NCBI GenBank assembly: GCA_025351345.1
Contig: JANXWB010000080.1
Location: forward strand, 62,001 to 126,000
Direction of reading: 5' to 3'
DNA length: 64,000 nt
From: Synechococcales cyanobacterium GL140_1_metabat_312
GTDB taxonomy: Bacteria > Cyanobacteriota > Cyanobacteriia > Leptolyngbyales > Leptolyngbyaceae
In this document: piece by piece, positions 1 through 64,000 of the stretch
How positions within the stretch are numbered: the first letter of the stretch is position 1
Layout of the letters: every line of letters starts with the position of its first letter
Notes under the pieces: generated by a model
Seen by the model: the letters and a program-made list of their open reading frames with translations, nothing else
The model's database searches: none
What the model was told of the DNA's origin: nothing
Translations under genes and position numbers: made by a program

Positions 1-2161
1 AGTCATGGGCCGCTGCATTACGGGCCGCTGAGACCACCGCTTCCGCCGAGACATCGGGGCGACCGAGGCTGATATTTTCAAGAATGCTGCCGTTGAATAG
101 GAAATCTTCCTGAAGCACCACGCCCATTTGGGTCCGCAATGAATGCAAATCCGCACTCTTTACATCAAAACCATCAACGGTAATTCGGCCCGCTTCAGGC
201 AAATAAAGCCGCTGAATCAGTTTAGATAAGGTGCTTTTACCGGATCCACTTCGGCCCACCACCCCCACCAGCATTCCGGGCTTAATATCAAAGGAAATTC
301 CCTTAAGAACGGGTTCTTGTTGTGGGTTGTAGCGGAAAACTACTTGATCAAAACTAATTTCACCTTGTAACGGCGGCAACACTAAACCTGTACCGGGTTC
401 AGCTTCCGGGGCTGAATTGAGAATATCGCCGATCCGATCGACGGACAGAAGCACCTGCTGAAGATTTTGCCAAAGTTGCACAAGCCGCAGAAGTGGCCCG
501 GTGACTTGCCCAGAGAGCATTTGGAAGGCAATCAACTGACCAATAGACATTTCCTGCTTAATCACTAATGTTGCCCCCACCCACAGAATCAGAAGGTAAG
601 ACAGTTTAGTTAAAAAGTCGGCAATATTTCCGCTGATATTCTGAGTTGTGGACGCTTTGAAGCTAGTGCGAATATAGCGAGCGAATAAGCCTTCCCACCG
701 ATCGCGGGATACCTTTTCTGCGGTGTGCGCCTTCACGGAGTGAATTCCAGTAATGGTCTCCACCAAAAAAGATTGGCTGTCGGCACTGCGGTTAAAGGTC
801 TCATTCAGCCAGTTGCGCAAAATTGGAGTACTGACGATCGTCAATATTGCAAACAATGGCAACACCGCCAACGCAACCCCCGTCAACACTAGACTGTAGT
901 AGGCCATTAGCGCCAAATACACAACGGTAAAGACGCTATCCAAAACAACCGTCAACGCCGTCCCGGTCATAAACTGACGAATATTCTCCAACTCCTGAAC
1001 TCTCGCCACAGTGTCGCCCACCCGACGGGATTCAAAGTATTTCAACGGGAGTCGCATCAAGTGGCGAAATAATTGCGCTGATAGGGACAAGTCCAGTCGC
1101 CGAGCGGTGTGGGTAAAGATAAATAACCGCAATGCACCAAGCGTGGCTTCAAAAATTGCCACCCCTAACATTGCGATCGCCATCACATCCAGCGTCGGCA
1201 AGCTGCCCTGCACCATGACTTTATCGATCACCACTTGGGTAATCATGGGCGTGGTTAGGCCCAAAAGCTGCATGGTAAACGAGGCAACCAAAACCTCAAG
1301 TAGCAATCGGCGATATTTCCAGACCGCAGGCAGAAACCAGCTTAGATTAAAGACTTCTTGTTTAAGAACTGCTTCGGCTTGCCAAACTTGTCGATCCCAC
1401 GATCGTTCAAAATCAACCCGTGATACCCGTTCACAGGTCATGGCTGGATTTACAGGATCAGCAACGATCGCCCCTTCCCCACGAATGCCATAAATCACGA
1501 GCCAATGGGGATCGCTCTGGCCATCTTTTAAAATAAGCGCTGGAAAATCAAGTAACCGTAGCCCTTGCCAATCCGTAGTCACTCGTCGCAAATGCAAGCC
1601 TAGTTTTTCGGCCCCATCCACAATTTGAGATGGACTTTGGCCCCGAATTTGGCGCTGCACCCACTCTTGCTGCACTGAATTTTGTAGGTGATTGGCAACC
1701 ATGGTTAGGCAAGCCGCCCCGGTATTGATGCCTGAAACAAAGGGAAATCCAGACACCGCTTTTGGAGCATCATCGGACTTCGGTAAATAGTTCTGACGTT
1801 GCACCGCCCAAAACCGATCGATTTCCGAATGGCGCGCACTGTCCCAAAGATCGCGACTCCACACCAACGCCTCGACCCCATCCGCCGCCGCCCGAGCCTT
1901 GAATCCTGGTAAATCCATCAATCCGCCAATCCAGTCCCCCGATGTCAGCAAAATCGACTGATTTTCCTCCGTAACAAGACGAACTTTCCCGGCGACAATC
2001 AACAATATTTCATCAGCATTTTCGTCGCCCCAAATGGGATTCCCTAACCGATACCGACGCAGGTCAGCTTGATCTTTAAATCGAACTTGCTGTTCGGGAG
2101 TTAGGAACGAGAGTGGGGGTAGATCCCAGGGAATATTTGTAGTAGTTTCGTTGGTAATCAT
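1..2161 (-). CDS. Type I secretion-type ABC transporter with cNMP-binding and degenerate C39 domains (3' end outside window)
   Basis: Partial reading frame of 720 codons that starts at ATG 2161 and runs off the left edge. A cyclic-nucleotide-binding-like domain covers roughly residues 1-100. A C39 peptidase-like domain (about 130-270) follows, then an ABC membrane domain (about 290-580) and an ATPase domain with Walker A GRSGSGKST near residue 640 and the following Q-loop region; the signature motif is lost off the edge. In the peptidase-like domain the His (H219, in DPHWLVIYG) and Asp (D235, in VADP) are present, but the catalytic Cys position reads NTGAACL, with Thr147 in place of Cys. It therefore probably binds rather than cleaves its cargo, like the C39-like domain of HlyB. 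It lies 94 bp downstream of a parvulin gene on the same strand, which suggests an export and folding operon. The cargo is unknown. Confidence 0.9.
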   Translation of the reverse strand, partial: MITNETTTNIPWDLPPLSFLTPEQQVRFKDQADLRRYRLGNPIWGDENADEILLIVAGKVRLVTEENQSILLTSGDWIGGLMDLPGFKARAAADGVEALVWSRDLWDSARHSEIDRFWAVQRQNYLPKSDDAPKAVSGFPFVSGINTGAACLTMVANHLQNSVQQEWVQRQIRGQSPSQIVDGAEKLGLHLRRVTTDWQGLRLLDFPALILKDGQSDPHWLVIYGIRGEGAIVADPVNPAMTCERVSRVDFERSWDRQVWQAEAVLKQEVFNLSWFLPAVWKYRRLLLEVLVASFTMQLLGLTTPMITQVVIDKVMVQGSLPTLDVMAIAMLGVAIFEATLGALRLFIFTHTARRLDLSLSAQLFRHLMRLPLKYFESRRVGDTVARVQELENIRQFMTGTALTVVLDSVFTVVYLALMAYYSLVLTGVALAVLPLFAILTIVSTPILRNWLNETFNRSADSQSFLVETITGIHSVKAHTAEKVSRDRWEGLFARYIRTSFKASTTQNISGNIADFLTKLSYLLILWVGATLVIKQEMSIGQLIAFQMLSGQVTGPLLRLVQLWQNLQQVLLSVDRIGDILNSAPEAEPGTGLVLPPLQGEISFDQVVFRYNPQQEPVLKGISFDIKPGMLVGVVGRSGSGKSTLSKLIQRLYLPEAGRITVDGFDVKSADLHSLRTQMGVVLQEDFLFNGSILENISLGRPDVSAEAVVSAARNAAAHD

Positions 2162-2255
2162 GGATGAGACGGGGTGGACGAGGAAAGGACGATCGTGAAA
2201 TTATCGACGAAGATTAGAAAAATGCACAATTAGTCAGGACTGAAGAACTAGCCGA

Positions 2256-3020
2256 CTACTCGCCAACTTGGAGTTTCACGTCCATTTTTTGCATCTTTTC
2301 CGACAACCAACGCTCGAATAACTCATTGCGTAAGGTCTGCTGAAGCTGAGCATCATCCAGAGACGCTTCTAAAAACTCCTCTACGCGGAAGAGTCCCCAT
2401 TTTTCTTCTAGCTCCAATGGCCCAATCAAAGATCCAGGGTTTGCGGCATCGATTTGAGCGCGAATGGTATCGGGCAATGTGCCTCGGCTCACTGGACCCA
2501 TCATGCCGTTAACCATTTTGTCATCGGTAATAGAATGACGGCGAGCAAGTTCTTCATAGGTGGCGGAGGCTTCTTGAATTTGGGTTTTCAGCTCTTCCGC
2601 CAAGTCTTTATCGTCAACAATAATGCGGGAAAGGATAACCCGATCGAGGAATAGCTTGCGCTCAATAAAATATTCCTGAACCTTATCTTCACTCACGACC
2701 ATCTTCAATTTTTCGACTTTGAAGTTACTAGCAATTTGTTTATGGAAGCTAGAGTAGTCAGAGCCATTTTTCTTGAGCCATTCTTGAAATGCAGTTGCAT
2801 CACTGAGTTGTTGCTGAAGACGGAAGTCTATAATGGCCTGCTCGACTACGCCTTCTGGAATCTCTAAGTCAGTGCGGGTTTCAGTCTCTTGTTGAAGGAT
2901 GTGTTGGCGTAAAATACCACCAATAAAGTCCTGGAGCTTTCCAGAAGATTGGAGATGGCGCATACAGTCGCGCAGAGAAATTTCTTGATCGTCAACGGTG
3001 AGGAGGGCGTGAGAAGTCAT
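2256..3020 (-). CDS. Parvulin-type peptidylprolyl isomerase (SurA-like)
   Basis: A 254-residue protein. The N-terminal ~120 residues are helical and charged, as in SurA/PrsA chaperone segments. Residues ~130-225 carry a rotamase-like region with LARRHSITDD, MMGPVSRGTLP and IGPLELEEKWGLFRVEE, typical of parvulins. It would catalyse cis-trans isomerisation of prolyl bonds. No signal peptide is visible, so a cytoplasmic role, perhaps handling the cargo of the adjacent ABC exporter, is inferred. ATG 3020 is preceded only by a weak GGATTTTCC. It is transcribed just ahead of the ABC transporter gene and is probably cotranscribed with it. Such isomerases often accompany HlyB-like exporters in cyanobacteria. 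Confidence 0.8.
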   Translation of the reverse strand: MTSHALLTVDDQEISLRDCMRHLQSSGKLQDFIGGILRQHILQQETETRTDLEIPEGVVEQAIIDFRLQQQLSDATAFQEWLKKNGSDYSSFHKQIASNFKVEKLKMVVSEDKVQEYFIERKLFLDRVILSRIIVDDKDLAEELKTQIQEASATYEELARRHSITDDKMVNGMMGPVSRGTLPDTIRAQIDAANPGSLIGPLELEEKWGLFRVEEFLEASLDDAQLQQTLRNELFERWLSEKMQKMDVKLQVGE

Positions 3021-3384
3021 AGGAAAATCCGTAAAAGTTACAAATAATAAGTGGACATGTTTAGATTAAGGAAGCACTAACTCTGAAGCATAAAATACAT
3101 CTATAGGCATTTGGAACATTGCTGGTATCTCTAGCTTACCCAACTCTTCATAGAGAACTCTGTCATAGTTAGTAATTATTTTGCTTAGTGATTATTTTTG
3201 TAGACTGGATTGGCTTTTAAGTTGATTTAACTAAATACCCGATCGCCCATTTGCTCGGCTGTTTTTTGTGGGACAATTGATGACCATGCAGTTTTTGCTG
3301 CATTACGTTGCAGTCTGGCTAGGCAATTTTTTCCCTAGACTGAACTGAAAGCCATTATTAAGAATTAAAAAAGGAAAATCAGCT
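3021..3384. promoter_or_regulatory. Divergent intergenic region with two hairpins in the peroxiredoxin leader
   Basis: This 364-bp gap separates the divergent isomerase and peroxiredoxin genes and must hold both promoters; I cannot place either with confidence. Two inverted repeats are visible on the peroxiredoxin side: ATGCAG/CTGCAT at 3286-3303, and CAGTCT-TAGG/CCTAGACTG with a 3-nt bulge at 3311-3340. Both may form in the mRNA leader. AAGGAAAA at about 3371-3378 can serve as the ribosome binding site for ATG 3385. Confidence 0.45.
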
Positions 3385-4026
3385 ATGTCTCTTCGTCTCG
3401 GCGATATTGCTCCGGACTTTACCCAAGACTCCTCCGAAGGCGTTATTAAATTCCATGAATGGATAGGAGATAGCTGGGCTGTGCTGTTTTCGCACCCGGC
3501 TGACTACACTCCCGTTTGCACCACCGAATTGGGCATGGTTTCTAAGCTCAAGGACGAATTTGCGGCCCGCAACGTGAAACCGATCGCATTAAGCGTAGAT
3601 AGCGCGACGTCCCACACGGGCTGGATCAAGGACATCAACGAAACCCAAGGTTGCAGTGTTAACTATCCAATTTTGGCGGACGAAGACAAGAAGGTTTCGA
3701 CTCTCTATGACATGATTCACCCGAATTCCAGCACGGGGAATACCTTGACGGTACGATCGGTCTTCGTGATCGACAACAACAAAAAGCTTCGCCTCAGCAT
3801 CACGTATCCCGCCAGCACTGGACGGAACTTTGATGAGTTGTTGCGCGTCATCGACTCGTTGCAAATGACGGACAATTATAGTGTTGCGACTCCGGCAAAC
3901 TGGACGGATGGCGGAGACTGTGTAGTGGTGCCTTCTATCTCCACTGAAGACGCGATTAAGAAGTTCCCGAAAGGCGTTACTGAAGTGAAGCCTTACTTGC
4001 GGATGACTCCTCAACCCAATAAATAA
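3385..4026 (+). CDS. 1-Cys peroxiredoxin (Prx6 type)
   Basis: A 213-residue thiol peroxidase. The active-site motif DYTPVCTTELG places the peroxidatic Cys at residue 45. The long C-terminal arm with TPANWTDGGDCVVVPS and YLRMTPQPNK is typical of the Prx6/1-Cys group, and the length matches the family. It reduces hydrogen and organic peroxides in the cytoplasm. A good Shine-Dalgarno (AAGGAAAA) precedes the ATG. It is transcribed alone, with a strong terminator 36 bp after the stop. Confidence 0.93.
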   Translation: MSLRLGDIAPDFTQDSSEGVIKFHEWIGDSWAVLFSHPADYTPVCTTELGMVSKLKDEFAARNVKPIALSVDSATSHTGWIKDINETQGCSVNYPILADEDKKVSTLYDMIHPNSSTGNTLTVRSVFVIDNNKKLRLSITYPASTGRNFDELLRVIDSLQMTDNYSVATPANWTDGGDCVVVPSISTEDAIKKFPKGVTEVKPYLRMTPQPNK

Positions 4027-4061
4027 GAGCTGATCAATAACAGCTTGTTGGGCTGAAAAAC

Positions 4062-4106
4062 AAAAAGCCCGATCGTTGGACCATTGAGTCTGCGATCGGG
4101 CTTTTT
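4062..4106 (+). terminator. Rho-independent terminator of the peroxiredoxin gene
   Basis: AAAAAGCCCGATCG and CGATCGGGCTTTTT form a perfect 14-bp stem around a 17-nt loop, ending in a T run. The A run on the left side would let it work in both directions. Confidence 0.9.
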
Positions 4107-4375
4107 GATAAGGGAATGTTTTTAAGTGCTATCGGGTTTGGTGGAAGGGCGATCGTCCATAAAATTAAAAATTTTTACGAGAAACAAGTTGTGTAAGTCC
4201 ATGGAATCAAACACCTTGTTAAAAGTCAGCGCAGATATACGGAAAGTTTCGGGGGTATCCATCCAAATTAGGGAGTATGCAGAATTTCCTATTTTCTATA
4301 TAGTGAGTTGCGCCGTTGCAAATCCGTCTTAGGTTTGCCTGATAATAAAATTTTGAATAACTTAATGAAGGTCTT

Positions 4376-5077
4376 ATGCCCAAAAGCGACCGTCGAGCAG
4401 GGCAAAACATACGTGAACTTTCACTGAAAAGACGAGTTAAAGCAGTCATATCCTTTGTTACAGCAGTACTTGTTCTCTCTATGCCAATTTTATGGGTAGA
4501 AGCCTCTGGGTATGTTCTGAAGCAACTTATCTCTAACAATTCCTCTCAGGCCAAGTCTTCACTAGAGATGCCACTCATATTTTATGTAATGCTTATTGTC
4601 ATTGCCCTAAGTTTAGTCGCCAATGGAATTGTTTTGTGGAAGCGTGCCAATAATGCTGATCAAGGGGCTAAGGGAGAAGAAGTCACCAGCAGAGAGATGT
4701 CTCAGCTAGAGAAAGAGGGTTGGCAAGTCGAGTATGGTATGCGCTTAGGCAACAGACTGGGTGACGCTGATATTGTCTGTATCTCGCCTCAAAATAGAGC
4801 CTATGTAATTGATGTTAAATCTCATAAAGGGGAGGTAAGATTTAATGGCCAGCAGCTACATCGACGAATGGGAAAGACGAGTTATCCTTTTGAGAAGGAG
4901 TTTATTGATCAAACGATGAAACAAGCCTTGCAGGTTAAAAAACAAAAGAGCTTAGAGTTTGTTACGCCAATCATCGTGTTCTCTGATGCTAAAGTTTCAT
5001 TACCCTCTGATAGGGTACGCAAGGTGTATGTAGTTGAAAAATGTAGTCTGATATCCCTGTTGAAGTCACTCGGTTAG
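4376..5077 (+). CDS. NERD-domain membrane protein
   Basis: A 233-residue protein. Two hydrophobic segments (about residues 22-42 and 63-85) are followed by a nuclease-related NERD domain (about 96-200) with GAKGEEVTSREMSQL, LGDADIVCISP and AYVIDVKSHKG; the D...DVKS pattern matches the nuclease-fold core. The likely layout is a membrane anchor with a cytoplasmic nuclease-like domain. The substrate is unknown. The coding sequence is AT-richer than its neighbours and almost without CGATCG, which suggests relatively recent acquisition. The ribosome binding site is weak (GAAGG). Confidence 0.75.
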   Translation: MPKSDRRAGQNIRELSLKRRVKAVISFVTAVLVLSMPILWVEASGYVLKQLISNNSSQAKSSLEMPLIFYVMLIVIALSLVANGIVLWKRANNADQGAKGEEVTSREMSQLEKEGWQVEYGMRLGNRLGDADIVCISPQNRAYVIDVKSHKGEVRFNGQQLHRRMGKTSYPFEKEFIDQTMKQALQVKKQKSLEFVTPIIVFSDAKVSLPSDRVRKVYVVEKCSLISLLKSLG

Positions 5078-5216
5078 CACCTATCCAAGCTGATTTCACC
5101 GTCAAATTGACTTGAAATTCTAAAGATTGAAACGATCGATTGCTTCTCTACAATAAGTATCCTGAAACAAACAGGAATCACGCCTAGCGATTTGTTAGGC
5201 ATTCTTGATATATCTC

Positions 5217-5267
5217 CGATCGCTCCATTCATCAACGCAGGTTATTTGAATGGGGCGATCGTTTTTT
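5217..5267 (+). terminator. Strong terminator upstream of the chlL leader
   Basis: CGATCGCTCCATTCA and TGAATGGGGCGATCG form a 15-bp stem with one G-T pair, followed by six Ts. It lies 140 bp after the NERD gene. A smaller hairpin (GCCTA/TAGGC, about 5192-5210) sits just before it. Confidence 0.85.
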
Positions 5268-5852
5268 GAGCTTTTTAAGGTGGTTTTGACAGGCCGATTG
5301 CTAGTGTTTGCAATAGATTAAGCAAATTGGAAGAAATAGTAGTGAATTCGTCAAAACCCTGAAATTAGTGAAATCAGTCCCGCGAAACAATCCGCAATCT
5401 TTAAGTCCAATTTGAGGACTACTTTTACAAACATCACAGAACATAAAGCAAAACGTAATGATTGTTCACATTGACTAAAAAATAGCCACAAAGTAACAGC
5501 AGAGTGGTCTTTGTCGTGTGTAACAGTTTACGTAACATTTTTGTTTTTTGTTCTGATTTTTATAAAAATGAAAGCAGCAATATTCATTTCACGTTTTTTA
5601 TTTTCTTAAAATAGATTTAAGTCGGATTTTATAATGAATTTATCGACTAAGATTGCTTTATGGACGTATTTCGATGTTATTTAATATTAAGTCGGTTTTG
5701 AAAAGCAGGGCTGATCGCCCATACTCTTTTAAGCGACACGGAATTGTTTCTCACCGCCATCTCAGAACGACGAAGTGATAATTCCCTAGTTACCGATCGT
5801 CTTTTTCAAATCCCTATTAAGCGCAGCTTCAACCCGAGCGCAGGAGTCAGTC
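5268..5852 (+). promoter_or_regulatory. Long AT-rich leader and promoter region of chlL
   Basis: I see no gene in these 585 bp. The stretch is clearly AT-rich at 5440-5700. It holds two copies of TTAAGTCGG exactly 70 bp apart (5617-5625 and 5687-5695), each followed within a base by a T run, and a partial inverted copy, CGACTAA, at about 5644. A TATAAT at 5630-5635 directly follows the first copy and could be a -10 box, although no good -35 is visible. The geometry suggests binding sites for a regulator of chlL. GCAGGAGTCAGTC just before ATG 5853 supplies the ribosome binding site. Confidence 0.45.
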
Positions 5853-6704
5853 ATGAAACTCGCAGTCTATGGAAAAGGTGGCATCGGCAAATCCACTACC
5901 AGTTGTAATATTTCTGTCGCCTTAGCAAAACGCGGCAAAAAAGTACTCCAAATCGGCTGTGACCCCAAACATGACAGCACCTTCACTCTGACAGGATTTT
6001 TGATTCCAACAATCATTGATACACTTCAAGAGAAAGACTTTCACTATGAAAATGTCTGGTCTGAAGATGTGATTTATCCCGGTTACGGCGGCGTACATTG
6101 CGTCGAAGCGGGCGGTCCTCCAGCGGGAGCAGGATGTGGCGGATATGTTGTGGGCGAGACAGTGAAGCTGCTCAAAGAACTAAATGCATTTGATGAATAT
6201 GATGTCATTTTGTTTGATGTATTGGGAGACGTAGTTTGCGGTGGATTTGCAGCACCATTGAACTATGCAGACTATTGTTTGATTGTCACTGACAATGGAT
6301 TTGATGCTTTGTTTGCTGCCAATCGTATTGCAGCCTCTGTGCGTGAAAAAGCCAGAACTCACCCCTTACGACTTGCTGGATTGATTGGAAATCGGACTTC
6401 TAAGCGCGATTTGATTGAAAAGTATGTGGAAGCCGTTCCCATGCCTATCTTGGAAGTATTGCCCTTAATCGAAGATATTCGGATTTCCCGTGTGAAAGGC
6501 AAAACAATGTTTGAAATGGCAGAAACCGATCCTTCACTATTACCAGTCTGCGATTACTACTTGAACATTGCGGATCAACTTCTGGCCCAACCTGAAGGGG
6601 TGGTTCCTAATAGTGCAGACGATCGCGATCTCTTCACGTTGCTTTCCGACTTCTACCTCAATCCACCAACAGCAGCGGCTGATAAAGAGTTAGTTACTGT
6701 CTAG
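5853..6704 (+). CDS. chlL: Light-independent protochlorophyllide reductase, ATP-binding iron-sulfur subunit
   Basis: A 283-residue NifH-like ATPase. Walker [10 protein letters not shown] lies at residues 7-15. The two Cys residues that ligate the [4Fe-4S] cluster bridging the homodimer are seen at C95 (AGAGCGGY) and C129 (GDVVCGGF). It passes electrons to the ChlN-ChlB complex, which reduces protochlorophyllide to chlorophyllide in the dark. The length is normal. chlN follows 144 bp downstream with a palindromic repeat between them; chlB is not in the window. Confidence 0.97.
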
Positions 6705-6710
6705 GATCTT

Positions 6711-8276
<1,566 letters not shown>

Positions 8277-8300
8277 ACAACTGAACTGTAATTGAAATAG

Positions 8301-8379
8301 ATCCCGATCGCCTAACCTCCTTGAAAAGGGAGAATACAAGTCTCCATTGAAATTGGGATTTAGGGCGATCGGGATTTTC
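8301..8379 (+). terminator. Inverted repeat / probable terminator after chlN
   Basis: ATCCCGATCGCC (8301-8312) and GGCGATCGGGAT (8364-8375) are perfect 12-bp inverted repeats, followed by TTTTC. The interior (CCTAACCTCCTTGAAAAGGGAGA) resembles the GATCCCCCTA repeat family. This may be a decayed repeat copy now serving as a terminator. Confidence 0.65.
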
Positions 8380-8452
8380 ATTTGTAATTTGGGCGATCGT
8401 TTCCAACGCAATATTTTCAGAGCGTCCAATCCCGACAAACCCCTCACTGCGG

Positions 8453-8734
8453 TCATTCAGTCGCATCCATTACCGTCGCCGTCCCATCCGCCGCAACTAC
8501 AATCCAACCCACATTACCTGCCGTCACATCCTCTGAATTTTGCGTCACATTAAACAGCAAATCACCCGATTTCGATGACACGATAAAGTCTGACTTCGGT
8601 GAAAATGTGACAATCACAAACCCCCGATCGCGCAAACAAAATACCGCCCAACCCTTCAAGGTTTGATTAACTGGATCAAATGGCTTGGGTGGATTTGCAA
8701 ATATAGTCTTCATCAAATCGATCGTGGGATTCAT
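8453..8734 (-). CDS. Small hypothetical protein
   Basis: A 93-residue frame with no family I recognise. It shows alternating hydrophobic stretches (GWAVFCLRDRGFVIVTFSP, VGWIVVAADGTATVMDATE) that suggest a small beta-rich domain. No signal peptide or membrane segment is evident. A second in-frame Met at codon 8 (MKTIFANP) is an alternative start; neither has a clear ribosome binding site. It is convergent with chlN and divergent from dnaE. The long, well-composed frame makes it likely to be real. Confidence 0.5.
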   Translation of the reverse strand: MNPTIDLMKTIFANPPKPFDPVNQTLKGWAVFCLRDRGFVIVTFSPKSDFIVSSKSGDLLFNVTQNSEDVTAGNVGWIVVAADGTATVMDATE

Positions 8735-8918
8735 AAGTTTAGAAATGGTTTACAACAACTGCTGAGAACAGAACCTTAAGTAAAGCAGAAATCCTAGCTC
8801 AAACAACAAGGCTTGATCTCCAAATAATTCGGACGTACTATTAAGATCGATCGAGATTGCGAATAATCCTTGACAAACCAGACTCCATAACTGGATCCAA
8901 CGGGATTAAAATTCGGCC

Positions 8919-8946
8919 TTGACCTACTACATATAGTGGCTATAAT
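8919..8946 (+). promoter_or_regulatory. Sigma-70-type promoter for dnaE
   Basis: TTGACC (8919-8924), a 16-bp spacer and a perfect TATAAT (8941-8946). This predicts a transcript starting near 8953 with a leader of about 40 nt before ATG 8992. Confidence 0.7.
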
Positions 8947-8991
8947 CTTGATCACCTTTGAGTCTAAGATTCGCGTACCGGAGCAAGTTTG

Positions 8992-11900
8992 ATGTCTTTT
9001 GTTGGTCTCCATATCCACAGTGACTACAGCCTCCTCGACGGTGCTAGCCAGTTGCCCCAGCTCATCGATCGTGCCCTAGAGCTGAACATGCCTGCGATCG
9101 CGCTGACAGACCATGGCGTGATGTATGGGGCCGTGGAACTGATCAAAGTCTGCAAAGGGAAACCGATTAAACCGATCGTGGGCAACGAGATGTACGTGAT
9201 CAACGGCGACATCGAAAAACAAGAGCGCCGCCCCCGCTATCACCAAATCATTCTGGCCAAAAACGACATTGGCTATCGTAATCTTGTCAAGCTCACCACC
9301 ATTTCAAATCTCAAAGGTCAGCAAGGAAAAGGCATTTTTGGGCGACCTTGTGTCAACAAAGAATATTTGGAAGAATACCGCGAAGGACTGATTGTCACGA
9401 GCGCCTGTTTGGGCGGTGAAATTCCCCAAGCTATTATTCAAAATCGGCCCGATGTAGCACGGCGGGTTGCAGCTTGGTATAAAGAGCGTTGGGGAGATGA
9501 TTATTATTTAGAAATTCAAGATCATGGATTGATTGAAGAACGGGTTGTGAATCCTGAAATTGTTCGGATTGCCCAAGAACTAGATATTAAGCTTGTTGTT
9601 ACCAATGATTCGCACTTCATTTCTTGCTATGACACCGAAGCCCATGATGCCTTGCTCTGTATTCAGACCGGGAAGTTAATTTCAGAAGATAAACGCTTGC
9701 GGTATACAGGAACTGAATATTTAAAATCTGCTGAGGAAATGAGCTGGTTATTTCGCGATCATTTACCAGAAGATATTGTAAAACAAGGCATCGCGAATAC
9801 ATTAGAAGTCGCAGACAAAATTGAGACCTATCATCTTTTAGGTGAACCGAGAATTCCGGATTACCCAGTTCCAGAGGGCTTTACCATGGCCACTTACTTT
9901 GAGAAGGTGACTTGGGAAGGAATGTTTAAGCGGTTTAAAGTGAATACCCGCGAAGAAATTGAACAAACCTATCGCGATCGGGTCGAATATGAACTCACAA
10001 TGATGCAAAAAATGGGCTTTGATGCCTACTTTTTAGTCGTATGGGATTACATTAAATATGCAAGAGATCGGGGGATTCCCGTTGGCCCTGGTCGTGGTTC
10101 AGCAGCGGGTTCATTAGTTGCTTATGCACTGGAAATCACGAATATTGATCCAGTCCATCACGGATTGTTGTTTGAACGTTTTTTGAATCCAGAACGTAAA
10201 TCAATGCCGGACGTTGATACTGATTTTTGTATCGATCGTCGTCAAGAAGTGATTGATTATGTAACTGAAAAATACGGCAAAGAACGCGTTGCTCAAATTG
10301 TTACCTACAACCGGATGGCTTCAAAAGCCGCTATTAAAGATGTGGCTAGGGTATTGAATGTGCCCTATTCTGAATCCGATAAAATGACCAAAATGATCCC
10401 CGTCATGCGGGGGAAACCGACTAAACTCCCCGTCATGATTTCGGATAAAACCCCTGCTAAAGAATTCAAAGACAAATATGATAGCGGCGATCGGATTCCG
10501 GGCTGTGAGATCACCTATAAGGATTGGATTGATACGGCTATTCGGATTGAAGGGACAAACAAAAGCGTCGGGATTCATGCGGCGGGCGTGGTGATTGCGG
10601 CAGATCCATTAGATGAAATTGTGCCGTTGCAGCGAAATGCGGATGGTGCTGTATTCACTCAATATTATATGGAAGATATTGAAGCACTGGGTTTGCTGAA
10701 AATGGACTTTTTGGGATTGAAGAATCTCACCATGATTCAGAAAACAGTAGATTTAGTAAAGACTTACCGATCGGAGGAGATTGATCTAGATAATCTATCC
10801 TTAGAAGATCCAGAAGTTTATAAACTCTTAGGACGAGGCAATCTCGAAGGTATTTTCCAATTAGAATCATCGGGAATGCGACAAATTGTAAAAGAACTAA
10901 AGCCTGAAGGAATTGATGATATTTCGTCAGTACTAGCGCTTTATCGTCCGGGACCACTGGATGCTGGACTTATTCCTAAATTCATCAATCGAAAACATGG
11001 TCGTGAACGAATTGAATATGAACATGAATTACTAAAACCCATTCTCAATGAAACCTATGGAATCATGGTCTATCAAGAACAGATCATGCGGATTGCCCAA
11101 GATTTAGGCGGTTATAGTCTGGGGCAAGCAGATCTATTGCGGCGGGCGATGGGGAAAAAGAAGAAAGCGGAAATGGAAAAACATCAAACCATTTTTATTG
11201 AAGGAGCGCAGAAAAATGGTGTATCTGAAAAAGTTGCCGCCGGATTGTTTGATCAAATGGTTATGTTTGCTGAATATTGCTTCAACAAATCTCACTCCAT
11301 GGCCTACGGGTATGTCACCTATCAAACGGCCTATCTAAAAGCACATTATCCAGTTGAATATATGGCGGCGTTGCTGTCCTCTAATAGTGGCGATCAAGAA
11401 AAAGTTCAGCGCTACATAGCATCTGCATTGTCTATGGGCATTGAAGTATTACCGCCAAATATTAACCGATCGGACGTAGATTTTACGCCATCTGACAACA
11501 ATATATTGTTTGGACTCACAGGGGTGAGGAACGTCGGACTTGGACCAGTGGCAGCAATTTTGAAAGCACGAGAATCGGGAGGTGACTTTAAATCTTTGGC
11601 GGATTTGTGCGATCGGATTGATTCAAAAATGGTAAACAAACGAGCCTTAGAAGCATTAATCTATTGCGGATCATTCGATACCATTGAAATCAACCGTCAG
11701 CAATTAATTAATGATCTTGAACTAGTGATCGATTGGGCACAATCTCGGGCGAAAGATCGAATTAGTGGCCAAACAAATCTACTAGATTTACTATCCGGCG
11801 GTTCTAAAAAAACAGCGATGCCAGCTTTTGATCTCGCTCCAAAAGCGCCAAAAATCGACGACTACGCCAAACCAGAACGGCTGCGACTCGAAAAGGAAAT

Positions 11901-12507
11901 CCTTGGATTCTACATTTCAGATCATCCCCTCAAAGCCCTTCAGCAGCCCTCTAAAATTTTGGCCCCGATCGATCTATCCAGTCTCAAGGAGATTCAAGGA
12001 AAAACAAATGTCAGCGCCATCATCATGATCACAACGGTGAAGCCAGTCACGACAAAGAAAGGCGATGCTATGTGCATTATTCAAATGGAAGATCTAACCG
12101 GGCAATCTGAAGCGGTAGTATTTCCGAAGTCCTTTATGAAAGTAGGGTATCTGATGAAGCCCGATGCGCGGCTGATGGTGTGGGGAACGGTCGATCGGAA
12201 AGATGATCAAACTCAATTTATTATTGACGATGCTCAATCAATTGAAACCGTAAAAATGGTGATGGTGGAACTGGATGCTAAATTAGCGGGAGATGCCGAA
12301 AAACAACATCGATTGCGCGAAATACTCCGATCGCAAAATGCCGACGATCGCAGCGGTAAAGTTCCGATCGTTGCCATTGTGTCCGCTCAGCAGCGCCAAC
12401 AGTTTGTTCGATTTGGGGCACAATTCCGAGTCAAAGACGATGTTAGTACGGTCGAGGCATTGATCAAAGCTGGATTTATCGCCCGGACAACGGCGCTTGT
12501 CGAGTAA
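8992..12507 (+). CDS. dnaE: DNA polymerase III alpha subunit, uninterrupted
   Basis: The main replicative polymerase, 1171 residues. An N-terminal PHP domain ([11 protein letters not shown]) is followed by the polymerase core with the catalytic motif PDVDTDF (about residue 406), then helix-hairpin-helix and OB-fold regions ([19 protein letters not shown]). ATG 8992 is chosen because GGAG lies 9 bp upstream; a TTG one codon earlier is also in frame. In most cyanobacteria dnaE is split into two distant genes carrying halves of a trans-splicing intein, inserted in the motif AEY/CFN. Here the motif reads straight through ([11 protein letters not shown], junction at 11277/11278), so there is no intein and the gene is contiguous. 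Confidence 0.97.
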
Positions 12508-12558
12508 CGAGACTTTATCTTTGTTCGCAATAACTCGCATCTACTTGCAAATACGCCC

Positions 12559-12580
12559 ATCAATAGCTAAGCTTATTGAT
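12559..12580. promoter_or_regulatory. AT-rich inverted repeat upstream of fur (candidate operator)
   Basis: ATCAATA and TATTGAT flank an 8-nt centre, about 50 bp before the fur start. The size and AT-richness fit a Fur box and autoregulation, but no consensus match was proved. Confidence 0.35.
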
Positions 12581-12629
12581 AACGAGACAATAGTTCAACC
12601 CCAGTTCAACCCCGTTGCCAAACACTCCT

Positions 12630-13085
12630 ATGGCTACCTCTTCTTACAATCCCAATGCACTCAGAGCCGAACTCAATGGAAAGGGTGGACGGCTAACGCC
12701 TCAGCGTGAAAAGATTCTGACGTTTTTCCAAGAGTTACCTGGGGGCGAACATCTCAGTGCGGAAGCGCTCCATACAATGCTCCACGAACAAGAAATCAAT
12801 GTGAGCATTTCCACGGTCTACCGAACCTTAAAGCTGATGACGCAGATGGGGATTTTGCGCGAGCTAGATTTGGGTGATGATTATAAATATTATGAACTCA
12901 ATGGTCCCCGTACCACCCATCACCATCATTTGATTTGTACTAAATGTGGAACGGTGATTGAATTTAAACATGACTCCATTTTGACGATCGGTAGCAAAAT
13001 AACCGATAAAGAAGGGTTTCAACTCCTCGATTGCCAATTATCAGTTCATGGCGTTTGTGCTCCTTGTCAGAGGTCTATAACTTAG
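12630..13085 (+). CDS. fur: Fur-family ferric uptake regulator (FurA-like)
   Basis: A 151-residue metal-dependent repressor. The winged helix spans residues ~10-85 (RLTPQREKIL, STVYRTLKLM). The dimerisation half has the His-rich metal site HHHHLICTKC, the FKHDSIL block and a second CxxC (CAPC) near the end. The pattern is closest to cyanobacterial FurA among the three usual paralogues (FurA, Zur, PerR). It would repress iron-uptake genes when iron is plentiful. ATG 12630 (MATSSYNPN) is preferred over the upstream in-frame TTG at 12615. It follows dnaE by 122 bp and probably has its own promoter. Confidence 0.85.
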   Translation: MATSSYNPNALRAELNGKGGRLTPQREKILTFFQELPGGEHLSAEALHTMLHEQEINVSISTVYRTLKLMTQMGILRELDLGDDYKYYELNGPRTTHHHHLICTKCGTVIEFKHDSILTIGSKITDKEGFQLLDCQLSVHGVCAPCQRSIT

Positions 13086-13163
13086 TTCTAAGAGAGCGTT
13101 TATAACGAGATCTGTGAATGGTTCAGGTTCAAGTTCACGAATGAGGTTTTTGAATGGACGAGG

Positions 13164-13191
13164 CCCCTAGCCCCCAATTCTGGGGGGACAT
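13164..13191. repeat. Half copy of the palindromic CCCCTAGCCCCC repeat
   Basis: CCCCTAGCCCCC, 6 nt, GGGGGGACATGA. This matches the end half of the repeat at 14514-14622 (read on its minus strand). It lies between fur and hicB. Confidence 0.55.
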
Positions 13192-13276
13192 GAGAAAGAA
13201 TTTATCTATGGGTTTGACTGATTAATCGGGTTTTGAATTAGACTGAAATTGGCAGTACGCTTCATGAGAGGAGTTA

Positions 13277-13516
13277 ATGATGCTGAATATTTTAGAAACG
13301 ATTCGGGCTAACATTACATTGGGTGAGGAGAGTGGATATGTCGCTGAATGTCGAGATATTGCGATCGTGACTCAAGGTCGAACATTAGACGAGGTGACGT
13401 TAAATTTACGCTCTGCTGTGGCGCTTTACTTTGAAGGGGAGAATCCGCATGAGTTGGGATTTGTGGAAAAGCCTTCTTTGATGATTACGATCGAGTTGCA
13501 GCCTGTGTATGCCTAA
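13277..13516 (+). CDS. hicB: HicB-family antitoxin
   Basis: A 79-residue HicB-like protein with the small alpha/beta fold: SGYVAECRDIAIVTQGRTLDE, then LNLRSAVALYFEG. It is expected to neutralise the HicA toxin encoded next to it. AGAGGAG immediately upstream is a strong ribosome binding site; the second Met codon (13280) is equally possible. It overlaps hicA by 8 bp, the usual translational coupling. The order is antitoxin first, the reverse of classical hicAB but common in cyanobacteria. Confidence 0.82.
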   Translation: MMLNILETIRANITLGEESGYVAECRDIAIVTQGRTLDEVTLNLRSAVALYFEGENPHELGFVEKPSLMITIELQPVYA

Positions 13517-13754
13517 GTTGAAACAATTATCTGGGGAGGATGTCGTTGGTATTTTGAAATCATTTGGCTTTCAAGTGCAGAGTCAAAAGGGAAGTCATAT
13601 CAAACTAAGACGAACGATCGATGGTCAAAAAGAGACGTTAATTATCCCAGATCACAGTCGATTAGATACTGGAACTTGTCGGGGGATTCTTCGACAGTCA
13701 TCCCAATATATTCCAGAAGAAGAGCTTTGTGAGTTCTTTTATAATGAACAATAG
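13509..13754 (+). CDS. hicA: HicA-family mRNA interferase toxin
   Basis: An 81-residue YcfA/HicA toxin with a double-stranded-RNA-binding-like fold. It has the diagnostic GSHIKLRR with the catalytic His, and IPDHSRLDTGTCRGILRQ at the C-terminal helix. It cleaves mRNA when not bound by HicB. The length is at the upper end for the family because of an acidic tail. Both genes look intact. Confidence 0.85.
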   Translation: MPKLKQLSGEDVVGILKSFGFQVQSQKGSHIKLRRTIDGQKETLIIPDHSRLDTGTCRGILRQSSQYIPEEELCEFFYNEQ

Positions 13755-13900
13755 CAACATATGATCGATCGCACCGACATTAAAAGATCGATCGTCCTTT
13801 AAATTCTATCGCTTGGGCCTCTTCCCTGGAAAGTCTATCGCACCCATGGTCAGCGGTTGGGATGCTACCATCGATGTATTACACGTCAGGGAGAAATGCA

Positions 13901-14131
13901 ATGGAGCTGCGTCAAGACCTTCTAAATTTTATCAGTCAGTTCTCTGACGAACAGTTAGCGTTGCTGATGCCATTGGTTCTTTCATTTCGAGAGAATCATT
14001 CGATGGTCTCTGACCGACCGGAGGTCATCGAGTCTTTTACCAGTGAAGCTTCCACCTCTTACCAATTTTGGGTTGGCGCGGAAAATGATGTTTATGATGA
14101 GTTATTCGTAGATGAATTGGCAACGCGGTGA
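13901..14131 (+). CDS. Probable antitoxin partner of the PemK/MazF-type toxin
   Basis: A 76-residue protein read from ATG 13901, which has AGGGAG 7 nt upstream; the frame is open back to 13862, but that start has no ribosome binding site. It begins MELRQDLLNFISQFSDEQL, a helical segment, and ends in an acidic tail. I do not recognise the family. The antitoxin role is inferred from position: it precedes and overlaps the toxin gene by 20 bp. Confidence 0.6.
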   Translation: MELRQDLLNFISQFSDEQLALLMPLVLSFRENHSMVSDRPEVIESFTSEASTSYQFWVGAENDVYDELFVDELATR

Positions 14132-14465
14132 TGTGGTTCTATGTCGAGTTCCTATGCCTTCGACGCAGCTTCAGCAATTTAAAGTTCGTCCGGCTGTGGT
14201 TGTTTCAGCAGATTTTCTCAACCGAGCCTCGGATGATGTCATGGTTGTTCCTTGTACATCTAATACAAGCCGTCCGATCGCTATCACTCAGTATCTGATT
14301 ACGGGTGATGAAACGGTGGCTGTTGGGATTCGGGTGGATTCAATCGTTCGATGTGAGTCTATTTTTACGTTGAATCAGTCAATGGTTTTACGCAGGTTGG
14401 GAAAATTGAGTACGGAAACGATCGATCGGATTAACAATTGTTTGGTTGCAGCGTTGTCACTTTGA
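14112..14465 (+). CDS. PemK/MazF-family endoribonuclease toxin
   Basis: A 117-residue toxin with the MazF/PemK hallmarks RGDVVLCRVP near the N-terminus, KVRPAVVVSADF, VVPCTSN and the C-terminal VRCESIFTLNQSMV. Members of the family cleave single-stranded RNA at short motifs. The start overlaps the end of the preceding small gene, as expected for a two-gene module. A palindromic repeat begins 49 bp after the stop. Confidence 0.82.
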   Translation: MNWQRGDVVLCRVPMPSTQLQQFKVRPAVVVSADFLNRASDDVMVVPCTSNTSRPIAITQYLITGDETVAVGIRVDSIVRCESIFTLNQSMVLRRLGKLSTETIDRINNCLVAALSL

Positions 14466-14513
14466 GAAGGATCGATCGCACCCACACCAAAAGATCGATC
14501 GTCCTCTAGACCC

Positions 14514-14622
14514 GATCCCCCTAAATCCCCCTTGTGAAGGGGGACTATGAGTTTGATTTCAATTCCCAATCTCATTCCACTTCCCATTCATGTTCCCCCT
14601 TTACAAGGGGGCTAGGGGGATC
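14514..14622. repeat. Palindromic GATCCCCCTA...TAGGGGGATC element
   Basis: A 109-bp element with perfect 10-bp terminal inverted repeats. Each half carries its own hairpin: CCCCCTTGTGAAGGGGG on the left, and CCCCCTTTACAAGGGGG on the right (7-bp stem, 3-nt loop). It has the same layout as the copy at 6711-6824. No coding capacity: it is MITE-like or REP-like. It abuts the stop codon of the caspase-FGE gene. Confidence 0.8.
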
Positions 14623-14626
14623 GAGG

Positions 14627-16528
14627 CTAAGAAAGTCCTCGCGGAGACAGGCAGACAACACGAAAACCCAGGTGGTCGTCCTGGTTCGCCGGATCGAAGT
14701 TGCACCGATAGGCAGAGCGACAATAGCCAGGGTTGAAGTCCCACGAACCGCCACGTACGAGCCGGAGTTTAGATCCGGAATCATTAGAGGCATCCCAAAC
14801 GCGATCGTCGCTCGGTGCATCGCCGTAATTTGAATGCCAAGGATCAAGACACCATTCCCAAACATTTCCATGCATGTTGTACAGTCCAAAGGCATTTGGA
14901 TCAAAGGAATCTACTGCGATCGTGGTCGCCCGATATTCTCCTTTTGATGCTTTCCCGTAGGTATAGTCACCATCAAAATTCGCCAAATCAGTCGTAATCG
15001 TCTCGCCAAAGTGAAACGGAGTCGTTGTTCCTGCACGACAAGCATATTCCCATTGCGCTTCTGTGGGTAGGTCATAAGTCTTTCCAGTTTTCTCAGATAA
15101 TCGGGAAAGCCGATCGAAAAACTCTTTTGCTTCATGCCAAGAAATCGTCTCAACAGGCAAATTAGCACCTTTGAAGTTTGAAGGCTCGGGATTTAGCTCG
15201 ATATTGACCTGATCCAAACTTGCAATCTTTTTCCATTGCGCTTGTGTGACCGCAAATTTTCCCATCCAAAACTCTTTGACATTTACCTCATGTTGCGGAA
15301 ACTCATCATCTGATGCCTCTTGCTCTTTGCTTCCCAGAAAGCCCTTTTTTGCCGCACCCATCTTGAAACTACCGCCGGGAATCTTCACCATATCCAGCGT
15401 AACCCCATCACCCCAATCCTCTTTAAAGTAAGTCGCACTTCCAGGTTTACGCCCAATTTCCTTACCTGTGACATCGACAGTCACAACCTCAAAGGCAAAC
15501 GTTGGAAGTTTTGGTTTTGGTGGTTCTGGCGTGGGAGTGGAAGTCGATCGGGCTGTGGCAGGACGATCGGTTGAAACTTCTATTAAAGGTTTTTGCGATC
15601 GATAAGTGTTTTTCTTCCCTAAAACTCTCGCATAGGCTTGCAGTGCCCTCAAATCTTGTCCTTGTGTCGCCGCAATCACCCGAATCCAAAGCTGTTCAGC
15701 GATCTCCAGCGTCTCCTCCAACTCCGCTTCTTGGGCCTCACTTCTGAGCAAAGCAACATCTTGATCCGTCGCAAACTCAGGCAACAAAATCAAATACGAC
15801 TTTTGCCTAGGCTCCACATAGGTCGCAGGAACTTGCTCCGGCTTTTGATGCTGCTTACAAATTTGCGGAACCCGGCGTTGCAAATACAAATCCAACCGTT
15901 CCACCGTCGCACAATTACGTTCTCCCGGCATTTGCAACGCTTCAAGCAATGCCGCAGTAAAAGCACCCTGTTCCAACGCCTCAATTTCATACGCTTTTCG
16001 ATTGCGCTGACAAGAAAAAATCGTAATCGCTCCCGGTTGCACATCCCCAATCCCCACACCATCCGCCCGATCGCCCTCCGTCCGACAAGCATCCAAAAGC
16101 AAAATCACATTATCCGCCCCCGACTTCAGCAACCTCTCCCGCACAAAGTTTACCGAAATCGCCCGCTTCTCATGATCCGCCAATCGTGGATTGTAATCTA
16201 TTGGCAACAAATAATCACAATCATCAATCCGTTTTCCATGTCCCGCAAAAAAGAACCAACAGTTATCACCCGGAGCCAGTGGAGGCACTTTTGTAGAGAA
16301 CCGATCGTGCAAAAAATCGACCAAATCACTAGATGTTGGATCAGTCGAATTCTGTTCCGACGATGATGGCAAAGTGATTCCATCAGCAAACCAAAAGACC
16401 CGATCGAACTTCGCTTTCACAAAGAAATTATGCATGGCTTCCGCATCCCGATTGGCATACTCAAGCCTGCCTATATTTTTATAAGCATTCACCCCCACCA
16501 CGATCGCCCAATTCTTCGCCTTCGTCAT
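14627..16528 (-). CDS. Caspase-like protease fused to an FGE-sulfatase (C-type-lectin fold) domain
   Basis: A 633-residue fusion. The N-terminal peptidase C14 (metacaspase/orthocaspase) domain has its catalytic dyad at H97 (FFFAGHGKR) and C148 (LLLDACRTE). A helical linker and a Pro-rich stretch (TPTPEPPKPKLP, about 331-342) lead to a formylglycine-generating-enzyme-like domain from about 378, with PGGSFKMG, LPTEAQWEYACRAG and NMHGNVWEW. The C-terminus (from R592) reads RGGSWDFNPGYCRSAYR and GFRVV, the layout of variable regions in cyanobacterial retroelement targets. The likely role is a signal-activated protease whose lectin-like domain senses a ligand; true FGE activity is unlikely. It follows a Pepco-like gene by 60 bp on the same strand. 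Confidence 0.88.
   Translation of the reverse strand: MTKAKNWAIVVGVNAYKNIGRLEYANRDAEAMHNFFVKAKFDRVFWFADGITLPSSSEQNSTDPTSSDLVDFLHDRFSTKVPPLAPGDNCWFFFAGHGKRIDDCDYLLPIDYNPRLADHEKRAISVNFVRERLLKSGADNVILLLDACRTEGDRADGVGIGDVQPGAITIFSCQRNRKAYEIEALEQGAFTAALLEALQMPGERNCATVERLDLYLQRRVPQICKQHQKPEQVPATYVEPRQKSYLILLPEFATDQDVALLRSEAQEAELEETLEIAEQLWIRVIAATQGQDLRALQAYARVLGKKNTYRSQKPLIEVSTDRPATARSTSTPTPEPPKPKLPTFAFEVVTVDVTGKEIGRKPGSATYFKEDWGDGVTLDMVKIPGGSFKMGAAKKGFLGSKEQEASDDEFPQHEVNVKEFWMGKFAVTQAQWKKIASLDQVNIELNPEPSNFKGANLPVETISWHEAKEFFDRLSRLSEKTGKTYDLPTEAQWEYACRAGTTTPFHFGETITTDLANFDGDYTYGKASKGEYRATTIAVDSFDPNAFGLYNMHGNVWEWCLDPWHSNYGDAPSDDRVWDASNDSGSKLRLVRGGSWDFNPGYCRSAYRCNFDPANQDDHLGFRVVCLSPRGLS
14638..14755 (-). 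other. Candidate retroelement variable region at the 3' end of the caspase-FGE gene
   Basis: From R592 onward, ten codons at positions known to vary in this family all have the form NNC: GAC, TTC, AAC (597-599); TGC, AAC, TTC (609-611); AAC (615); GAC, GAC, CAC (617-619). That is what adenine-specific mutagenesis of AAC template codons produces. The rest of the domain uses mixed third bases. No reverse transcriptase or template repeat is in this window, so a donor would have to lie elsewhere. Confidence 0.5.
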
Positions 16529-16588
16529 TGATCCTTACCCACGATCGTCCTAAACCAAAACAATAAGAATTCACCCGATCGTAATTTG

Positions 16589-16975
16589 TTAGGGCTTTTT
16601 AACTTTAAACTTCAACGTCATCGCCCCCTTCATTCCTGCCTTTCCCCCGGAACCCAACAAACTCAACTGGCCCTCCCCATTCACCTCCACCTGAATCTCA
16701 ATCTCATTCAATTCCAGCCCCGTCAACTCCCCCGTTTGTGCCGTCGTTTGTTGAAGCACCTTCCCAATCACACTCACAAAATCCACCATCCCCTGTTGCA
16801 GCTTCTCCGCCGATACCGCAACTCCACGCCTCACCCACTTCACAGGCTGCGAATCCACAGAATCATAGGGATTACATTTAGCATTAGCATCCCGACCACC
16901 AATCACCTCCTCAGCCTCAACCACATCGTCTGTGACAATCCAAACTACATCACTACTCATAACCGCCTCATTCAT
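16589..16975 (-). CDS. Pepco-like peptidase-coupled protein
   Basis: A 128-residue protein with a short N-terminal strand (DVVWIVTDD), a helix (SAEKLQQGMVDFVSVIGKVLQ) and a C-terminal beta region, NEIEIQVEVNGEGQLSLLG followed by a Gly/Lys-rich loop. This matches my recollection of the Pepco (peptidase-co-occurring) domain, found beside caspase-like proteases in NTP-dependent conflict systems. It is transcribed directly ahead of the caspase gene. The likely role is an adaptor or regulator of the protease. MSSDVVW, six codons in, is an alternative start. The family call is from memory of the pattern. Confidence 0.65.
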   Translation of the reverse strand: MNEAVMSSDVVWIVTDDVVEAEEVIGGRDANAKCNPYDSVDSQPVKWVRRGVAVSAEKLQQGMVDFVSVIGKVLQQTTAQTGELTGLELNEIEIQVEVNGEGQLSLLGSGGKAGMKGAMTLKFKVKKP

Positions 16976-17105
16976 TAATCCCTAGGACTATTCTACCCAC
17001 AAAACTTCTAAATGCATGACGATCGCTGAATATCCCTTCATCTTGTAAAATCTTGTAAAATCAGACCGATCGGTTCTAATTAAATAAACCATTAAAATAA
17101 ATCCC

Positions 17106-18842
17106 GTGACCCCACTTTTCGATTCACGCAATCTCAATACTCTATGGGCTTCCATCATTGCCGAAACCCTCGTGCGCTGTGGATTGAAAACCGCAATCAT
17201 TTGTCCTGGATCAAGGTCAGCTCCGTTAACAATTGCCTTTGTCCAACATCCACAAATTGAAACCATTCCTGTATTAGATGAACGATCGGCTAGTTTCTTC
17301 GCCTTAGGAATTGCAAAACAAACTCATCGTCCAGTTGTTTTGATTTGTTCATCCGGGACCGCAGGCGCAAACTTTTATCCAGCAGTGATTGAAGCAAAAG
17401 AGAGCCGAGTGCCGCTATTAGTCTTGACCGCCGATCGTCCACCCGAATTGCGCGACTGTAACGCAGGACAAGCGATCGAACAACAAAGACTATTTAGCAA
17501 TTTCCCAAATTACTCGACAGAATTAGCAATACCTGAATTGAATGTATCGCGACTACAATATGTTCGCCAACGATCGGCACAATGCTATCAACAATGTCTC
17601 TATCCAATTTCTGGCGTTGTTCATCTTAATATTCCATTTCGGGATCCCTTAGCCCCGATCGTAGATCCAGAAGTATCGATATGGTGCGATCGGCTGCCCG
17701 ATGATTTCTTTGATCATTTACGACCATTCACCAAACCGCAGCTTGATCAAACAAACAAACTCCCAAATTCAAAACGCGGGATTATTATTGCAGGAGTTGC
17801 ACAACCCGAAAACCCGGAAACCTATGCCACAGCGATCGCCCGAATCTCAACGCTTACAGGCTTCACAGTATTAGCCGAAGCCTTATCACCCGTTCGCAAC
17901 TATAGTCATTTATTCGATCGCACTCTCATTTCTACTTACGACACCATTTTACGTAATCCAGAATTAGCAAAATCATTAAAACCAGACTTTATTCTGCGTA
18001 TTGGTGAAATGCCCACTAGCAAATTATTACGTCAATGGTTAGATACAAATCTGATTGAAACCTGGATTATTGACGAAAGCGATCGGTCTCTTGATTCACT
18101 TCATGGAAAAACTCATAACTGTTTGACATCGGTAACTACATTTGCAAACTCATTAGAGAAATCATCCCAAAATCAAGATTTAGCCTATTCAAAAAAATGG
18201 GAAGTTACTGAAAATCAAACCCGTGACACGATCGATCGTCTGCTTCAATCTGAATCTAATCTTTTCGAGGGCAAAGCCGCTTGGCTCCTGTCGCAAGTTC
18301 TCCCATCAAACACACCATTGTTCATTTCCAATAGTATGCCCGTCCGGGATATGGAATACTTTTGGAAACCCAACGATCGCACCTATCAAATTTACGTCAA
18401 TCGCGGCGCAAATGGTATTGACGGCTGTCTGAGTACTGCGATCGGAATGGCACACCACAATCAACCGACCGTCATGCTCACGGGTGATTTGACATTGCTT
18501 TATGATACTAATGGATTCCTAATCAAACCTTACTTGCAAGGTCATCTGACAATAGTATTGCTGAATAACAATGGCGGAGGAATCTTTGGAATGTTGCCAA
18601 TTTCCCAATTCAATCCGCCCTTCGAGGAATTCTTTTCAACCCCGCAGAACATTAAATTTCAGAATCTTTGTAAAACCTATCAGGTTGACTATGAACATAT
18701 TCAAGATTGGGAGCATTTGAGCAATCGGCTGAAAACACTTCCCACCCAAGGCATTCGTATCTTAGAACTAAAGTGCGATCGGGGCTTTGATGCAAAATGG
18801 CGTAAAGAAAACTTTAGTGCGATCGCGACAGGTTTGCTATGA
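17106..18842 (+). CDS. menD: 2-succinyl-5-enolpyruvyl-6-hydroxy-3-cyclohexene-1-carboxylate synthase
   Basis: A 578-residue thiamine-diphosphate enzyme that condenses isochorismate with 2-oxoglutarate in phylloquinone (menaquinone-type) biosynthesis, the quinone of photosystem I. The N-terminal PYR domain has LDERSASFFALG with the catalytic Glu. The PP domain has GDLTLLYDTNGF, the cofactor Mg2+-binding motif, and LNNNGGGIFGMLP. The start is GTG 17106 (MTPLFDSRNLNTLW); no better Met is available. It is divergent from the Pepco gene. Confidence 0.95.
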   Translation: MTPLFDSRNLNTLWASIIAETLVRCGLKTAIICPGSRSAPLTIAFVQHPQIETIPVLDERSASFFALGIAKQTHRPVVLICSSGTAGANFYPAVIEAKESRVPLLVLTADRPPELRDCNAGQAIEQQRLFSNFPNYSTELAIPELNVSRLQYVRQRSAQCYQQCLYPISGVVHLNIPFRDPLAPIVDPEVSIWCDRLPDDFFDHLRPFTKPQLDQTNKLPNSKRGIIIAGVAQPENPETYATAIARISTLTGFTVLAEALSPVRNYSHLFDRTLISTYDTILRNPELAKSLKPDFILRIGEMPTSKLLRQWLDTNLIETWIIDESDRSLDSLHGKTHNCLTSVTTFANSLEKSSQNQDLAYSKKWEVTENQTRDTIDRLLQSESNLFEGKAAWLLSQVLPSNTPLFISNSMPVRDMEYFWKPNDRTYQIYVNRGANGIDGCLSTAIGMAHHNQPTVMLTGDLTLLYDTNGFLIKPYLQGHLTIVLLNNNGGGIFGMLPISQFNPPFEEFFSTPQNIKFQNLCKTYQVDYEHIQDWEHLSNRLKTLPTQGIRILELKCDRGFDAKWRKENFSAIATGLL

Positions 18843-18873
18843 TTCAGGTTGATATTCTAATGGAACTTTGAAA

Positions 18874-19266
18874 ATGACAGTTGATTTAGGTTGCTTGTTG
18901 GCCTTGGCGTTGTGGTCCCTGGTATTGAATCACACGCCTGCGATCGGCAAAATGAAAGCAATGGGCGGCGCATGGGGATTGAGCAATCGAGAGGAAACGC
19001 CCACAAATATCGCACCTTGGATTGGTCGAGCCGATCGGGCACAACGCAATCATCTCGACAATTTGCCAATGCTAGCGATCGTAATTCTAATTGCTCACAT
19101 TACCGGACGACATGATTCAATTACAGCGATCGCCTCCGTAGTGATCTTGGTTTCCCGCATCGGCCACAGTTTGAGCTACATCGCAGGAATCACACAACTG
19201 CGACCTGTATGTTATTTGTTGTCTATTATTGCAATGTTTACTATTGTAAAAACGATCGTTTTTTAA
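18874..19266 (+). CDS. MAPEG-family membrane protein
   Basis: A 130-residue integral membrane protein of the MAPEG (eicosanoid and glutathione metabolism) superfamily: four hydrophobic segments, the first at about 4-22, and the loop RADRAQRNHLDNLPMLA, which corresponds to the conserved E/DRAxRNxxE-type motif. It may be a glutathione transferase or peroxidase; the specific reaction is unknown. ATG 18874 is used instead of the in-frame TTG two codons earlier. It follows menD by 31 bp and is probably cotranscribed. Confidence 0.82.
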   Translation: MTVDLGCLLALALWSLVLNHTPAIGKMKAMGGAWGLSNREETPTNIAPWIGRADRAQRNHLDNLPMLAIVILIAHITGRHDSITAIASVVILVSRIGHSLSYIAGITQLRPVCYLLSIIAMFTIVKTIVF

Positions 19267-19336
19267 TTAATCTCGGCAGAATGCTTCGCGATTTGCTAAA
19301 GTCTAATTATTTTCAATCACTTGCGAGGAATTGATT

Positions 19337-19948
19337 ATGGTTGCTCTACAAGACAAACCGTTTCGACTGACACCTCAGCAGTTCTTAGAGTGGGAAAAAA
19401 CTCAGGAGAATCGCCATGAATATGTCAATGGTTATGTGATTGCGATGGCTGGAGGGACGATCGCTCATAATGATATTTCCCTGACGCTATATCGATTGTT
19501 GTATCCACAAGTCCGAGCTTCTCGATGCCGTATTAATGTTGCAGATGTCAAAGTTCAAATTCGGCGGCGCTATCGATATCCAGATTTGGTGATCACTTGC
19601 GACGATCGTGATAAAGTAGCAACGCAACTTTTCCAATATCCTAAAGTCATTATCGAAGTTCTATCGCCCAGCACCGAATCAACCGATCGGGGTAAAAAAC
19701 TACGAGAATATCTATCGATCGATACCCTTCAAGAATATGTTTTAGTCAGTTCCAACGAATCTCTGATCGAAGTTTGTCGACGGAATTCGGACGGTACTTG
19801 GCAATATATTATTTATGAATCTGGGAATGAATTGCGATTAGAAAGTTTAGAATTTACTTGTGCGATCGATGAAATCTATGAATCTATTGTTTTGGATGAG
19901 ATCGTTGAAGAGCCTTTTGATGCAGAAGAACAAGAGGCTGAAGAGTAA
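19337..19948 (+). CDS. Uma2-family (DUF820) restriction-endonuclease-fold protein
   Basis: A 203-residue protein of the very common cyanobacterial Uma2 family. It has the PD-(D/E)XK core: YVNGYVIAMAGG, then RYPDLVITCDD (the PD) and KVIIEVLSPST (ExL). An acidic tail (EEPFDAEEQEAEE) follows. The family is predicted to be nucleases, but the function is not settled. ATG 19337 has GAGGAA upstream; a TTG two codons earlier is also in frame. It is convergent with mutS. Confidence 0.88.
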   Translation: MVALQDKPFRLTPQQFLEWEKTQENRHEYVNGYVIAMAGGTIAHNDISLTLYRLLYPQVRASRCRINVADVKVQIRRRYRYPDLVITCDDRDKVATQLFQYPKVIIEVLSPSTESTDRGKKLREYLSIDTLQEYVLVSSNESLIEVCRRNSDGTWQYIIYESGNELRLESLEFTCAIDEIYESIVLDEIVEEPFDAEEQEAEE

Positions 19949-19966
19949 TCCTAAATAGGTTGGTCA

Positions 19967-22669
19967 TTAGAAAAATCCTAATTGTTCATCTTCATTTGTA
20001 TCTTTGTTTATATCTTTGTTTGCTAGCGACTGATTAACCGATTCAGCCACCTTGCCACCGCCGCGCCGAAGTCCGATCGCAATTTTGCTATGTTTTTCAA
20101 TTTGGCTCATCACTTGTTTGGCTCGAACAATCACGGAGGCTGGTAATCCTGCTAATCGGCCTGCTTCAATGCCATAGGACCGATCGGCCCCGCCCGGTTG
20201 AACTCGATGCAAGAATACAATTTGATCGGGTAATTCTTTTACAGTGACTTGAAAGTTGGCGACATTCGGTAAAATTGAGGCTAATTCATTTAACTCATGA
20301 TAGTGGGTTGCGAAAATAGTCCGCGATCGAATCTCAGAAGCTAAATATTCTGCCACCGCCCAAGCAATTGACAACCCATCAAAGGTCGCTGTACCTCGCC
20401 CGATTTCATCCAACAATACCAACGATCGCGCTGTTGCATGGTTCAAAATATTAGCCGTCTCATTCATTTCCACCATAAAGGTTGATTGCCCGGTTGCCAG
20501 ATCGTCAACAGCTCCGACACGAGTGAAAATACGATCGCAAATCCCCAATTTTGCCGATCGGGCTGGAATAAAACTACCGACTTGGGCTAATAATTGAATC
20601 AATCCAATTTGGCGTAAATAGCAAGATTTTCCTGAGGCATTTGGTCCGGTTAAAATTACTAAATCGGGCACTGATTTTCCCGTTCCTAATTTCGTAGAAT
20701 TCGGGACAAAAAATCCAGCGGGAAGGGATTGTTCAACAACCGGATGGCGACCATCTACAATGTCTAACTCGCGACCTAAATTCTTGGAATCATCCATTTC
20801 AGGACAGCAATACCCTTGGTATACCGCCACTTCCGCCAAACCTGCTAATACATCTGCCGCCGCGATCGCTTTGGCCGCCGATCGGATTGCATCAGCCTGT
20901 TCTCCCACTCGCGATCGAACTTGTGAAAAGATTTCATATTCAATTCGCCCTAATTCATCTTTCGCCAAAAGCAAACGACTTTCGCATTCCTTTAACTCGG
21001 GTGTGAAATACCGTTCTTCATTCGTTAGGGTTTGTTTGCGAATGTAATTATCAGGAACTTGATCCGCTTTGGCACGGGTAATACTCAGGAAATAACCAAA
21101 GTTTTTACTATACCCAACCTTCAATGATGGAATAGCCGTTCTAAGTCGTTCCGTCACTTCAAGATTCGCAATCCATTGCTGGTCATCTTCGACTTGTTTA
21201 CGTCGATCGTCCAATCGGTCGTTGATACCTGATCGAATCAATCCACCATCAGTTAGCGAAATAGAGGGTTTGTCTACTAAATGCGATCGAACATCCGCCG
21301 CAATCTCATCTAGGTTTGGCGGCACAGATTGCAGAACTTGTAAATAGGGAGACTTGGCCCCACTCACCAACGCAGCCAACACGGGAAGTTTTTCTAAAGA
21401 ATCCGCCAACGCCACCAAATCACGAGGACTCGCGCTCCCCGATCCAGCTCGTCCAGCCAGCCGTTCGAGATCATAAATTTGTCGCAGGAGTTTCTGCAAA
21501 TCTTCCCGCAAAATTCCGTCGTCTACCAATTCTCGTAAGGTCTGTTGCCGTGCTTGAATGCCCATCGAATTTAATAAGGGCTGCTGCAACCATCGCCGCA
21601 ATGCTCGCGATCCCATGGGCGTAATCGTCCGATCGATCGCCCACAACAACGATCCATGAAACGTCCCATCTCGCTGGGTTTGAGTAATTTCTAAATTACG
21701 CCGAGTTGCACCATCAAGAACTAAAAATTCCGACAGACTATAAGTAGACAACAATTGCAGCGGAACTTTGGTCGTCATTTTTGTAGTGTCTGCATCTCGG
21801 CCCTGATCCCACGATCGTTCAGATGTCCGCTCCAAATATTCCAACAATCCCCCTGCCGCCCGCACCGCCAATGGCAAATCTTCGCAGCCTAATCCTTCTA
21901 AAGATCGCACCCGAAACCTAGTCATTAATCGCGATCGGGCTTCCGCTTGAGCAAATCCGCTTTGAGGCCGCAGAGTATAGCAAAACTGAGGCGGCATACA
22001 GCTTGGCAACTGGTCCGACTTTTCACCGGGACGCAGCAACCCAACCAAATCGGGCGCATTGGCCGGAACCAAAATTTCTGCGGGTTGGAGTCGTTGAATT
22101 TCGTGGGTTAAATTCTCCAGGCCCGTATGCTGTGCCGTGAAAAATTCTCCCGTAGAAATATCCGCGTAGGCAATCCCCCAATGATGGTTTGCAATCACCA
22201 CCGCCGCCAAAAAATTATTCCGCCGAGCATTCAACATGCCCTCTTCCAGCAACGTCCCCGGTGTCATTACCCGCGTCACTTCCCGCCGCACCAATCCCTG
22301 GGCCATGGCCGGATCCTCGACCTGATCGCACAGCGCCACCGAAAATCCTTTCTCCACCAACTGCGCACAATATCGATCGACCGCATGGTGAGGAATCCCC
22401 GCCAACGGCACGCGCCCGATCGACTTCCCCGCATCCTTACTCGTCAGCACTAGCTCCAATTCACGAGCGATCGTCACGGCATCCTGAAAAAACGTCTCAA
22501 AAAAATCACCCACCCGATACATCAGCAACGCTTGAGGATACTGGTCTTTTGTTTCCGCATAGTGGCGCATCATGGGTGACAACGCGGCCCGATCGACTTG
22601 GTTATGATGGCTGTACTTTATGTCGTGTTTGACGAGACGATCGGGAATTTCGGGCGGGGTTTGAGACAT
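19967..22669 (-). CDS. mutS: DNA mismatch repair ATPase
   Basis: A 900-residue MutS1. The N-terminal mismatch-recognition domain has the Phe-x-Glu motif in [10 protein letters not shown]. Connector, core, clamp and ATPase domains follow: Walker [10 protein letters not shown], then [18 protein letters not shown], and the helix-turn-helix region with [13 protein letters not shown]. The tail ([21 protein letters not shown]) ends in a sequence that fits a beta-clamp-binding peptide. It is monocistronic here and divergent from the GNAT gene. Confidence 0.97.
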
Positions 22670-22852
22670 AGGATTTAGCAGGACGAGGACGACTAAAAAA
22701 TTTTAGGCAAAATCTTAGTCAAAAAATGAACCGAACAAGGTGAAAATAGAACCTAGACCCAATAAAAAAATCAATAAACCCAATAAATAGTTACATTGAG
22801 AGAATTCCTGACGGCCTATCTCATTCCCACCCCTACGCTACGATATACCGAT

Positions 22853-23491
22853 ATGACGCTGCAATTCTCCACCGATCGTCTCACGATTCGCCCCGCCGAA
22901 GAACGCGATGTCATTTGGGGGGCAGACCTGATGTTTTCCGCTAGTTCGGGACTATTTGGCTACGTTTTTGCCTCAACCCCCGAGAAATCTCTGGATATTT
23001 TGCGTCAAGCCTTTGGGGAACGAAGTCATGCATTTAGCTATGAATTCGCACAGATTGTGGAAGTGGACGATCGGGTGGCGGGCATTGTCTTGAGCTATCC
23101 CGGTGATGTAAAACGCCGTGCTGAGGAAAGTATTCAGGGCATTATGGCGAAGATTCTGCCGCTGCAACGCGTGCCTAGAATTTTGGTTAATTTGGCCGAC
23201 TTGAGTCGAATTAAACAAGACGTAAAATTGGAAATGTATTTTATTTTGAGTCTTTGCATTGCGCCGGAATACCGCGATCGGGGGTTGGGGACGGCGCTAT
23301 TAAATGATACCGAACTAACAGCAAAGGAATCGGGCTGTACTAGCATGGCCTTAGATGTCGCCTATACCAATATTCGTGCCCAAAGGTTATTCGCTCGTCA
23401 GGGCTACCACATCACCTGTAGCAAAACCAGTCAACGATTTGGCTCCATGACTGAGGCGGGTGGCTTGCATCGTATGGAGAAGCCGTTGTGA
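22853..23491 (+). CDS. GNAT-family N-acetyltransferase
   Basis: A 212-residue acetyltransferase. The acetyl-CoA-binding motif is YRDRGLGTALLNDTE, preceded by the beta-strand block MYFILSLCIAPE; TNIRAQRLFARQGY is the typical C-terminal helix. The substrate is unknown. ATG 22853 (MTLQFSTDRLTIRPAEERD) is preferred over the upstream TTG at 22796 because the domain starts there. Its stop overlaps the start of lnt by 4 bp (GTGA), so the two are translationally coupled. Confidence 0.87.
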   Translation: MTLQFSTDRLTIRPAEERDVIWGADLMFSASSGLFGYVFASTPEKSLDILRQAFGERSHAFSYEFAQIVEVDDRVAGIVLSYPGDVKRRAEESIQGIMAKILPLQRVPRILVNLADLSRIKQDVKLEMYFILSLCIAPEYRDRGLGTALLNDTELTAKESGCTSMALDVAYTNIRAQRLFARQGYHITCSKTSQRFGSMTEAGGLHRMEKPL

Positions 23492-25071
23492 GTTGGAGGG
23501 TGAGATTGAGCAAGGGATCCAGTCAAGTCTTGACCCGATTTCCTGGGTTGATGGCGTTGCTCGGCGGAATGCTAATGGCCCTGGGTCCGGCTCCATTAAA
23601 TTTATGGATCGTGGCGTGGGTGGCGATCGTTCCGCTTTGGTGGCTGGCGATCGAAGGCCGATCGCCTGTCAAATCAGGAATTCTCTGGGGAATTGCATAT
23701 CACGGAATTTCGTTGTTTTGGATTACGGGATTGCATCCGTTAATGTGGATGGACCCGGCCAATATCACCTACGTCCATAGCGTGGCGATCGTTGCTGTGA
23801 TTTGGGGATTTATTACCCTTTTTGGTGCCGTTTGCGTCGGATTGTGGGCGGGCGCGATAGCTTGGATGACGAAACGCCGAATTAATCCGATCATTCGGGT
23901 GTTGAGTGCGGCGGCGTTGTGGGGCACGATCGAACAGCTTCGGTCTTATTCGGCATTGGACTGGACGGGCATTGCTTACACTCAAAGTCCAGGAAACTTA
24001 GCAATTTTGCATCTGGGTCAAATTTCTGGGAATGCCTTGATTGCGGCGACGATCGTGGCGGTGAATGGTGCAATAGCGGAATCTTGGCGATCGGATGAGC
24101 GATCGGGCTTTTCCCGACTAACGACCCGATTTACAGATCTACTGCCTGCGATCGGGCTGTTCACAATGGCCCATCTAATTGGCTGGGGAATCTCCCTTGC
24201 TGCGTCTCCAAGTCAAGGCAATCCAATCCGCATCGGCACAGTTCAGGGCAACATTGGAACCCGGACTCAATTTTCGGAGGCAGGGGTACGGCAAGGGTTC
24301 AAAAACTACAGCGGCGGATACGAAACCCTGGTAGCACGCGGCGCACAAATGGTGCTGTTTCCTGAAGGTTCTTTTCCTATGAGATGGGCCGATTACCCGA
24401 ATAATCCCATGGCCCAAAAAATACAAGCGCTCAAAGTCCCCGTAGCGTTAGGAGCCTCTGGACTGAGGGCCGATCGGCGGATGACGCAAGCGATGTTTAT
24501 GGTGGACGATCGCGGCAAAATCATGAGCCAATACGACAAAGTAAAAGTTGTTCCCTTGGGCGAAGCATTGCCGTTTGAGGAAGTTCTGGGCAACTTCATT
24601 CGCCGAATTTTCCCTATTCAAGATTCTTTGGTTCCTGGTCAACCCGACCAAATTTTTAAAACGCCCTTCGGTCAAGCTGGCATAGGAATTTGCTATGAAT
24701 CTGCCTTCCCGGAGATTTTTCGCCGTCAAGTCCAGCAGGGCGCAACCTTTCTAATGACGGCTTCCAACCTAGATCCCTACGGCACCGTCCTAATGGCGCA
24801 ACAAGAAGCCCATGACACCATGCGCGCTATTGAAAGCGATCGGCCCCTGATTCGGGTGACCAATACAGGCTATTCCGGCTTAATTGAATCCACAGGCCAA
24901 ACAAAATGGAGATCGCAACCTAATCGCTACGACCTCCACATAAGCGAGCTATATCCTCGCACTAGTCAGACTCTTTATGTTCGCTATGGCAACTGGATTA
25001 CGCCACTGCTATTGGGTTTGAGCTTTGTCTTGAGCCTAAGTCCGATCGGCATTATTACCCGACAAAAATAA
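23488..25071 (+). CDS. lnt: Apolipoprotein N-acyltransferase
   Basis: A 527-residue membrane enzyme that adds the third acyl chain to lipoproteins at the periplasmic face. Several membrane segments fill the first ~230 residues. A nitrilase-like domain then carries the catalytic triad Glu (FPEGSFP), Lys (YDKVKVVPLGE) and Cys (GICYESAFPEIF). A last membrane segment lies near the C-terminus. The start is GTG 23488, overlapping the GNAT stop. The lipoprotein at 61554-63089 is an example of a potential substrate. Confidence 0.93.
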   Translation: MSWRVRLSKGSSQVLTRFPGLMALLGGMLMALGPAPLNLWIVAWVAIVPLWWLAIEGRSPVKSGILWGIAYHGISLFWITGLHPLMWMDPANITYVHSVAIVAVIWGFITLFGAVCVGLWAGAIAWMTKRRINPIIRVLSAAALWGTIEQLRSYSALDWTGIAYTQSPGNLAILHLGQISGNALIAATIVAVNGAIAESWRSDERSGFSRLTTRFTDLLPAIGLFTMAHLIGWGISLAASPSQGNPIRIGTVQGNIGTRTQFSEAGVRQGFKNYSGGYETLVARGAQMVLFPEGSFPMRWADYPNNPMAQKIQALKVPVALGASGLRADRRMTQAMFMVDDRGKIMSQYDKVKVVPLGEALPFEEVLGNFIRRIFPIQDSLVPGQPDQIFKTPFGQAGIGICYESAFPEIFRRQVQQGATFLMTASNLDPYGTVLMAQQEAHDTMRAIESDRPLIRVTNTGYSGLIESTGQTKWRSQPNRYDLHISELYPRTSQTLYVRYGNWITPLLLGLSFVLSLSPIGIITRQK

Positions 25072-25108
25072 GCCCTAGCAAAACGATCGCTGAATAAACT
25101 CAAAATTC

Positions 25109-26527
25109 CTACACTCGACCGCGTAGCAGTTGGGCCATCTCGTTCTGTTTCGTTGCCATTTCCAGCGCCACTTCTTCAGTGATACGGCCTTCTTCATACA
25201 ACTTGAATAACGACTGGTTCATCGTACACATTCCATCAAACCCACAGCGCGAAATCACAGCTTCAACCTCGTCCAATTGGTCACGTCGAATGTAATCCTT
25301 AATCGCGTCAGTGTTTAGCAAAATGTCATGAAACGCTGCTCGCTTGCCATCCGTGGTTCGACATAATCCTTGGGCAATCACACAAACCAATGACTCCGAA
25401 AGTGCCATCCGCATTGCGGGTTGTTCCTCAGGTTGAAACAATCCCAACACACGCTCAATCGTCTTAACCGCACTATTGGTATGCAAAGTTCCCATGACCA
25501 AGTGTCCGGTTTGGGCCGCTTTGAGTGCGGTACTGACGGTTTCTTTATCTCGCATTTCCCCCACGAGAATGCAGTCAGGATCTTCCCGCAGTGCGGCCTT
25601 CAGGGCATTGTCAAACTTCAGCGTATTGATGCCAACTTCGCGGTGTTTGATCAGTGACTTTTGGCTTTTGTGAACAAACTCGATCGGATCCTCAATGGTA
25701 ATAATATGCTTCGGCATTTCCTTATTCATGTAATCCACCATCGCGGCCATGGTCGTGGATTTACCGGAACCCGTCGGACCTGTCACCAGAATCAAGCCCT
25801 TGTGATAATGGCAAACATCTCTAAATACAGGAGGCAGATTGAGTTGCTCCATGGTGAGAATTTTCAACGGAATCAACCGCATCACCATTCCCGGACCATG
25901 CAAACTATCAAAAATATTGATCCGGACCCGAGCGAACTCATACTGCGTTGCGCCATCAAAGTCCAGCGTCCGCTCAAATTTTTCTACATCTTCATCGCTC
26001 AAAACTTCGCGAATCCAACTATAAAAAGTATCCCGATCGGTAACCGGGTACTCAGTCATCAGCATTTCACCCCGATCGCGGAATCGCGGAACTTCACCCA
26101 CACCCAAGTGCAAATCCGAAAATCCTTCATCAAACGCTCGCCGTACAATTTGAGCTAGGGTCGGTGCGCCATGAGATGGACCCGATCGGCCTGTAGCAGC
26201 ATAGGGAGATTCTGTGCGGCCTGCCGTTGTGGTTGAAGCCTTGGGTGCAGACGACGGCATGGAGGGTTGCTGAGTCATGGTCGGCGGCGGAACTGGAGTT
26301 TCCTGCTGCACCGAAAAATTTGGTAGAGGCTGCGTATGAGTCGTGTCGCCACCTCTTGAAGTCACCATGGGAGCTGGATCTGGCGGAAAAAATTCCGTCG
26401 CTTGAATCTCACCAGGAGCCATTGTTACAGACATAACAGCAGCACCACGCATGGGGGGTGGGGGACCGATCGGTACACGGGGTGGTGGTGGTGGAGTAAC
26501 GGCGGAACGCTGCAATTCGGAAGTCAT
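25109..26527 (-). CDS. Type IV pilus retraction ATPase PilT with Pro-rich N-terminal extension
   Basis: A 472-residue secretion ATPase. The first ~125 residues are Pro/Ser/Thr-rich and low in complexity (TPPPPPRVPIGPPPP). The PilT core follows: Walker A GPTGSGKSTT, Asp box ITIEDPIEF, Walker B LREDPDCILVGEMRD and His box TLHTNSAVKTIERVLG. It powers pilus retraction in twitching and phototaxis. Cyanobacteria carry PilT1 and PilT2 paralogues; which one this is cannot be decided here. It is convergent with lnt, with a 37-bp gap. Confidence 0.92.
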   Translation of the reverse strand: MTSELQRSAVTPPPPPRVPIGPPPPMRGAAVMSVTMAPGEIQATEFFPPDPAPMVTSRGGDTTHTQPLPNFSVQQETPVPPPTMTQQPSMPSSAPKASTTTAGRTESPYAATGRSGPSHGAPTLAQIVRRAFDEGFSDLHLGVGEVPRFRDRGEMLMTEYPVTDRDTFYSWIREVLSDEDVEKFERTLDFDGATQYEFARVRINIFDSLHGPGMVMRLIPLKILTMEQLNLPPVFRDVCHYHKGLILVTGPTGSGKSTTMAAMVDYMNKEMPKHIITIEDPIEFVHKSQKSLIKHREVGINTLKFDNALKAALREDPDCILVGEMRDKETVSTALKAAQTGHLVMGTLHTNSAVKTIERVLGLFQPEEQPAMRMALSESLVCVIAQGLCRTTDGKRAAFHDILLNTDAIKDYIRRDQLDEVEAVISRCGFDGMCTMNQSLFKLYEEGRITEEVALEMATKQNEMAQLLRGRV

Positions 26528-26631
26528 AAGGCTAGGTTAAGGGTGCGAAGGTGGCATTATCCTTACAATTCCCCTAAAACCTACGATCGGTTTCAGCCAA
26601 ATGGCTTAGGCTAGCTAATTGGCTGATTGAC

Positions 26632-26979
26632 TTAGGCTGATTGATCGACAACACGAGGTAGACCCATGCTGTAATTCAGCGCTCGGACATTCAGGTTGTA
26701 GGAAATTTCTCCAGCTTGCAGCATCGATCGGACAAAGTGCTCTAGGTCTGAACCAATACGACGAAGGTTGTAGTCGGTCAGATCTGCACCGCTGTAAGAC
26801 TCTACTAGTTCATCAAATTTCTGATATACCTTTTGTAAGGCATCCGTAGACCAGACAAACTCGTTATCCGGATCGACATCCATGGTCAACACAGTGTCAC
26901 TCGGAATCAGTTCACTATCCTGAATTTCTGCGGTAAAAATATGAATATGTCTAGTCGTAGACTTTAGAATGGTCATCAT
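26632..26979 (-). CDS. ndhM: NAD(P)H-quinone oxidoreductase subunit M
   Basis: A 115-residue NdhM, a subunit specific to the oxygenic-phototroph NDH-1 complex of the thylakoid membrane, which serves cyclic electron flow and respiration. The conserved blocks LKSTTRHIHIFTAE, LTMDVDPDNEFVW, LTDYNLRRIGSDLEHF and GEISYNLNVRALNYSMGLP cover nearly the whole protein. Two adjacent Met codons are possible starts. Confidence 0.95.
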   Translation of the reverse strand: MMTILKSTTRHIHIFTAEIQDSELIPSDTVLTMDVDPDNEFVWSTDALQKVYQKFDELVESYSGADLTDYNLRRIGSDLEHFVRSMLQAGEISYNLNVRALNYSMGLPRVVDQSA

Positions 26980-27115
26980 AGAAATTTACGCTGGATGTAT
27001 TTTCAGTGGTTCTCTCAGTTGTGAACACATTGTAAACCGATCGATGACTGATTGCTATGGATGACTTAGTTTCTAAATAAAATAGCCCTTCCCCCAGCCG
27101 TTTTGGTACTCGGTT

Positions 27116-27841
27116 ATGCAATTTCTTAAGCTGCTTTTCATTCGTCATGCTGAGTCCACAGGCAATATTGAAAAACGGATGCAAGGTCAAGGTGAATATC
27201 CCTTAACGAAAAAAGGTCAACAGCAAGCGGAAAAGCTTGGACAGATTCTTCTGCGCGAAGGTTGGACCCCCTCTCACATTTACAGCAGTCCCCTCCGACG
27301 AACGCTGCAAACCACCAAAATTGCTCTAGCTCCCTTTCAAGACCAATCGCCTGCCTTTGTCCGAGATTGGACTAATAGCATCAGCGTCGCGGAAGACCCA
27401 GAGCCAATTATCATTGCTTATATGGATGACCTCCGCGAATTCCACAATGGTATTTTTCAGGGACTCACCTGGATCGAAGCCAAGGCCCGTCATCCCGAAC
27501 TCTGTGCCAAGCTCGAATCAACGCCGGAATGGATCCAGGTGCCCGAAGCTGAGTCATTGGTAGAGGTTCGCGATCGTGCCCACCGTTTTATTTGCAAAAT
27601 TCTCAACCGCCATAAAAATAACGATAAGTTGTGGATCGTCAGCCACAGTGGTTTTTTGCCCCACCTGATTGCAGAGCTTTTGGGCATGGACCGATCGTGG
27701 CGAATTTCGTCTCACAATACGGCCATGTTTGAATTTTGGATCGATCGCGACCGATGGCAGCTACAAAATGAGAATCGGCTGAATACAGATCTCTGGCAAA
27801 TCCGACGATTTAACGATTATCGTCATTTAATGGATGACTAG
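27116..27841 (+). CDS. Histidine phosphatase (phosphoglycerate mutase-like) family protein
   Basis: A 241-residue protein with the RHG signature at the N-terminus in the variant FIRHAESTGN (His is the phospho-acceptor), SSPLRRTLQTT, and the second catalytic His in WIVSHSGFLPHLIAELL. The substrate is unknown; the family includes phosphoglycerate mutases and broad phosphatases. It is divergent from ndhM, with 136 bp between them. Confidence 0.88.
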   Translation: MQFLKLLFIRHAESTGNIEKRMQGQGEYPLTKKGQQQAEKLGQILLREGWTPSHIYSSPLRRTLQTTKIALAPFQDQSPAFVRDWTNSISVAEDPEPIIIAYMDDLREFHNGIFQGLTWIEAKARHPELCAKLESTPEWIQVPEAESLVEVRDRAHRFICKILNRHKNNDKLWIVSHSGFLPHLIAELLGMDRSWRISSHNTAMFEFWIDRDRWQLQNENRLNTDLWQIRRFNDYRHLMDD

Positions 27842-27957
27842 TTAGACAATATTTAAATCAGAACTTAAATCAGAAATTTAATGATTTGAGGGTATTGGAT
27901 GTAAAAAGTTGTGCTTAGATGAGGAGTAGAATCTCGGATTTTCATTGTTAAGCCATC

Positions 27958-28833
27958 ATGTCTACCGTCACTAACCCTGCCAATGATATTCGCAAGCAAG
28001 CCCACCAAGGGAGCGTTGCGGCGATTATTCAAGTCCTAAACCAGGAACTTTCGGATTTAGGAGTGCGGACGCGGGCGGTTTATGACGGTGGTGTATTACA
28101 GCTTTTATGTGAAGGCGAGGCTCCCACTCAACTTAATCAAGACACGTTGCCCGATCGGATTAAAAATATTCTCGAATTACTTGCTCCTCGTGGAGTCCGC
28201 CGGGTCAATATCAACAGCCGCATTGTTCGTGAACAGCAGCTTTTATGGCTAGATGAAATTAGCCGAGAGCCAGAAAAGCTCCTTTGGTATAAAGAGGTAA
28301 ATTTGGTCCGACCTAACTTTATCAAGACTATGATAGAGGATGTTCAAGAGTCCATGACTAACCGATCGGATCAACAAATTGGGGGTCCCTCTGCTCGTCA
28401 ACAACGGGAAAAGCAACAATTCTGGCGTGGGATTATCGGGGGGATTGGAGCGACAACTGTCCTACTTTTGCTAGGCTGGGGAGCCTTTAGCCTGATCAAT
28501 AAACCTAGTGAAACAGCCTCGACCACTAGCAATCTAGTTAAATCTGAATCAAATCCCTCTGAGTCGAAACCACCTGAATCAAAGACATCCGAATCAAAGC
28601 CGACAGACAGTGCAGAAGGTTTCGCGACGGCTGTTCGTCTGGCAGAAGAAAGTGCAGCATTAGGCAGTAAAGCCCAAACGCCTACGGACTGGCAAGCGAT
28701 CGCAGACAAATGGGGTAAAGCATCAGAGCTAATGGCCCAAGTGCCTTCCAACGACAAAAATTACCCGATCGCCCAAGACCGAACCACTCGTTATAAAAAT
28801 AACCAAACAGCGGCGTTAACCAAAGCGAAATAA
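27958..28833 (+). CDS. Hypothetical membrane-anchored protein
   Basis: A 291-residue protein. An N-terminal cytoplasmic domain (about 1-150) has the repeat-like blocks KQAHQGSVAAIIQVLNQEL and LPDRIKNILELLAP, a pattern I associate with conserved cyanobacterial proteins of unknown function. One membrane segment follows (about 160-183, IIGGIGATTVLLLLGWGAF). After it comes a Ser/Glu/Lys/Pro-rich linker with three or four ESKP-type repeats, and a helical C-terminal domain of about 80 residues. No function can be assigned. It is convergent with the HerA-like gene, 19 bp apart. Confidence 0.72.
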   Translation: MSTVTNPANDIRKQAHQGSVAAIIQVLNQELSDLGVRTRAVYDGGVLQLLCEGEAPTQLNQDTLPDRIKNILELLAPRGVRRVNINSRIVREQQLLWLDEISREPEKLLWYKEVNLVRPNFIKTMIEDVQESMTNRSDQQIGGPSARQQREKQQFWRGIIGGIGATTVLLLLGWGAFSLINKPSETASTTSNLVKSESNPSESKPPESKTSESKPTDSAEGFATAVRLAEESAALGSKAQTPTDWQAIADKWGKASELMAQVPSNDKNYPIAQDRTTRYKNNQTAALTKAK

Positions 28834-28852
28834 CGTCGAACCTGGCGATCGC

Positions 28853-30580
28853 CTAGTCTATGCTGCGACCTTTTTTCCGGGGTTCAGACGACGATCGGCT
28901 GTTGGGAATCGAGACCGGAGCCTGCTCCATCGCCCGACTCTCTTGACGATGGGTCTGAAAATATTTGAGCCACTCACTAGGCGCATCCATCGTTTCGCCA
29001 CCATGTTTCGTCCAGCGCGATCGGACCTTGCACAAAATCGGCGTATTCACACAAGCCCCTGACACAATCACCTGTCCTTTAGTTAGCGCAGGTAACTCTT
29101 TCAGCAAATCTCGCCCTGCGGCCTCAACCCCATACTTCAAGCTGTCTTGGTCCACCGGATTAATAATTCGCATAATGAACTGACTCATGCACTGGGACAG
29201 CACATCAGCATCAATCTTCCCTGGTCGTTGCGTAATTAATCCCACACCCATCCCAAATTTCCGACCTTCACTCAGAATAGTCCGCAAAATTTGCTTACAG
29301 CGCGACGGTTCATGAGCTGGAGCAAACCGATGGGCCTCTTCAATCAATATAAAAACCGGATAATTCAAGTAATTTTCATCTCCTGGCTGAACTTTTTCAC
29401 GAACCGTATTCATGCGCGCTTGGTTGGTTTGCCGCAACACCGCCGCGCAAATGACCTGTTGTTCTTCCTGGGAAATTTCATTCATCTGCAACACTGTCAC
29501 CTGACCGGGCTGAAACAAATCTCGTGGTGCGACCGTATGCTCAAACGTGTGGAAATATTGCGATCGATCCAACCCTTCTAGCTTCCACTCCAACGCTTGA
29601 ACCGACGACCCTACTTTCTCATTCCCCTCTTCATCCACTTGGGTATCCGCCTCCCGCACCGCCGCAATCAAATCTTGCACACTCCATCTCGCCTCGCCCT
29701 TACGATGACGCTGCAAAATTTTAAATGCTTTGCTCAAAATGGCCTGCTGTCGCTCACTCATTCCGGGCAACAGCATCAGCAAGTCGTAATAGTCTAACGA
29801 TGACAACCGAATCCGAATATGATCTGGCGTCATCATCTTAACCTTGGGCTGGTAGCCATCGCTGGGATCCAAAAAACGATCGTTGGTCTGCATTTCCTGA
29901 AGCGTGCCATATTCGCCATGGGGATCAAAAATTAAGACGGCTGCCCGATTCTGCGGAGCCATCAGTTCTTCAATGAGTACGCCTGCTGTATAGGATTTTC
30001 CCGATCCCGTCCCGGCCAAAATTGCCATATGGGTACTAACTAATTCCTTGACATCGATCGCCACTGGCACCGCATTTGCACCCCGCAGCAAAATAGAACC
30101 AATATGGGCCGAACCCGCTTCCCCCACCTGTTTTTTACTCAAAATCCCCTTTAACATGTCATCACTAGCCAAAATCACCTTTGCCCCCGGATTGGGACTA
30201 CGACGGGGATTCATGAACCCAAGTCCTTTTTGAAAGTGGCCAATCACATCCACTGCGACTTCGTAAATTTCGGGATTTAGGTCCGTGAATCCGACCAAGG
30301 CCGCGATCGCCTGCGGACTAATTTCAGTATCGGCAAAAATACGATCGGGTAAATGCTCAATCAAGGACCGATCGGAAATCTTACCTAAAATCGACAACGG
30401 ACGATCGGGCTGTCCCGCCGCCACTTCATCGGCCTCTGGAGATAGTTCATAGTACACATACTCCCCAATTTTCACATGCCGCGTATCGGAGGTGATAAAC
30501 ACATACTGGTTGCCTGTTTCACCCGGCCCTTTAACGGTGCCTACAACATAGGACGACGATGATGAAGATGATGAGGCCAC
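28853..30580 (-). CDS. HerA-like hexameric ATPase
   Basis: A 575-residue FtsK/HerA-superfamily ATPase. The N-terminal HAS-barrel region (about 10-130) is preceded by a run of eight serines. The ATPase has Walker A AGTGSGKSYTAG, Walker B VFILIEEAHRF and the arginine region SEGRKFGMGVGLITQRP. HerA works with the nuclease NurA in DNA end resection in archaea and some bacteria; no nurA is adjacent here, so the partner is unknown. Confidence 0.87.
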   Translation of the reverse strand: MASSSSSSSSYVVGTVKGPGETGNQYVFITSDTRHVKIGEYVYYELSPEADEVAAGQPDRPLSILGKISDRSLIEHLPDRIFADTEISPQAIAALVGFTDLNPEIYEVAVDVIGHFQKGLGFMNPRRSPNPGAKVILASDDMLKGILSKKQVGEAGSAHIGSILLRGANAVPVAIDVKELVSTHMAILAGTGSGKSYTAGVLIEELMAPQNRAAVLIFDPHGEYGTLQEMQTNDRFLDPSDGYQPKVKMMTPDHIRIRLSSLDYYDLLMLLPGMSERQQAILSKAFKILQRHRKGEARWSVQDLIAAVREADTQVDEEGNEKVGSSVQALEWKLEGLDRSQYFHTFEHTVAPRDLFQPGQVTVLQMNEISQEEQQVICAAVLRQTNQARMNTVREKVQPGDENYLNYPVFILIEEAHRFAPAHEPSRCKQILRTILSEGRKFGMGVGLITQRPGKIDADVLSQCMSQFIMRIINPVDQDSLKYGVEAAGRDLLKELPALTKGQVIVSGACVNTPILCKVRSRWTKHGGETMDAPSEWLKYFQTHRQESRAMEQAPVSIPNSRSSSEPRKKGRSID

Positions 30581-30846
30581 GGTACGACATCCTAGTTACT
30601 GATACCGTTCAAGTGTACTATGGACGATCGTGATCGCAGTAGTTTAGTCACTGTAATCCATACCAATATCGACAATTTTGCTAATACTTTTTGCTAATAC
30701 TTAGGGGAAATACGGATACACTCTCTCCAAACAAACGTTAAGGTTAAAGGCAACGCTCAAGTTTTCAATGCTGCTTTGAAATACCGTATTTTAAAATATG
30801 AGCTGTGTAGTATATAAGATCTCACACACTACATTCAAAGAATAAC

Positions 30847-32370
30847 TTGTTAACCTCTTCGGACTCATCCTCCATGATTACGGGTAACTGCGACCCCATT
30901 TTAAAATCGACTTTCTCTGCTGTTCCAGAGCTGAACGATGCTGCTTACTGGAAAGCTCAGTACGAAGGTCAAGTCGCAGGACAAGCGCTAACTAAGGTAT
31001 TGACTAATGAAATTCGGAAGTCTTCAAACCTATCGGTAATCTATCAAACGGCTCTTCAGGGAATGGCTGATTTGTTCGGGGTGTCGCAGGCCATGATTTT
31101 ACGGCTACGGTTTTGGGATCCACGCCAAATGCTAAAAGTCGCCGATCGGCTACCTAAAACCCGCGTTCTTGTTGAGTCAGTTTGGCCCATTTTCACCATT
31201 ACTGAACCCGCCCTTCCACTCCGATCGTATTGGATTAGCGAATGTCAGGTGACACAAGCGGCTATGAAGACATTTCCTGGATTGTTAAATGTTCCCACCT
31301 TGAATGATTTTGGGGTAATTTTAGAGTCTCCAGAGGCTGTTATAGACCTACTAAATCCCCAAGCTTATCCTGCTTTATTGATGGTGCCCTTGGAGAATAA
31401 AGGAAAGCCCCTTGGGTTTCTAGTTCTTCAACATGACCAGTCTCACCCATGGACGGCGGCTGAAATTGATTTCATCGAATTGATTGCTGGACAAATCAGC
31501 TCAGCGATTATCCAAACCGAGACTCTGCGTCAAGTTGAATCTATTGTGGAAGACAGGACTGCGCAACTTCAACACAGTGTTGATCTGCAAGGCAAGCTTT
31601 ATGAACTGAACCGCAAACAAATTGAACGTCTGCGGGAAATGAACAAGAGGATGGACGAATTTTTGAGTACGCTGAGCCATGAGTTGCGGACTCCACTCAC
31701 GAGCATGATGCTAGCGATTCGGATGCTTCAAGAAGCGACGCTTTCCCCAGAACGACGATCGCAATATCTTCATATCTTGGAGCAACAATGCACACAGGAA
31801 GCGAGTTTGATCAATGATCTTTTGGCCTTGCAAGAGCTAGAAACAAAACAAGTCGCGATGCAGGTCCAAGTAGTAGACATCCCCCATCTTACTCAGGAAC
31901 TCAGACATAATTTTGAGCAGCGATGGACTAGAAAAGGGTTGTCATTAGATATTAAGACCGTGCCGGGAATTAGTCTATTGACTGATGTGGGCAGTTTAAA
32001 TCGGGTATTGCTGGAACTGTTGACCAATGCTGGAAAATATGGTCATGAAAATACCCAGGTCACCCTGACCTTGAAGAAAATAGGTGAGCAACTTGAAATT
32101 ACCGTTAGCAATCTTGGTACAGGCATCACAGCAGCAGAAATGCCTTACATTTTTGAAAAATTTAGACGCGGTCAGGGCATCACAGATAGTGTAGTTCCGG
32201 GAACAGGGCTAGGGTTGGCTCTGGTCAACAGTCTTGTGCAACATTTGAGCGGAACGATTACCGCTGAAAGTACGATCGTGACCGAAAAACAAAATGACGA
32301 GCCTACTCCATCTCACCTAACAACCTTTAGGATATTGCTGCCGATGTCCCCAGATATGGCACAAGCATAG
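30847..32370 (+). CDS. GAF-domain sensor histidine kinase
   Basis: A 507-residue soluble kinase with no membrane segment. A GAF-like sensor domain occupies ~50-225 (VPLENKGKPLGFLVLQHD), then a coiled-coil-like linker, the HisKA H-box FLSTLSHELRTPLTSM (phospho-acceptor His), the N-box LLTNAGKYGHE and the G-box GTGLGLALV. No response regulator is adjacent, so it is an orphan. The start is uncertain: TTG 30847 or ATG 30874 (MITGNCDP). Upstream lie a 13-bp near-tandem TTTTGCTAATACT pair (about 30676-30700) and a TATATAAGAT sequence. Confidence 0.88.
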   Translation: MLTSSDSSSMITGNCDPILKSTFSAVPELNDAAYWKAQYEGQVAGQALTKVLTNEIRKSSNLSVIYQTALQGMADLFGVSQAMILRLRFWDPRQMLKVADRLPKTRVLVESVWPIFTITEPALPLRSYWISECQVTQAAMKTFPGLLNVPTLNDFGVILESPEAVIDLLNPQAYPALLMVPLENKGKPLGFLVLQHDQSHPWTAAEIDFIELIAGQISSAIIQTETLRQVESIVEDRTAQLQHSVDLQGKLYELNRKQIERLREMNKRMDEFLSTLSHELRTPLTSMMLAIRMLQEATLSPERRSQYLHILEQQCTQEASLINDLLALQELETKQVAMQVQVVDIPHLTQELRHNFEQRWTRKGLSLDIKTVPGISLLTDVGSLNRVLLELLTNAGKYGHENTQVTLTLKKIGEQLEITVSNLGTGITAAEMPYIFEKFRRGQGITDSVVPGTGLGLALVNSLVQHLSGTITAESTIVTEKQNDEPTPSHLTTFRILLPMSPDMAQA

Positions 32371-32553
32371 TGCTGAACTTGTAATCTTGTAATTGGGTTA
32401 AAGCCACTCTTGAACCCGTTTTTAAGGCCGCTGTTAAACCCAATTCTCAAATCAGGTCTGAGAATCGTCCATCGCAACATACAATAATTTAGGTAGATTT
32501 GCTGGTTGTCTGCTCTCAACTCCGGGAAGACTGAGTACACTAATCTACAACTT

Positions 32554-34242
32554 ATGTTAGCTCCTGCATCTCCACCACTACTCCGATGGCAGCGTCCAGA
32601 CTATTCTCCTATTGCGAGAAGACTAGACGTGTCTGTTTCTGCGGCCAAATTGAGTTGGTATTTGTGGCTAGATAGTCAAGGCATTCATCGATCGCCCCAG
32701 TCTCGACATCAGCGGGCCGAGTGGTTGGTTGCGACTCTTTTAGAACTAGGTCCGACGTTTATTAAAATCGGACAAGCTTTGTCTACGCGGGCAGATTTGT
32801 TACCGTTGGAATATGTCAAAGCGTTGACTCGATTACAAGACCAGGTGCCCGAGTTCCCGGTTGAACAAGCGATCGCTATTATTGAAGCTGAATTTGACAC
32901 GTCGCTTTCAAGTCTTTACAAAGAGTTTGATTTAATTCCAATCGCAGCGGCCAGCCTAGGACAAGTTCATCGTGCCAGATTGCATACAGGTGAAGAAGTC
33001 TGCGTTAAAATCCAACGTCCAGGATTACAACGTTTGTTTGATTTAGATTTTGCGGTGCTGAAGCAACTTACGACGTTTGTTAAACGGGTGTTGCCAAATT
33101 CGCACTATGTAGATTTTGAGGCAATTTATGCTGAATTTACCGATATTTTGTACAAAGAAATTGACTATGTGAATGAAGGCATGAATGCCGATCGATTTCG
33201 TCGAAATTTTGCCGACCATCCCTACATTGTAGTGCCAAGAATTTACCCACGGTTCACCACCAAGCGGGTCTTGACCATGGAATATTTGCCGGGGATTAAG
33301 GTAAACGATCGGGCCGCTCTCGAAGCCGCAGGTGTAAATCCCAAGGAAATTAATCACATTGGCATTTGCTCTTATATGAAGCAATTGTTGCAGGATGGTT
33401 TTTTTCAGGCCGATCCCCATCCCGGAAATATGGCGGTTAGTAATGATGGGAAGTTGATTTTTTATGATTTTGGCATGATGGCTGAAGTACAGTCGATCAA
33501 TCAAGATCAAATGATTCAGACATTTTTTGCGGTGTTGAAGAAAGACACGGAGCAAGTGATTTCGACCCTGACGGATATGGGTTTGATTGAATCCATGGCG
33601 GATATGACACCAGTACGCCGAATTATTAAGTTTTTGTTAGAACGGTTTACTGAAAAGCCGATCGAAATTCAGGCATTCAAAAGTTTACGCAATGAAATGT
33701 ATAGCCTATTTGAACAACAGCCTTTTCGGTTGCCCGCTCGGATGACTTTTATTATTAAGGCATTGACGACGCTTGATGGAGTGGCTCGGGATCTCGACCC
33801 GCAGTATAATTTGCTGGTTGCGGCGAAACCATTTGTTAAAACTTTGGCGGCGACATCTCCGGAAAATCGGACAAAGGGAGTTGGTGTTTTGGCGAAGCAA
33901 GCAAAAAGTTATTTGTCTTATAAATTCAATCAACCCAATGGTACCGAAGTTGCGATCGCTCGGTTTGAAGAGCGTTTATCGGACGGAGATTTACAAATTC
34001 AGGTTCGCTCTGTGGAGGGCGATCGGGCTATTAAAGCATTGAATTTGACAATGATGGCAATACTGTATGCTTGTATTACTGGATTTTCAGCCTTGATTGG
34101 GACGATTCTACTCATCTCTGCTGCCTATAAAGGCGGTGCGATCTTTGCCTTTGTGATTGCGGGAGTCTCTGGAGTAATATTGTTACAGAAGTTAGTTCAA
34201 CTGGCGGTACGATCGAAGCTTGATCAGTTAGTGGGAAATTAG
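32554..34242 (+). CDS. ABC1/UbiB (AarF)-family protein kinase-like protein
   Basis: A 562-residue atypical kinase-like protein. It shows the family's KxGQ-type motif (TFIKIGQALSTRADLLP), the Ala-rich loop AAASLGQVHRARL, VCVKIQRP with the ATP-binding Lys, QADPHPGN and DFGMMAE. Two C-terminal hydrophobic segments anchor it in the membrane. Relatives act in ubiquinone or plastoquinone/prenyl-lipid metabolism and in photooxidative stress. ATG 32554 is preferred; the frame is open to a TTG at 32506. Confidence 0.92.
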   Translation: MLAPASPPLLRWQRPDYSPIARRLDVSVSAAKLSWYLWLDSQGIHRSPQSRHQRAEWLVATLLELGPTFIKIGQALSTRADLLPLEYVKALTRLQDQVPEFPVEQAIAIIEAEFDTSLSSLYKEFDLIPIAAASLGQVHRARLHTGEEVCVKIQRPGLQRLFDLDFAVLKQLTTFVKRVLPNSHYVDFEAIYAEFTDILYKEIDYVNEGMNADRFRRNFADHPYIVVPRIYPRFTTKRVLTMEYLPGIKVNDRAALEAAGVNPKEINHIGICSYMKQLLQDGFFQADPHPGNMAVSNDGKLIFYDFGMMAEVQSINQDQMIQTFFAVLKKDTEQVISTLTDMGLIESMADMTPVRRIIKFLLERFTEKPIEIQAFKSLRNEMYSLFEQQPFRLPARMTFIIKALTTLDGVARDLDPQYNLLVAAKPFVKTLAATSPENRTKGVGVLAKQAKSYLSYKFNQPNGTEVAIARFEERLSDGDLQIQVRSVEGDRAIKALNLTMMAILYACITGFSALIGTILLISAAYKGGAIFAFVIAGVSGVILLQKLVQLAVRSKLDQLVGN

Positions 34243-34269
34243 CTTGATTCTTCGACTACTATTTCACTC

Positions 34270-34746
34270 TCATTCATTTAAAGAGATTGGAAAGATTCGG
34301 TCATTTGTTCCTGGATCAAATAGAATCATTCGCTTTAAGTCAAATTTTAAAGGAATCACATCCCTAATATTCGGACATATTTCATTGATTGATTGAGTGA
34401 AAACAAGTGGGAACATTCCACCTTTCATTGGCATTTCAGCCTGAATCGAACGAATATCTTGATTCAAGAGTTCAATATGTATCACTGTTGCCGATACATG
34501 GGATAGTGCGGGTTCAATTTTGATATTCTGCGGTGCAATTCCAAAATAAAACCATTGACCAGACTGTAATTCACCTTTTAAAGCCCGTCGTAATGCGATC
34601 GTAGCTGGAATCATCCGATCGCCTACCTGAAAGCCGTCGCCTGTGAATGGAACGCCAAATACATTCATCGGCGGATTACTTAATGCAGCCTCTGTACGGT
34701 TTTTTGGCAGTAATTGTGGATGGGGAACTAGATTCGTGACAGACAT
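34270..34746 (-). CDS. Hypothetical protein
   Basis: A 158-residue protein that I do not recognise. It has a Pro-rich N-terminus, then a mixed alpha/beta pattern (VGDRMIPATIALRRALKG, GQWFYFGIAPQNIKIEPAL). No signal peptide, membrane segment or catalytic motif is apparent. It is convergent with the ABC1 gene and directly downstream of the glycosyltransferase on the same strand (68-bp gap), so possibly cotranscribed with it. Confidence 0.6.
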   Translation of the reverse strand: MSVTNLVPHPQLLPKNRTEAALSNPPMNVFGVPFTGDGFQVGDRMIPATIALRRALKGELQSGQWFYFGIAPQNIKIEPALSHVSATVIHIELLNQDIRSIQAEMPMKGGMFPLVFTQSINEICPNIRDVIPLKFDLKRMILFDPGTNDRIFPISLNE

Positions 34747-34814
34747 TATTCAGACTGATAGCAGATTGCTTATCATTTTAGGTTTATTCTAGCGTTTTTA
34801 ATGCTTTATGAAGA

Positions 34815-35987
34815 TTAGTCATCGACTGGTGTTAACGTTGCAAATACACCCATTAGAATTTTTGACATTGCTTTTGTGCCATAGAACTCCAAACACCGAT
34901 CGCGAGCTTGTTTCCCTTTTTGTTCTGCGAGATCCCAATTTGCAAATATTTCAGTAATCATTTCAGCAATCTGCATCGGGTTCTGTGGCTCAACCAAATA
35001 ACCAGTATCACCCAAGATTTCAGGAATATCGCCAACAGTAGTAGACAAAATCGGCTTTGCCATAGCCATTCCATCGGTCAGCTTAAGCGGAAACTGGGCA
35101 ATAGCCGTCAAAGTATTACGTTGGGGCACCACTAAAATATGAGCAGCGGCCACAAGTTCAGGCATTTTCTCGACAGGCGATCGGGGTAATTGAATGATCC
35201 ACTTACCATAGCGTTCTTTTAGTCGATCGTCATAGTCGTCATAGGGACTACCGCCAATGATTACAAGTCTTAGATCATCTTGATTCAATAATTCCAAGGC
35301 GTCTAGAACATCTTCAACGCCTTTGTGTGGTCGGGGCGCACCAGGAAACATTAATAGGCGATAGTCAGATAATCCCAATTGCGATCGGATTTCATCTGGC
35401 TTATAAAGGTCTGGATTGAATAGTCCCGTTTCTTTACCATTAGGCAAATACACGCCCCCAAATCGCTTCTGTAAAAAACTTGTATCCACCGTCAATGTAT
35501 CAACCCGATCGACCCATTTTTCTAGCCATTTTACATACAATGGATGGCCGGGTTCTCGCAGTTGTCCATTAGGTTTAAACATATCTCGATAGCGCTGTTT
35601 GAGACTACTCGGTTCATACGTCCAATCATCACCACCACACCAGCTCAATTCCCAATCATCCATATCTAATAGCAATGGTTTTTTACTTTGCCAACGGCGC
35701 AGTAGGCCAATTCCAAAACTTGTGGGTTTGGGTTTGACAGCATAGATATAGTCACCATCTAATAGCCGTAATAATTCAGGTACTTTCAATAAAATCCCTG
35801 GCAATATTCCACCGGGAACCGATCGGACGACTACTCTTTCGGGTGGTTCTGCATACAATGTCGGACCAAACTGAAAGCCAACTACTTCTACATTGTATCC
35901 AATTTCCAGTAATACCAATGCTAATAAATAGGCTCGAACGGTGCCGCCGCTGGATAGATCGCTGACAATGAGAGAAACCTTAGACAT
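34815..35987 (-). CDS. GT4-type glycosyltransferase
   Basis: A 390-residue GT-B-fold glycosyltransferase. The N-terminal Rossmann half begins MSKVSLIVSDLSSGGTVRAY. The C-terminal donor-binding half has LLMFPGAPRPHKGVEDVLDA and LTDGMAMAKPILSTTVGDIP, the equivalent of the EX7E region, although Asp replaces the first Glu. The sugar and acceptor are unknown; an exopolysaccharide or cell-surface role is likely. Confidence 0.85.
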   Translation of the reverse strand: MSKVSLIVSDLSSGGTVRAYLLALVLLEIGYNVEVVGFQFGPTLYAEPPERVVVRSVPGGILPGILLKVPELLRLLDGDYIYAVKPKPTSFGIGLLRRWQSKKPLLLDMDDWELSWCGGDDWTYEPSSLKQRYRDMFKPNGQLREPGHPLYVKWLEKWVDRVDTLTVDTSFLQKRFGGVYLPNGKETGLFNPDLYKPDEIRSQLGLSDYRLLMFPGAPRPHKGVEDVLDALELLNQDDLRLVIIGGSPYDDYDDRLKERYGKWIIQLPRSPVEKMPELVAAAHILVVPQRNTLTAIAQFPLKLTDGMAMAKPILSTTVGDIPEILGDTGYLVEPQNPMQIAEMITEIFANWDLAEQKGKQARDRCLEFYGTKAMSKILMGVFATLTPVDD

Positions 35988-36062
35988 AATAAATTCAAAC
36001 TATAGAATATTTAGGTATCTAATCTCAGCGTTTAAACGTTAAACACTATTCTTTAACTTGGG

Positions 36063-36269
36063 TTACTCGGGAACAATTTTGATGAATCCAAGTTTAATCT
36101 CGTCGAGTACGATTATCATCTGTTGACGAGTCTCAGGGGAAAGCGATTTGGAGGATAGGAGATTAGTGGTGATTTGGCGGTAGAATTCTGGAGAGATAAC
36201 TTGTATCACTTTAATCTTTGCAAGCTGGTCAGCGATCGGTATTTGATTTCGATTTCGTAGAAGCGTCAT
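36063..36269 (-). CDS. Small hypothetical protein
   Basis: A 68-residue frame, mostly helical and without recognisable motifs (IADQLAKIKVIQVISPEF, SPETRQQMIIVLDEIKL). It begins with ATG 36269, where a preceding AGGATTT could be the ribosome binding site. It could be a small regulator, but I cannot support any role. It is flanked by the glycosyltransferase gene (same strand) and the glyoxalase II-like gene (divergent). Confidence 0.4.
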   Translation of the reverse strand: MTLLRNRNQIPIADQLAKIKVIQVISPEFYRQITTNLLSSKSLSPETRQQMIIVLDEIKLGFIKIVPE

Positions 36270-36430
36270 TTCTTAAATCCTATTTGATATACCGAATGAT
36301 TTCTATCTTGTACTCTCAAAGTCCACCCAAAAATAACGACTCATTTTTGCGTTACCCTCTAATTATCGACAAGTTTATCTAAGAAAACGACAGTTTCGAT
36401 TAATAATCTCCCATCACCCCATTTTCAATC

Positions 36431-37183
36431 ATGCAAGTGTACTGTTTGCCCGCATTGTCTGATAACTATATTTTTATTTTGGTAGATAGTGCGCAGGTCG
36501 CAGTTGTTGATCCAGGCGATGCAGGCGTAGTGTTAGATTTTTTACGATCGCACAATCTTACAGTTTCGATGATTTTAAATACTCATTATGACAGCGACCA
36601 TGTTGCTGGCAATCGGTCACTTCTAGCGGCTTATCCAGGAATTCCAGTCTATGGCAGCGCGATCGATCGGGGGCGAATTCCGGGGCAAACGGTGTTTTTA
36701 AATGATGGCGATCGGGTTAGGGTGGGCGAATCCATTGCTCATGTGTTATCCGTTCCAGGTCATCGTCACGGTCATCTTGCCTATTATTTTCCAGAGTCCG
36801 CTGATTTGTTCTGTGGAGACATGATTTTTTCGGCAGGTTCGGGTAGAGTGAAAGATTGTACCCATGAGCAAATGCAGCAGTCTTTGGCTAAGTTACGATC
36901 GCTCCCCGACACTACTAAAATCTGGTGTGCCCATGAATATACCTTTGATAATTTGACCTTTGCGTTAACAATTGATCCCGACAACTTAGAATTGCAATCC
37001 CGAATGGTTGAGGTTCAAAAACTCCGGCGGGCATTGCAACCGACAATTCCAACAGAAATGGGATTTGAAAAACGCACCAATCCATTTTTGAGATGGGATT
37101 CGGAAGTACTGCGATCGCGGCTTGGGAGCGTGGGTGATGTGGAAACTTATACCGAAGTACGATCGCGCAAGAATCAATTTTAG
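36431..37183 (+). CDS. gloB: Hydroxyacylglutathione hydrolase-like protein (glyoxalase II), altered metal site
   Basis: A 250-residue metallo-beta-lactamase-fold protein with glyoxalase II layout: N-terminus YCLPALSDNYIFIL, VPGHRHGHLAYYF, LFCGDMIFSAGSGR, IWCAHEYTFDNL and the C-terminal substrate-binding FEKRTNPFLRW. Glyoxalase II hydrolyses S-lactoylglutathione to lactate. The HxHxDH signature reads HYDSDH here: the second His is Asp (codon GAC), which changes one zinc ligand. GDMIFSAGSGR also departs from the usual GDTLFGGGCGR. It may have altered metal use or lower activity. The length is normal and the frame is intact. Confidence 0.8.
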   Translation: MQVYCLPALSDNYIFILVDSAQVAVVDPGDAGVVLDFLRSHNLTVSMILNTHYDSDHVAGNRSLLAAYPGIPVYGSAIDRGRIPGQTVFLNDGDRVRVGESIAHVLSVPGHRHGHLAYYFPESADLFCGDMIFSAGSGRVKDCTHEQMQQSLAKLRSLPDTTKIWCAHEYTFDNLTFALTIDPDNLELQSRMVEVQKLRRALQPTIPTEMGFEKRTNPFLRWDSEVLRSRLGSVGDVETYTEVRSRKNQF

Positions 37184-37209
37184 GCTTGGCAGCTATACAA
37201 TTTTGGCAA

Positions 37210-39015
37210 CTATACGATCGGCTCCTGAAATAGTGGAATCGTAAACGTCACCGTCGAACCCAATCCTTCGCCCATACTATAAAAATGAACTTCGCCGCCC
37301 ATAGCACTGACCAAAGTTTGAGAAATTGCTAGTCCTAAACCTGTTCCACCATAGCGTCTTGTAGTAGATCCGTCGATTTGACTAAAGGATTGGAACAATC
37401 GATCTTGTTTTTCCAATGAAACCCCAATCCCAGTATCAGCCACTCGCACCATCATCATTCCAGGGCATTCATGGTTTTGAACCGTAGTCTTGCGTCCAAT
37501 AAATTCAGTTGTGATAGTCAGCCCCCCTTCATGAGTGAACTTAATGGCATTGCTCACAAGGTTCAACAGAACCTGATAGAGACGTTGGTAATTTGTATAA
37601 AGAATGACCGGATCTCGGGTTTGAGGCATTTGAACTTCAAAGGTAAGATTTTTACGTTCGGCAGAATTACGTTGCGATCGAAGCACTTGTTCTAACACTT
37701 CACTAAAATCAAGTGGAGTCAAATCAATTTGGTGCTTTCCAGCTTCAATTTTAGCTAGATCAAGAATTGTATCAATCAACACAAGCAAATGCTCAGAAGA
37801 CTTCATTGATTCCTCTAGGAATTCTCGTTGCTCTTCTGGATCATCCGCCATGCCATCTAAAATTAAGTTCAGAAAACCAATTATCCCATTTAACGGTGTA
37901 CGCAATTCGTGGGATGTATTTGCCAAAAATTCACTTTTCAAACGGGATGCTTCTTCAGCTTGATTGATAGCTTCTCCCAGAGCCTCTTGTTTACGGACTA
38001 ATATCTCGTTGAGTTGTTCAGATTTATTGAACAATTTAGCATGGGCAATCGCCGTCCCCACTTGGTCCGCGAGTTCTTCTAGAAAAGCTAATTCCGAATC
38101 ATTCCATCCCAAATCTTTCCCGAGTCGCCATAAAACAATTAAGGCATTCACTTCGTCTTGATAGCCCGTTGCAACCACCATACGGCTGTGAGCAATGCCA
38201 TTGATATCCACAACATCCGTCACCACACACCGATCGTCCTCCCCATTCAACTCAACAATGGGATAGGGTTCATCCAGCAAAGGCGATGGCCGCAGACGAT
38301 TAATAGCGGCACGTAAGGTCGGCTGATTCTCTAAAAATTCATCATGGCCCTGCCAGCTTTCCTGATCTCCACTACAAAATTCAGCCTCAATGGTCACTTT
38401 ACCCGCAGGTTCATCTAGAGAATAAATCGAGCAACGATTGATAGTTATGGTCGTGCCCAACCCATCAACGGTCTGCTGCCAGATAGTCTTCAGGTCTAAG
38501 GTGCGGCGAATATTCCAGGAAATTGGAGCCAGCAGAAGATGATACCGATCGGCAACATCTAAGCCCGAGGGAACTACCAACAATGGCGGAAATTGCCCTT
38601 GTCCCTGCACAAAAATACTCTGTACTTGATCATTCGGTAGCACTATGGGACTCAGGGTGATTTGGAGATTTACCTGTGATCCATTGCACCAAAACATCCA
38701 CTCCAACGTCTCCGCTTGCCGAGTTCGCACTAACCGATCGAGGACTTGCTGATAGGCAGGAAAATCGACCGGACGAAATAGCGCATGATCCCGTTGGCCA
38801 ACAATTTGCTTAGCCTGCTGGTTAAGACCTACAGCATCATCACTATAAAACGATAAAAATTTGCCCGAGACCTCATGACTAAACCATAGATTTATCGTCA
38901 GAAAAGTAAATTCTTCCATCATCAACGGTTGACTTTCTTGAGCCATGGTTTGGGAATTGGCATTGTATGCAAAGTTTACAGGGCCGCCGTGGGATTCAGA
39001 AATAGAGGGCATCAT
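37210..39015 (-). CDS. Sensor histidine kinase with GAF domain
   Basis: A 601-residue soluble kinase. An N-terminal PAS-like segment (about 25-130), a GAF domain (about 150-330), a coiled-coil linker, then HisKA with FLANTSHELRTPLNGIIGF and the ATPase domain with the N-box LVSNAIKFTHEGG and the G-boxes DTGIGV and GGTGLGLAIS. It has the layout of hybrid-type kinases but no receiver domain. The partner and signal are unknown. It is convergent with gloB and divergent from lepA. Confidence 0.9.
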   Translation of the reverse strand: MMPSISESHGGPVNFAYNANSQTMAQESQPLMMEEFTFLTINLWFSHEVSGKFLSFYSDDAVGLNQQAKQIVGQRDHALFRPVDFPAYQQVLDRLVRTRQAETLEWMFWCNGSQVNLQITLSPIVLPNDQVQSIFVQGQGQFPPLLVVPSGLDVADRYHLLLAPISWNIRRTLDLKTIWQQTVDGLGTTITINRCSIYSLDEPAGKVTIEAEFCSGDQESWQGHDEFLENQPTLRAAINRLRPSPLLDEPYPIVELNGEDDRCVVTDVVDINGIAHSRMVVATGYQDEVNALIVLWRLGKDLGWNDSELAFLEELADQVGTAIAHAKLFNKSEQLNEILVRKQEALGEAINQAEEASRLKSEFLANTSHELRTPLNGIIGFLNLILDGMADDPEEQREFLEESMKSSEHLLVLIDTILDLAKIEAGKHQIDLTPLDFSEVLEQVLRSQRNSAERKNLTFEVQMPQTRDPVILYTNYQRLYQVLLNLVSNAIKFTHEGGLTITTEFIGRKTTVQNHECPGMMMVRVADTGIGVSLEKQDRLFQSFSQIDGSTTRRYGGTGLGLAISQTLVSAMGGEVHFYSMGEGLGSTVTFTIPLFQEPIV

Positions 39016-39241
39016 GGAAAATTCCGGGTCAACAAGGATAGACGAAATTAAGGCTTACTTAAGTTTGCCAATTCAGAACGCAAAACGCACATTTTCACCA
39101 GTCTTTTTTACCCATAATCGTTCACAAGCACCGCTTTTTTGTGATGACGATCTAACACGTATCCATTGTCTCATTGCGGGAAGGCATTACAATACTTGTG
39201 ACCTCTGCAAATTCTTCAGATAGAGAGCGTATTGAACCCCC

Positions 39242-41059
39242 ATGACCGACGTACCCGTCAGCCGCATTCGTAATTTTTCCATCATTGCCCACATTGACCA
39301 CGGTAAATCGACCCTAGCCGATCGTCTCCTACAAGCGACTGGAACAATAGGCGATCGGGATATGAAAGCTCAGGTGCTGGATAATATGGACCTAGAGCGT
39401 GAACGGGGAATCACTATTAAGCTCCAAGCCGCCCGGATGGACTACACGGCCCAAGACGGTCAGAAATATGTTTTGAACTTAATTGACACGCCGGGACATG
39501 TTGACTTCACCTACGAAGTATCCCGATCGCTGGCCGCCTGTGAAGGAGCGCTCTTAGTGGTAGATGCCTCCCAAGGCGTAGAAGCTCAGACCTTAGCCAA
39601 CGTCTATTTGGCGATGGAAAACAATCTAGAAATTATTCCAATTCTGAACAAGATTGACTTGCCTGGAGCCGATCCCGATCGGGTCAGCGGTGAAGTTGAA
39701 GAAATTGTAGGCATCGACTGTAGCGACGCAATTCGGGCATCGGCCAAGTCAGGCATCGGCATCCCGGAAATCCTAGAGCGTATCGTCCAAAAAGTTCCGC
39801 CGCCTGCTGACACCGTAGACAAACCGTTGCGGGCATTAGTGTTCGATAGTTATTACGATGCCTATCGTGGAGTAGTTGTCTATTTCCGCATCATGGATGG
39901 CCTCTTGAATGTGGGCGATAAGGTGCGCTTCATGGCCTCCGAAAAAGAATACGTCATTGATGAAGTCGGAATCCTTGCCCCGCACCAAATCAAAGTCGAA
40001 AGTCTCCATGCCGGGGAAGTGGGCTATCTGGCCGCGTCTATCAAGGCCGTGGGGGATGCACGAGTGGGCGACACCATTACGCTAGCGAATCATCCTGCCC
40101 ATGAGCCATTCCCTGGCTATGTCGAAGCCACTCCCATGGTTTTCTGTGGTCTGTTCCCGACGGATGCGGACCAGTTTCCTGAATTGCGAGATGCGCTGGA
40201 TAAGCTGAGCTTGAATGATGCGGCGTTGAAGTATGAACCAGAGACATCTAGTGCCATGGGGTTTGGCTTCCGGTGCGGATTCCTAGGACTGCTACATATG
40301 GAGATTATTCAAGAGCGTCTAGAGCGTGAATATGATCTTGATCTAATCACAACGGCTCCCTCTGTTGTCTATCAAGTCTTGACCATTAAGGGCGAAATGT
40401 TGCGCATCGATAACCCAAGTCATCTGCCCGATCCCCAGTACCGTGAACATATTGAAGAACCCTACGTTCAACTTGATATGATTACCCCGGAAACCTATGT
40501 TGGTACCTTGATGGAGCTTTGCCAGAACCGTCGTGGCATCTTCAAGGATATGAAGTACTTGACTCCGGGACGCACAACGCTGATCTATGACATGCCCTTA
40601 GCGGAAGTTGTAACCGACTTTTTTGACCAGATGAAATCCCGATCGCGGGGCTACGCCAGCATGGAATATCAAGTCACGGGGTATCGAGTCAATAATTTGG
40701 TGCGATTAGATGTGTTAATTAATGGGGATCCCGTGGATCCACTTGCGGCGATCGTTCATCGGGACAAAGCCTATGGTGTGGGTCGAGCCTTAACTGAAAA
40801 GCTAAAAGAACTGATTCCGCGTCACCAGTTCAAAATTCCAATTCAAGCGGCGATCGGTTCCAAAGTAATTGCTAGTGAACATATTCCGGCCCTGCGAAAA
40901 GATGTATTGGCGAAGTGCTACGGCGGTGATATTTCTCGGAAGAAAAAGCTATTGCAAAAGCAAGCTAAAGGAAAGAAACGCATGAAATCGATCGGGACCG
41001 TGGATGTGCCTCAAGAAGCATTCATGGCGGTACTGCGGCTAGGACAAGATAAGGGCTAG
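39242..41059 (+). CDS. lepA: Elongation factor 4 (ribosomal back-translocase)
   Basis: A 605-residue translational GTPase. G1 is [10 protein letters not shown]2 lies in RERGITIK, G3 is DTPGH and G4 is NKID. The LepA-specific C-terminal domain ends [18 protein letters not shown] and lacks EF-G domain IV. It acts on stalled or mistranslocated ribosomes. The length and all blocks are normal. Confidence 0.97.
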
Positions 41060-41240
41060 TCAGGGGAGAATCTGGACAGGGGGCGATATGGTGGTGAAGA
41101 GTTGATAAATCTCCATCACCTAGTAGAGCGCTCCCATATTCCTTCTTGCTAAAGTCTTGTCAACCAGGGTTTGATTCGATTTGAATCAGATCTGGGTACT
41201 CTAAAGCTGTCGTCTCTCAGCTCACAATGCCGAGCGATCG

Positions 41241-41282
41241 GCCCTATGTGATCCATCTGTGGTCCCTAGGGACATATCGGGC
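41241..41282. promoter_or_regulatory. Nested palindrome upstream of the UDP-glucuronate decarboxylase gene
   Basis: GTCCCTAGGGAC (41262-41273) is a perfect 12-bp palindrome. It lies within an outer imperfect inverted repeat, GCCCTATGT (41241-41249) and ACATATCGGGC (41272-41282). It sits about 50 bp before ATG 41324. There is no T run, so it is a better candidate operator than terminator. Confidence 0.4.
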
Positions 41283-41323
41283 TTAATACTCTGACAAAAT
41301 CTGTCTTCTTAATCTTAAAACCT

Positions 41324-42280
41324 ATGCGAATTTTAGTGACTGGTGGTGCTGGATTTCTTGGATCCCACCTAATCGATCGCCTAATGATTGCAGGTCACGA
41401 TGTGATCTGTCTGGACAACTTTTACACTGGAAACAAACAAAATGTTCTCCAGTGGATGGGCAACCCAAAATTTGAGTTGATTCGCCATGACATCACCGAA
41501 CCCATTCGGTTAGAAGTCGATCAAATCTATCACCTTGCCTGCCCTGCGTCTCCCATTCATTACCAATACAACCCGGTCAAGACTATCAAGACCAATGTTC
41601 TTGGGACCATGAATATGCTGGGTCTAGCCAAGCGCGTTAAGGCACGTTTTTTCCTCGCGTCTACCTCCGAAGTGTACGGCGACCCTGAAGTGCATCCACA
41701 ACCCGAAAGCTATCGCGGTAGTGTCAATACGATCGGGATCCGAAGCTGCTACGACGAAGGTAAACGGGTTGCCGAGACCTTAGCTTTTGATTACCACCGT
41801 CAAAACGAGGTGGATATTCGAGTCGTGCGGATTTTCAATACCTACGGTCCTCGGATGTTGGAAAACGACGGTCGCGTTGTCAGCAACCTAATTGTTCAGG
41901 CGCTCAAAGGAATTCCATTGACCATCTACGGCGATGGTTCTCAGACTCGTAGCTTCTGCTATGCGTCAGATTTAATTGAAGGCTTCATTCGCTTGATGAA
42001 CAGCGACTATGTTGGCCCAGTTAACATTGGAAATCCCGGTGAGTACACCATCTTGCAGCTCGCTAAAACGATTCAAGACATGGTGAATCCGAACGTTGCT
42101 TTAAAATTTGAGCCACTGCCACAGGATGATCCTCGCCGCCGTAAGCCAGACATTACCCTAGCGAAGCAATTGCTTAACTGGGAGCCGACGGTGCCTCTTC
42201 AGGAAGGTCTCAGCCGAACGATCGCAGATTTCCGTCAGCGCCTCGGATCGGAAGTAGTTGCTTCTGCTGTGCTGCGATAA
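41324..42280 (+). CDS. UDP-glucuronate decarboxylase (UDP-xylose synthase)
   Basis: A 318-residue SDR-family enzyme. The Rossmann motif is [10 protein letters not shown]; the catalytic residues lie in [10 protein letters not shown] and YDEGKR (YxxxK). The UXS-type blocks [20 protein letters not shown] and [13 protein letters not shown] are present. It converts UDP-glucuronate to UDP-xylose for polysaccharide synthesis. The next gene makes its substrate, so the two form one pathway module. Confidence 0.93.
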
Positions 42281-42373
42281 ACTTCCAAAATCTTCTGCCT
42301 TTGGATCACTTATTTTGAGGACCGAGGGCAGTCTAGTTATTAATGATGTTTTTATAAATTTAGAGGAAATCCT

Positions 42374-43774
42374 ATGAAAGTTTGTGTCATCGGAACAGGT
42401 TACGTGGGCTTAGTTACGGGGGCTTGTTTAGCTCACATTGGTCATCATGTGATCTGTGTGGATAACAATGAAGCAAAGGTGAACTTGATGAAGTCGGGGC
42501 AATCGCCGATTTTTGAACCGGGGCTGTCAGACGTCATGCAGGGCGCAATTCAGTCGGGTCGTTTGGAATTTACAACGGACTTGGCGGCGGGTGTGGACCA
42601 TGGCCAAATTTTGTTTATTGCGGTCGGAACCCCCGCGCTGCCTAATGGTGAAAGCGATACACGCTATGTGGAAGCCGTCGCCCGTGGTATTGGTGAAAAC
42701 CTGCATTCGACGAGCGGCTACAAAGTAATTGTCAATAAGTCTACAGTGCCGATCGGCTCGGGTGACTGGGTTCGGATGATTGTTTTAGATGGCTTTGCTG
42801 AGAAATCAAAGCTTGCGGAAGGTGCTGTAAAAACAGGGAGTACAGTAACTCTTGAGCGCCATGGAGAACCTGAATTTGACGTGATCAGCAACCCTGAATT
42901 CCTACGGGAAGGGTCTGCCGTTCACGATACGTTCAATCCCGATCGGATTGTCTTAGGGGGGAATAGCGCTAAAGCGAAAGGATTGATGCAAGATTTGTAT
43001 GCACCGATTATTGCCCGTGAGTTTGCTGTTGATAAATCCGCCGCAACGGTTCCAGTCGTGACGACGGATCTCAGTTCAGCGGAAATGATTAAGTATGCGG
43101 CCAATGCGTTTTTGGCGACGAAGATTAGCTTCATCAACGAAGTCGCGAACATTTGCGATCGGGTTGGCGCGGATGTCACGCAAGTCGCGAAGGGCATCGG
43201 TCTAGATAGCCGGATTGGTGGCAAGTTCTTAAATGCTGGCTTAGGCTGGGGCGGTTCCTGCTTCCCGAAAGACGTGTCGGCTCTAGTTCATACGGCTGAA
43301 GACTACGGGTATGATGCCCAGCTGATGAAGGCAGCAATTTCGGTTAACGAACGTCAGAAGATGGTGACGATCGAGAAGCTGCAACAAGTTCTGAAGATTT
43401 TGAAAGGGAAAACGATCGGTCTTCTTGGCCTAACGTTCAAACCCGATACAGATGACCTGCGTGATGCTCCAGCATTGGTCTTGATCGAAAATCTCGCTCG
43501 TCTGGGCGCAAAAGTCAAAGCCTATGACCCGATTATTTCCCAGTCTGGAATGCGTCACGGCATATCGGATGTGATTGTCGAAACCGACCCAGAGCGTCTG
43601 GCTGATGGTTGTGATGCGCTGGTGGTGGTGACGGAGTGGAAGGAGTTTGAGAACTTGAACTATGCCAAAATGGCCACCTTCATGAATACGCCTGTGTTGA
43701 TTGATGGACGTAACTTCATCGATCAGGCCATGGTTGAAGCTGCCGGATTCCGATATGTCGGTATTGGTCGGTAG
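42374..43774 (+). CDS. UDP-glucose 6-dehydrogenase
   Basis: A 466-residue enzyme that oxidises UDP-glucose to UDP-glucuronate in two NAD-dependent steps. The N-terminal Rossmann motif is GTGYVGLVTGACLAHIG. The catalytic Cys lies in GLGWGGSCFPKDVSAL, and the C-terminal UDP-binding domain has GLTFKPDTDDLRDAPAL. It lies 93 bp after the decarboxylase gene, with AGAGGAAATCCT as ribosome binding site, and is probably cotranscribed. Confidence 0.95.
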   Translation: MKVCVIGTGYVGLVTGACLAHIGHHVICVDNNEAKVNLMKSGQSPIFEPGLSDVMQGAIQSGRLEFTTDLAAGVDHGQILFIAVGTPALPNGESDTRYVEAVARGIGENLHSTSGYKVIVNKSTVPIGSGDWVRMIVLDGFAEKSKLAEGAVKTGSTVTLERHGEPEFDVISNPEFLREGSAVHDTFNPDRIVLGGNSAKAKGLMQDLYAPIIAREFAVDKSAATVPVVTTDLSSAEMIKYAANAFLATKISFINEVANICDRVGADVTQVAKGIGLDSRIGGKFLNAGLGWGGSCFPKDVSALVHTAEDYGYDAQLMKAAISVNERQKMVTIEKLQQVLKILKGKTIGLLGLTFKPDTDDLRDAPALVLIENLARLGAKVKAYDPIISQSGMRHGISDVIVETDPERLADGCDALVVVTEWKEFENLNYAKMATFMNTPVLIDGRNFIDQAMVEAAGFRYVGIGR

Positions 43775-43804
43775 ATTGATACGAAAAAATAAAGGTTAGA
43801 AACG

Positions 43805-43835
43805 ATCGGCTTAGACACTCTCTAGGCCGATTTTT
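43805..43835. terminator. Terminator between convergent ugd and acyltransferase genes
   Basis: ATCGGCTT and AGGCCGAT pair (with G-T wobbles) and are followed by five Ts. It lies in the 74-bp gap between converging genes and ends transcription from the ugd side. Confidence 0.65.
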
Positions 43836-43848
43836 AATCTCTCGAATC

Positions 43849-44640
43849 TCATGGATGGGACAGACTCAATGCCTCGCAGGACTCAGTTAGCATCGTCTGT
43901 AGAGAGTTCCGTAGGTCTTCCGTCAGAACCTTGGCATCCTGTTTAGGTTTGCCTGTGCAATAGTCGTGGACCTGTAAGGGCTTGCCGATGCGAATTTGAA
44001 CGCGAGACCGCCAAGGGACAAACCGCTTGCTGTAGGTCAAGCTAACGGGCACTACCTGAACCCCCAGTTTGTTTTTGGCATCTCCTGCTGCATCAGCTTG
44101 AAGTGCAAGTCGTGCGAACCCAGCCTTGAGCGGTTGTACCGATCGGTCCCGAAAAATATTACCCTCTGGAAAGATAACTATCATTTCCCCCTGTTGAAGC
44201 AACTCAATGCTGTGACGCAAGCTGGCGATTCCAGGTTTCAGGGTATCGATAGGAAATCCCCCCAGTCGCCGAATAAACCATCCTTGCAGCCCCTTGACCT
44301 CATTCATACTGACCATAAAGCGAAGATTTCGACCCGTCACCTTAACGCCTGTCGCGAAGGGCAACATCAACGCATCCCAACGCGATCGGTGGGTCGGGGC
44401 CAAGATGATGGGGCCGGACTTCGGGAGCCATTCTTGGCCCAGCACTTCAACCCGTCGAAAATAGAGTGGTAATACTAGATATTGACCCACAGCATAAACC
44501 AAGGGAACAAGCCAAGGTGAAACCTGTGAAACCTGTAGTCCGTGCTTTACTTCTGATTCCACCATTGCTGCCACCGGACGTTGGTCATTAGGCAAATCAT
44601 CTTCGGGTGAACTGCTGTATTTTGAAGTTAATTGTGTCAT
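43849..44640 (-). CDS. 1-acyl-sn-glycerol-3-phosphate acyltransferase (PlsC family)
   Basis: A 263-residue membrane-associated acyltransferase. The catalytic HX4D motif is PTHRSRWDAL; FPEGNIFRDRSVQPLKAGFA carries the EGxxF-type glycerol-phosphate-binding motif. A hydrophobic patch precedes the HX4D box. It makes phosphatidate for membrane lipids. The N-terminal ~40 residues are variable and hydrophilic. Confidence 0.88.
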   Translation of the reverse strand: MTQLTSKYSSSPEDDLPNDQRPVAAMVESEVKHGLQVSQVSPWLVPLVYAVGQYLVLPLYFRRVEVLGQEWLPKSGPIILAPTHRSRWDALMLPFATGVKVTGRNLRFMVSMNEVKGLQGWFIRRLGGFPIDTLKPGIASLRHSIELLQQGEMIVIFPEGNIFRDRSVQPLKAGFARLALQADAAGDAKNKLGVQVVPVSLTYSKRFVPWRSRVQIRIGKPLQVHDYCTGKPKQDAKVLTEDLRNSLQTMLTESCEALSLSHP

Positions 44641-44931
44641 TAAGAGACTCCGAAGCCATGACTACCCAGAAGACTAGTAAAACCTAAAAAAGCCCTACAA
44701 AAACAAAAAATTTACCTACATGTACTGAGTGAGCCAAAATTTCTGTATACAGGTTCAGCTTATGACAGAAACGATGGTAATTCAGCAAAATGATTTGACA
44801 TAGCTTCACAGTAGAAGAGCCGTTGACCCGATCGGACTCTTGACATGACAGTTTAAGGGGTGTCCGTTTAGGCTACGATCGTTCTCAAATCTGGCTTGTA
44901 ATGATTTAAATGCAAATTATGAGATTTGATA

Positions 44932-44958
44932 TTGACAGTTCTCTGAAAGTCCTATAAA
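44932..44958 (+). promoter_or_regulatory. Candidate promoter of the first tRNA-Glu gene
   Basis: TTGACA (44932-44937) and TATAAA (44953-44958), with a 15-bp spacer that is shorter than ideal. It lies 54 bp before the tRNA. The rest of the 372-bp gap from 44641 is AT-rich, with no gene seen. Confidence 0.45.
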
Positions 44959-45012
44959 TTGCTAAGAGTTGAGCGTTGGTTCGGTTTAATACCTACAGCG
45001 TTAAGTCACTAT

Positions 45013-45085
45013 GCCCCCATCGTCTAGAGGCCTAGGACACCTCCCTTTCACGGAGGCGACGGGGATTCGAATTCCCCTGGGGGTA
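45013..45085 (+). tRNA. tRNA-Glu (UUC), copy 1
   Basis: A 73-nt cloverleaf. The acceptor GCCCCCA pairs with TGGGGGT (G-U at the first pair), the anticodon stem is CCTCC/GGAGG with loop CTTTCAC, anticodon TTC, and the T arm is GGGGATTCGAATTCCCC. The 3' CCA is not encoded. The product also feeds tetrapyrrole synthesis as glutamyl-tRNA. It is identical to the copy at 45301. An intrinsic terminator starts 4 nt after it. Confidence 0.97.
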
Positions 45086-45088
45086 TAT

Positions 45089-45125
45089 AAAAAGCGATTC
45101 AAGCCAGATCTTGAGTCGCTTTTTT
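45089..45125 (+). terminator. Terminator of tRNA-Glu copy 1
   Basis: AAAAGCGATTCAA and TTGAGTCGCTTTT form a stem with one T-G pair and an 8-nt loop, followed by Ts. Confidence 0.88.
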
Positions 45126-45300
45126 AATGCGCATTTTTTAATAGCGCAATTGCTTGACTTGAGTGATTAAATTGGATGTACATCGTAGATCTGTCATTTT
45201 TCTTGAGGTGAAGGCTTTGGGGAAAGAAATCTAAAATTTTTGTTGCAAATCCTGCGCCAGTTTGATATGTTGAATAAGTTGCAAAAAAAGCAATTCCTAC

Positions 45301-45373
45301 GCCCCCATCGTCTAGAGGCCTAGGACACCTCCCTTTCACGGAGGCGACGGGGATTCGAATTCCCCTGGGGGTA
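45301..45373 (+). tRNA. tRNA-Glu (UUC), copy 2
   Basis: Identical over all 73 nt to the copy 288 bp upstream, anticodon TTC, CCA not encoded. The flanks differ except for a few bases next to the 5' end, so the repeat is limited to the mature tRNA. The separate downstream terminator suggests independent transcription. Confidence 0.97.
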
Positions 45374-45384
45374 TGAGTAAAAAG

Positions 45385-45415
45385 CAAGGCTTGCATTTCT
45401 GAGCCTTGTTTTTTT
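45385..45415 (+). terminator. Terminator of tRNA-Glu copy 2
   Basis: CAAGGCT and AGCCTTG form a 7-bp stem around a 10-nt loop, followed by seven Ts. Confidence 0.85.
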
Positions 45416-45467
45416 ATGGATTCTTTTGATGAATTCTGAAGTTCTGACGTAATATGCCTGTCTATTT

Positions 45468-46943
45468 CTATGGTTTAGTTTTCTGCTGTAGCGAGTCTTT
45501 GCCCAGTTGAATCGTGACATCCGAATCCAGATCGCCTGTTGCCTCAATCCGAATTTCGCCAAATCCAAGAGCTTCTCGAACCGCATCGGCGCTTTTTGTA
45601 TTCCCCTGCTGAGCCACAATGCGGGTGACACTAAGAGGCTCACTCCAAGGTTGTCCAAGGCTCGAATTGGCATAACCCGACTTTTGCAAGGTTCTGAGAA
45701 CAGTCTGAACCCGATCGGGTTGCTTAGTACTATCTTGCAGCGTAATCCGAACCGACTGGCTGCTAGTATCTTCTGTGCCCAGCTCGCCGAAGTCAAAATG
45801 ACGGGCCATGATGTCTTGAATCCGTTTTTGGCTGGGGAGCCAATAGCTTGCATTAAATTCGCCAGGATGACTAAATTCTCCCGGCACCATCAGCATCTGA
45901 GTATTCGATCGGTTGGTTTGGGCCGCGTAACCAACCAAGGCAAAGATTTCTTCCACTGACAGATTGGTGTCGATGTGGGACTGAATTACCGACAGAATAC
46001 TAGGCAATCGGGTAATGGTGGCAGGGTTGAGGGCTTGCTCCATGATGGCACGCATGACCATCTGTTGACGCTGAATTCGACCAATGTCCCCGAGGGCATC
46101 TTGACGGAAACGCAGCAATTGGAGTGTTTTAGCGCCATTGAGATGTTGGCGACCTGCTTTGAGATTTATATAGAGGTGTTGGCTATCATCCTGATACTTC
46201 ATATCCTTGGGGACGTTAACTGTAACTCCACCCAATGCTTCGACTAAGGCTTCGACTCCTTGGACGTTCATAGATAGATAACGATCGACCCCAACTCCAC
46301 CTAATAATTCACTAGCAGCCCGGGCGGCGAGAGGTGGTCCACCTAGGGAATTGGCTTCATTGATTTTGGTGACACCATGTCCAGGGATTGCCGTGCGGGT
46401 GTCGCGGGGAATGGAAAGAACGCTTACTTTCTTGTTTTCGGGGTTGAACCGAATCAGAAGCATCGTGTCGGTTAAGCCTTCAAAGGAATTGACTAGGGCT
46501 TGGTATTTTACATCTTTGAGCTGAGCAGGGACTTGGCTGACATCTGTGGTTAGGACTTTAGTCCCAAGTAATAAAATATTTACGGGTCGGGTTAGACCGG
46601 GCATTTTCAGATTGTTTTGGCTAGCGATGCCACTTTTGTTGAAGAAGGCGGCATCAGCGCTTGAAAGCTTGCGCTGCATCAAAGGGGTGCTGGACAAGGA
46701 AACGGCAAGTAATGCGCCTGCGGTGGCAGAGATCATGGCGATTCCTGTTAAACAGAAAAATAGCCAGGTGAATCGATTAGTACCAGCTTTCTTGGGAGGT
46801 AGTTTGCGGGTGGGACCAGCGTTGCTTTTAAGGGGACGGACGGACCCAGCTTGTCCAGTACTTCGACTGACGGTTTTTTTTCCCTGAGGCGGCTGTTTAG
46901 ATGGCTGTTTAGATGAAATCGATCCCTTTCTTACGGTTCTCAC
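45468..46943 (-). CDS. LytR-CpsA-Psr (LCP) family cell-envelope protein
   Basis: A 491-residue protein. A basic cytoplasmic N-terminus (about 1-50) is followed by a membrane segment (about 52-77, WLFFCLTGIAMISATAGALL) and an extracellular LCP domain: DTMLLIRFNPENKKVSVLSI then PRDTRTAI. A LytR_C-type domain forms the last ~90 residues. LCP enzymes transfer glycopolymers or capsule polymers from lipid carriers to the cell wall. This fits the nearby UDP-xylose and glycosyltransferase genes. Confidence 0.9.
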   Translation of the reverse strand: MRTVRKGSISSKQPSKQPPQGKKTVSRSTGQAGSVRPLKSNAGPTRKLPPKKAGTNRFTWLFFCLTGIAMISATAGALLAVSLSSTPLMQRKLSSADAAFFNKSGIASQNNLKMPGLTRPVNILLLGTKVLTTDVSQVPAQLKDVKYQALVNSFEGLTDTMLLIRFNPENKKVSVLSIPRDTRTAIPGHGVTKINEANSLGGPPLAARAASELLGGVGVDRYLSMNVQGVEALVEALGGVTVNVPKDMKYQDDSQHLYINLKAGRQHLNGAKTLQLLRFRQDALGDIGRIQRQQMVMRAIMEQALNPATITRLPSILSVIQSHIDTNLSVEEIFALVGYAAQTNRSNTQMLMVPGEFSHPGEFNASYWLPSQKRIQDIMARHFDFGELGTEDTSSQSVRITLQDSTKQPDRVQTVLRTLQKSGYANSSLGQPWSEPLSVTRIVAQQGNTKSADAVREALGFGEIRIEATGDLDSDVTIQLGKDSLQQKTKP

Positions 46944-47177
46944 GCAGTTTCCTCACCACACAATGACTCAAACTCCAAATTTCACTGCTCAAATCACACA
47001 GTCTCAAATCACAGAGACAAACTTGAAGTTGATGAATATTAACAGCATTTTTTCAGATTGCTTACAAAATTATTCGCTTTTTTGTGCCTGTTTCCCTTGT
47101 GGGACGATGTATCTGGCGATCGGGATTGGGGTTTGATTAAGGGTGATTACGGTTGGCATTTTGAATACCGTGATTGA

Positions 47178-49313
47178 TTAGCGGAAATAGATAAGCAGAT
47201 TGAGTCCGGGGATGGTGCGAGAAAGGGTCCAGAGCAGTAGCGCAATGTACAGAGTCCCTAAACTCCATTGGTACCAAACTAATGTGGTGAACAGTCCGGG
47301 AAGAAATTCATCGCGGATCCGAATGTCGTTAAACCCAAATCGTAGAAAGTTATTAAAGCTAAAGTCAAAGTAGTTCAACCAGTTCCAATGGCGGTCCCAG
47401 GGGATGGGTAAATAGCGTTCGCGGAAGGTAGGGTAAAGCGGAACAATGGGTAAGCGGCCTATTAAAAGACGAAGTTGACGTAGGGTTCCTTCTTCGACAA
47501 AGTAGCTGAGATTAAGATTTTGGTGATAACGTCCGACCCGGTAAAGCTGGAGGACAATTCCACCGGGAATAGGAATGAGAGTGAGAGCGGTCCAGGCGAG
47601 GGTAGACCAAGGCCGATCGGCGTTTTCAAAAATGGCCACCATGCCTAAACTTCCGATAAGAGTGGCAAGGCTAAGGACGGAGAGCGTTTCGGTCAGTGTG
47701 GGAAGAATCGGTTGGGGGAAGCGACGGCGGGCACGGTCGATTAGCCAAAAGAGAATGGCGAAGTAGGCTACCGAAACTAGACCTACGCCAAACACTAGCC
47801 AGAAACTGGTGCCATTGCGACTTAGAACTAAAACTGCGCTGGTGCCAACCCAACGAATGGCAAGTCCAAAGCGGTTTAGGATTTCGATCGGTAGGGGCAG
47901 AGGTTCAGTGGTGATGACGCGATCGCGGATGCGGGTGTAGGTAGCCAGATCAATTTCACCGAGGGACAGCAGTTCGCTAAGTGTTTGCAAGGGCTGGGTT
48001 TCACGGCGCTTAAGGATAGCGTTGGCTTGGGTGGTGCTGAGTCCGAGGGACTGGAGTTTTTGGGCGGTTGCCGTATTGAGGTTGATTCCGATAGCTCGGC
48101 GCAACAGTTCACGCGATCGGAGTTTTTGGGCCGTGTAGTCGATTTGATTGGCATCGCTGATTTGTTCGAGTTTTCGGAAGTTGCGAATGAGTTCACGAAT
48201 TAGGGTTTCGTTACCTTGAATAGTGGGGACAGTGATGACTTGACCAATGTGTCCGGGGTCGCCGATGAGTTTGGCGTTGTCGGAGTCGAAATGGAGTCCT
48301 GGGACGTTGAGTTTTGCGCCGTTTGTGAATTGGCTATAGCTGAAGTCGGCGCGACCCTGGATGGTGGCTCCCCGCAAGTTGACGAGTTTGTTAAATTGGG
48401 TTTCCCGGAAGAGTAGGGTTTGGTCGAATTCAGCGTTAGTGAGGAAGAGCGATTGGTTGAATTTAGCTTTGGTGAAGAGGACGGGACTGGTCCAGTGGGT
48501 TTGGGAGAAGTCTGCGTTGCCTTGCCATTTGGTGCGGCTGAAGTTGGCGTTGTTTGAGAATTGAGTTTGGCTGAAGGTGGCGCTGGTTTGGAATTCACTG
48601 TTTTGGAAGGTGGTGGCTTGGAAGTTGACTTGATTAAATTCGGCTTTGTTGAAGAAGATTGTGCTGCGAAATTTTGCGCTTTGGGCGAAGGTACTACCGC
48701 TGAAGCTGGCGATCGTGCTGAATCGAGCTTGAGACCAGTCGCTGGTTTGGTTGAATTTGGCGTTGGTTGCGTCGAGACGACCGAGGAAGAAGGTGTTGGT
48801 GAAGTCGGTGGTTCCGAGGAATTCAGTATTATTTAGTCGGAGGGCACCCCGCAAGATGGTGCTTTGTTGAAGGAGTTTGCTGCTAGGGGTAATTAGTAGG
48901 CTTTGGGAAAGGGTACTGAGGCGGGCATTGCGGCGACGATCGCGGTTAAGTTGATCTTGTTCGGCGGAAGTGAGGCTACTTTGGGCGGTGGTTTGGAGTC
49001 CGAGTCGGGCGAAGTTGAAGGAGCCTTGGATGGTGCTGTTGCTGAGGTCGAGTCCGAGCGGGTTGCCTGATTTTTGTAGGGCGGTTTGCAGTTGGGTGTA
49101 GAAGCTGTCGATGAAGGGTTGATTTTCGGGACGGAGATCTATGGTGAGTTTGCGTAGATCGATTAGGCTGCTGCTTTCGCTGGGGATTGGACTTTTGATC
49201 CGGGTTTGAAGTTCTTCTAGAGTGAGGAGAGGAGTATCAGCGGCGATCGCAATGGGACTGAGCCAGAGCCAAAGGATTGTAATGATGACGGGGATGAACG
49301 TTTGCAGGGACAT
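47178..49313 (-). CDS. Pentapeptide-repeat membrane protein
   Basis: A 711-residue protein. A signal peptide (MSLQTFIPVIITILWLWLSP, AIAA cleavage) is followed by a pentapeptide-repeat-like region of about 250 residues (TNAKFNQ, ANFSRTKW, KAEFNQVNF and similar), then a helix-hairpin-helix-like segment (NLNTATAQKLQSLGL). Several membrane segments and a hydrophobic C-terminus end it. The frame is open 104 codons further up (to 49625), but that part overlaps xisH and is Pro-rich noise; ATG 49313 is chosen for its signal peptide. The function is unknown. Confidence 0.8.
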   Translation of the reverse strand: MSLQTFIPVIITILWLWLSPIAIAADTPLLTLEELQTRIKSPIPSESSSLIDLRKLTIDLRPENQPFIDSFYTQLQTALQKSGNPLGLDLSNSTIQGSFNFARLGLQTTAQSSLTSAEQDQLNRDRRRNARLSTLSQSLLITPSSKLLQQSTILRGALRLNNTEFLGTTDFTNTFFLGRLDATNAKFNQTSDWSQARFSTIASFSGSTFAQSAKFRSTIFFNKAEFNQVNFQATTFQNSEFQTSATFSQTQFSNNANFSRTKWQGNADFSQTHWTSPVLFTKAKFNQSLFLTNAEFDQTLLFRETQFNKLVNLRGATIQGRADFSYSQFTNGAKLNVPGLHFDSDNAKLIGDPGHIGQVITVPTIQGNETLIRELIRNFRKLEQISDANQIDYTAQKLRSRELLRRAIGINLNTATAQKLQSLGLSTTQANAILKRRETQPLQTLSELLSLGEIDLATYTRIRDRVITTEPLPLPIEILNRFGLAIRWVGTSAVLVLSRNGTSFWLVFGVGLVSVAYFAILFWLIDRARRRFPQPILPTLTETLSVLSLATLIGSLGMVAIFENADRPWSTLAWTALTLIPIPGGIVLQLYRVGRYHQNLNLSYFVEEGTLRQLRLLIGRLPIVPLYPTFRERYLPIPWDRHWNWLNYFDFSFNNFLRFGFNDIRIRDEFLPGLFTTLVWYQWSLGTLYIALLLWTLSRTIPGLNLLIYFR

Positions 49314-49480
49314 GGGAGTTGAATTCTGCGGCAGTAGTTTTTTGTATCGACCAAGGGTATTATCCTCGAATTTGGGTGTTGGGGAGTTTGGTGTGGATGG
49401 GGGCGATCGTTTGTAGGTTTGAGGAGAGAAAAGTTGTTGGTGTAAAATGAAGAAATAACTTTCAACTTCTTGAAAAAGCG

Positions 49481-49915
49481 ATGCCTGCGAAAGATTTCTA
49501 CCATGCTGCGGTTCGGGCGGTTTTGCTGAAGGATGGATGGAAAATCCTAAAGGAGGATTATCAGTTGGAATATGGGGGAGATAGTTTGTATCCTGATTTT
49601 GCGGCAGAACGATCGATTGCGGCAATGCGTGGAACTCAACGAATTCTAGTTGAGGTGAAGAGTTTTCTGGGGCGATCGTTTGTGGCGGATCTTCAGGCGG
49701 CGATCGGACAATATGAGATGTATCAAGCGGTAATTGATACTCAGAAGTTGGATTTTCGATTGTATATGGCGCTTGCTTTTACGGTGTATGAAGAACGTTT
49801 TCAGTCTCCATTAGCGCAGTTGATGATTCAACGTGGACAGGTGAATTTGATGGTCTTTGATCCAAATCAGGAGGTTGTGACGCAATGGATAGAAATCAGC
49901 AGTATCGATCGGTGA
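49481..49915 (+). CDS. xisH: XisH-family protein
   Basis: A 144-residue protein of the XisH family, named for the fdxN-element excision-controlling factor of Anabaena. Blocks MPAKDFYHAAVRAVLLKDGW, YPDFAAERSIAAMR and ILVEVKSFLG are typical; the D...EVK spacing matches an endonuclease-like PD-(D/E)XK fold. Homologues occur widely in cyanobacteria with no excisable element nearby, so a defence or toxin-antitoxin-like role is possible. It overlaps xisI by 31 bp. Confidence 0.88.
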   Translation: MPAKDFYHAAVRAVLLKDGWKILKEDYQLEYGGDSLYPDFAAERSIAAMRGTQRILVEVKSFLGRSFVADLQAAIGQYEMYQAVIDTQKLDFRLYMALAFTVYEERFQSPLAQLMIQRGQVNLMVFDPNQEVVTQWIEISSIDR

Positions 49916-50226
49916 TTCATCAGGTTTTAAATGATTATTATCGGTTGTATTCTCAATCGGAAAATCCAAATTTGGAAACGATGATTTTGAATGATGAGAT
50001 TCAAGATCAATATTTGCTATTGCGGATGGGATGGGATGGCGATCGACGGATCAATCGTACGGTAATTCATTTGCGATTGCGGGATGGGAAGGTCTGGGTG
50101 GAGGATGATTGGACGGAGCAAGGGGTGGCGACGGATCTTTTAGAGATGGGGGTGGAGAGAGAGGCGATCGTGCTTGGATTTCAGCCGCCACATTTGAGGG
50201 AACATACGGAGTTTGCGGCGGCTTGA
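49885..50226 (+). CDS. xisI: XisI-family protein
   Basis: A 113-residue XisI-family protein with the conserved YLLLRMGWDGDRRINRTVIH, GKVWVEDDWTEQGVATDLL and the PPHLREHTEFA tail. It is the usual partner of XisH; the two overlap and must be cotranslated. In Anabaena the pair controls fdxN-element excision; no such element is visible here. Confidence 0.9.
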   Translation: MDRNQQYRSVIHQVLNDYYRLYSQSENPNLETMILNDEIQDQYLLLRMGWDGDRRINRTVIHLRLRDGKVWVEDDWTEQGVATDLLEMGVEREAIVLGFQPPHLREHTEFAAA

Positions 50227-50307
50227 TGGTGCGATCGGTTGTTAGGTTTTAGTGTAGATGGTGCGATCGTGATGGGGCTAGTGAATGGTCGCAGACTTAA
50301 TAGATAG

Positions 50308-51996
50308 TTAAAGCTCATCACCCAGAAAAAATATTTCATCAGATGGAAAGTCATCGGCGTTTTCACAAGTTTTGCAAGCTCGATGTCCGCCGTTTATTGC
50401 ATCATCGGCAGTAGAGAAACATAGAATTTTCTTCATTTCATCAGGTTTAGCTCTTTCAGGATAAAGCTTACATTTTCTACTAAAGTGGTATGCTCCATTT
50501 TTATTCCAAGCTCTAAATCTTCCACCCTCTACACGCTCACCAACTGCACTTTGTAATAGAATCTGGACTTTTCTTAAGATTTTTAGTTTTGGATTCTTAT
50601 TTATTTCCACTTCTAAACTATTGAAAATATCATCAATTGAAATCTCAGATCTTGATATAATATCCAAGTTTATTTTAAGAACTGAACTCAAAATGTGTAA
50701 GATACTACTCATATAAATAAGAGTATTCTTTACTCCCAGATTTACATAGTTAGAGGAGATAGAGAAGTTGAAACCTAATTGTATGGATTTCCAAAGTATA
50801 GAGTCACTTGCTGAATACTTAGAAATGAGTTTTCCGATAGCCTGATCAGACTGAATATACCTAGAATCATTTCGAGAAGTGAGGAAATTAGATCGATTTT
50901 TCATTTTCTCAAGAGCTGGATAGTAATTACCCTCTTCTTTCTTTAGTTGTTGAAACAATCCTCTTTGTTCATATAAAATCTCTGTCGCCCAAGACAGACG
51001 TGATAAGCTAGCCAAATCTTGTTTGTCATCAATCAATTTCTCAATTAGATCACTAAGAATCCAAGCCTGAGAATCTAATTGATTAATAATTCTTGCTTGA
51101 TTAGTACCTTCAAAGTCAATTTTAAAAGTAATGTCATGTGTAAGCTGTTTTCGTTGTCGCTTTATTTCTTGCCCTAAATCCTTTTGAAGTGTGTGTTGAA
51201 TCAAGAGATGAATTGTTTTAATTGGAAATGCACGAGGAGCTTTTCGCCCTAAGATGAACCATTTTATGAGTACTTTAATCAGGAAGATCAGTGTCTTGAA
51301 GTAGTTTTCTGTTTTTTTACAAGTGTTGTCAATATAGCTCCAATCTGAGTCAAGAGGATCAATGTCACATGCTAAAAGATTTTTCCAGCGAATATCTTTA
51401 GTATGAAAATCTTCTTGGAGAATAGATATTTTGGGGAATTCCGCTAAAACAAGATTTATGGGGATGGCTTCTCCTCCCAAATCAAATCTTTCATCACGAG
51501 TGTCGCGAATAATCCCACAAACTTTAGAAGTTCTTTGATTCAAAAGTGGTGATCCACTTAATCCTGGAAGAACATGGCCAGATTTTAATTTTATACTTTG
51601 AATACTTCCACCTTGAATTCCCTCACACTCTAAAGTTACTGGATCTCCATTAGGGCTACCATATTTGCTATCAAAGGTGTATCCATAAGTGAAACATGGA
51701 TCTCTAGGTTCAATATCAGTATCTATGTAAACACAATAATCAGAACATCCAGGACTATTAGATACTAAGATAGCCAAGTCTATATTTTTCCCGAAAACAT
51801 AGACTATCTCTGCTTCTATAACATTTTTTAAGTCGCTGGATAGTAAATGAATTTTTGTCCCTAAGGGTTCTTTGAGAACATGAGCGCAGGTCAGAATTAT
51901 TCCAGGGCCAATAAAAAAACCTGTTCCACGACTTCCAGCATCAGTATTTATTTTTACAGTAGAAAGTGTTAGTAGCTCATCAATTCTCTGCGACAT
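50308..51996 (-). CDS. Trypsin-like serine protease with C-terminal Zn-finger-like domain
   Basis: A 562-residue protein. The N-terminal chymotrypsin-fold domain (about 1-200) has the triad H39 (LTCAHVL), D73 (IDLAIL) and S147 (PGLSGSP). A helical middle region of about 300 residues has no recognisable domain. The C-terminus (about 500-550) has AYHFSRKCKLYP and GGHRACKTC, a Cys-rich Ada-like or sunset-like metal-binding module. No signal peptide is seen, so it is intracellular. It is transcribed just after the Trypco-like gene. The whole 2.2-kb stretch is AT-rich and lacks CGATCG, unlike its surroundings, which points to horizontal transfer. Confidence 0.85.
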   Translation of the reverse strand: MSQRIDELLTLSTVKINTDAGSRGTGFFIGPGIILTCAHVLKEPLGTKIHLLSSDLKNVIEAEIVYVFGKNIDLAILVSNSPGCSDYCVYIDTDIEPRDPCFTYGYTFDSKYGSPNGDPVTLECEGIQGGSIQSIKLKSGHVLPGLSGSPLLNQRTSKVCGIIRDTRDERFDLGGEAIPINLVLAEFPKISILQEDFHTKDIRWKNLLACDIDPLDSDWSYIDNTCKKTENYFKTLIFLIKVLIKWFILGRKAPRAFPIKTIHLLIQHTLQKDLGQEIKRQRKQLTHDITFKIDFEGTNQARIINQLDSQAWILSDLIEKLIDDKQDLASLSRLSWATEILYEQRGLFQQLKKEEGNYYPALEKMKNRSNFLTSRNDSRYIQSDQAIGKLISKYSASDSILWKSIQLGFNFSISSNYVNLGVKNTLIYMSSILHILSSVLKINLDIISRSEISIDDIFNSLEVEINKNPKLKILRKVQILLQSAVGERVEGGRFRAWNKNGAYHFSRKCKLYPERAKPDEMKKILCFSTADDAINGGHRACKTCENADDFPSDEIFFLGDEL

Positions 51997-52018
51997 AGTT
52001 ATAAACGATCAAGATTAT

Positions 52019-52339
52019 TTAAGGTTGATCGTTCCATTCAAGAGTTATTTCCAGATTCGCTTTTCCTGAGCCTCGGACGATAGAAGATATCAGCTTCCCA
52101 GACTCAGTACTTATTTCTAATCCAAATTTCACAGTGGCCTTCTGTGGTTTTGCTTTAATCAGCGTATCTTTAATAGCTGTCGTAATTCCTTCTATAACAT
52201 TTGATATATCGTCAAAGTCAAAGATATTTGCCGACACATTTTGCCTTCCGCCAGACGGTTCCTTGACCTCAATTTGAACAGTCACACCATTGGGTAGCTT
52301 AACTGGAACTTTTTTACTTTCTTCTAAACTGTCAATCAT
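52019..52339 (-). CDS. Trypco-like (trypsin-coupled, CU044_2847-type) protein
   Basis: A 106-residue protein. It has an N-terminal strand (VPVKLPNGVTVQIEVKE), a helix region and the C-terminal pattern KATVKFGLEISTESGKLISS then GKANLEITLEW, which matches my recollection of the CU044_2847/Trypco family encoded beside trypsin-like proteases. It precedes the protease gene by 22 bp on the same strand. It is likely a regulator or adaptor of the protease in a conflict-type system. Confidence 0.7.
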   Translation of the reverse strand: MIDSLEESKKVPVKLPNGVTVQIEVKEPSGGRQNVSANIFDFDDISNVIEGITTAIKDTLIKAKPQKATVKFGLEISTESGKLISSIVRGSGKANLEITLEWNDQP

Positions 52340-52551
52340 GATCTAGTGTGAAATAATAGCTTGCAAAATAATTTTACCGTATTGCGCTATTTAAAACTAT
52401 AGATTTCTTATCACTTCCCTTGCCAAATCAACTAGTCAAGTTCAGACTAGCGCGTCATATCGTCATCCCTTGATAATCAAGCTATCTTCCCCTACTCGGC
52501 GATCGAACAACTTCGCATTACCGTACGCAGAATAGACGATCGGTAATCATT

Positions 52552-52719
52552 ATGACCCTCAAAGAATCTGTCTTACAAGAAATTGAAACCGTAGACGACA
52601 AACTGTTGGAAGAAATTCTTCAATTAATTCGATCGCGCGATTTTGCACTTGGGTGGAGAGGAAGCGGGATACGGGATGATGGAGGGGATGTGGAAGGTGT
52701 GCAGTCAGTGGAATTGTGA
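52552..52719 (+). pseudogene. Truncated antitoxin-like fragment
   Basis: A 55-residue frame. The first ~28 residues (MTLKESVLQEIETVDDKLLE...) resemble the start of small cyanobacterial antitoxins, then the sequence becomes Gly-rich and unrelated (WRGSGIRDDGGDVEGV). A remnant is the likeliest reading. It lies in a 797-bp stretch (52340-53136) without an intact gene. Confidence 0.4.
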
Positions 52720-52776
52720 ATTGAAGAAGCGATGCGCTACAATTTTGTTCAATACGAGTCAACCACGATCGAACCT

Positions 52777-53033
52777 ATGAACATCACACTCACCCCTGAG
52801 CACGAGAAATTTGTTCGAGAAAACTCCAAGATGGACATTACAAAACCGTTGAAAAGCTTTTAGTACAAGCATTCCACCTCCTCGAAGAATGGGATGACCT
52901 CTCCCCAGACACTCCACTGACCGCAAACCAACAACAAGAACTTGATCGTCGCCTCGATCGTCATGAACAAAATCCCACCACGGGTACAACCTGGGAAGCC
53001 CTAAAATCCAGACTGTTGAGCAACCCTACATGA
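52777..53033 (+). pseudogene. ParD-like antitoxin pseudogene (single-base frameshift)
   Basis: Read from ATG 52777 it gives MNITLTPEHEKFVRE and then shifts frame near 52822 and stops. Reading on in the +2 frame restores a normal antitoxin body (VEKLLVQAFHLLEEWDDLSP, TTWEALKSRLLSNPT) ending at 53033. A loss of one base in an A run explains it. The next toxin start (ATG 53030) overlaps its end as in intact ParDE modules. Confidence 0.75.
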
Positions 53034-53086
53034 CCTACCAACTCATCATTAGCGAGGAAACTGAACTTAGGAACGCTGAACGCTAA
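53030..53086 (+). pseudogene. ParE-like toxin remnant
   Basis: MTYQLIISEETELRNAER and stop: only the first 18 residues of what looks like a ParE/RelE-type toxin that begins MTYxLxIS. The rest is gone. It overlaps the broken antitoxin, so the whole module is dead. Confidence 0.55.
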
Positions 53087-53136
53087 AAATAGAGAATTGA
53101 AGAGGCGATCGAACAACGTTGCATCACCATTCAAAA

Positions 53137-55362
53137 TCATTTCTTCCGTCGCCACCATGCCCGAACCAAACGGATTTCATCAAAATTAACCGTCTCGCCC
53201 ACAATTTCTCGAATAGCCGTTAATGAATCAAGTTTAGTTTGATTAAAAGCTTGTAAAATTTGCGCGCTCCGATCGCGACTCACTAACCGATCGAGTTCTA
53301 CCGTATAACCATTCTCCAACAACAGCTCCAAATGACTCATCACTGTTCCCCGTCGCAAATCGCGCTGCGCTGCAATGTCATCAATGCGTAATCCCTGTTG
53401 ATGTAATCCAAGAGTTTCTAAATGGGTTGCGCTGACATGAGCACGGGTTTCAGTCTTAAGTGGCGTAATGATCTTGGTTGCCCCGACAGTCGCACCTGCA
53501 ACAGATAGACCATTATCTTCACGAAATGCAGTAATCTCACCCATGAAGGCTTCACCATACTGCGACATTTTCCGATCGCCCACGCCTGATAAACTCAGGA
53601 ATTGCGATCGGGTGACAGGTTGTTGTTGAGCCATGAGTCGCAATGTTGCATTGGAAAAAATAACATAGGGCGGCACAGCTTGTTCATCTGCGAGTTCTTT
53701 TCGTAATGCTTTCAATTTAGTTAACAATTCCTCAACTTGAGCATTGTCAGTATCCGCCCGAACAACGGTTGCGATTTCTTTTTGAGTTTCCATCGCCACC
53801 AAAACCTTACGAGATCCCTTCAATACTTCCCAACTCAAATCGTTCAGTTGCAATACTGAATAGCCATCAGTTGCCTCGTCGAGCAAACCTTGATGGATCA
53901 GCGATCGGGCGATCATTTTCCATTCGTCGGGCGATCGATCTTTACCAATACCATAGGTCGAAAGTTGATCATGATGATTTAGTAAAACACGCTTTTCCTT
54001 AGATCCTCGCAATACATCTATAGTATATTTTGTGCCATAATTCTGACCCTTTTGAGCAAATCGGGCAATACAAGAAATGAACTTTTGAGCTTCTATAGTT
54101 CGCTCTTCCAGAGGCTTGGGGAATCGACAATTATCACAGGTTTCACAATTACCTGCAAAGCTCTCACCGAAGTAACTAAGTTGAACCGTCCGCCGACATT
54201 CTAATGCTTCCGAATAATTAATGACTCGGCGAAGTTGTTGTTTTGCAATCCGCTGTTCTTCTTCTAACGGCTCTCCTGTGACAGGATCAACTTTCTGGGC
54301 AATGATATATTCAATAGTCTTAATATCCCCCACACCATAATACAAAGTACAAACCGCAGGTTCACTATCTCGTCCTGCGCGACCAGATTCTTGGTAATAG
54401 CCCTCAATATTTTTAGGTAAATCATAGTGAATCACCAACCGGACATCGGGCTTATTAATCCCCATCCCAAAGGCGATCGTCGCCACAATCACCTGCACAT
54501 CATCTCGAATGAATCGATTTTGATTACGCGATCGGTCCTCATTGTTCATTCCAGCATGGTAGGGAATTGCTTTTATACCATCTTTAATTAATTTCGCCGC
54601 GACTTCCTCCACCCGCTTCCGACTGAGACAATAAATGATTACTGGACCATTCGCTTTTTCAACTTGCGATCGCATATCGTCGTAGGTATTGCGAGTTTTA
54701 GCTCTGACTTCATAATACAAATTAGGCCGATTAAAACTACTCACTTGAATAAACGGATTTTTCAATTGTAATTGTGCAACAATATCAGCCCGAACCCGTT
54801 CAGTTGCTGTTGCCGTCAATGCCCAAATAGGAACATTTGGATATTGCGATCGTAGGGTTGCCAAACGTCTGTATTCAGGCCGAAAATCATGCCCCCATTC
54901 TGATACACAATGCGCTTCATCAATAGCAAAAGCAGAAACCCCAACGCTGGCCTGCACCTGCGGCAGAAAATCCATAGAAAATTCATCACTCAACAATCGT
55001 TCTGGTGCAACGTAGAGAAGTTTGATTTTTCCAGCTAATACATTGCGCGATCGTTCTCGTGATTCTTGTGGGGACAACGTACTATTTAAATAAGTTGCGG
55101 CAATCCCATTAGTTTCAAGCTGTTGTACTTGATCCTGCATTAAGGCAATCAAGGGCGATACTACAATGGTCAATCCCGGTTTTAACAAGGCGGGCAATTG
55201 GAAACACAATGATTTGCCGCCGCCTGTCGGAATCAGAACCAATACATCGCGATCGTTCATCGCTGACTCAATGATATCTCGCTGTCCAAACCGGAAACTA
55301 TCATACCCAAAGTAATGTTTTAGGTATGTTTCATAGTGAGTATCAGCAGCGATCGGATTCAT
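53137..55362 (-). CDS. recQ: ATP-dependent DNA helicase RecQ
   Basis: A 741-residue SF2 3'-5' helicase. Walker A IPTGGGKSLCFQLP; DEAH box DEAHCVSEWGHDFRPEY; motif VI YYQESGRAGRDSEP. The RecQ C-terminal domain has the Zn cysteines (CRRTVQLSYFGE, then CETCDNCRFP), an HRDC domain (about 580-645) follows, and an HTH-type tail lies at IDDIAAQRDLRRGTVMSHL. It resolves recombination and stalled-fork structures. The frame opens at GTG 55413; Met at 55377 or 55362 (MNPIAADTHYETYLKHYFGY) fits the family N-terminus better. Confidence 0.96.
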   Translation of the reverse strand: MNPIAADTHYETYLKHYFGYDSFRFGQRDIIESAMNDRDVLVLIPTGGGKSLCFQLPALLKPGLTIVVSPLIALMQDQVQQLETNGIAATYLNSTLSPQESRERSRNVLAGKIKLLYVAPERLLSDEFSMDFLPQVQASVGVSAFAIDEAHCVSEWGHDFRPEYRRLATLRSQYPNVPIWALTATATERVRADIVAQLQLKNPFIQVSSFNRPNLYYEVRAKTRNTYDDMRSQVEKANGPVIIYCLSRKRVEEVAAKLIKDGIKAIPYHAGMNNEDRSRNQNRFIRDDVQVIVATIAFGMGINKPDVRLVIHYDLPKNIEGYYQESGRAGRDSEPAVCTLYYGVGDIKTIEYIIAQKVDPVTGEPLEEEQRIAKQQLRRVINYSEALECRRTVQLSYFGESFAGNCETCDNCRFPKPLEERTIEAQKFISCIARFAQKGQNYGTKYTIDVLRGSKEKRVLLNHHDQLSTYGIGKDRSPDEWKMIARSLIHQGLLDEATDGYSVLQLNDLSWEVLKGSRKVLVAMETQKEIATVVRADTDNAQVEELLTKLKALRKELADEQAVPPYVIFSNATLRLMAQQQPVTRSQFLSLSGVGDRKMSQYGEAFMGEITAFREDNGLSVAGATVGATKIITPLKTETRAHVSATHLETLGLHQQGLRIDDIAAQRDLRRGTVMSHLELLLENGYTVELDRLVSRDRSAQILQAFNQTKLDSLTAIREIVGETVNFDEIRLVRAWWRRKK

Positions 55363-55457
55363 GGTGCCAGGGTTCATTAAATGTCGTAATAGGTCTTGAT
55401 AGTATAGATTCACTCATAAAAAAGTGACTCACTAAGCATACTCGGAAAGGTTGACCT

Positions 55458-55997
55458 CTATCTTGCGGCCCATAACACACCGAACAATACCCCGATCGCC
55501 GCAATCGCCGCCCATACAATCGATCGATCGTCACCCATATTGACCTGAGTTGGATCCGTTGGTTCAGGAATCACATATTGCGCAGGGGGCTTTAATTTAG
55601 GCGGGCGCGGCGATGTCAGATTTACCGCAGGTCGTCCCCAATCCCGATCGCCCTCATTCGCCTCAATCTCCGTGAGATCGGGAATTTCCGTCAACCATTC
55701 AGGATTCATCCTCAGTTTTGGCGCTTCTAAAATATAAAGCAGGCGTTTCGATTGTTTTCGGGTTTCCAAATCTGGATGGCCACCGATCGCCCGACAAAGA
55801 TCCAATGCCCGAGTCCGATCGCCCGCCGCCTCATAGGCCGTCACTAACCAAATTTGAAGTTCTCCATGAAGAGCCGTCCCGACAGATGCAATTGTTTTAC
55901 CCTGTTCAAAGCATTGAATTGCACGCTGATATTGGCCATTTTCAAACGCCCGTTGACCCTGAGAAAGAAGCAATTTAGAATCATCAGCATCAGACAT
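55458..55997 (-). CDS. TPR-like protein with C-terminal membrane anchor
   Basis: A 179-residue protein. The N-terminal TPR-like helices (LLSQGQRAFENGQYQRAIQC, GTALHGELQIWLVTAYEAAGD) are followed by a Pro-rich linker and one C-terminal membrane segment (RSIVWAAIAAIGVLFGVLWA). It is probably a scaffold or assembly factor on the cytoplasmic side. It is the gene ahead of recQ on the same strand, 95 bp upstream. Confidence 0.8.
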   Translation of the reverse strand: MSDADDSKLLLSQGQRAFENGQYQRAIQCFEQGKTIASVGTALHGELQIWLVTAYEAAGDRTRALDLCRAIGGHPDLETRKQSKRLLYILEAPKLRMNPEWLTEIPDLTEIEANEGDRDWGRPAVNLTSPRPPKLKPPAQYVIPEPTDPTQVNMGDDRSIVWAAIAAIGVLFGVLWAAR

Positions 55998-56191
55998 AAG
56001 AGATGAAACTCAGGCAAAAACTAAAACAATTCCTCTATTATTCCAAAGCCTGATTCAGAGATCAATCACTTCTATCATTTGATGGACAAATTTAATTAAG
56101 CGATCGTATTCAAATCCTACCCTCGCTGAAAAGGACGATAGGAGGTAGTCGGCCTTAGAATGATAAAGACCGTATTCAACCCTCCCTCGTC

Positions 56192-56749
56192 ATGATCGCC
56201 TCCACCACCGCCCCAAAAGTCCGTAACGCAATCATTGCCCTAGTCGCGATTGTCCTTTCGACCTTGATTGCCCTAGGAGTCCGATCGCCCACAAGAGCCA
56301 ATGCCCTAGAAGCCATGGCCAAAACCGCAACGCCCTACGAACTCGCCATCAGCAACGAAAAACCGACGTTAGTTGAGTTCTATGCAAACTGGTGCAGTGC
56401 CTGTAAATCTATGGCTCCCGAACTGCAAGCGCTGAAGGCAGAATATGCCGATCGGGTCAATTTTGTCATGCTGAATGTGGACAATGATAAATGGTTACCA
56501 GAAGTGACCCATTACAAAGTCGATGGCATTCCACATTTTCTCTATCTCAATGCAGCCTCTGAAGTTCAAGGTAGTGCGATCGGAGAGCAACCTAGACTAA
56601 TAATCTCCGACAATCTTCAAGCCTTAATCAACAATACTGAACTGCCTCATGCCCAGTCTATTCCCGGCCAGACTAGCGACTACCAACCTCCTACCGTCAC
56701 CCCTAATAAGGACGATCCCCGGAGCCATGGTGCACAGGTCAAAGCATAG
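56192..56749 (+). CDS. txlA: Membrane-anchored thioredoxin-like protein (TxlA/HCF164 type)
   Basis: A 185-residue protein. The N-terminal membrane segment (about 12-30, ALVAIVLSTLIALG) is followed by a thioredoxin domain with active site WCSACK (C68, C71) and the cis-Pro region VDGIPHFLYL. Homologues face the thylakoid lumen or periplasm and serve cytochrome b6f/c biogenesis. Full length; the C-terminal ~30 residues are disordered. Confidence 0.85.
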   Translation: MIASTTAPKVRNAIIALVAIVLSTLIALGVRSPTRANALEAMAKTATPYELAISNEKPTLVEFYANWCSACKSMAPELQALKAEYADRVNFVMLNVDNDKWLPEVTHYKVDGIPHFLYLNAASEVQGSAIGEQPRLIISDNLQALINNTELPHAQSIPGQTSDYQPPTVTPNKDDPRSHGAQVKA

Positions 56750-56770
56750 TCAGAGTGCTAATTTAGAGTG

Positions 56771-57019
56771 CTAATCAGGACGTAATAACGATCGACCGAG
56801 GAATGCTGCTGTTTTAGGGGTCCGATTGGGCTTCTTGGAGACAAGGGCGATTGCTGACGAAGCTCCATTGGGAACTGAAACCAATACTTGATCGTGGGTT
56901 TTGGCCAGCCGTTTAGCTTCAAGAGCCACTTGGAGCAACTCAGAGTGTTTGGCGGATTGTTGTAGGGCGCTGATTGCGATCAATGCCATCAACATGATTT
57001 GTATACGACGAAAAAACAT
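56771..57019 (-). CDS. Hypothetical small secreted protein
   Basis: An 82-residue frame with a signal-peptide-like start (MFFRRIQIMLMALIAISALQ) and then a short body (VLVSVPNGASSAIALVSKKP) of unknown family. It has few neighbours to explain it. The hydrophobic start and GGAGAG on the minus strand 6 bp ahead of the ATG support a real gene. Confidence 0.45.
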   Translation of the reverse strand: MFFRRIQIMLMALIAISALQQSAKHSELLQVALEAKRLAKTHDQVLVSVPNGASSAIALVSKKPNRTPKTAAFLGRSLLRPD

Positions 57020-57055
57020 TAAGACTCTCCTGTCGAATCTTGCAACCGATATAGT

Positions 57056-57103
57056 GCAACCCAGATGTCTTACAACCCAGATGTCTTACAACCCAGATGT
57101 ATT
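57056..57103. repeat. Three tandem 16-bp repeats
   Basis: Units of ACAACCCAGATGTCTT: the first starts GC instead of AC and the last ends ATT instead of CTT. They lie in the gap between the hypothetical gene and ald, in the small gene's upstream region. Confidence 0.8.
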
Positions 57104-57241
57104 GCAACTCGTGGGTTTGTGCCCGACCTTGAATTAACTTCTCTTTTCTAATTCAACATTAACGAAAAAAACAGGACATAACCCAGTCCTGTTCCAGTTC
57201 TATCAAATCTTCAAATTGGGTTATGCATCTTAACTGAATGA

Positions 57242-58327
57242 CTAGGAGTTCAACTGCGGGAACATCGATCGCACCGCCGGATGAATCAGCACTCCATTTC
57301 GGACATTTACCCCCATCGCCAATTCAGCGTCAGTTTCTATGATCCCCAATCCACCTGCCGCCAACTTCAACACGTAGGGCAAGGTACTGTTATTCAAAGC
57401 TTGGGTCGCCGTCCAAGGCACTGCACCCGGCATATTGGGCACTCCATAATGCACAACACCGGACTCAATATAAGTCGGCGCAGTGTGAGACGTGGTACGA
57501 ATGGTTTCAATACATCCCCCTTGATCCACCGCCACATCAATCACCACACTCCCCGATCGCATTGCCCCCACAACCGCCTTCTTCACTAAGATCGGAGCCT
57601 TTTTCCCCGGCACCAACACCGCCCCTATCAGCAAATCGGCCTGAGGAACCACGGCTTCAATCTGTGCGGTCGTACTGTAAAGCAAGCTCACTCGGGACCC
57701 AAACAATGCCTCCAACTCCGTCAACCGATCGACATTCACGTCCACGATCGTCACCCGCGCCCCCAACCCGATCGCCATTTTTGCCGCTTCCGTTCCCACA
57801 ACTCCGCCGCCCAAAATCACCACATGACCCGATGAAACGCCCGGAACCCCGCCCAACAGCACCCCACGTCCGCCCTGCTGCCGCTCTAAAAACCTAGCCC
57901 CAATCTGCACCGCAAGTCGCCCTGCAATCACACTCATGGGCATTAACAACGGCAACCGATTAGTGAGCGTTTCCACGGTTTCGTAGGCAATGGCACAGAT
58001 TTTCGATTGCAGCAGCGTTTTGGTTAAATCTAAGTTCGCCGCCAAGTGAAGATAGGTAAATAAAATTTGGTCCGATCGTAAAAAGCCATATTCCAACGGC
58101 AACGGCTCCTTTACCTTAACAATCAACTCCTGTGCCCACGCTAAGGTATTCGTCCCAAGGGTTGCCCCCGCCGCATGATACTCATCATCCGCAAAGCCAG
58201 AACCCAAACCCGCGCCAGCCTGAACCATCACCTGATGACCGCAATCAGTCAACGCCCGAACACTACTCGGACTCAAACCCACCCGAAACTCTTGATCTTT
58301 GGTTTCCGTTGGAACTCCAATTCGCAT
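57242..58327 (-). CDS. ald: Alanine dehydrogenase
   Basis: A 361-residue NAD-dependent enzyme that interconverts L-alanine and pyruvate plus ammonia. N-terminal MRIGVPTETKDQEFRVGLSP; the Rossmann motif lies in VVILGGGVVGTEAAKMAIGL; the tail block HYGVPNMPGAVPWTAT is diagnostic. ATG 58327 is firmly fixed by the family N-terminus. It overlaps the end of the upstream glycosyltransferase by 65 bp. Confidence 0.95.
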   Translation of the reverse strand: MRIGVPTETKDQEFRVGLSPSSVRALTDCGHQVMVQAGAGLGSGFADDEYHAAGATLGTNTLAWAQELIVKVKEPLPLEYGFLRSDQILFTYLHLAANLDLTKTLLQSKICAIAYETVETLTNRLPLLMPMSVIAGRLAVQIGARFLERQQGGRGVLLGGVPGVSSGHVVILGGGVVGTEAAKMAIGLGARVTIVDVNVDRLTELEALFGSRVSLLYSTTAQIEAVVPQADLLIGAVLVPGKKAPILVKKAVVGAMRSGSVVIDVAVDQGGCIETIRTTSHTAPTYIESGVVHYGVPNMPGAVPWTATQALNNSTLPYVLKLAAGGLGIIETDAELAMGVNVRNGVLIHPAVRSMFPQLNS

Positions 58328-59492
58328 TGTGCTGACCTGGATAATGGTGCATTAGTTGTTCATAGTCTACGATCGCCTTCTGCGCAATAGTGTTCCAGGA
58401 CAACTGTTTAATCGCATAATCTCGCCCCCGCAACCCCATCTCCTTCCAATGCAACCGACGCGTTAGCAGCCATTCCAGCCCCGCTTGGATTGAATAAGCA
58501 TCGCATTTCACAGTAATCCCACAGCCACTTTTCAGGATATGGGGCGCAATTCCAGCCACCTCTGACACTAGCAACACACGCCCCATCAACATCGCCTCCA
58601 ATGCCGACAACCCAAACCCTTCCGATCGCGAAGGCAAGCAAACAATATCCTGATCCGCCATCAACTGCTGCGGCGGTATAGAATAGTCCCCCTCTCGCAA
58701 CATCACACAATGCTCTACCCTCAATCGCACGGCTTGCTTCAGCAGTTTGGAATTATCACCTACATCATTCCCTTGCATCACCAATTGTAGAGACATCTTT
58801 GAATTCAATTCTGAATGGATTAGAGTTGAGAATGCCTCCAAAAGCAAATCTAATCCTTTCGTATGGGTACTCATCCGCCCCAAGAAAAACAAGCGGATCG
58901 GATCATCCGGACAGGATGGCCATAGTAACTCATTGCGATCGATTACTTCAGATGCCTCAAATCCATTTTGAACTTCAATAATAGGCGAAGAAATACCTCG
59001 ATCGCGCAAGACTGTTATTTGTCTACGATCGAGAATCTGAACCGCCAGCGCATCATTCAACACCTGATGTTCGGCCAAATGCCAATAGGGATACTTCAAC
59101 CAAGGCCGCTTGCGAAACATTTGAACATCATAATTAAGATGGGGAGCCATGACATAGGCAATCCCCTGACGCTTCAATATCCGAGAAATTGCATACACAC
59201 TACAATGAAACCCCCCATTCAAAATTACCAAGTCATTTCTCGGCGCTAATTGCCTTAGGAAGGCTTGTAGTCCAGCCGAAATTTGAAACGAGGGCGATGT
59301 CGTTTGATGTAGAAAACATTGATAAGTAACCCCAGCCACCATTGTCTTCGATGTCTGCGGCCCTTCAAACAACACCGTCACAGGAATGTTGTGAGCAGCC
59401 AAACCTACCGCCAAACCGTGAACTGCTTTTGTCGTTCCATCTCGCTTACGGAGATCTATTGTGAATGATTTGAGATAAAAATAAATATGCAT
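58263..59492 (-). CDS. GT4-type glycosyltransferase
   Basis: A 409-residue GT-B glycosyltransferase. LFFLGRMSTHTKGLDLLLEA is the start of the donor domain, and CLPSRSEGFGLSALEAMLMG holds the EX7E motif. The N-terminal half is less conserved (MHIYFYLKSFTIDLRKRDGT). ATG 59492 is used; an in-frame TTG precedes it. The 65-bp overlap with ald is unusually long; the last ~25 residues (GNQRSRVSGGFESE) may be a recent extension after loss of an earlier stop. Confidence 0.82.
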   Translation of the reverse strand: MHIYFYLKSFTIDLRKRDGTTKAVHGLAVGLAAHNIPVTVLFEGPQTSKTMVAGVTYQCFLHQTTSPSFQISAGLQAFLRQLAPRNDLVILNGGFHCSVYAISRILKRQGIAYVMAPHLNYDVQMFRKRPWLKYPYWHLAEHQVLNDALAVQILDRRQITVLRDRGISSPIIEVQNGFEASEVIDRNELLWPSCPDDPIRLFFLGRMSTHTKGLDLLLEAFSTLIHSELNSKMSLQLVMQGNDVGDNSKLLKQAVRLRVEHCVMLREGDYSIPPQQLMADQDIVCLPSRSEGFGLSALEAMLMGRVLLVSEVAGIAPHILKSGCGITVKCDAYSIQAGLEWLLTRRLHWKEMGLRGRDYAIKQLSWNTIAQKAIVDYEQLMHHYPGQHNANWSSNGNQRSRVSGGFESE

Positions 59493-59881
59493 CAAAAACC
59501 AATCTAAAACAGGCTAAAGAAACAAGATAGTTCTGAAAATTCAGATTTTTTTTAATTAACTTACGGCTTTATGATCACTTTATGATCAACAGACGAATAG
59601 CCGGGTTAAAGATATTAAGATGCTAACGATCGGATTTCGATCGTCGGAGACATCGCTAGGAAGGCCACTCTCTAAAGATAGAATAAGACTAGCACTATCA
59701 GACTCAGAGCCTCATTAAGCTAAATATTAATACTTAATTCAATCTTGATCTTATGTTATGCATTAGACATGGGGTAAGACACAGTATGATCATGCTTCAT
59801 TTGTTTAATAGAATCGACACAATAGAACTAATTCAGATAGAACTCGTGAATATCGTAAATCGTCCAATCAGTAAGATAAGA
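59493..59881. other. Intergenic region between divergent genes
   Basis: This 389-bp gap is AT-rich and I see no gene. A direct repeat, TTTATGATCA twice 12 bp apart (about 59569-59591), could mark a regulator site. The frame of the next gene is open through the right part (from 59753) but its composition does not look coding. Confidence 0.4.
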
Positions 59882-60640
59882 ATGAATCTTTTTTCACCAG
59901 TTATCTCAGTTTTACGCCGATCGATCGATTCGCTCCGAGCGATTAATGCAGATCTTGCAAGCTACTGGATTAACAAGAAAAGTAAGCCCCTTCCTACACC
60001 CAATCTCCCCACCATAGTCTTTGCACCCCATCCCGACGACGAGAGCTTGGGATGTGGCGGGATGATCGCGATCAAACGGGCATTGGGACAAGAGATAAGA
60101 GTAATTTTTGTTACCGATGGCGCATTTTCAATAGATACTAGCCGCAAAACCGCCATTGCCTTTCAACGCCAACAAGAAGCGACCCAAGCTCTTGATGAAC
60201 TCGGCGTCGATCGACAGTGCATCACATTTCTAAATTATCCCGATGGGGCACTGCACGAGTTGTTACCCCCAGAACAAGCGCAACTGATTCGGGAATTTCA
60301 GGCAATCTTGGCCCCCTATCCACAAGTCGAAGTCTTTGTTCCACACCACCACGATCGTCATTCTGATCATGAAGCGACCTATCGTCTGGTCAAAACGGCC
60401 CTAGAAAATTTCCCTGGGACAGCCCAACTGTGGCAATATCCCATCTGGGTTTTATGGAAAACACCCTGCATCCAACTTTTGACTCAGACCTCATCAGGCT
60501 GGCATTCTCTGGCGATCGGACAGGTCATCAAACAAAAAAAACGAGCGATCGCCGCCCATGTATCACAAATCGAAGATGCACTCCCGCCCGGATTTCTAAA
60601 TCGATTCCAACAGCCCTATGAACTTTTCTGGAAAGAATAG
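59882..60640 (+). CDS. PIG-L-family deacetylase
   Basis: A 252-residue zinc-dependent deacetylase of the LmbE/PIG-L type. The motif PHPDDESLGCGG holds the metal ligands; VFVPHHHDRHSDHEATYRL holds the third-ligand region. Relatives deacetylate N-acetylglucosamine-containing lipids or sugars, in keeping with the glycosyltransferase next door. ATG 59882 (MNLFSPVISVL) is chosen; the frame is open 43 codons upstream to 59753. Confidence 0.85.
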   Translation: MNLFSPVISVLRRSIDSLRAINADLASYWINKKSKPLPTPNLPTIVFAPHPDDESLGCGGMIAIKRALGQEIRVIFVTDGAFSIDTSRKTAIAFQRQQEATQALDELGVDRQCITFLNYPDGALHELLPPEQAQLIREFQAILAPYPQVEVFVPHHHDRHSDHEATYRLVKTALENFPGTAQLWQYPIWVLWKTPCIQLLTQTSSGWHSLAIGQVIKQKKRAIAAHVSQIEDALPPGFLNRFQQPYELFWKE

Positions 60641-60719
60641 CCAAAATTCAATCCCCACAAACCTCAGAGATAATCGGAGACAGCTAAATAAACGATCGGG
60701 AAACCCTCCTTTGCCCAGG

Positions 60720-60747
60720 TTGAGCTGTCTCAAAGTCACGCTATAGT
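60720..60747 (+). promoter_or_regulatory. Promoter of the hli gene
   Basis: TTGAGC (60720-60725), a 16-bp spacer and TATAGT (60742-60747), predicting a transcript start near 60754. Confidence 0.6.
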
Positions 60748-60754
60748 GAGCTTG

Positions 60755-60772
60755 TTCGTAAAGATTTGTAAC
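60755..60772 (-). promoter_or_regulatory. HLR1-like RpaB-binding site
   Basis: On the minus strand: GTTACAAA-TC-TTTACGAA. The HLR1 consensus is two (G/T)TTACA(T/A)(T/A) repeats 2 bp apart; the first matches fully and the second has one mismatch (G for A). It sits just after the predicted start, where RpaB would block transcription in low light. Confidence 0.55.
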
Positions 60773-60788
60773 AACATAGGTATCCACC

Positions 60789-60977
60789 ATGGCAGACTCC
60801 AAAACTGCGACGACTCCTACCAGCGTCCCCAAGTTAGACGAACCCAAGTTCGGATTTAGCACCTATGCTGAGCAGCTCAATGGTCGTGCAGCAATGATGG
60901 GATTCATTATTGCGTTGGCGATCGAAGCCTCGACTGGACAGGGCGCACTCACTTGGTTGGGTCTGGTAACTCCTTAG
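60789..60977 (+). CDS. High-light-inducible protein (HLIP/SCP family)
   Basis: A 62-residue one-helix chlorophyll-binding protein. The signature AEQLNGRAAMMGFIIALAI carries the chlorophyll ligands Glu28, Asn31 and Arg33. The variable N-terminal ~20 residues are hydrophilic (ADSKTATTPTSVPKL). These proteins sit in thylakoids, bind chlorophyll and carotenoid, and protect photosystem assembly under stress. A likely RpaB site lies upstream. Confidence 0.95.
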   Translation: MADSKTATTPTSVPKLDEPKFGFSTYAEQLNGRAAMMGFIIALAIEASTGQGALTWLGLVTP

Positions 60978-61351
60978 TTAAATGCTGTTCGATTTAAATA
61001 CCATCGATCTACGGACTGAGTGTATTTGATATCTAATTTGATTTAATGTTCTCTCGGCTTTGCCCGATGGAGCATTCAGAACTTGAAGAGTGAAGGGACG
61101 AATCTAGAAATAGAGTTATCGTCCCTTTGCGTTTTAGGCTGAAACTTTAATGACTATAAGATTACAGTTTGTAACGGCGACTGGGCCTCGAATCCTTCCT
61201 CCCAAAAAATATTGGGGCTGGGGGCTGGGACTTTGGCATGTGAGATAGAAGGACAGGCAAGCTTTAAAAAAACGGCGGACTAGACACTATGAAAACGATC
61301 CCCATTTAGGCGAGAATGGAATACAACAATAATTGCTAGAGAGACGGGACT
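60978..61351. other. Intergenic region between hli and psbY
   Basis: No gene seen in 374 bp. It contains the hli terminator (61093-61134), and about 61197-61226 a CCTCCCA...TGGGGCTGGGGG sequence that resembles a degenerate half copy of the GATCCCCCTA repeat family. I cannot place the psbY promoter. Confidence 0.4.
61093..61134 (+). terminator. Probable terminator of hli
   Basis: AAGGGACGA and TCGTCCCTT form a 9-bp stem around a 17-nt loop, followed by TGCGTTTT. Confidence 0.7.
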
Positions 61352-61474
61352 ATGGATTTTGATTTTCGCATCGTGGCAGTTTTAGCGCCTTTGGCTGTAG
61401 CCGCAAGTTGGGCTGGATTCAATATTTTCCGCGCTGCGCTGCAACAGGTCCAAAATTTTATGAATAAGGACTAA
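61352..61474 (+). CDS. psbY: Photosystem II protein PsbY
   Basis: A 40-residue single-helix membrane protein: MDFDFRIVAVLAPLAVAASW, then AGFNIFRAALQQVQNFMNKD. The pattern DxxFRIxxVLAPxxVAAxWAxFNI...ALxQxxNF is that of cyanobacterial PsbY, a peripheral subunit of photosystem II near cytochrome b559. GAGAGACGGG upstream gives a ribosome binding site. It is followed by a strong bidirectional terminator. Confidence 0.9.
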   Translation: MDFDFRIVAVLAPLAVAASWAGFNIFRAALQQVQNFMNKD

Positions 61475-61507
61475 CGGGTTGGTTAGTGTTTGGGTGAGGC
61501 TAATCTC

Positions 61508-61551
61508 AAACTGCCGATCGTATCTTTAAAACAGGATCCGATCGGCAGTTT
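61508..61551. terminator. Bidirectional terminator between psbY and the PLD gene
   Basis: AAACTGCCGATCG and CGATCGGCAGTTT form a perfect 13-bp stem between two converging genes. The A/T tract at both ends lets it work either way. Confidence 0.88.
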
Positions 61552-61553
61552 GC

Positions 61554-63089
61554 TTATGAGTCTTCTGAATCAGTTGGCATGGACTGTTTCATACCGCAGG
61601 CGTTGTTAGGAAGACCCAGAACAGCATCCTTGGACAGCCGATCGAATTCTCTTTGATAATGGGCAGCGATCGTTTTATTTTCAATCACCATCAAGGTCTC
61701 GTCATTTTTTGTGTTGCCTGAAGTAGTCCAGTTATGGGAACCGAGGATGACGGTACTGCGATCGAGGATGGCAAATTTATGATGTAATAAATCGCCCGGT
61801 TTTAATTTTGGAACACCAACACTGGCGGCAGTTGTTAGCCAAGGTTTGGCGCTAGTAGATTTGGGTTTGCGAGGTGACTTGCGAGAATTTTGCCGAGGTA
61901 GCTTGCGAGATGATTTAGAATCCGACGGATCATCGGGCTGTCGAGTACTTTGGCGACAAGGTGAATCGATCGCAATTCCTAACATATCCAGACTATTGCT
62001 GTAAGGCCGCGTGAAAAAATTAGGATCAAATAGGCCGCGTACGGTGACATTTCTCGCGGGTAAGGCGGATAAACGATCGGAGAGTTGCCGATCGGAAAAT
62101 ACAAACAATGCTAAATCCAGGGAGCTTTTGGCTTGGTCGGCAGTATCGGCAATCAGGCTATTGCTGCTGTCGGTCCAAGGTTTTTTAGTGGCAATGGGTG
62201 AGAAGTGAAGTTTTAATTTAGAGTCTCCAACTATGAAGGTTTGGACTGGGCGATCGGGTTTGCGCGTTTTAAATTTGCGGGCCTGATACATAAGGTCGAA
62301 TTCTTGAACAAAAGCGTTTGCAACATCCCGGCTCTCGATTTTAACCAAACTGTTAGCATTTCCGAGACTACTAGGATTGCTGATGTCGCCGTGCAGGTCA
62401 GAGGTTGTCCAGTTAGCAGAGGTGACGATCGTCGTTTTACCGTCGATTACCATAAATTTGTGATGCATCAATCCACTGCCTTTGGATCCATCCGAGGTAT
62501 CGTCCCGACGAGAAATTTTGGCATTATCCAAAACAACCAATGCATCTCGGGTTTGGATTTCCTCGGCGCTTAAAACTCCGTCATGATTGATATCGATGAA
62601 TGCTTTATTGTCGTCATAGCGCTGGCGATCGCGATCGTTGAGTATTGAGGCTTGTGACGAAGCAATAGCACTATAGGGCGTTGAATATTTGTTCTCTAAA
62701 ATGATTTCGATTTTGATCCCGTTTTTGGCCGCGATCGCGAGGGCTTGGGCCATACGAGGCAAGCGAAATTCTTGGACAGCGATTTTAATTTCGGTTTTGG
62801 CCTGAGTCATTGCATCGATCATCACCTGTTCGAGATTGTCGCCAACCCGATGAATCGGTTGTCCTTTAGATTGACGATCGGATTCTAAGTACTCGGCGGC
62901 TTCGCTATGATTGAAGTATGCCTGGATGAGAGGGTCTTGGGGAAGGGTAGGCAATCGAGTAAGTTTTACAGACCCATTATCCGGTAGGGACGTGCGCTGG
63001 CACCCCGCCATTGTTAATAAAACTGTTAATAGCGCCGTTAAGGGCAGGGCAACTTGCGTAACGAGTCCGGTCCGAGCCTTACTGTTCAT
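61554..63089 (-). CDS. Phospholipase D-like lipoprotein with EF-hand-type loop
   Basis: A 511-residue protein. A lipoprotein signal ends in LTMAGC (Cys30). Two HKD motifs follow: HHKFMVIDGKTTIVTSANWT and HHKFAILDRSTVILGSHNWT. Between the first half's core strands lies DINHDGVLSAEE, which matches the 12-residue Ca2+-binding EF-hand loop. A Ser/Lys/Arg-rich insert (about 395-425, SRKSPRKPKSTS) separates the two halves. It is likely a lipid-anchored PLD-type phosphodiesterase or nuclease. Calcium dependence is inferred. Confidence 0.85.
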   Translation of the reverse strand: MNSKARTGLVTQVALPLTALLTVLLTMAGCQRTSLPDNGSVKLTRLPTLPQDPLIQAYFNHSEAAEYLESDRQSKGQPIHRVGDNLEQVMIDAMTQAKTEIKIAVQEFRLPRMAQALAIAAKNGIKIEIILENKYSTPYSAIASSQASILNDRDRQRYDDNKAFIDINHDGVLSAEEIQTRDALVVLDNAKISRRDDTSDGSKGSGLMHHKFMVIDGKTTIVTSANWTTSDLHGDISNPSSLGNANSLVKIESRDVANAFVQEFDLMYQARKFKTRKPDRPVQTFIVGDSKLKLHFSPIATKKPWTDSSNSLIADTADQAKSSLDLALFVFSDRQLSDRLSALPARNVTVRGLFDPNFFTRPYSNSLDMLGIAIDSPCRQSTRQPDDPSDSKSSRKLPRQNSRKSPRKPKSTSAKPWLTTAASVGVPKLKPGDLLHHKFAILDRSTVILGSHNWTTSGNTKNDETLMVIENKTIAAHYQREFDRLSKDAVLGLPNNACGMKQSMPTDSEDS

Positions 63090-63185
63090 GTCGTTTCTTC
63101 TCTCAAAATCCTCCTCTTAGATTGCCCCAGCGATTGCCCCGACGCTCTTGAAGCACGACAATAAAAGACTATGCAAATACCGACT

Positions 63186-64000
63186 ATGCAAATTTATCTG
63201 GATTACAGCGCCACAACCCCGCCGCGCCATGAGGTCGTCAGTCTCATGCAACAGGTGATGGCTCAAGAATGGGGAAATCCCTCTAGCCTTCATGTCTGGG
63301 GAAACCGATCGGCCACTTTACTGGAACAAGCCCGTACGCGCGTCGGCAACTTAATTCATGCACCTGCTGAAACTATAGTCTTCACGTCCGGCGGCACAGA
63401 AGCGAATAATTTAGCTATTTTTGGGATTACTCGGCAATTTTCAGATCCTCAACATTTAATTATTTCCAACGTCGAACATTCCGCCATTTCCGAACCCGCC
63501 CGATACCTGGAAGCGCGCGGCTGGCAAGTGACTCGTCTTCCGGTTGATGCTTGGGGATTAGTCAGTCCGGTAGATTTAGTCCGATCGATTCAGCCGAATA
63601 CGGTATTAATTTCAATTATTTGGGGCCAAAGCGAAATTGGCACGATTCAACCCATCGCCCAACTTGCTGAAATTGCCCGATCGCATAATATTCTGTTCCA
63701 CACCGATGCCGTCCAAGTCGCAGGCCGTTTGCCCATTGATGTAGGGGCACTGCCGATCGATTTATTATCCCTTTCCAGCCACAAACTCTATGGGCCTCAA
63801 GGCTGCGGGGCGCTTTACATCCGATCGGGGGTGAAGGTCTTGCCAATATTGCTGGGCGGCGGTCAGGAATCGGGGGAGCGATCGGGAACCCAAGCGGTAC
63901 CAACGATCGCAGGGTTTGGATTAGCGGCAGAATTGATTGCAGCGGAAATGGCGACGGAAACTATACGGCTGACGGAATTGCGCGATCGATTATTTGAGCA
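63186..64000 (+). CDS. Cysteine desulfurase (NifS/IscS-like), 3' end outside window
   Basis: Partial frame of 271 codons. N-terminal MQIYLDYSATTPP; TSGGTEANNLAIFG (PLP-phosphate loop); HTDAVQVAGR (PLP Asp); SSHKLYGPQG with the PLP-binding Lys at residue 200; GGGQESGERSGTQAV. The enzyme takes sulfur from cysteine for iron-sulfur cluster and cofactor assembly. The catalytic-Cys loop lies beyond the edge. ATG 63186 fits the family; an in-frame ATG 15 bp earlier (63171) lies in a direct repeat of the start region. Confidence 0.92.
   Translation, partial: MQIYLDYSATTPPRHEVVSLMQQVMAQEWGNPSSLHVWGNRSATLLEQARTRVGNLIHAPAETIVFTSGGTEANNLAIFGITRQFSDPQHLIISNVEHSAISEPARYLEARGWQVTRLPVDAWGLVSPVDLVRSIQPNTVLISIIWGQSEIGTIQPIAQLAEIARSHNILFHTDAVQVAGRLPIDVGALPIDLLSLSSHKLYGPQGCGALYIRSGVKVLPILLGGGQESGERSGTQAVPTIAGFGLAAELIAAEMATETIRLTELRDRLFE

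Follow-up and report, generated by a model that had tools for sequence, protein, structure and literature searches.

A caspase-FGE gene of a cyanobacterium with a variable region of diversity-generating retroelement type, probably orphaned from its writer

Does the C-terminus of a caspase-like cyanobacterial protein carry the variable region (VR) of a diversity-generating retroelement (DGR) and, if so, is that region still being rewritten? The question is raised by the 3' end of one gene in a stretch of 64,000 nucleotides (here called the window) from Synechococcales cyanobacterium GL140_1_metabat_312, in which a sequence-only reading had seen the layout and codon signature of a DGR target acted on from a distance. 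On the evidence set out below, we consider it probable that the window VR is a formerly remote DGR target that is now orphaned, its writer having decayed and its tip having been frozen.

The window genome (G000) is a draft in 100 contigs. It was compared with three sister genomes (G001, G002, and G003), with a one-contig genome of the same family (G015), and with Synechococcales M55_K2018_004 (L155). The coordinates of all features are collected in Table 1.

Table 1. Position and basis of the features discussed, in the window and in other sequences
Feature	Sequence	Position	Strand	Basis
Caspase-FGE gene, 633 aa; N-terminal Peptidase_C14 and C-terminal FGE-sulfatase (C-type-lectin-like)	Window	14627..16528	-	ORF; Pfam PF00656 E 2.7e-21, PF03781 E 1.7e-52
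Caspase domain, residues 6-239; His97 (AGHG), Cys148 (DACR)	Window	15812..16513	-	Pfam PF00656
FGE domain, residues 379-625; kin of PvdO and of the DGR variable protein TvpA	Window	14654..15394	-	PF03781; alignment
3' segment with a history unlike that of the gene body: nearer the G001 homolog (body nearer G002)	Window	14627..14911	-	Windowed base differences
DGR-type VR, RGGSW to GFRVV, codons 592-625; judged probably orphaned in the window genome	Window	14654..14755	-	Codon reading, related templates, ortholog comparisons, no cognate template
Variable codons 597-599 (GAC TTC AAC)	Window	14732..14740	-	AAY/ATC positions of related templates
Variable codons 609-611 (TGC AAC TTC)	Window	14696..14704	-	Related templates and codon reading
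Variable codon 615 (AAC)	Window	14684..14686	-	Related templates and codon reading
Variable codons 617-619 (GAC GAC CAC)	Window	14672..14680	-	Related templates and codon reading
Pepco gene, 128 aa, immediately upstream of caspase-FGE	Window	16589..16975	-	PF24393 E 1.7e-28
HicA, likely HicB upstream	Window	13509-13754	+	PF07927
PemK/MazF toxin, small ORF ahead	Window	14112-14465	+	PF02452
Sole DGR-type reverse transcriptase (RT) of the window genome	G000, C64	38966-39602		Profile searches of the genome
Decayed DGR locus (L014:7848-15388)	G000, C64	37848-45388
Full-length caspase-FGE ortholog	G015, C1	1505673-1507562
Template of the ortholog VR	G015, C1	4996490
Caspase-FGE gene (L099)	G041, C456	5884-7782

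The gene and its 3' end

Both residues of the caspase dyad are unchanged in an alignment of 12 homologs, and the protein combines Peptidase_C14 with the His-Cys pair of an orthocaspase. The active site of a formylglycine-generating enzyme (FGE) uses a pair of cysteines close to the C-terminus. When the window protein is aligned with solved FGEs, the first of these is found to be Phe598 and Cys603 alone is retained; because one of the two active-site cysteines is lost, the domain is unlikely to be a working enzyme. An AlphaFold model of the protein, built from 12 sequences, is poor in its FGE half (pLDDT about 30). The pairing with Pepco is conserved in G001, G015, and M55_K2018_004, the neighbors in G001 and G015 having been identified by eye from sequence similarity.

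The RGGSW...GFRVV layout that had been described for the last 42 codons was recovered on the minus-strand ORF, where codons 592-633 read RGGSWDFNPGYCRSAYRCNFDPANQDDHLGFRVVCLSPRGLS. The VR occupies codons 592-625 of 633, inside PF03781 and at the 3' end of a C-type-lectin/FGE gene, which is where a DGR target protein should carry it. The ten codons singled out earlier are indeed all NNC, at sites that are AAY in the templates of related genomes, and third bases are mixed elsewhere in the gene, as had also been claimed (T 200, G 196, A 125, and C 69 before codon 591). We then redefined the variable positions independently, taking those codons at which the DGR templates of related genomes have AAY. 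Ten of these 11 codons end in C, compared with a C share among Y-ending codons of 0.257 in the gene body and 0.333 in the FGE domain (binomial P for the excess, 1.0e-5 and 1.3e-4, respectively).

The composition of the 3' end has a second source. Base differences between the window gene and that of G002 amount to 4-8% up to about codon 520 and to 17-25% thereafter, while those from the G001 homolog fall from 19-36% to 12-14% past codon 560. In addition, BLAST against the window genome itself matched 28 bases a little ahead of the VR to an FGE gene of C64, 27 of the 28 being identical. These comparisons suggest that recombination among paralogs or relatives, added to retrohoming, shaped the 3' end. 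Because this end is a mosaic, C-ending codons begin to rise at about codon 540, ahead of the VR, and the C excess belongs in part to the mosaic segment and not to the VR alone. By itself, the NNC run cannot separate DGR writing from codon bias, and the proof has to come from relatives.

Relatives of the gene as DGR targets

The G015 ortholog has 52% identity to the window protein. Compared over 105 bases with a template on the same contig, its VR has 12 differences, every one at a template adenine, a pattern with a chance probability of about 1e-7. Template and RT lie 3.49 Mb from the ortholog on this single contig, and the RT next to the template has an uninterrupted frame of 382 residues that includes both catalytic motifs. 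By its pattern, the ortholog is a remote (trans) DGR target. In M55_K2018_004, the elements follow one another in cis in the order Pepco, caspase-FGE, bAvd, RT (intact, 364 aa), and template, and 19 of the 19 differences between VR and template are at adenines. Judged by where the differences fall, DGR targeting of the orthologs takes place both in trans and in cis. The claim that the window C-terminus is a DGR variable region holds by descent, its orthologs being diversified remotely in the one genome and in cis in the other. Across the family, a search with the template pattern found DGR templates in G009, G010, G015, G024, G033, and G041.

Within the genus, the variation has the same shape. 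The two FGE genes of a tandem pair in G002 differ in 13 of 14 variable codons, at 11 of 14 first, 10 of 14 second, and 0 of 14 third bases; over their 97 shared body codons, 9 first, 4 second, and 8 third bases differ. Between the window gene and its G001 homolog (66% identity), the 14 variable codons differ at 10 first, 5 second, and 2 third bases, compared with third-base differences in 287 of 576 codons in the body. In the constant codons of the VR, 5 of 63 bases are changed, whereas the body has 551 changes in 1728 bases (P about 1e-5). Variation among homologs is confined to positions 1-2 of AAY-derived codons, as is expected of DGR targets, and since selection on the protein would not fix third bases, DGR writing is the best account of the genus copies. 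From these base patterns, we take the caspase-FGE family to be a true DGR target.

A further copy deserves mention. The caspase-FGE gene of G041 (50% identity to the window protein) has a VR that fits no compared template, even the one in its own draft genome, and may be a second orphan.

The machinery of the window genome and its sisters

Whole-genome searches that covered the window found no RT or template within its 64 kb, as the sequence-only reading had stated. The one DGR-type RT of the genome lies at the C64 locus. Aligned with intact RTs of the family, it has lost about 120 residues internally (roughly 74-195), the motif A Asp (QCDI..YF) among them; the frame changes at the deletion junction, and the C-terminal region is missing as well, while the IGNLTSQ and YVDD motifs are still there. 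The gene is a pseudogene, frameshifted and doubly deleted, and not a functional RT. Absence of a DGR-type RT from the genome had been named beforehand as an argument against the DGR interpretation; with only a pseudogene present, that argument in effect applies to present activity and not to past diversification. A search of the window genome for the accessory gene bAvd gave no match at E <= 1.

The decayed C64 locus retains an intact template after the RT, flanked by two FGE target genes that differ from it at 14 sites each, of which 13 and 12 are adenines. CHAT-iSTAND, MoxR-type AAA, and vWA-CoxE genes complete its gene set.

A cognate template for the window VR was sought with an A-to-any pattern, in which each VR base may be itself or A. 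With as many as 3 mismatches allowed, the gene itself is the sole match in the assembly, and the template differing solely at A, which the earlier reading had proposed as a check, is not among the sequences recovered. BLAST of the VR against its own genome returned the VR and short matches only; the template pattern revealed no window-class template in G000-G003; and the inferred window-class template had no match across 390 genomes of the class. The window VR is accordingly left with no same-genome template identical to it at non-A positions, and its direct parent is a sequence that we infer.

No DGR RT was detected in the three sister genomes, all of which are drafts, and G002 and G003 have no RT match. 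Sequence may be missing, given that G003 has a completeness of 69% and that the G002 contig stops soon after the second VR. The RTs of G001 were considered and dropped as DGR RTs; they are retron-type, with QGAPTSP in place of the DGR IGNLTSQ. Two of the three sisters hold remnants of bAvd only. In G001, the gene is truncated after about 40 aa, and in G002, the first FGE gene of the class opens with 14 residues that resemble the start of bAvd, MNNLPVIQKTYDLI, a likeness seen by eye and missed by the bAvd search. The simplest account of these genomes is that the genus has lost the writer repeatedly and retained the targets. It is possible, although we hold this only tentatively and lean against it, that the loss was lineage-wide and that the genus fixed past hypermutation products as genome-encoded, unchanging sensors of a caspase effector.

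Weighing the explanations, and known systems

The assembly holds a broken RT, the NNC signature, and no matching template. Under the orphaned-target reading, the two-gene Pepco/caspase-FGE unit is probably a sensor-effector of cell suicide or defense, the lectin-like tip of which would have been shaped by mutagenic retrohoming from a template elsewhere in the ancestral genome. The writer would then have decayed in the lineage, with the RT internally deleted and truncated, bAvd lost, and the template of the window VR gone, and the protein would have been retained with its caspase intact and its recognition surface fixed. By analogy with conflict systems (PMC7159879, PMC8195603, PMC10907252), the tip may sense a molecule of an invader as its ligand and trigger the caspase, which would respond by proteolysis. 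Past DGR writing of the window copy, and its freeze in all cells of the species, are what we infer from this combination.

The window VR might instead be a live remote target, still rewritten in trans by an intact RT and cognate template that lie in a gap of the assembly or on a plasmid missing from it, or that sibling cells carry. Trans action is seen by pattern in the G015 ortholog, and in a Thiohalocapsa population intact structural variants occur alongside broken DGR loci (PMC10907252); a second DGR could lie in a gap of the 100-contig draft, or an intact element in other cells of the species. This is nevertheless unlikely given an assembly with a completeness of 99.99% that yields the broken RT alone in profile searches, and given that among the sisters two have bAvd remnants only and 0/3 have a DGR RT. 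Present-day DGR action on the window VR is not supported. Action from a distance, as originally proposed, stands for the G015 ortholog but not for the window copy, in view of its pseudogene RT and the poor fit of the C64 template.

It is very improbable that we are looking at an ordinary FGE C-terminus, marked by C-rich codon usage or positive selection, in which a DGR was never involved. RGGSW and GFRVV are present in non-DGR FGE proteins, a caution of the earlier reading that the FGE alignment bears out, and C-ending codons go up ahead of the VR; but positive selection would not fix third bases (0/14 in the G002 pair, against 21 changes at positions 1-2), and the orthologs agree with their templates at all non-A sites, by which this reading is already refuted for the family. 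Scarcely credible is that the C64 template of the same genome wrote the window VR, which drifted afterwards: the two are 62% identical along 105 bases, which exceeds the 50% remote-target threshold of one study (PMC7517822), but of their 40 differences 14 are at adenines and 26 are not, compared with only 1 and 2 such in the local targets, and the constant codons of the window VR are common to the G001 and G002 homologs instead.

Earlier work has described orthocaspase targets, trans targets, and degenerate DGR loci, to which the window gene, which we read as an orphaned target, adds a further example. Cyanobacterial DGR variable proteins with orthocaspase N-termini, as well as remote variable proteins, were described by Vallota-Eastman et al. 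2020 (PMC7517822). The window protein is like these in its caspase-like N-terminus, C-terminal lectin-fold domain, 3'-end VR, and location away from the DGR, and unlike them in that its genome has no matching template for the VR and a pseudogene RT. Dore et al. 2024 (PMC10907252) described DGR loci of Thiohalocapsa PB-PSB1 that are degenerate and act in trans. Missing or pseudogenized machinery, targets diversified in trans, and VRs lacking a perfect template (some of those in Thiohalocapsa) are common to both cases; however, each class there kept an intact locus and none was found in the window genome, and throughout the genus as sampled here the machinery is either absent or present only as remnants.

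The C64 locus, with its CHAT-iSTAND, MoxR-type AAA, and vWA genes and two FGE targets, resembles the MoxR-vWA/iSTAND ternary conflict systems with DGR of Kaur et al. 2020 (PMC7159879), whereas the window gene belongs to a separate Pepco/caspase-FGE unit outside that locus. A similar gene set is found at the DGR locus of Nostoc punctiforme, which has CHAT, MoxR, and vWA genes and for which adenine-specific variation in culture was reported in 2025. TvpA of Treponema denticola (PDB 2y3c) shares the FGE/C-type-lectin fold, and its RGGSW...GFRLAC end aligns to the window VR, but the sequence of that structure has no caspase domain.

The comparisons confirm a caspase partnered with Pepco as a genuine DGR target, in trans in G015 and in cis in M55_K2018_004. 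The window copy would be a natural case in which the diversifier is dead and the sensor kept, with live counterparts at hand, and a comparison of frozen and live copies would tell whether the cell needs diversity itself or only a selected specificity.

Two observations concern the neighborhood of the gene. Our hairpin comparison found stems of 6-14 bp after many VRs, but also after some template repeats, and the stem in the window lies within a repeat-like element. Hairpin-forming CCCCCTT...AAGGGGG repeats stand past the caspase-FGE stop codon at 14527-14620, with a similar one after the G001 homolog. Adjoining the caspase gene on the plus strand, at 13280-14465, are two pairs of toxin-antitoxin-like genes.

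Follow-up and report, generated by a model that had tools for sequence, protein, structure and literature searches.

A Pepco Gene Paired with a Caspase-FGE Gene Bearing a DGR-Type Variable Region in a Cyanobacterial Draft Genome

Results

The Gene Pair and Its Surroundings

The stretch of DNA analysed here, termed the window, spans 64,000 nucleotides on contig C33 of the genome assembly of Synechococcales cyanobacterium GL140_1_metabat_312 (3.85 Mb in 100 contigs). Two genes on the same strand, 60 bp apart, encode a small Pepco-domain protein and a fusion of a caspase with an FGE/C-type-lectin domain. The pair comprises the following features:

16589..16975, minus strand: Pepco-domain protein, first gene of the pair; 128 aa; PF24393
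14627..16528, minus strand: caspase-FGE fusion protein, second gene of the pair; 633 aa; PF00656 and PF03781
15812..16513, minus strand: caspase (C14) domain with the dyad His97/Cys148; residues 6-239
15593..15808, minus strand: helical segment between protease and putative sensor, of presumed role; residues 241-312, from the predicted model
Residues 314-339 of the fusion protein: low-confidence stretch following the helical segment, from the pLDDT of the caspase-FGE model
14654..15394, minus strand: FGE/C-type-lectin domain; residues 379-625; PF03781, alignments and fold match
14654..14755, minus strand: DGR-type variable region (VR); codons 592-625; RGGSWDFNPGYCRSAYRCNFDPANQDDHLGFRVV; assigned from a motif shared with the VR and TR of relatives' DGRs and from a codon-position signature against a same-genus copy

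The initial annotation had proposed a Pepco-like gene leading into a gene for a caspase-like protease with intact His97 and Cys148, and profile searches bear out both assignments. The first protein matches PF24393 with E 1.7e-28 and 99.8 bits (cut-off 27), its residues 11-124 covering model positions 1-111/112, and a sub-threshold match to Trypco1 (0.008) hints at kinship with that family. In the second protein, Peptidase_C14 (PF00656) matches residues 6-239 with E 2.7e-21 and 76.7 bits, and FGE-sulfatase (PF03781) matches residues 379-625 with E 1.7e-52. Both His97 and Cys148, the dyad expected of a C14 orthocaspase, are present in the window caspase and are invariant in 38/38 aligned sequences, which were chosen as caspase-FGE proteins of 560-760 aa. 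The name Pepco is taken here from Pfam. Pepco and Trypco domains had both been attributed to Kaur et al.; Trypco1/2 are indeed named in that work (PMC7159879), whereas the word Pepco has 0 occurrences there, as well as in PMC8195603, PMC7517822 and PMC10907252.

Within the same genome, Pepco gives a single match, the caspase two matches in all and FGE four, one of which is a DGR template. The neighbouring genes scanned encode Fur, HicA, PemK, MAPEG, Uma2, a MenD-like TPP enzyme and DnaE, with two further genes giving no hits; apart from two toxin-antitoxin-like pairs and the Uma2 gene, no defence genes were found among them. The pair and the neighbours scanned contain no MoxR, vWA or other NTPase, and these neighbours likewise include neither a Canu-type gated (MBL-type) nuclease gene nor a CD-NTase. 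PADLOC returned no hit for Pepco and only a partial hit for the window caspase. When window positions 9001-24000 were compared by blastn with the 13.7-kb same-genus locus L084, alignment was confined to a short repeat and to 14513-16825, the region of the gene pair and its adjoining 3' sequence.

Predicted Structures

The AlphaFold model of Pepco is of middling confidence (mean pLDDT 68.9, pTM 0.54) and consists of two strands, one long helix and three strands. Pepco has no PDB match by sequence and no convincing one by fold (best E 0.85). Its C-terminus carries a conserved LKFKR-type stretch (LKFKVKK in the window), for which the model shows a strand. In the caspase-FGE model (mean pLDDT 80.6, pTM 0.51), a caspase-like part is followed by the helical segment (~241-312), the low-confidence stretch and the FGE/lectin part. 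Foldseek matches the caspase end to MALT1 structures, from E 9.5e-12, and the FGE end to PvdO, FGEs and TvpA (including 5hha and 2y3c).

The FGE domain was also aligned to FGE and to the Treponema variable protein TvpA. As expected of a DGR variable protein, it combines a C-type-lectin fold with a VR at the C-terminus. The first FGE catalytic Cys position falls on Phe598, a variable codon. The catalytic Cys pair of human FGE is C336/C341, and the titles of FGE mutants among the Foldseek matches agree with a catalytic role of these residues. A formylglycine-generating enzyme would carry this Cys pair; because the first Cys aligns to Phe598 in the window protein, the domain is unlikely to be an enzyme, in line with the earlier suggestion of a sensor.

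Conservation of the Pepco-Caspase Pairing

Pepco was detected in 23 of the 58 genomes searched, the window's own included. Of 38 Pepco places taken from relatives, with the own genome left out, 30 have a caspase match in the stretch, and 11 of those 30 have FGE too. A collection of 84,980 species, searched via one peptide pattern, provided 110 relatives, and the best 80 of these, all 80 cyanobacterial by title, were analysed; the 38-place and 80-locus sets overlap (L084, for example, is a contig of G003). A caspase gene was counted if it lay on the same strand and its start fell no further than 3.5 kb 5' or 1.2 kb 3' from the Pepco match.

By this rule, 65 of the best 80 of 110 loci have a caspase gene, on the 3' side in 60 cases and on the 5' side in only five. 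For 56 of the 60 3'-side caspases in this best-80 set, the gap is at most 150 bases with nothing between, meaning no reading frame of at least 70 aa, and in several relatives the two genes abut or overlap. FGE is carried by 38 of the 65 caspase-paired loci. Only two other caspases occur in the same 80 loci, both ~8 kb off and on the opposite strand. Both findings on which the initial annotation had staked the pair, a profile hit to Pepco and co-occurrence of the two genes in other genomes, were thus obtained.

The remaining 15 of the best 80 loci have no nearby caspase match; some of them end at contig edges and some carry CHAT. At eight of these 15, scanning of a gene 3' of Pepco revealed CHAT in L093, L094, L110 (with GUN4), L118 and L130; L109 has GUN4 alone, L095 an AAA-type NTPase and L148 a SWIM domain. 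CHAT proteins are themselves caspase-like.

Exchangeable Domains and Distance Correlations

There are 27 partners without FGE, of which 21 were scanned, the remainder being mostly cut off. All 21 contain a caspase domain, accompanied by GUN4 in five, nSTAND5 in three, CHAT in two, WD40 in one and AAA_35 in one. A caspase domain in 21/21 partners with such varied further domains indicates that Pepco and a caspase-type protease form the constant core, the rest being exchangeable. A few of the exchangeable domains are NTPases. The initial annotation had described the usual NTPase as absent; its absence from this pair is correct, but we found no rule that makes an NTPase usual. Most of the Pepco loci analysed consist of a Pepco gene and a caspase gene, and some partners do carry an NTPase domain.

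For 35 single pairs with FGE, the distance correlation is r 0.91 between Pepco and caspase and 0.86 between Pepco and FGE, and partial Mantel tests (n=35) give 0.65 versus 0.33. Both partial values lie at the permutation floor (Pepco-FGE given caspase: p 0.0005, above every permutation), and shared descent can be a partial source of the signal. Judged by these sequence distances, Pepco appears to follow the caspase domain better than FGE.

A flanking survey compared 118 genes around the pairs with 106 distant control genes, considering the 25 commonest of 127 and 121 families, respectively. The 25 commonest flanking families are mixed, show no clear enrichment in defence relative to the distant genes and include no NTPase family. 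Toxin-antitoxin families are missing from the 25 commonest in both the flanking and the control genes, and a toxin-antitoxin association was for this reason discarded as a general feature.

The Variable Region

The initial annotation did not mention the DGR-type VR at the FGE C-terminus or the family's link to DGRs, which form the main point of this section and the next. The C-terminal motif RGGSWxxxPxxCRSAxRxxxxPxxxxxxxGFRVV is common to the set, with variation at the x positions. We compared the window VR with the same-genus copy in G003 (L065). Over codons 592-625, the two copies show 11, 6 and 4 differences at codon positions 1, 2 and 3, compared with 153, 119 and 282 in the 577 codons before codon 592. 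Third positions differ in 4/34 VR codons versus 282/577 elsewhere (Fisher p 1.2e-5), and the contrast of positions 1-2 with position 3, VR against remainder, gives p 0.006. Segments of 34 codons in which no more than four third positions change begin only between codons 571 and 592, and no 34-codon segment ending before codon 577 has fewer than nine such changes. A sliding-window statistic (positions 1+2 minus 3) was dropped in favour of the third-position test because a poorly conserved linker outscores the VR (42 of 585 windows reach the VR value). Such a codon pattern would be expected if a shared template had replaced the region and its AAC/AAT codons had been mutated.

A search of G000-G003 with a degenerate pattern, allowing up to three mismatches, returned no template for the window VR, the VR itself being the sole match; G002 is 69% complete. 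An RT like that of G017 was not found in G001-G003 at E 1e-20. The window VR was also considered as a remote target of the DGR on contig C64 of the same genome and rejected, as identity is 63% and only 13/37 mismatches fall at template A. Divergence from the template mainly at adenines is seen in some relatives and not for the window copy. With the source template not found, the case for DGR action on the window copy is made by its codon pattern, and because no fitting template was found, we class the VR as DGR-derived, not as a current DGR target.

DGRs in the Same Genome and in Relatives

The C64 DGR possesses a template and two VRs, with 13/16 and 12/16 mismatches at template adenines, and adjoins AAA ATPase, vWA-CoxE and CHAT-iSTAND genes, which constitute an iSTAND-type ternary system. 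Its RT, the sole RT match in this genome, is present in two pieces (N- and C-terminal) without approximately residues 85-202, a gap that was judged against a full-length relative and may be an assembly error. An intact RT was not found in this genome assembly. The lack of a matching template, together with an RT that lacks its middle, makes the window receptor look frozen. The window sensor is probably the frozen product of past DGR activity. Loss of the DGR machinery, or a gap in the draft assemblies, may account for its absence.

In G017, assembled as one contig, the VR of a Pepco-linked caspase-FGE gene (C1:1505673) matches a distant template (C1:4996469) at 90%, with 12/13 mismatches at template A. 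Locus L087 (MAG M55_K2018_004) unites Pepco, caspase-FGE, bAvd, a 364-aa RT frame and the template in one cassette, with 19/20 mismatches at template A. Template-like copies accompany nine of 38 caspase-FGE loci, where 134/190 mismatches fall at template A while A accounts for 238 of 1102 template columns; the other 29 have no template in the stretch. At the eight loci besides L087, all Nostocales by title, the copy lies ~190 to 410 bp 3' of the gene, and no RT is present in the stretch. Some of the template matches are weak, with 14/28 (L100), 13/24 (L101) and 10/21 (L106) mismatches at A, and the template-like copy of L111 is frame-disrupted. The template of G029 fits its Pepco-linked VR poorly (16/35 mismatches at A). 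Templates were recognised in three of 14 genomes compared, a count that applies to fetched stretches and to a motif filter that can miss templates.

Avd-like genes occur near Pepco in L087, L097, L128, L136 and L150. In L136 and L150, DGR parts are located 5' of Pepco at a contig edge, the order from the edge in L150 being Avd, RT, template and Pepco. Beside the same-genus pair (L084), a 130-aa gene considered as a candidate Avd matches DUF559 instead.

Plasmids, Phages and a CBASS-Type Operon

The window Pepco as query matches no phage and no plasmid; queries with relatives' Pepco gave three plasmid matches. On Sinorhizobium meliloti psymA, Pepco has a caspase-FGE gene on its 5' side, and in Rhizobium jaguaris an unannotated frame in the same position reads, by eye, like caspase-FGE. 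In Oscillatoria nigro-viridis PCC 7112 (pOSC7112.01), Pepco stops one base ahead of a caspase-SAVED gene, which is followed by a DncV-like CD-NTase; the other strand of this locus holds a ThiF gene, a weak JAB match and an annotated E2-like gene. PADLOC reports effector and caspase hits for the second gene of the operon and cyclase hits for the third. This single case puts the Pepco-caspase pair into a known anti-phage operon type. Since phmmer matched neither SAVED nor CD-NTase in the other Pepco loci, covered as two translated sets, the CBASS link amounts to one operon.

Discussion

We consider it reasonably likely that the two genes form a conflict module, probably directed against invaders, in which a ligand-bound sensor activates the caspase and Pepco regulates it. 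The C-terminal lectin/FGE part would serve as the binding domain, with its loops diversified by a DGR in this lineage. Ligand binding, perhaps with clustering via the helical linker, would switch on the N-terminal caspase. Pepco would be dedicated to the caspase domain, not to the sensor, and would most likely act as a regulator, either by holding the protease silent or by bringing it its substrate. The active protease would then cut cell proteins, leaving the cell stopped or killed; phage, we infer, may be the trigger. The pair would thereby resemble a compact and tunable protease switch that responds to infection. Defence as the purpose of the pair is favoured but unproven. More tentatively, Pepco and a DGR-diversified caspase could represent a minimal, NTPase-free receptor-protease immune unit, in which a re-writable lectin domain is joined directly to the caspase and Pepco acts as its check. 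With the same core also attached to other sensors, SAVED in CBASS among them, Pepco could mark a general caspase-effector cassette in bacterial immunity.

Pepco might instead be an effector or pro-effector that is activated through caspase cleavage, not a regulator of the caspase, an arrangement that we regard as unlikely. Analogies exist in the excerpts of two reports, where the Canu caspase activates a co-encoded nuclease (PMC12799240) and an antitoxin encoded next to MaOC1 is cut by this orthocaspase, the basic C-terminus of the antitoxin being the most likely site (PMC7935541); the conserved LKFKR-type end of Pepco also speaks for this reading. However, this end is modelled as a strand, and Pepco is small, has no PDB match by sequence or fold and shows no recognised catalytic motif. 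Moreover, the small Canu partner CanB is described, in the excerpted text, as complexing with the caspase (PMC12799240), which suits a regulator.

We also doubt that the pair represents an orthocaspase for housekeeping or stress signalling that small molecules would tune by binding and that would not serve defence. Regulatory tuning has been proposed for cyanobacterial DGR targets in the excerpted part of Vallota-Eastman et al. 2020 (PMC7517822), GUN4, a tetrapyrrole sensor, is found in 5/21 non-FGE partners, and the mixed flanking families without clear defence enrichment would fit such a function. The placement of a SAVED-caspase with Pepco in a CBASS-type operon argues against it, as does the occurrence of FGE-DGR parts in ternary conflict systems, one of them at C64 in the same genome.

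Ordinary positive selection on the variable loop, with no DGR involved in the window copy, would agree with finding neither a template nor an intact RT in the genome's own assembly. It is nevertheless quite improbable, given third positions that stay almost unchanged over the VR and its flanks while positions 1-2 change, a depletion that no 34-codon stretch ending before codon 577 approaches. Finally, despite the strong family match, a catalytically active FGE that modifies the caspase or Pepco by formylglycine generation or a related reaction is extremely improbable, considering that one of its two catalytic Cys positions is a variable codon and that the nearest folds are PvdO, FGEs and the DGR protein TvpA.

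If the pair does act as a ligand-controlled protease with Pepco as its regulator, it would connect a hypermutable binding domain with a bacterial death-type protease by a very short route. Pepco would become a named partner with a role that is testable in a two-gene system, and the antigen-sensor proposal for DGR targets would turn into a simple assay of ligand, protease activity and cell fate. With its DGR apparently gone, the window copy would also be of use as a variant fixed by nature.

Comparison with Known Systems

DGR-diversified orthocaspases are already published. Cyanobacterial caspase-CLec DGR targets and their remote copies were described in 2020 by Vallota-Eastman et al. (PMC7517822; this and the following articles are cited from excerpts), with a caspase-like N-terminus, a C-terminal C-type-lectin domain containing the VR, and local or remote templates. 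The window protein shares this layout; unlike those proteins, its DGR is apparently lost or decayed, and Pepco is unnamed in that text. DGR targets were proposed as antigen sensors in 2024 (PMC10907252, excerpt).

Two reports, of 2020 and 2021, placed FGS-DGR parts in conflict systems (PMC7159879 and, from the same group in eLife, PMC8195603; excerpts). The VMAP/iSTAND MoxR-vWA ternary systems (PMC7159879, excerpt) resemble our pair in having FGS/FGE with DGR, caspase or trypsin peptidases and a small co-occurring Trypco, whereas the window pair and its scanned neighbours contain no MoxR, vWA or NTPase, and FGE is fused directly to the protease. Also comparable is EACC1-caspase (Kaur et al. 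2020, System 4, PMC7159879, excerpt), with a constant 5' gene, a 3' caspase and exchangeable C-terminal domains. There, the product of the 5' gene has a membrane helix and actinobacteria are the prevalent hosts; in contrast, Pepco shows no membrane helix by eye and matches its own family, and the loci found here are cyanobacterial.

MaOC1 is an orthocaspase that cuts the product of a neighbouring gene (PMC7935541, excerpt). Canu comprises a caspase of MALT1-like fold with a small co-purifying partner in one operon (PMC12799240, excerpt), an arrangement similar to ours, whereas its gated nuclease gene was not found among the window neighbours scanned. The likeness to CBASS is carried by the Oscillatoria plasmid, where Pepco adjoins a caspase-SAVED gene beside a CD-NTase; the window pair differs in carrying FGE where the plasmid gene has SAVED, and its scanned neighbours include no CD-NTase. 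The terms "Pepco domain" and "peptidase co-occurring" are absent from the open-licence PMC literature searched. As far as these searches show, three elements are new: DGR-type caspase receptors with Pepco as their partner, the apparently frozen state of the window copy, and the single CBASS link.

Genes and Repeat Beside the Window Pair

Just past the 3' end of the caspase gene of the window pair, two toxin-antitoxin-like gene pairs occupy positions 13277-14465 on the + strand, each comprising a small upstream gene and one of the following:

13509-13754, + strand, HicA
14112-14465, + strand, PemK/MazF toxin

Cleavage of an antitoxin by a Microcystis orthocaspase is known (PMC7935541). Among the 25 commonest families flanking other Pepco/caspase pairs, no general toxin-antitoxin association was seen. 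Directly 3' of the caspase gene lies a C/G-rich repeat with inverted arms (14461-14626), which is also present at the same-genus locus L084, together with an additional copy downstream there. The repeat looks like a small repeat element.

Diversity-Generating Retroelements at Related Loci

Elsewhere in the window's genome, contig C64 (32000-46000) carries an iSTAND-type ternary system linked to a diversity-generating retroelement (DGR), composed of CHAT-iSTAND, an AAA ATPase, vWA-CoxE, two FGE targets and a template. The reverse transcriptase of this DGR lacks its middle third, and therefore both variable regions should now be fixed.

At seven Nostocales loci (L092, L099, L100, L105, L106, L111 and L112), a DGR template is found ~200 bp past the caspase-FGE gene, with reverse transcriptase absent from the fetched stretch. 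Searching the rest of each genome at a threshold of E 1e-20 returned a full-length reverse transcriptase match for L111 only, partial or distant matches for L099 and L105, and none for L092, L100, L106 and L112.

Pepco Loci on Plasmids

On Sinorhizobium meliloti psymA (L248, 6827-10213), caspase-FGE and Pepco genes are followed by papain-family and caspase-domain genes. On Oscillatoria nigro-viridis pOSC7112.01 (L250, 5001-8580), Pepco is directly followed by a caspase-SAVED gene, accompanied by a DncV-like CD-NTase. The latter stretch is a CBASS-type operon, the effector of which is a Pepco-caspase.
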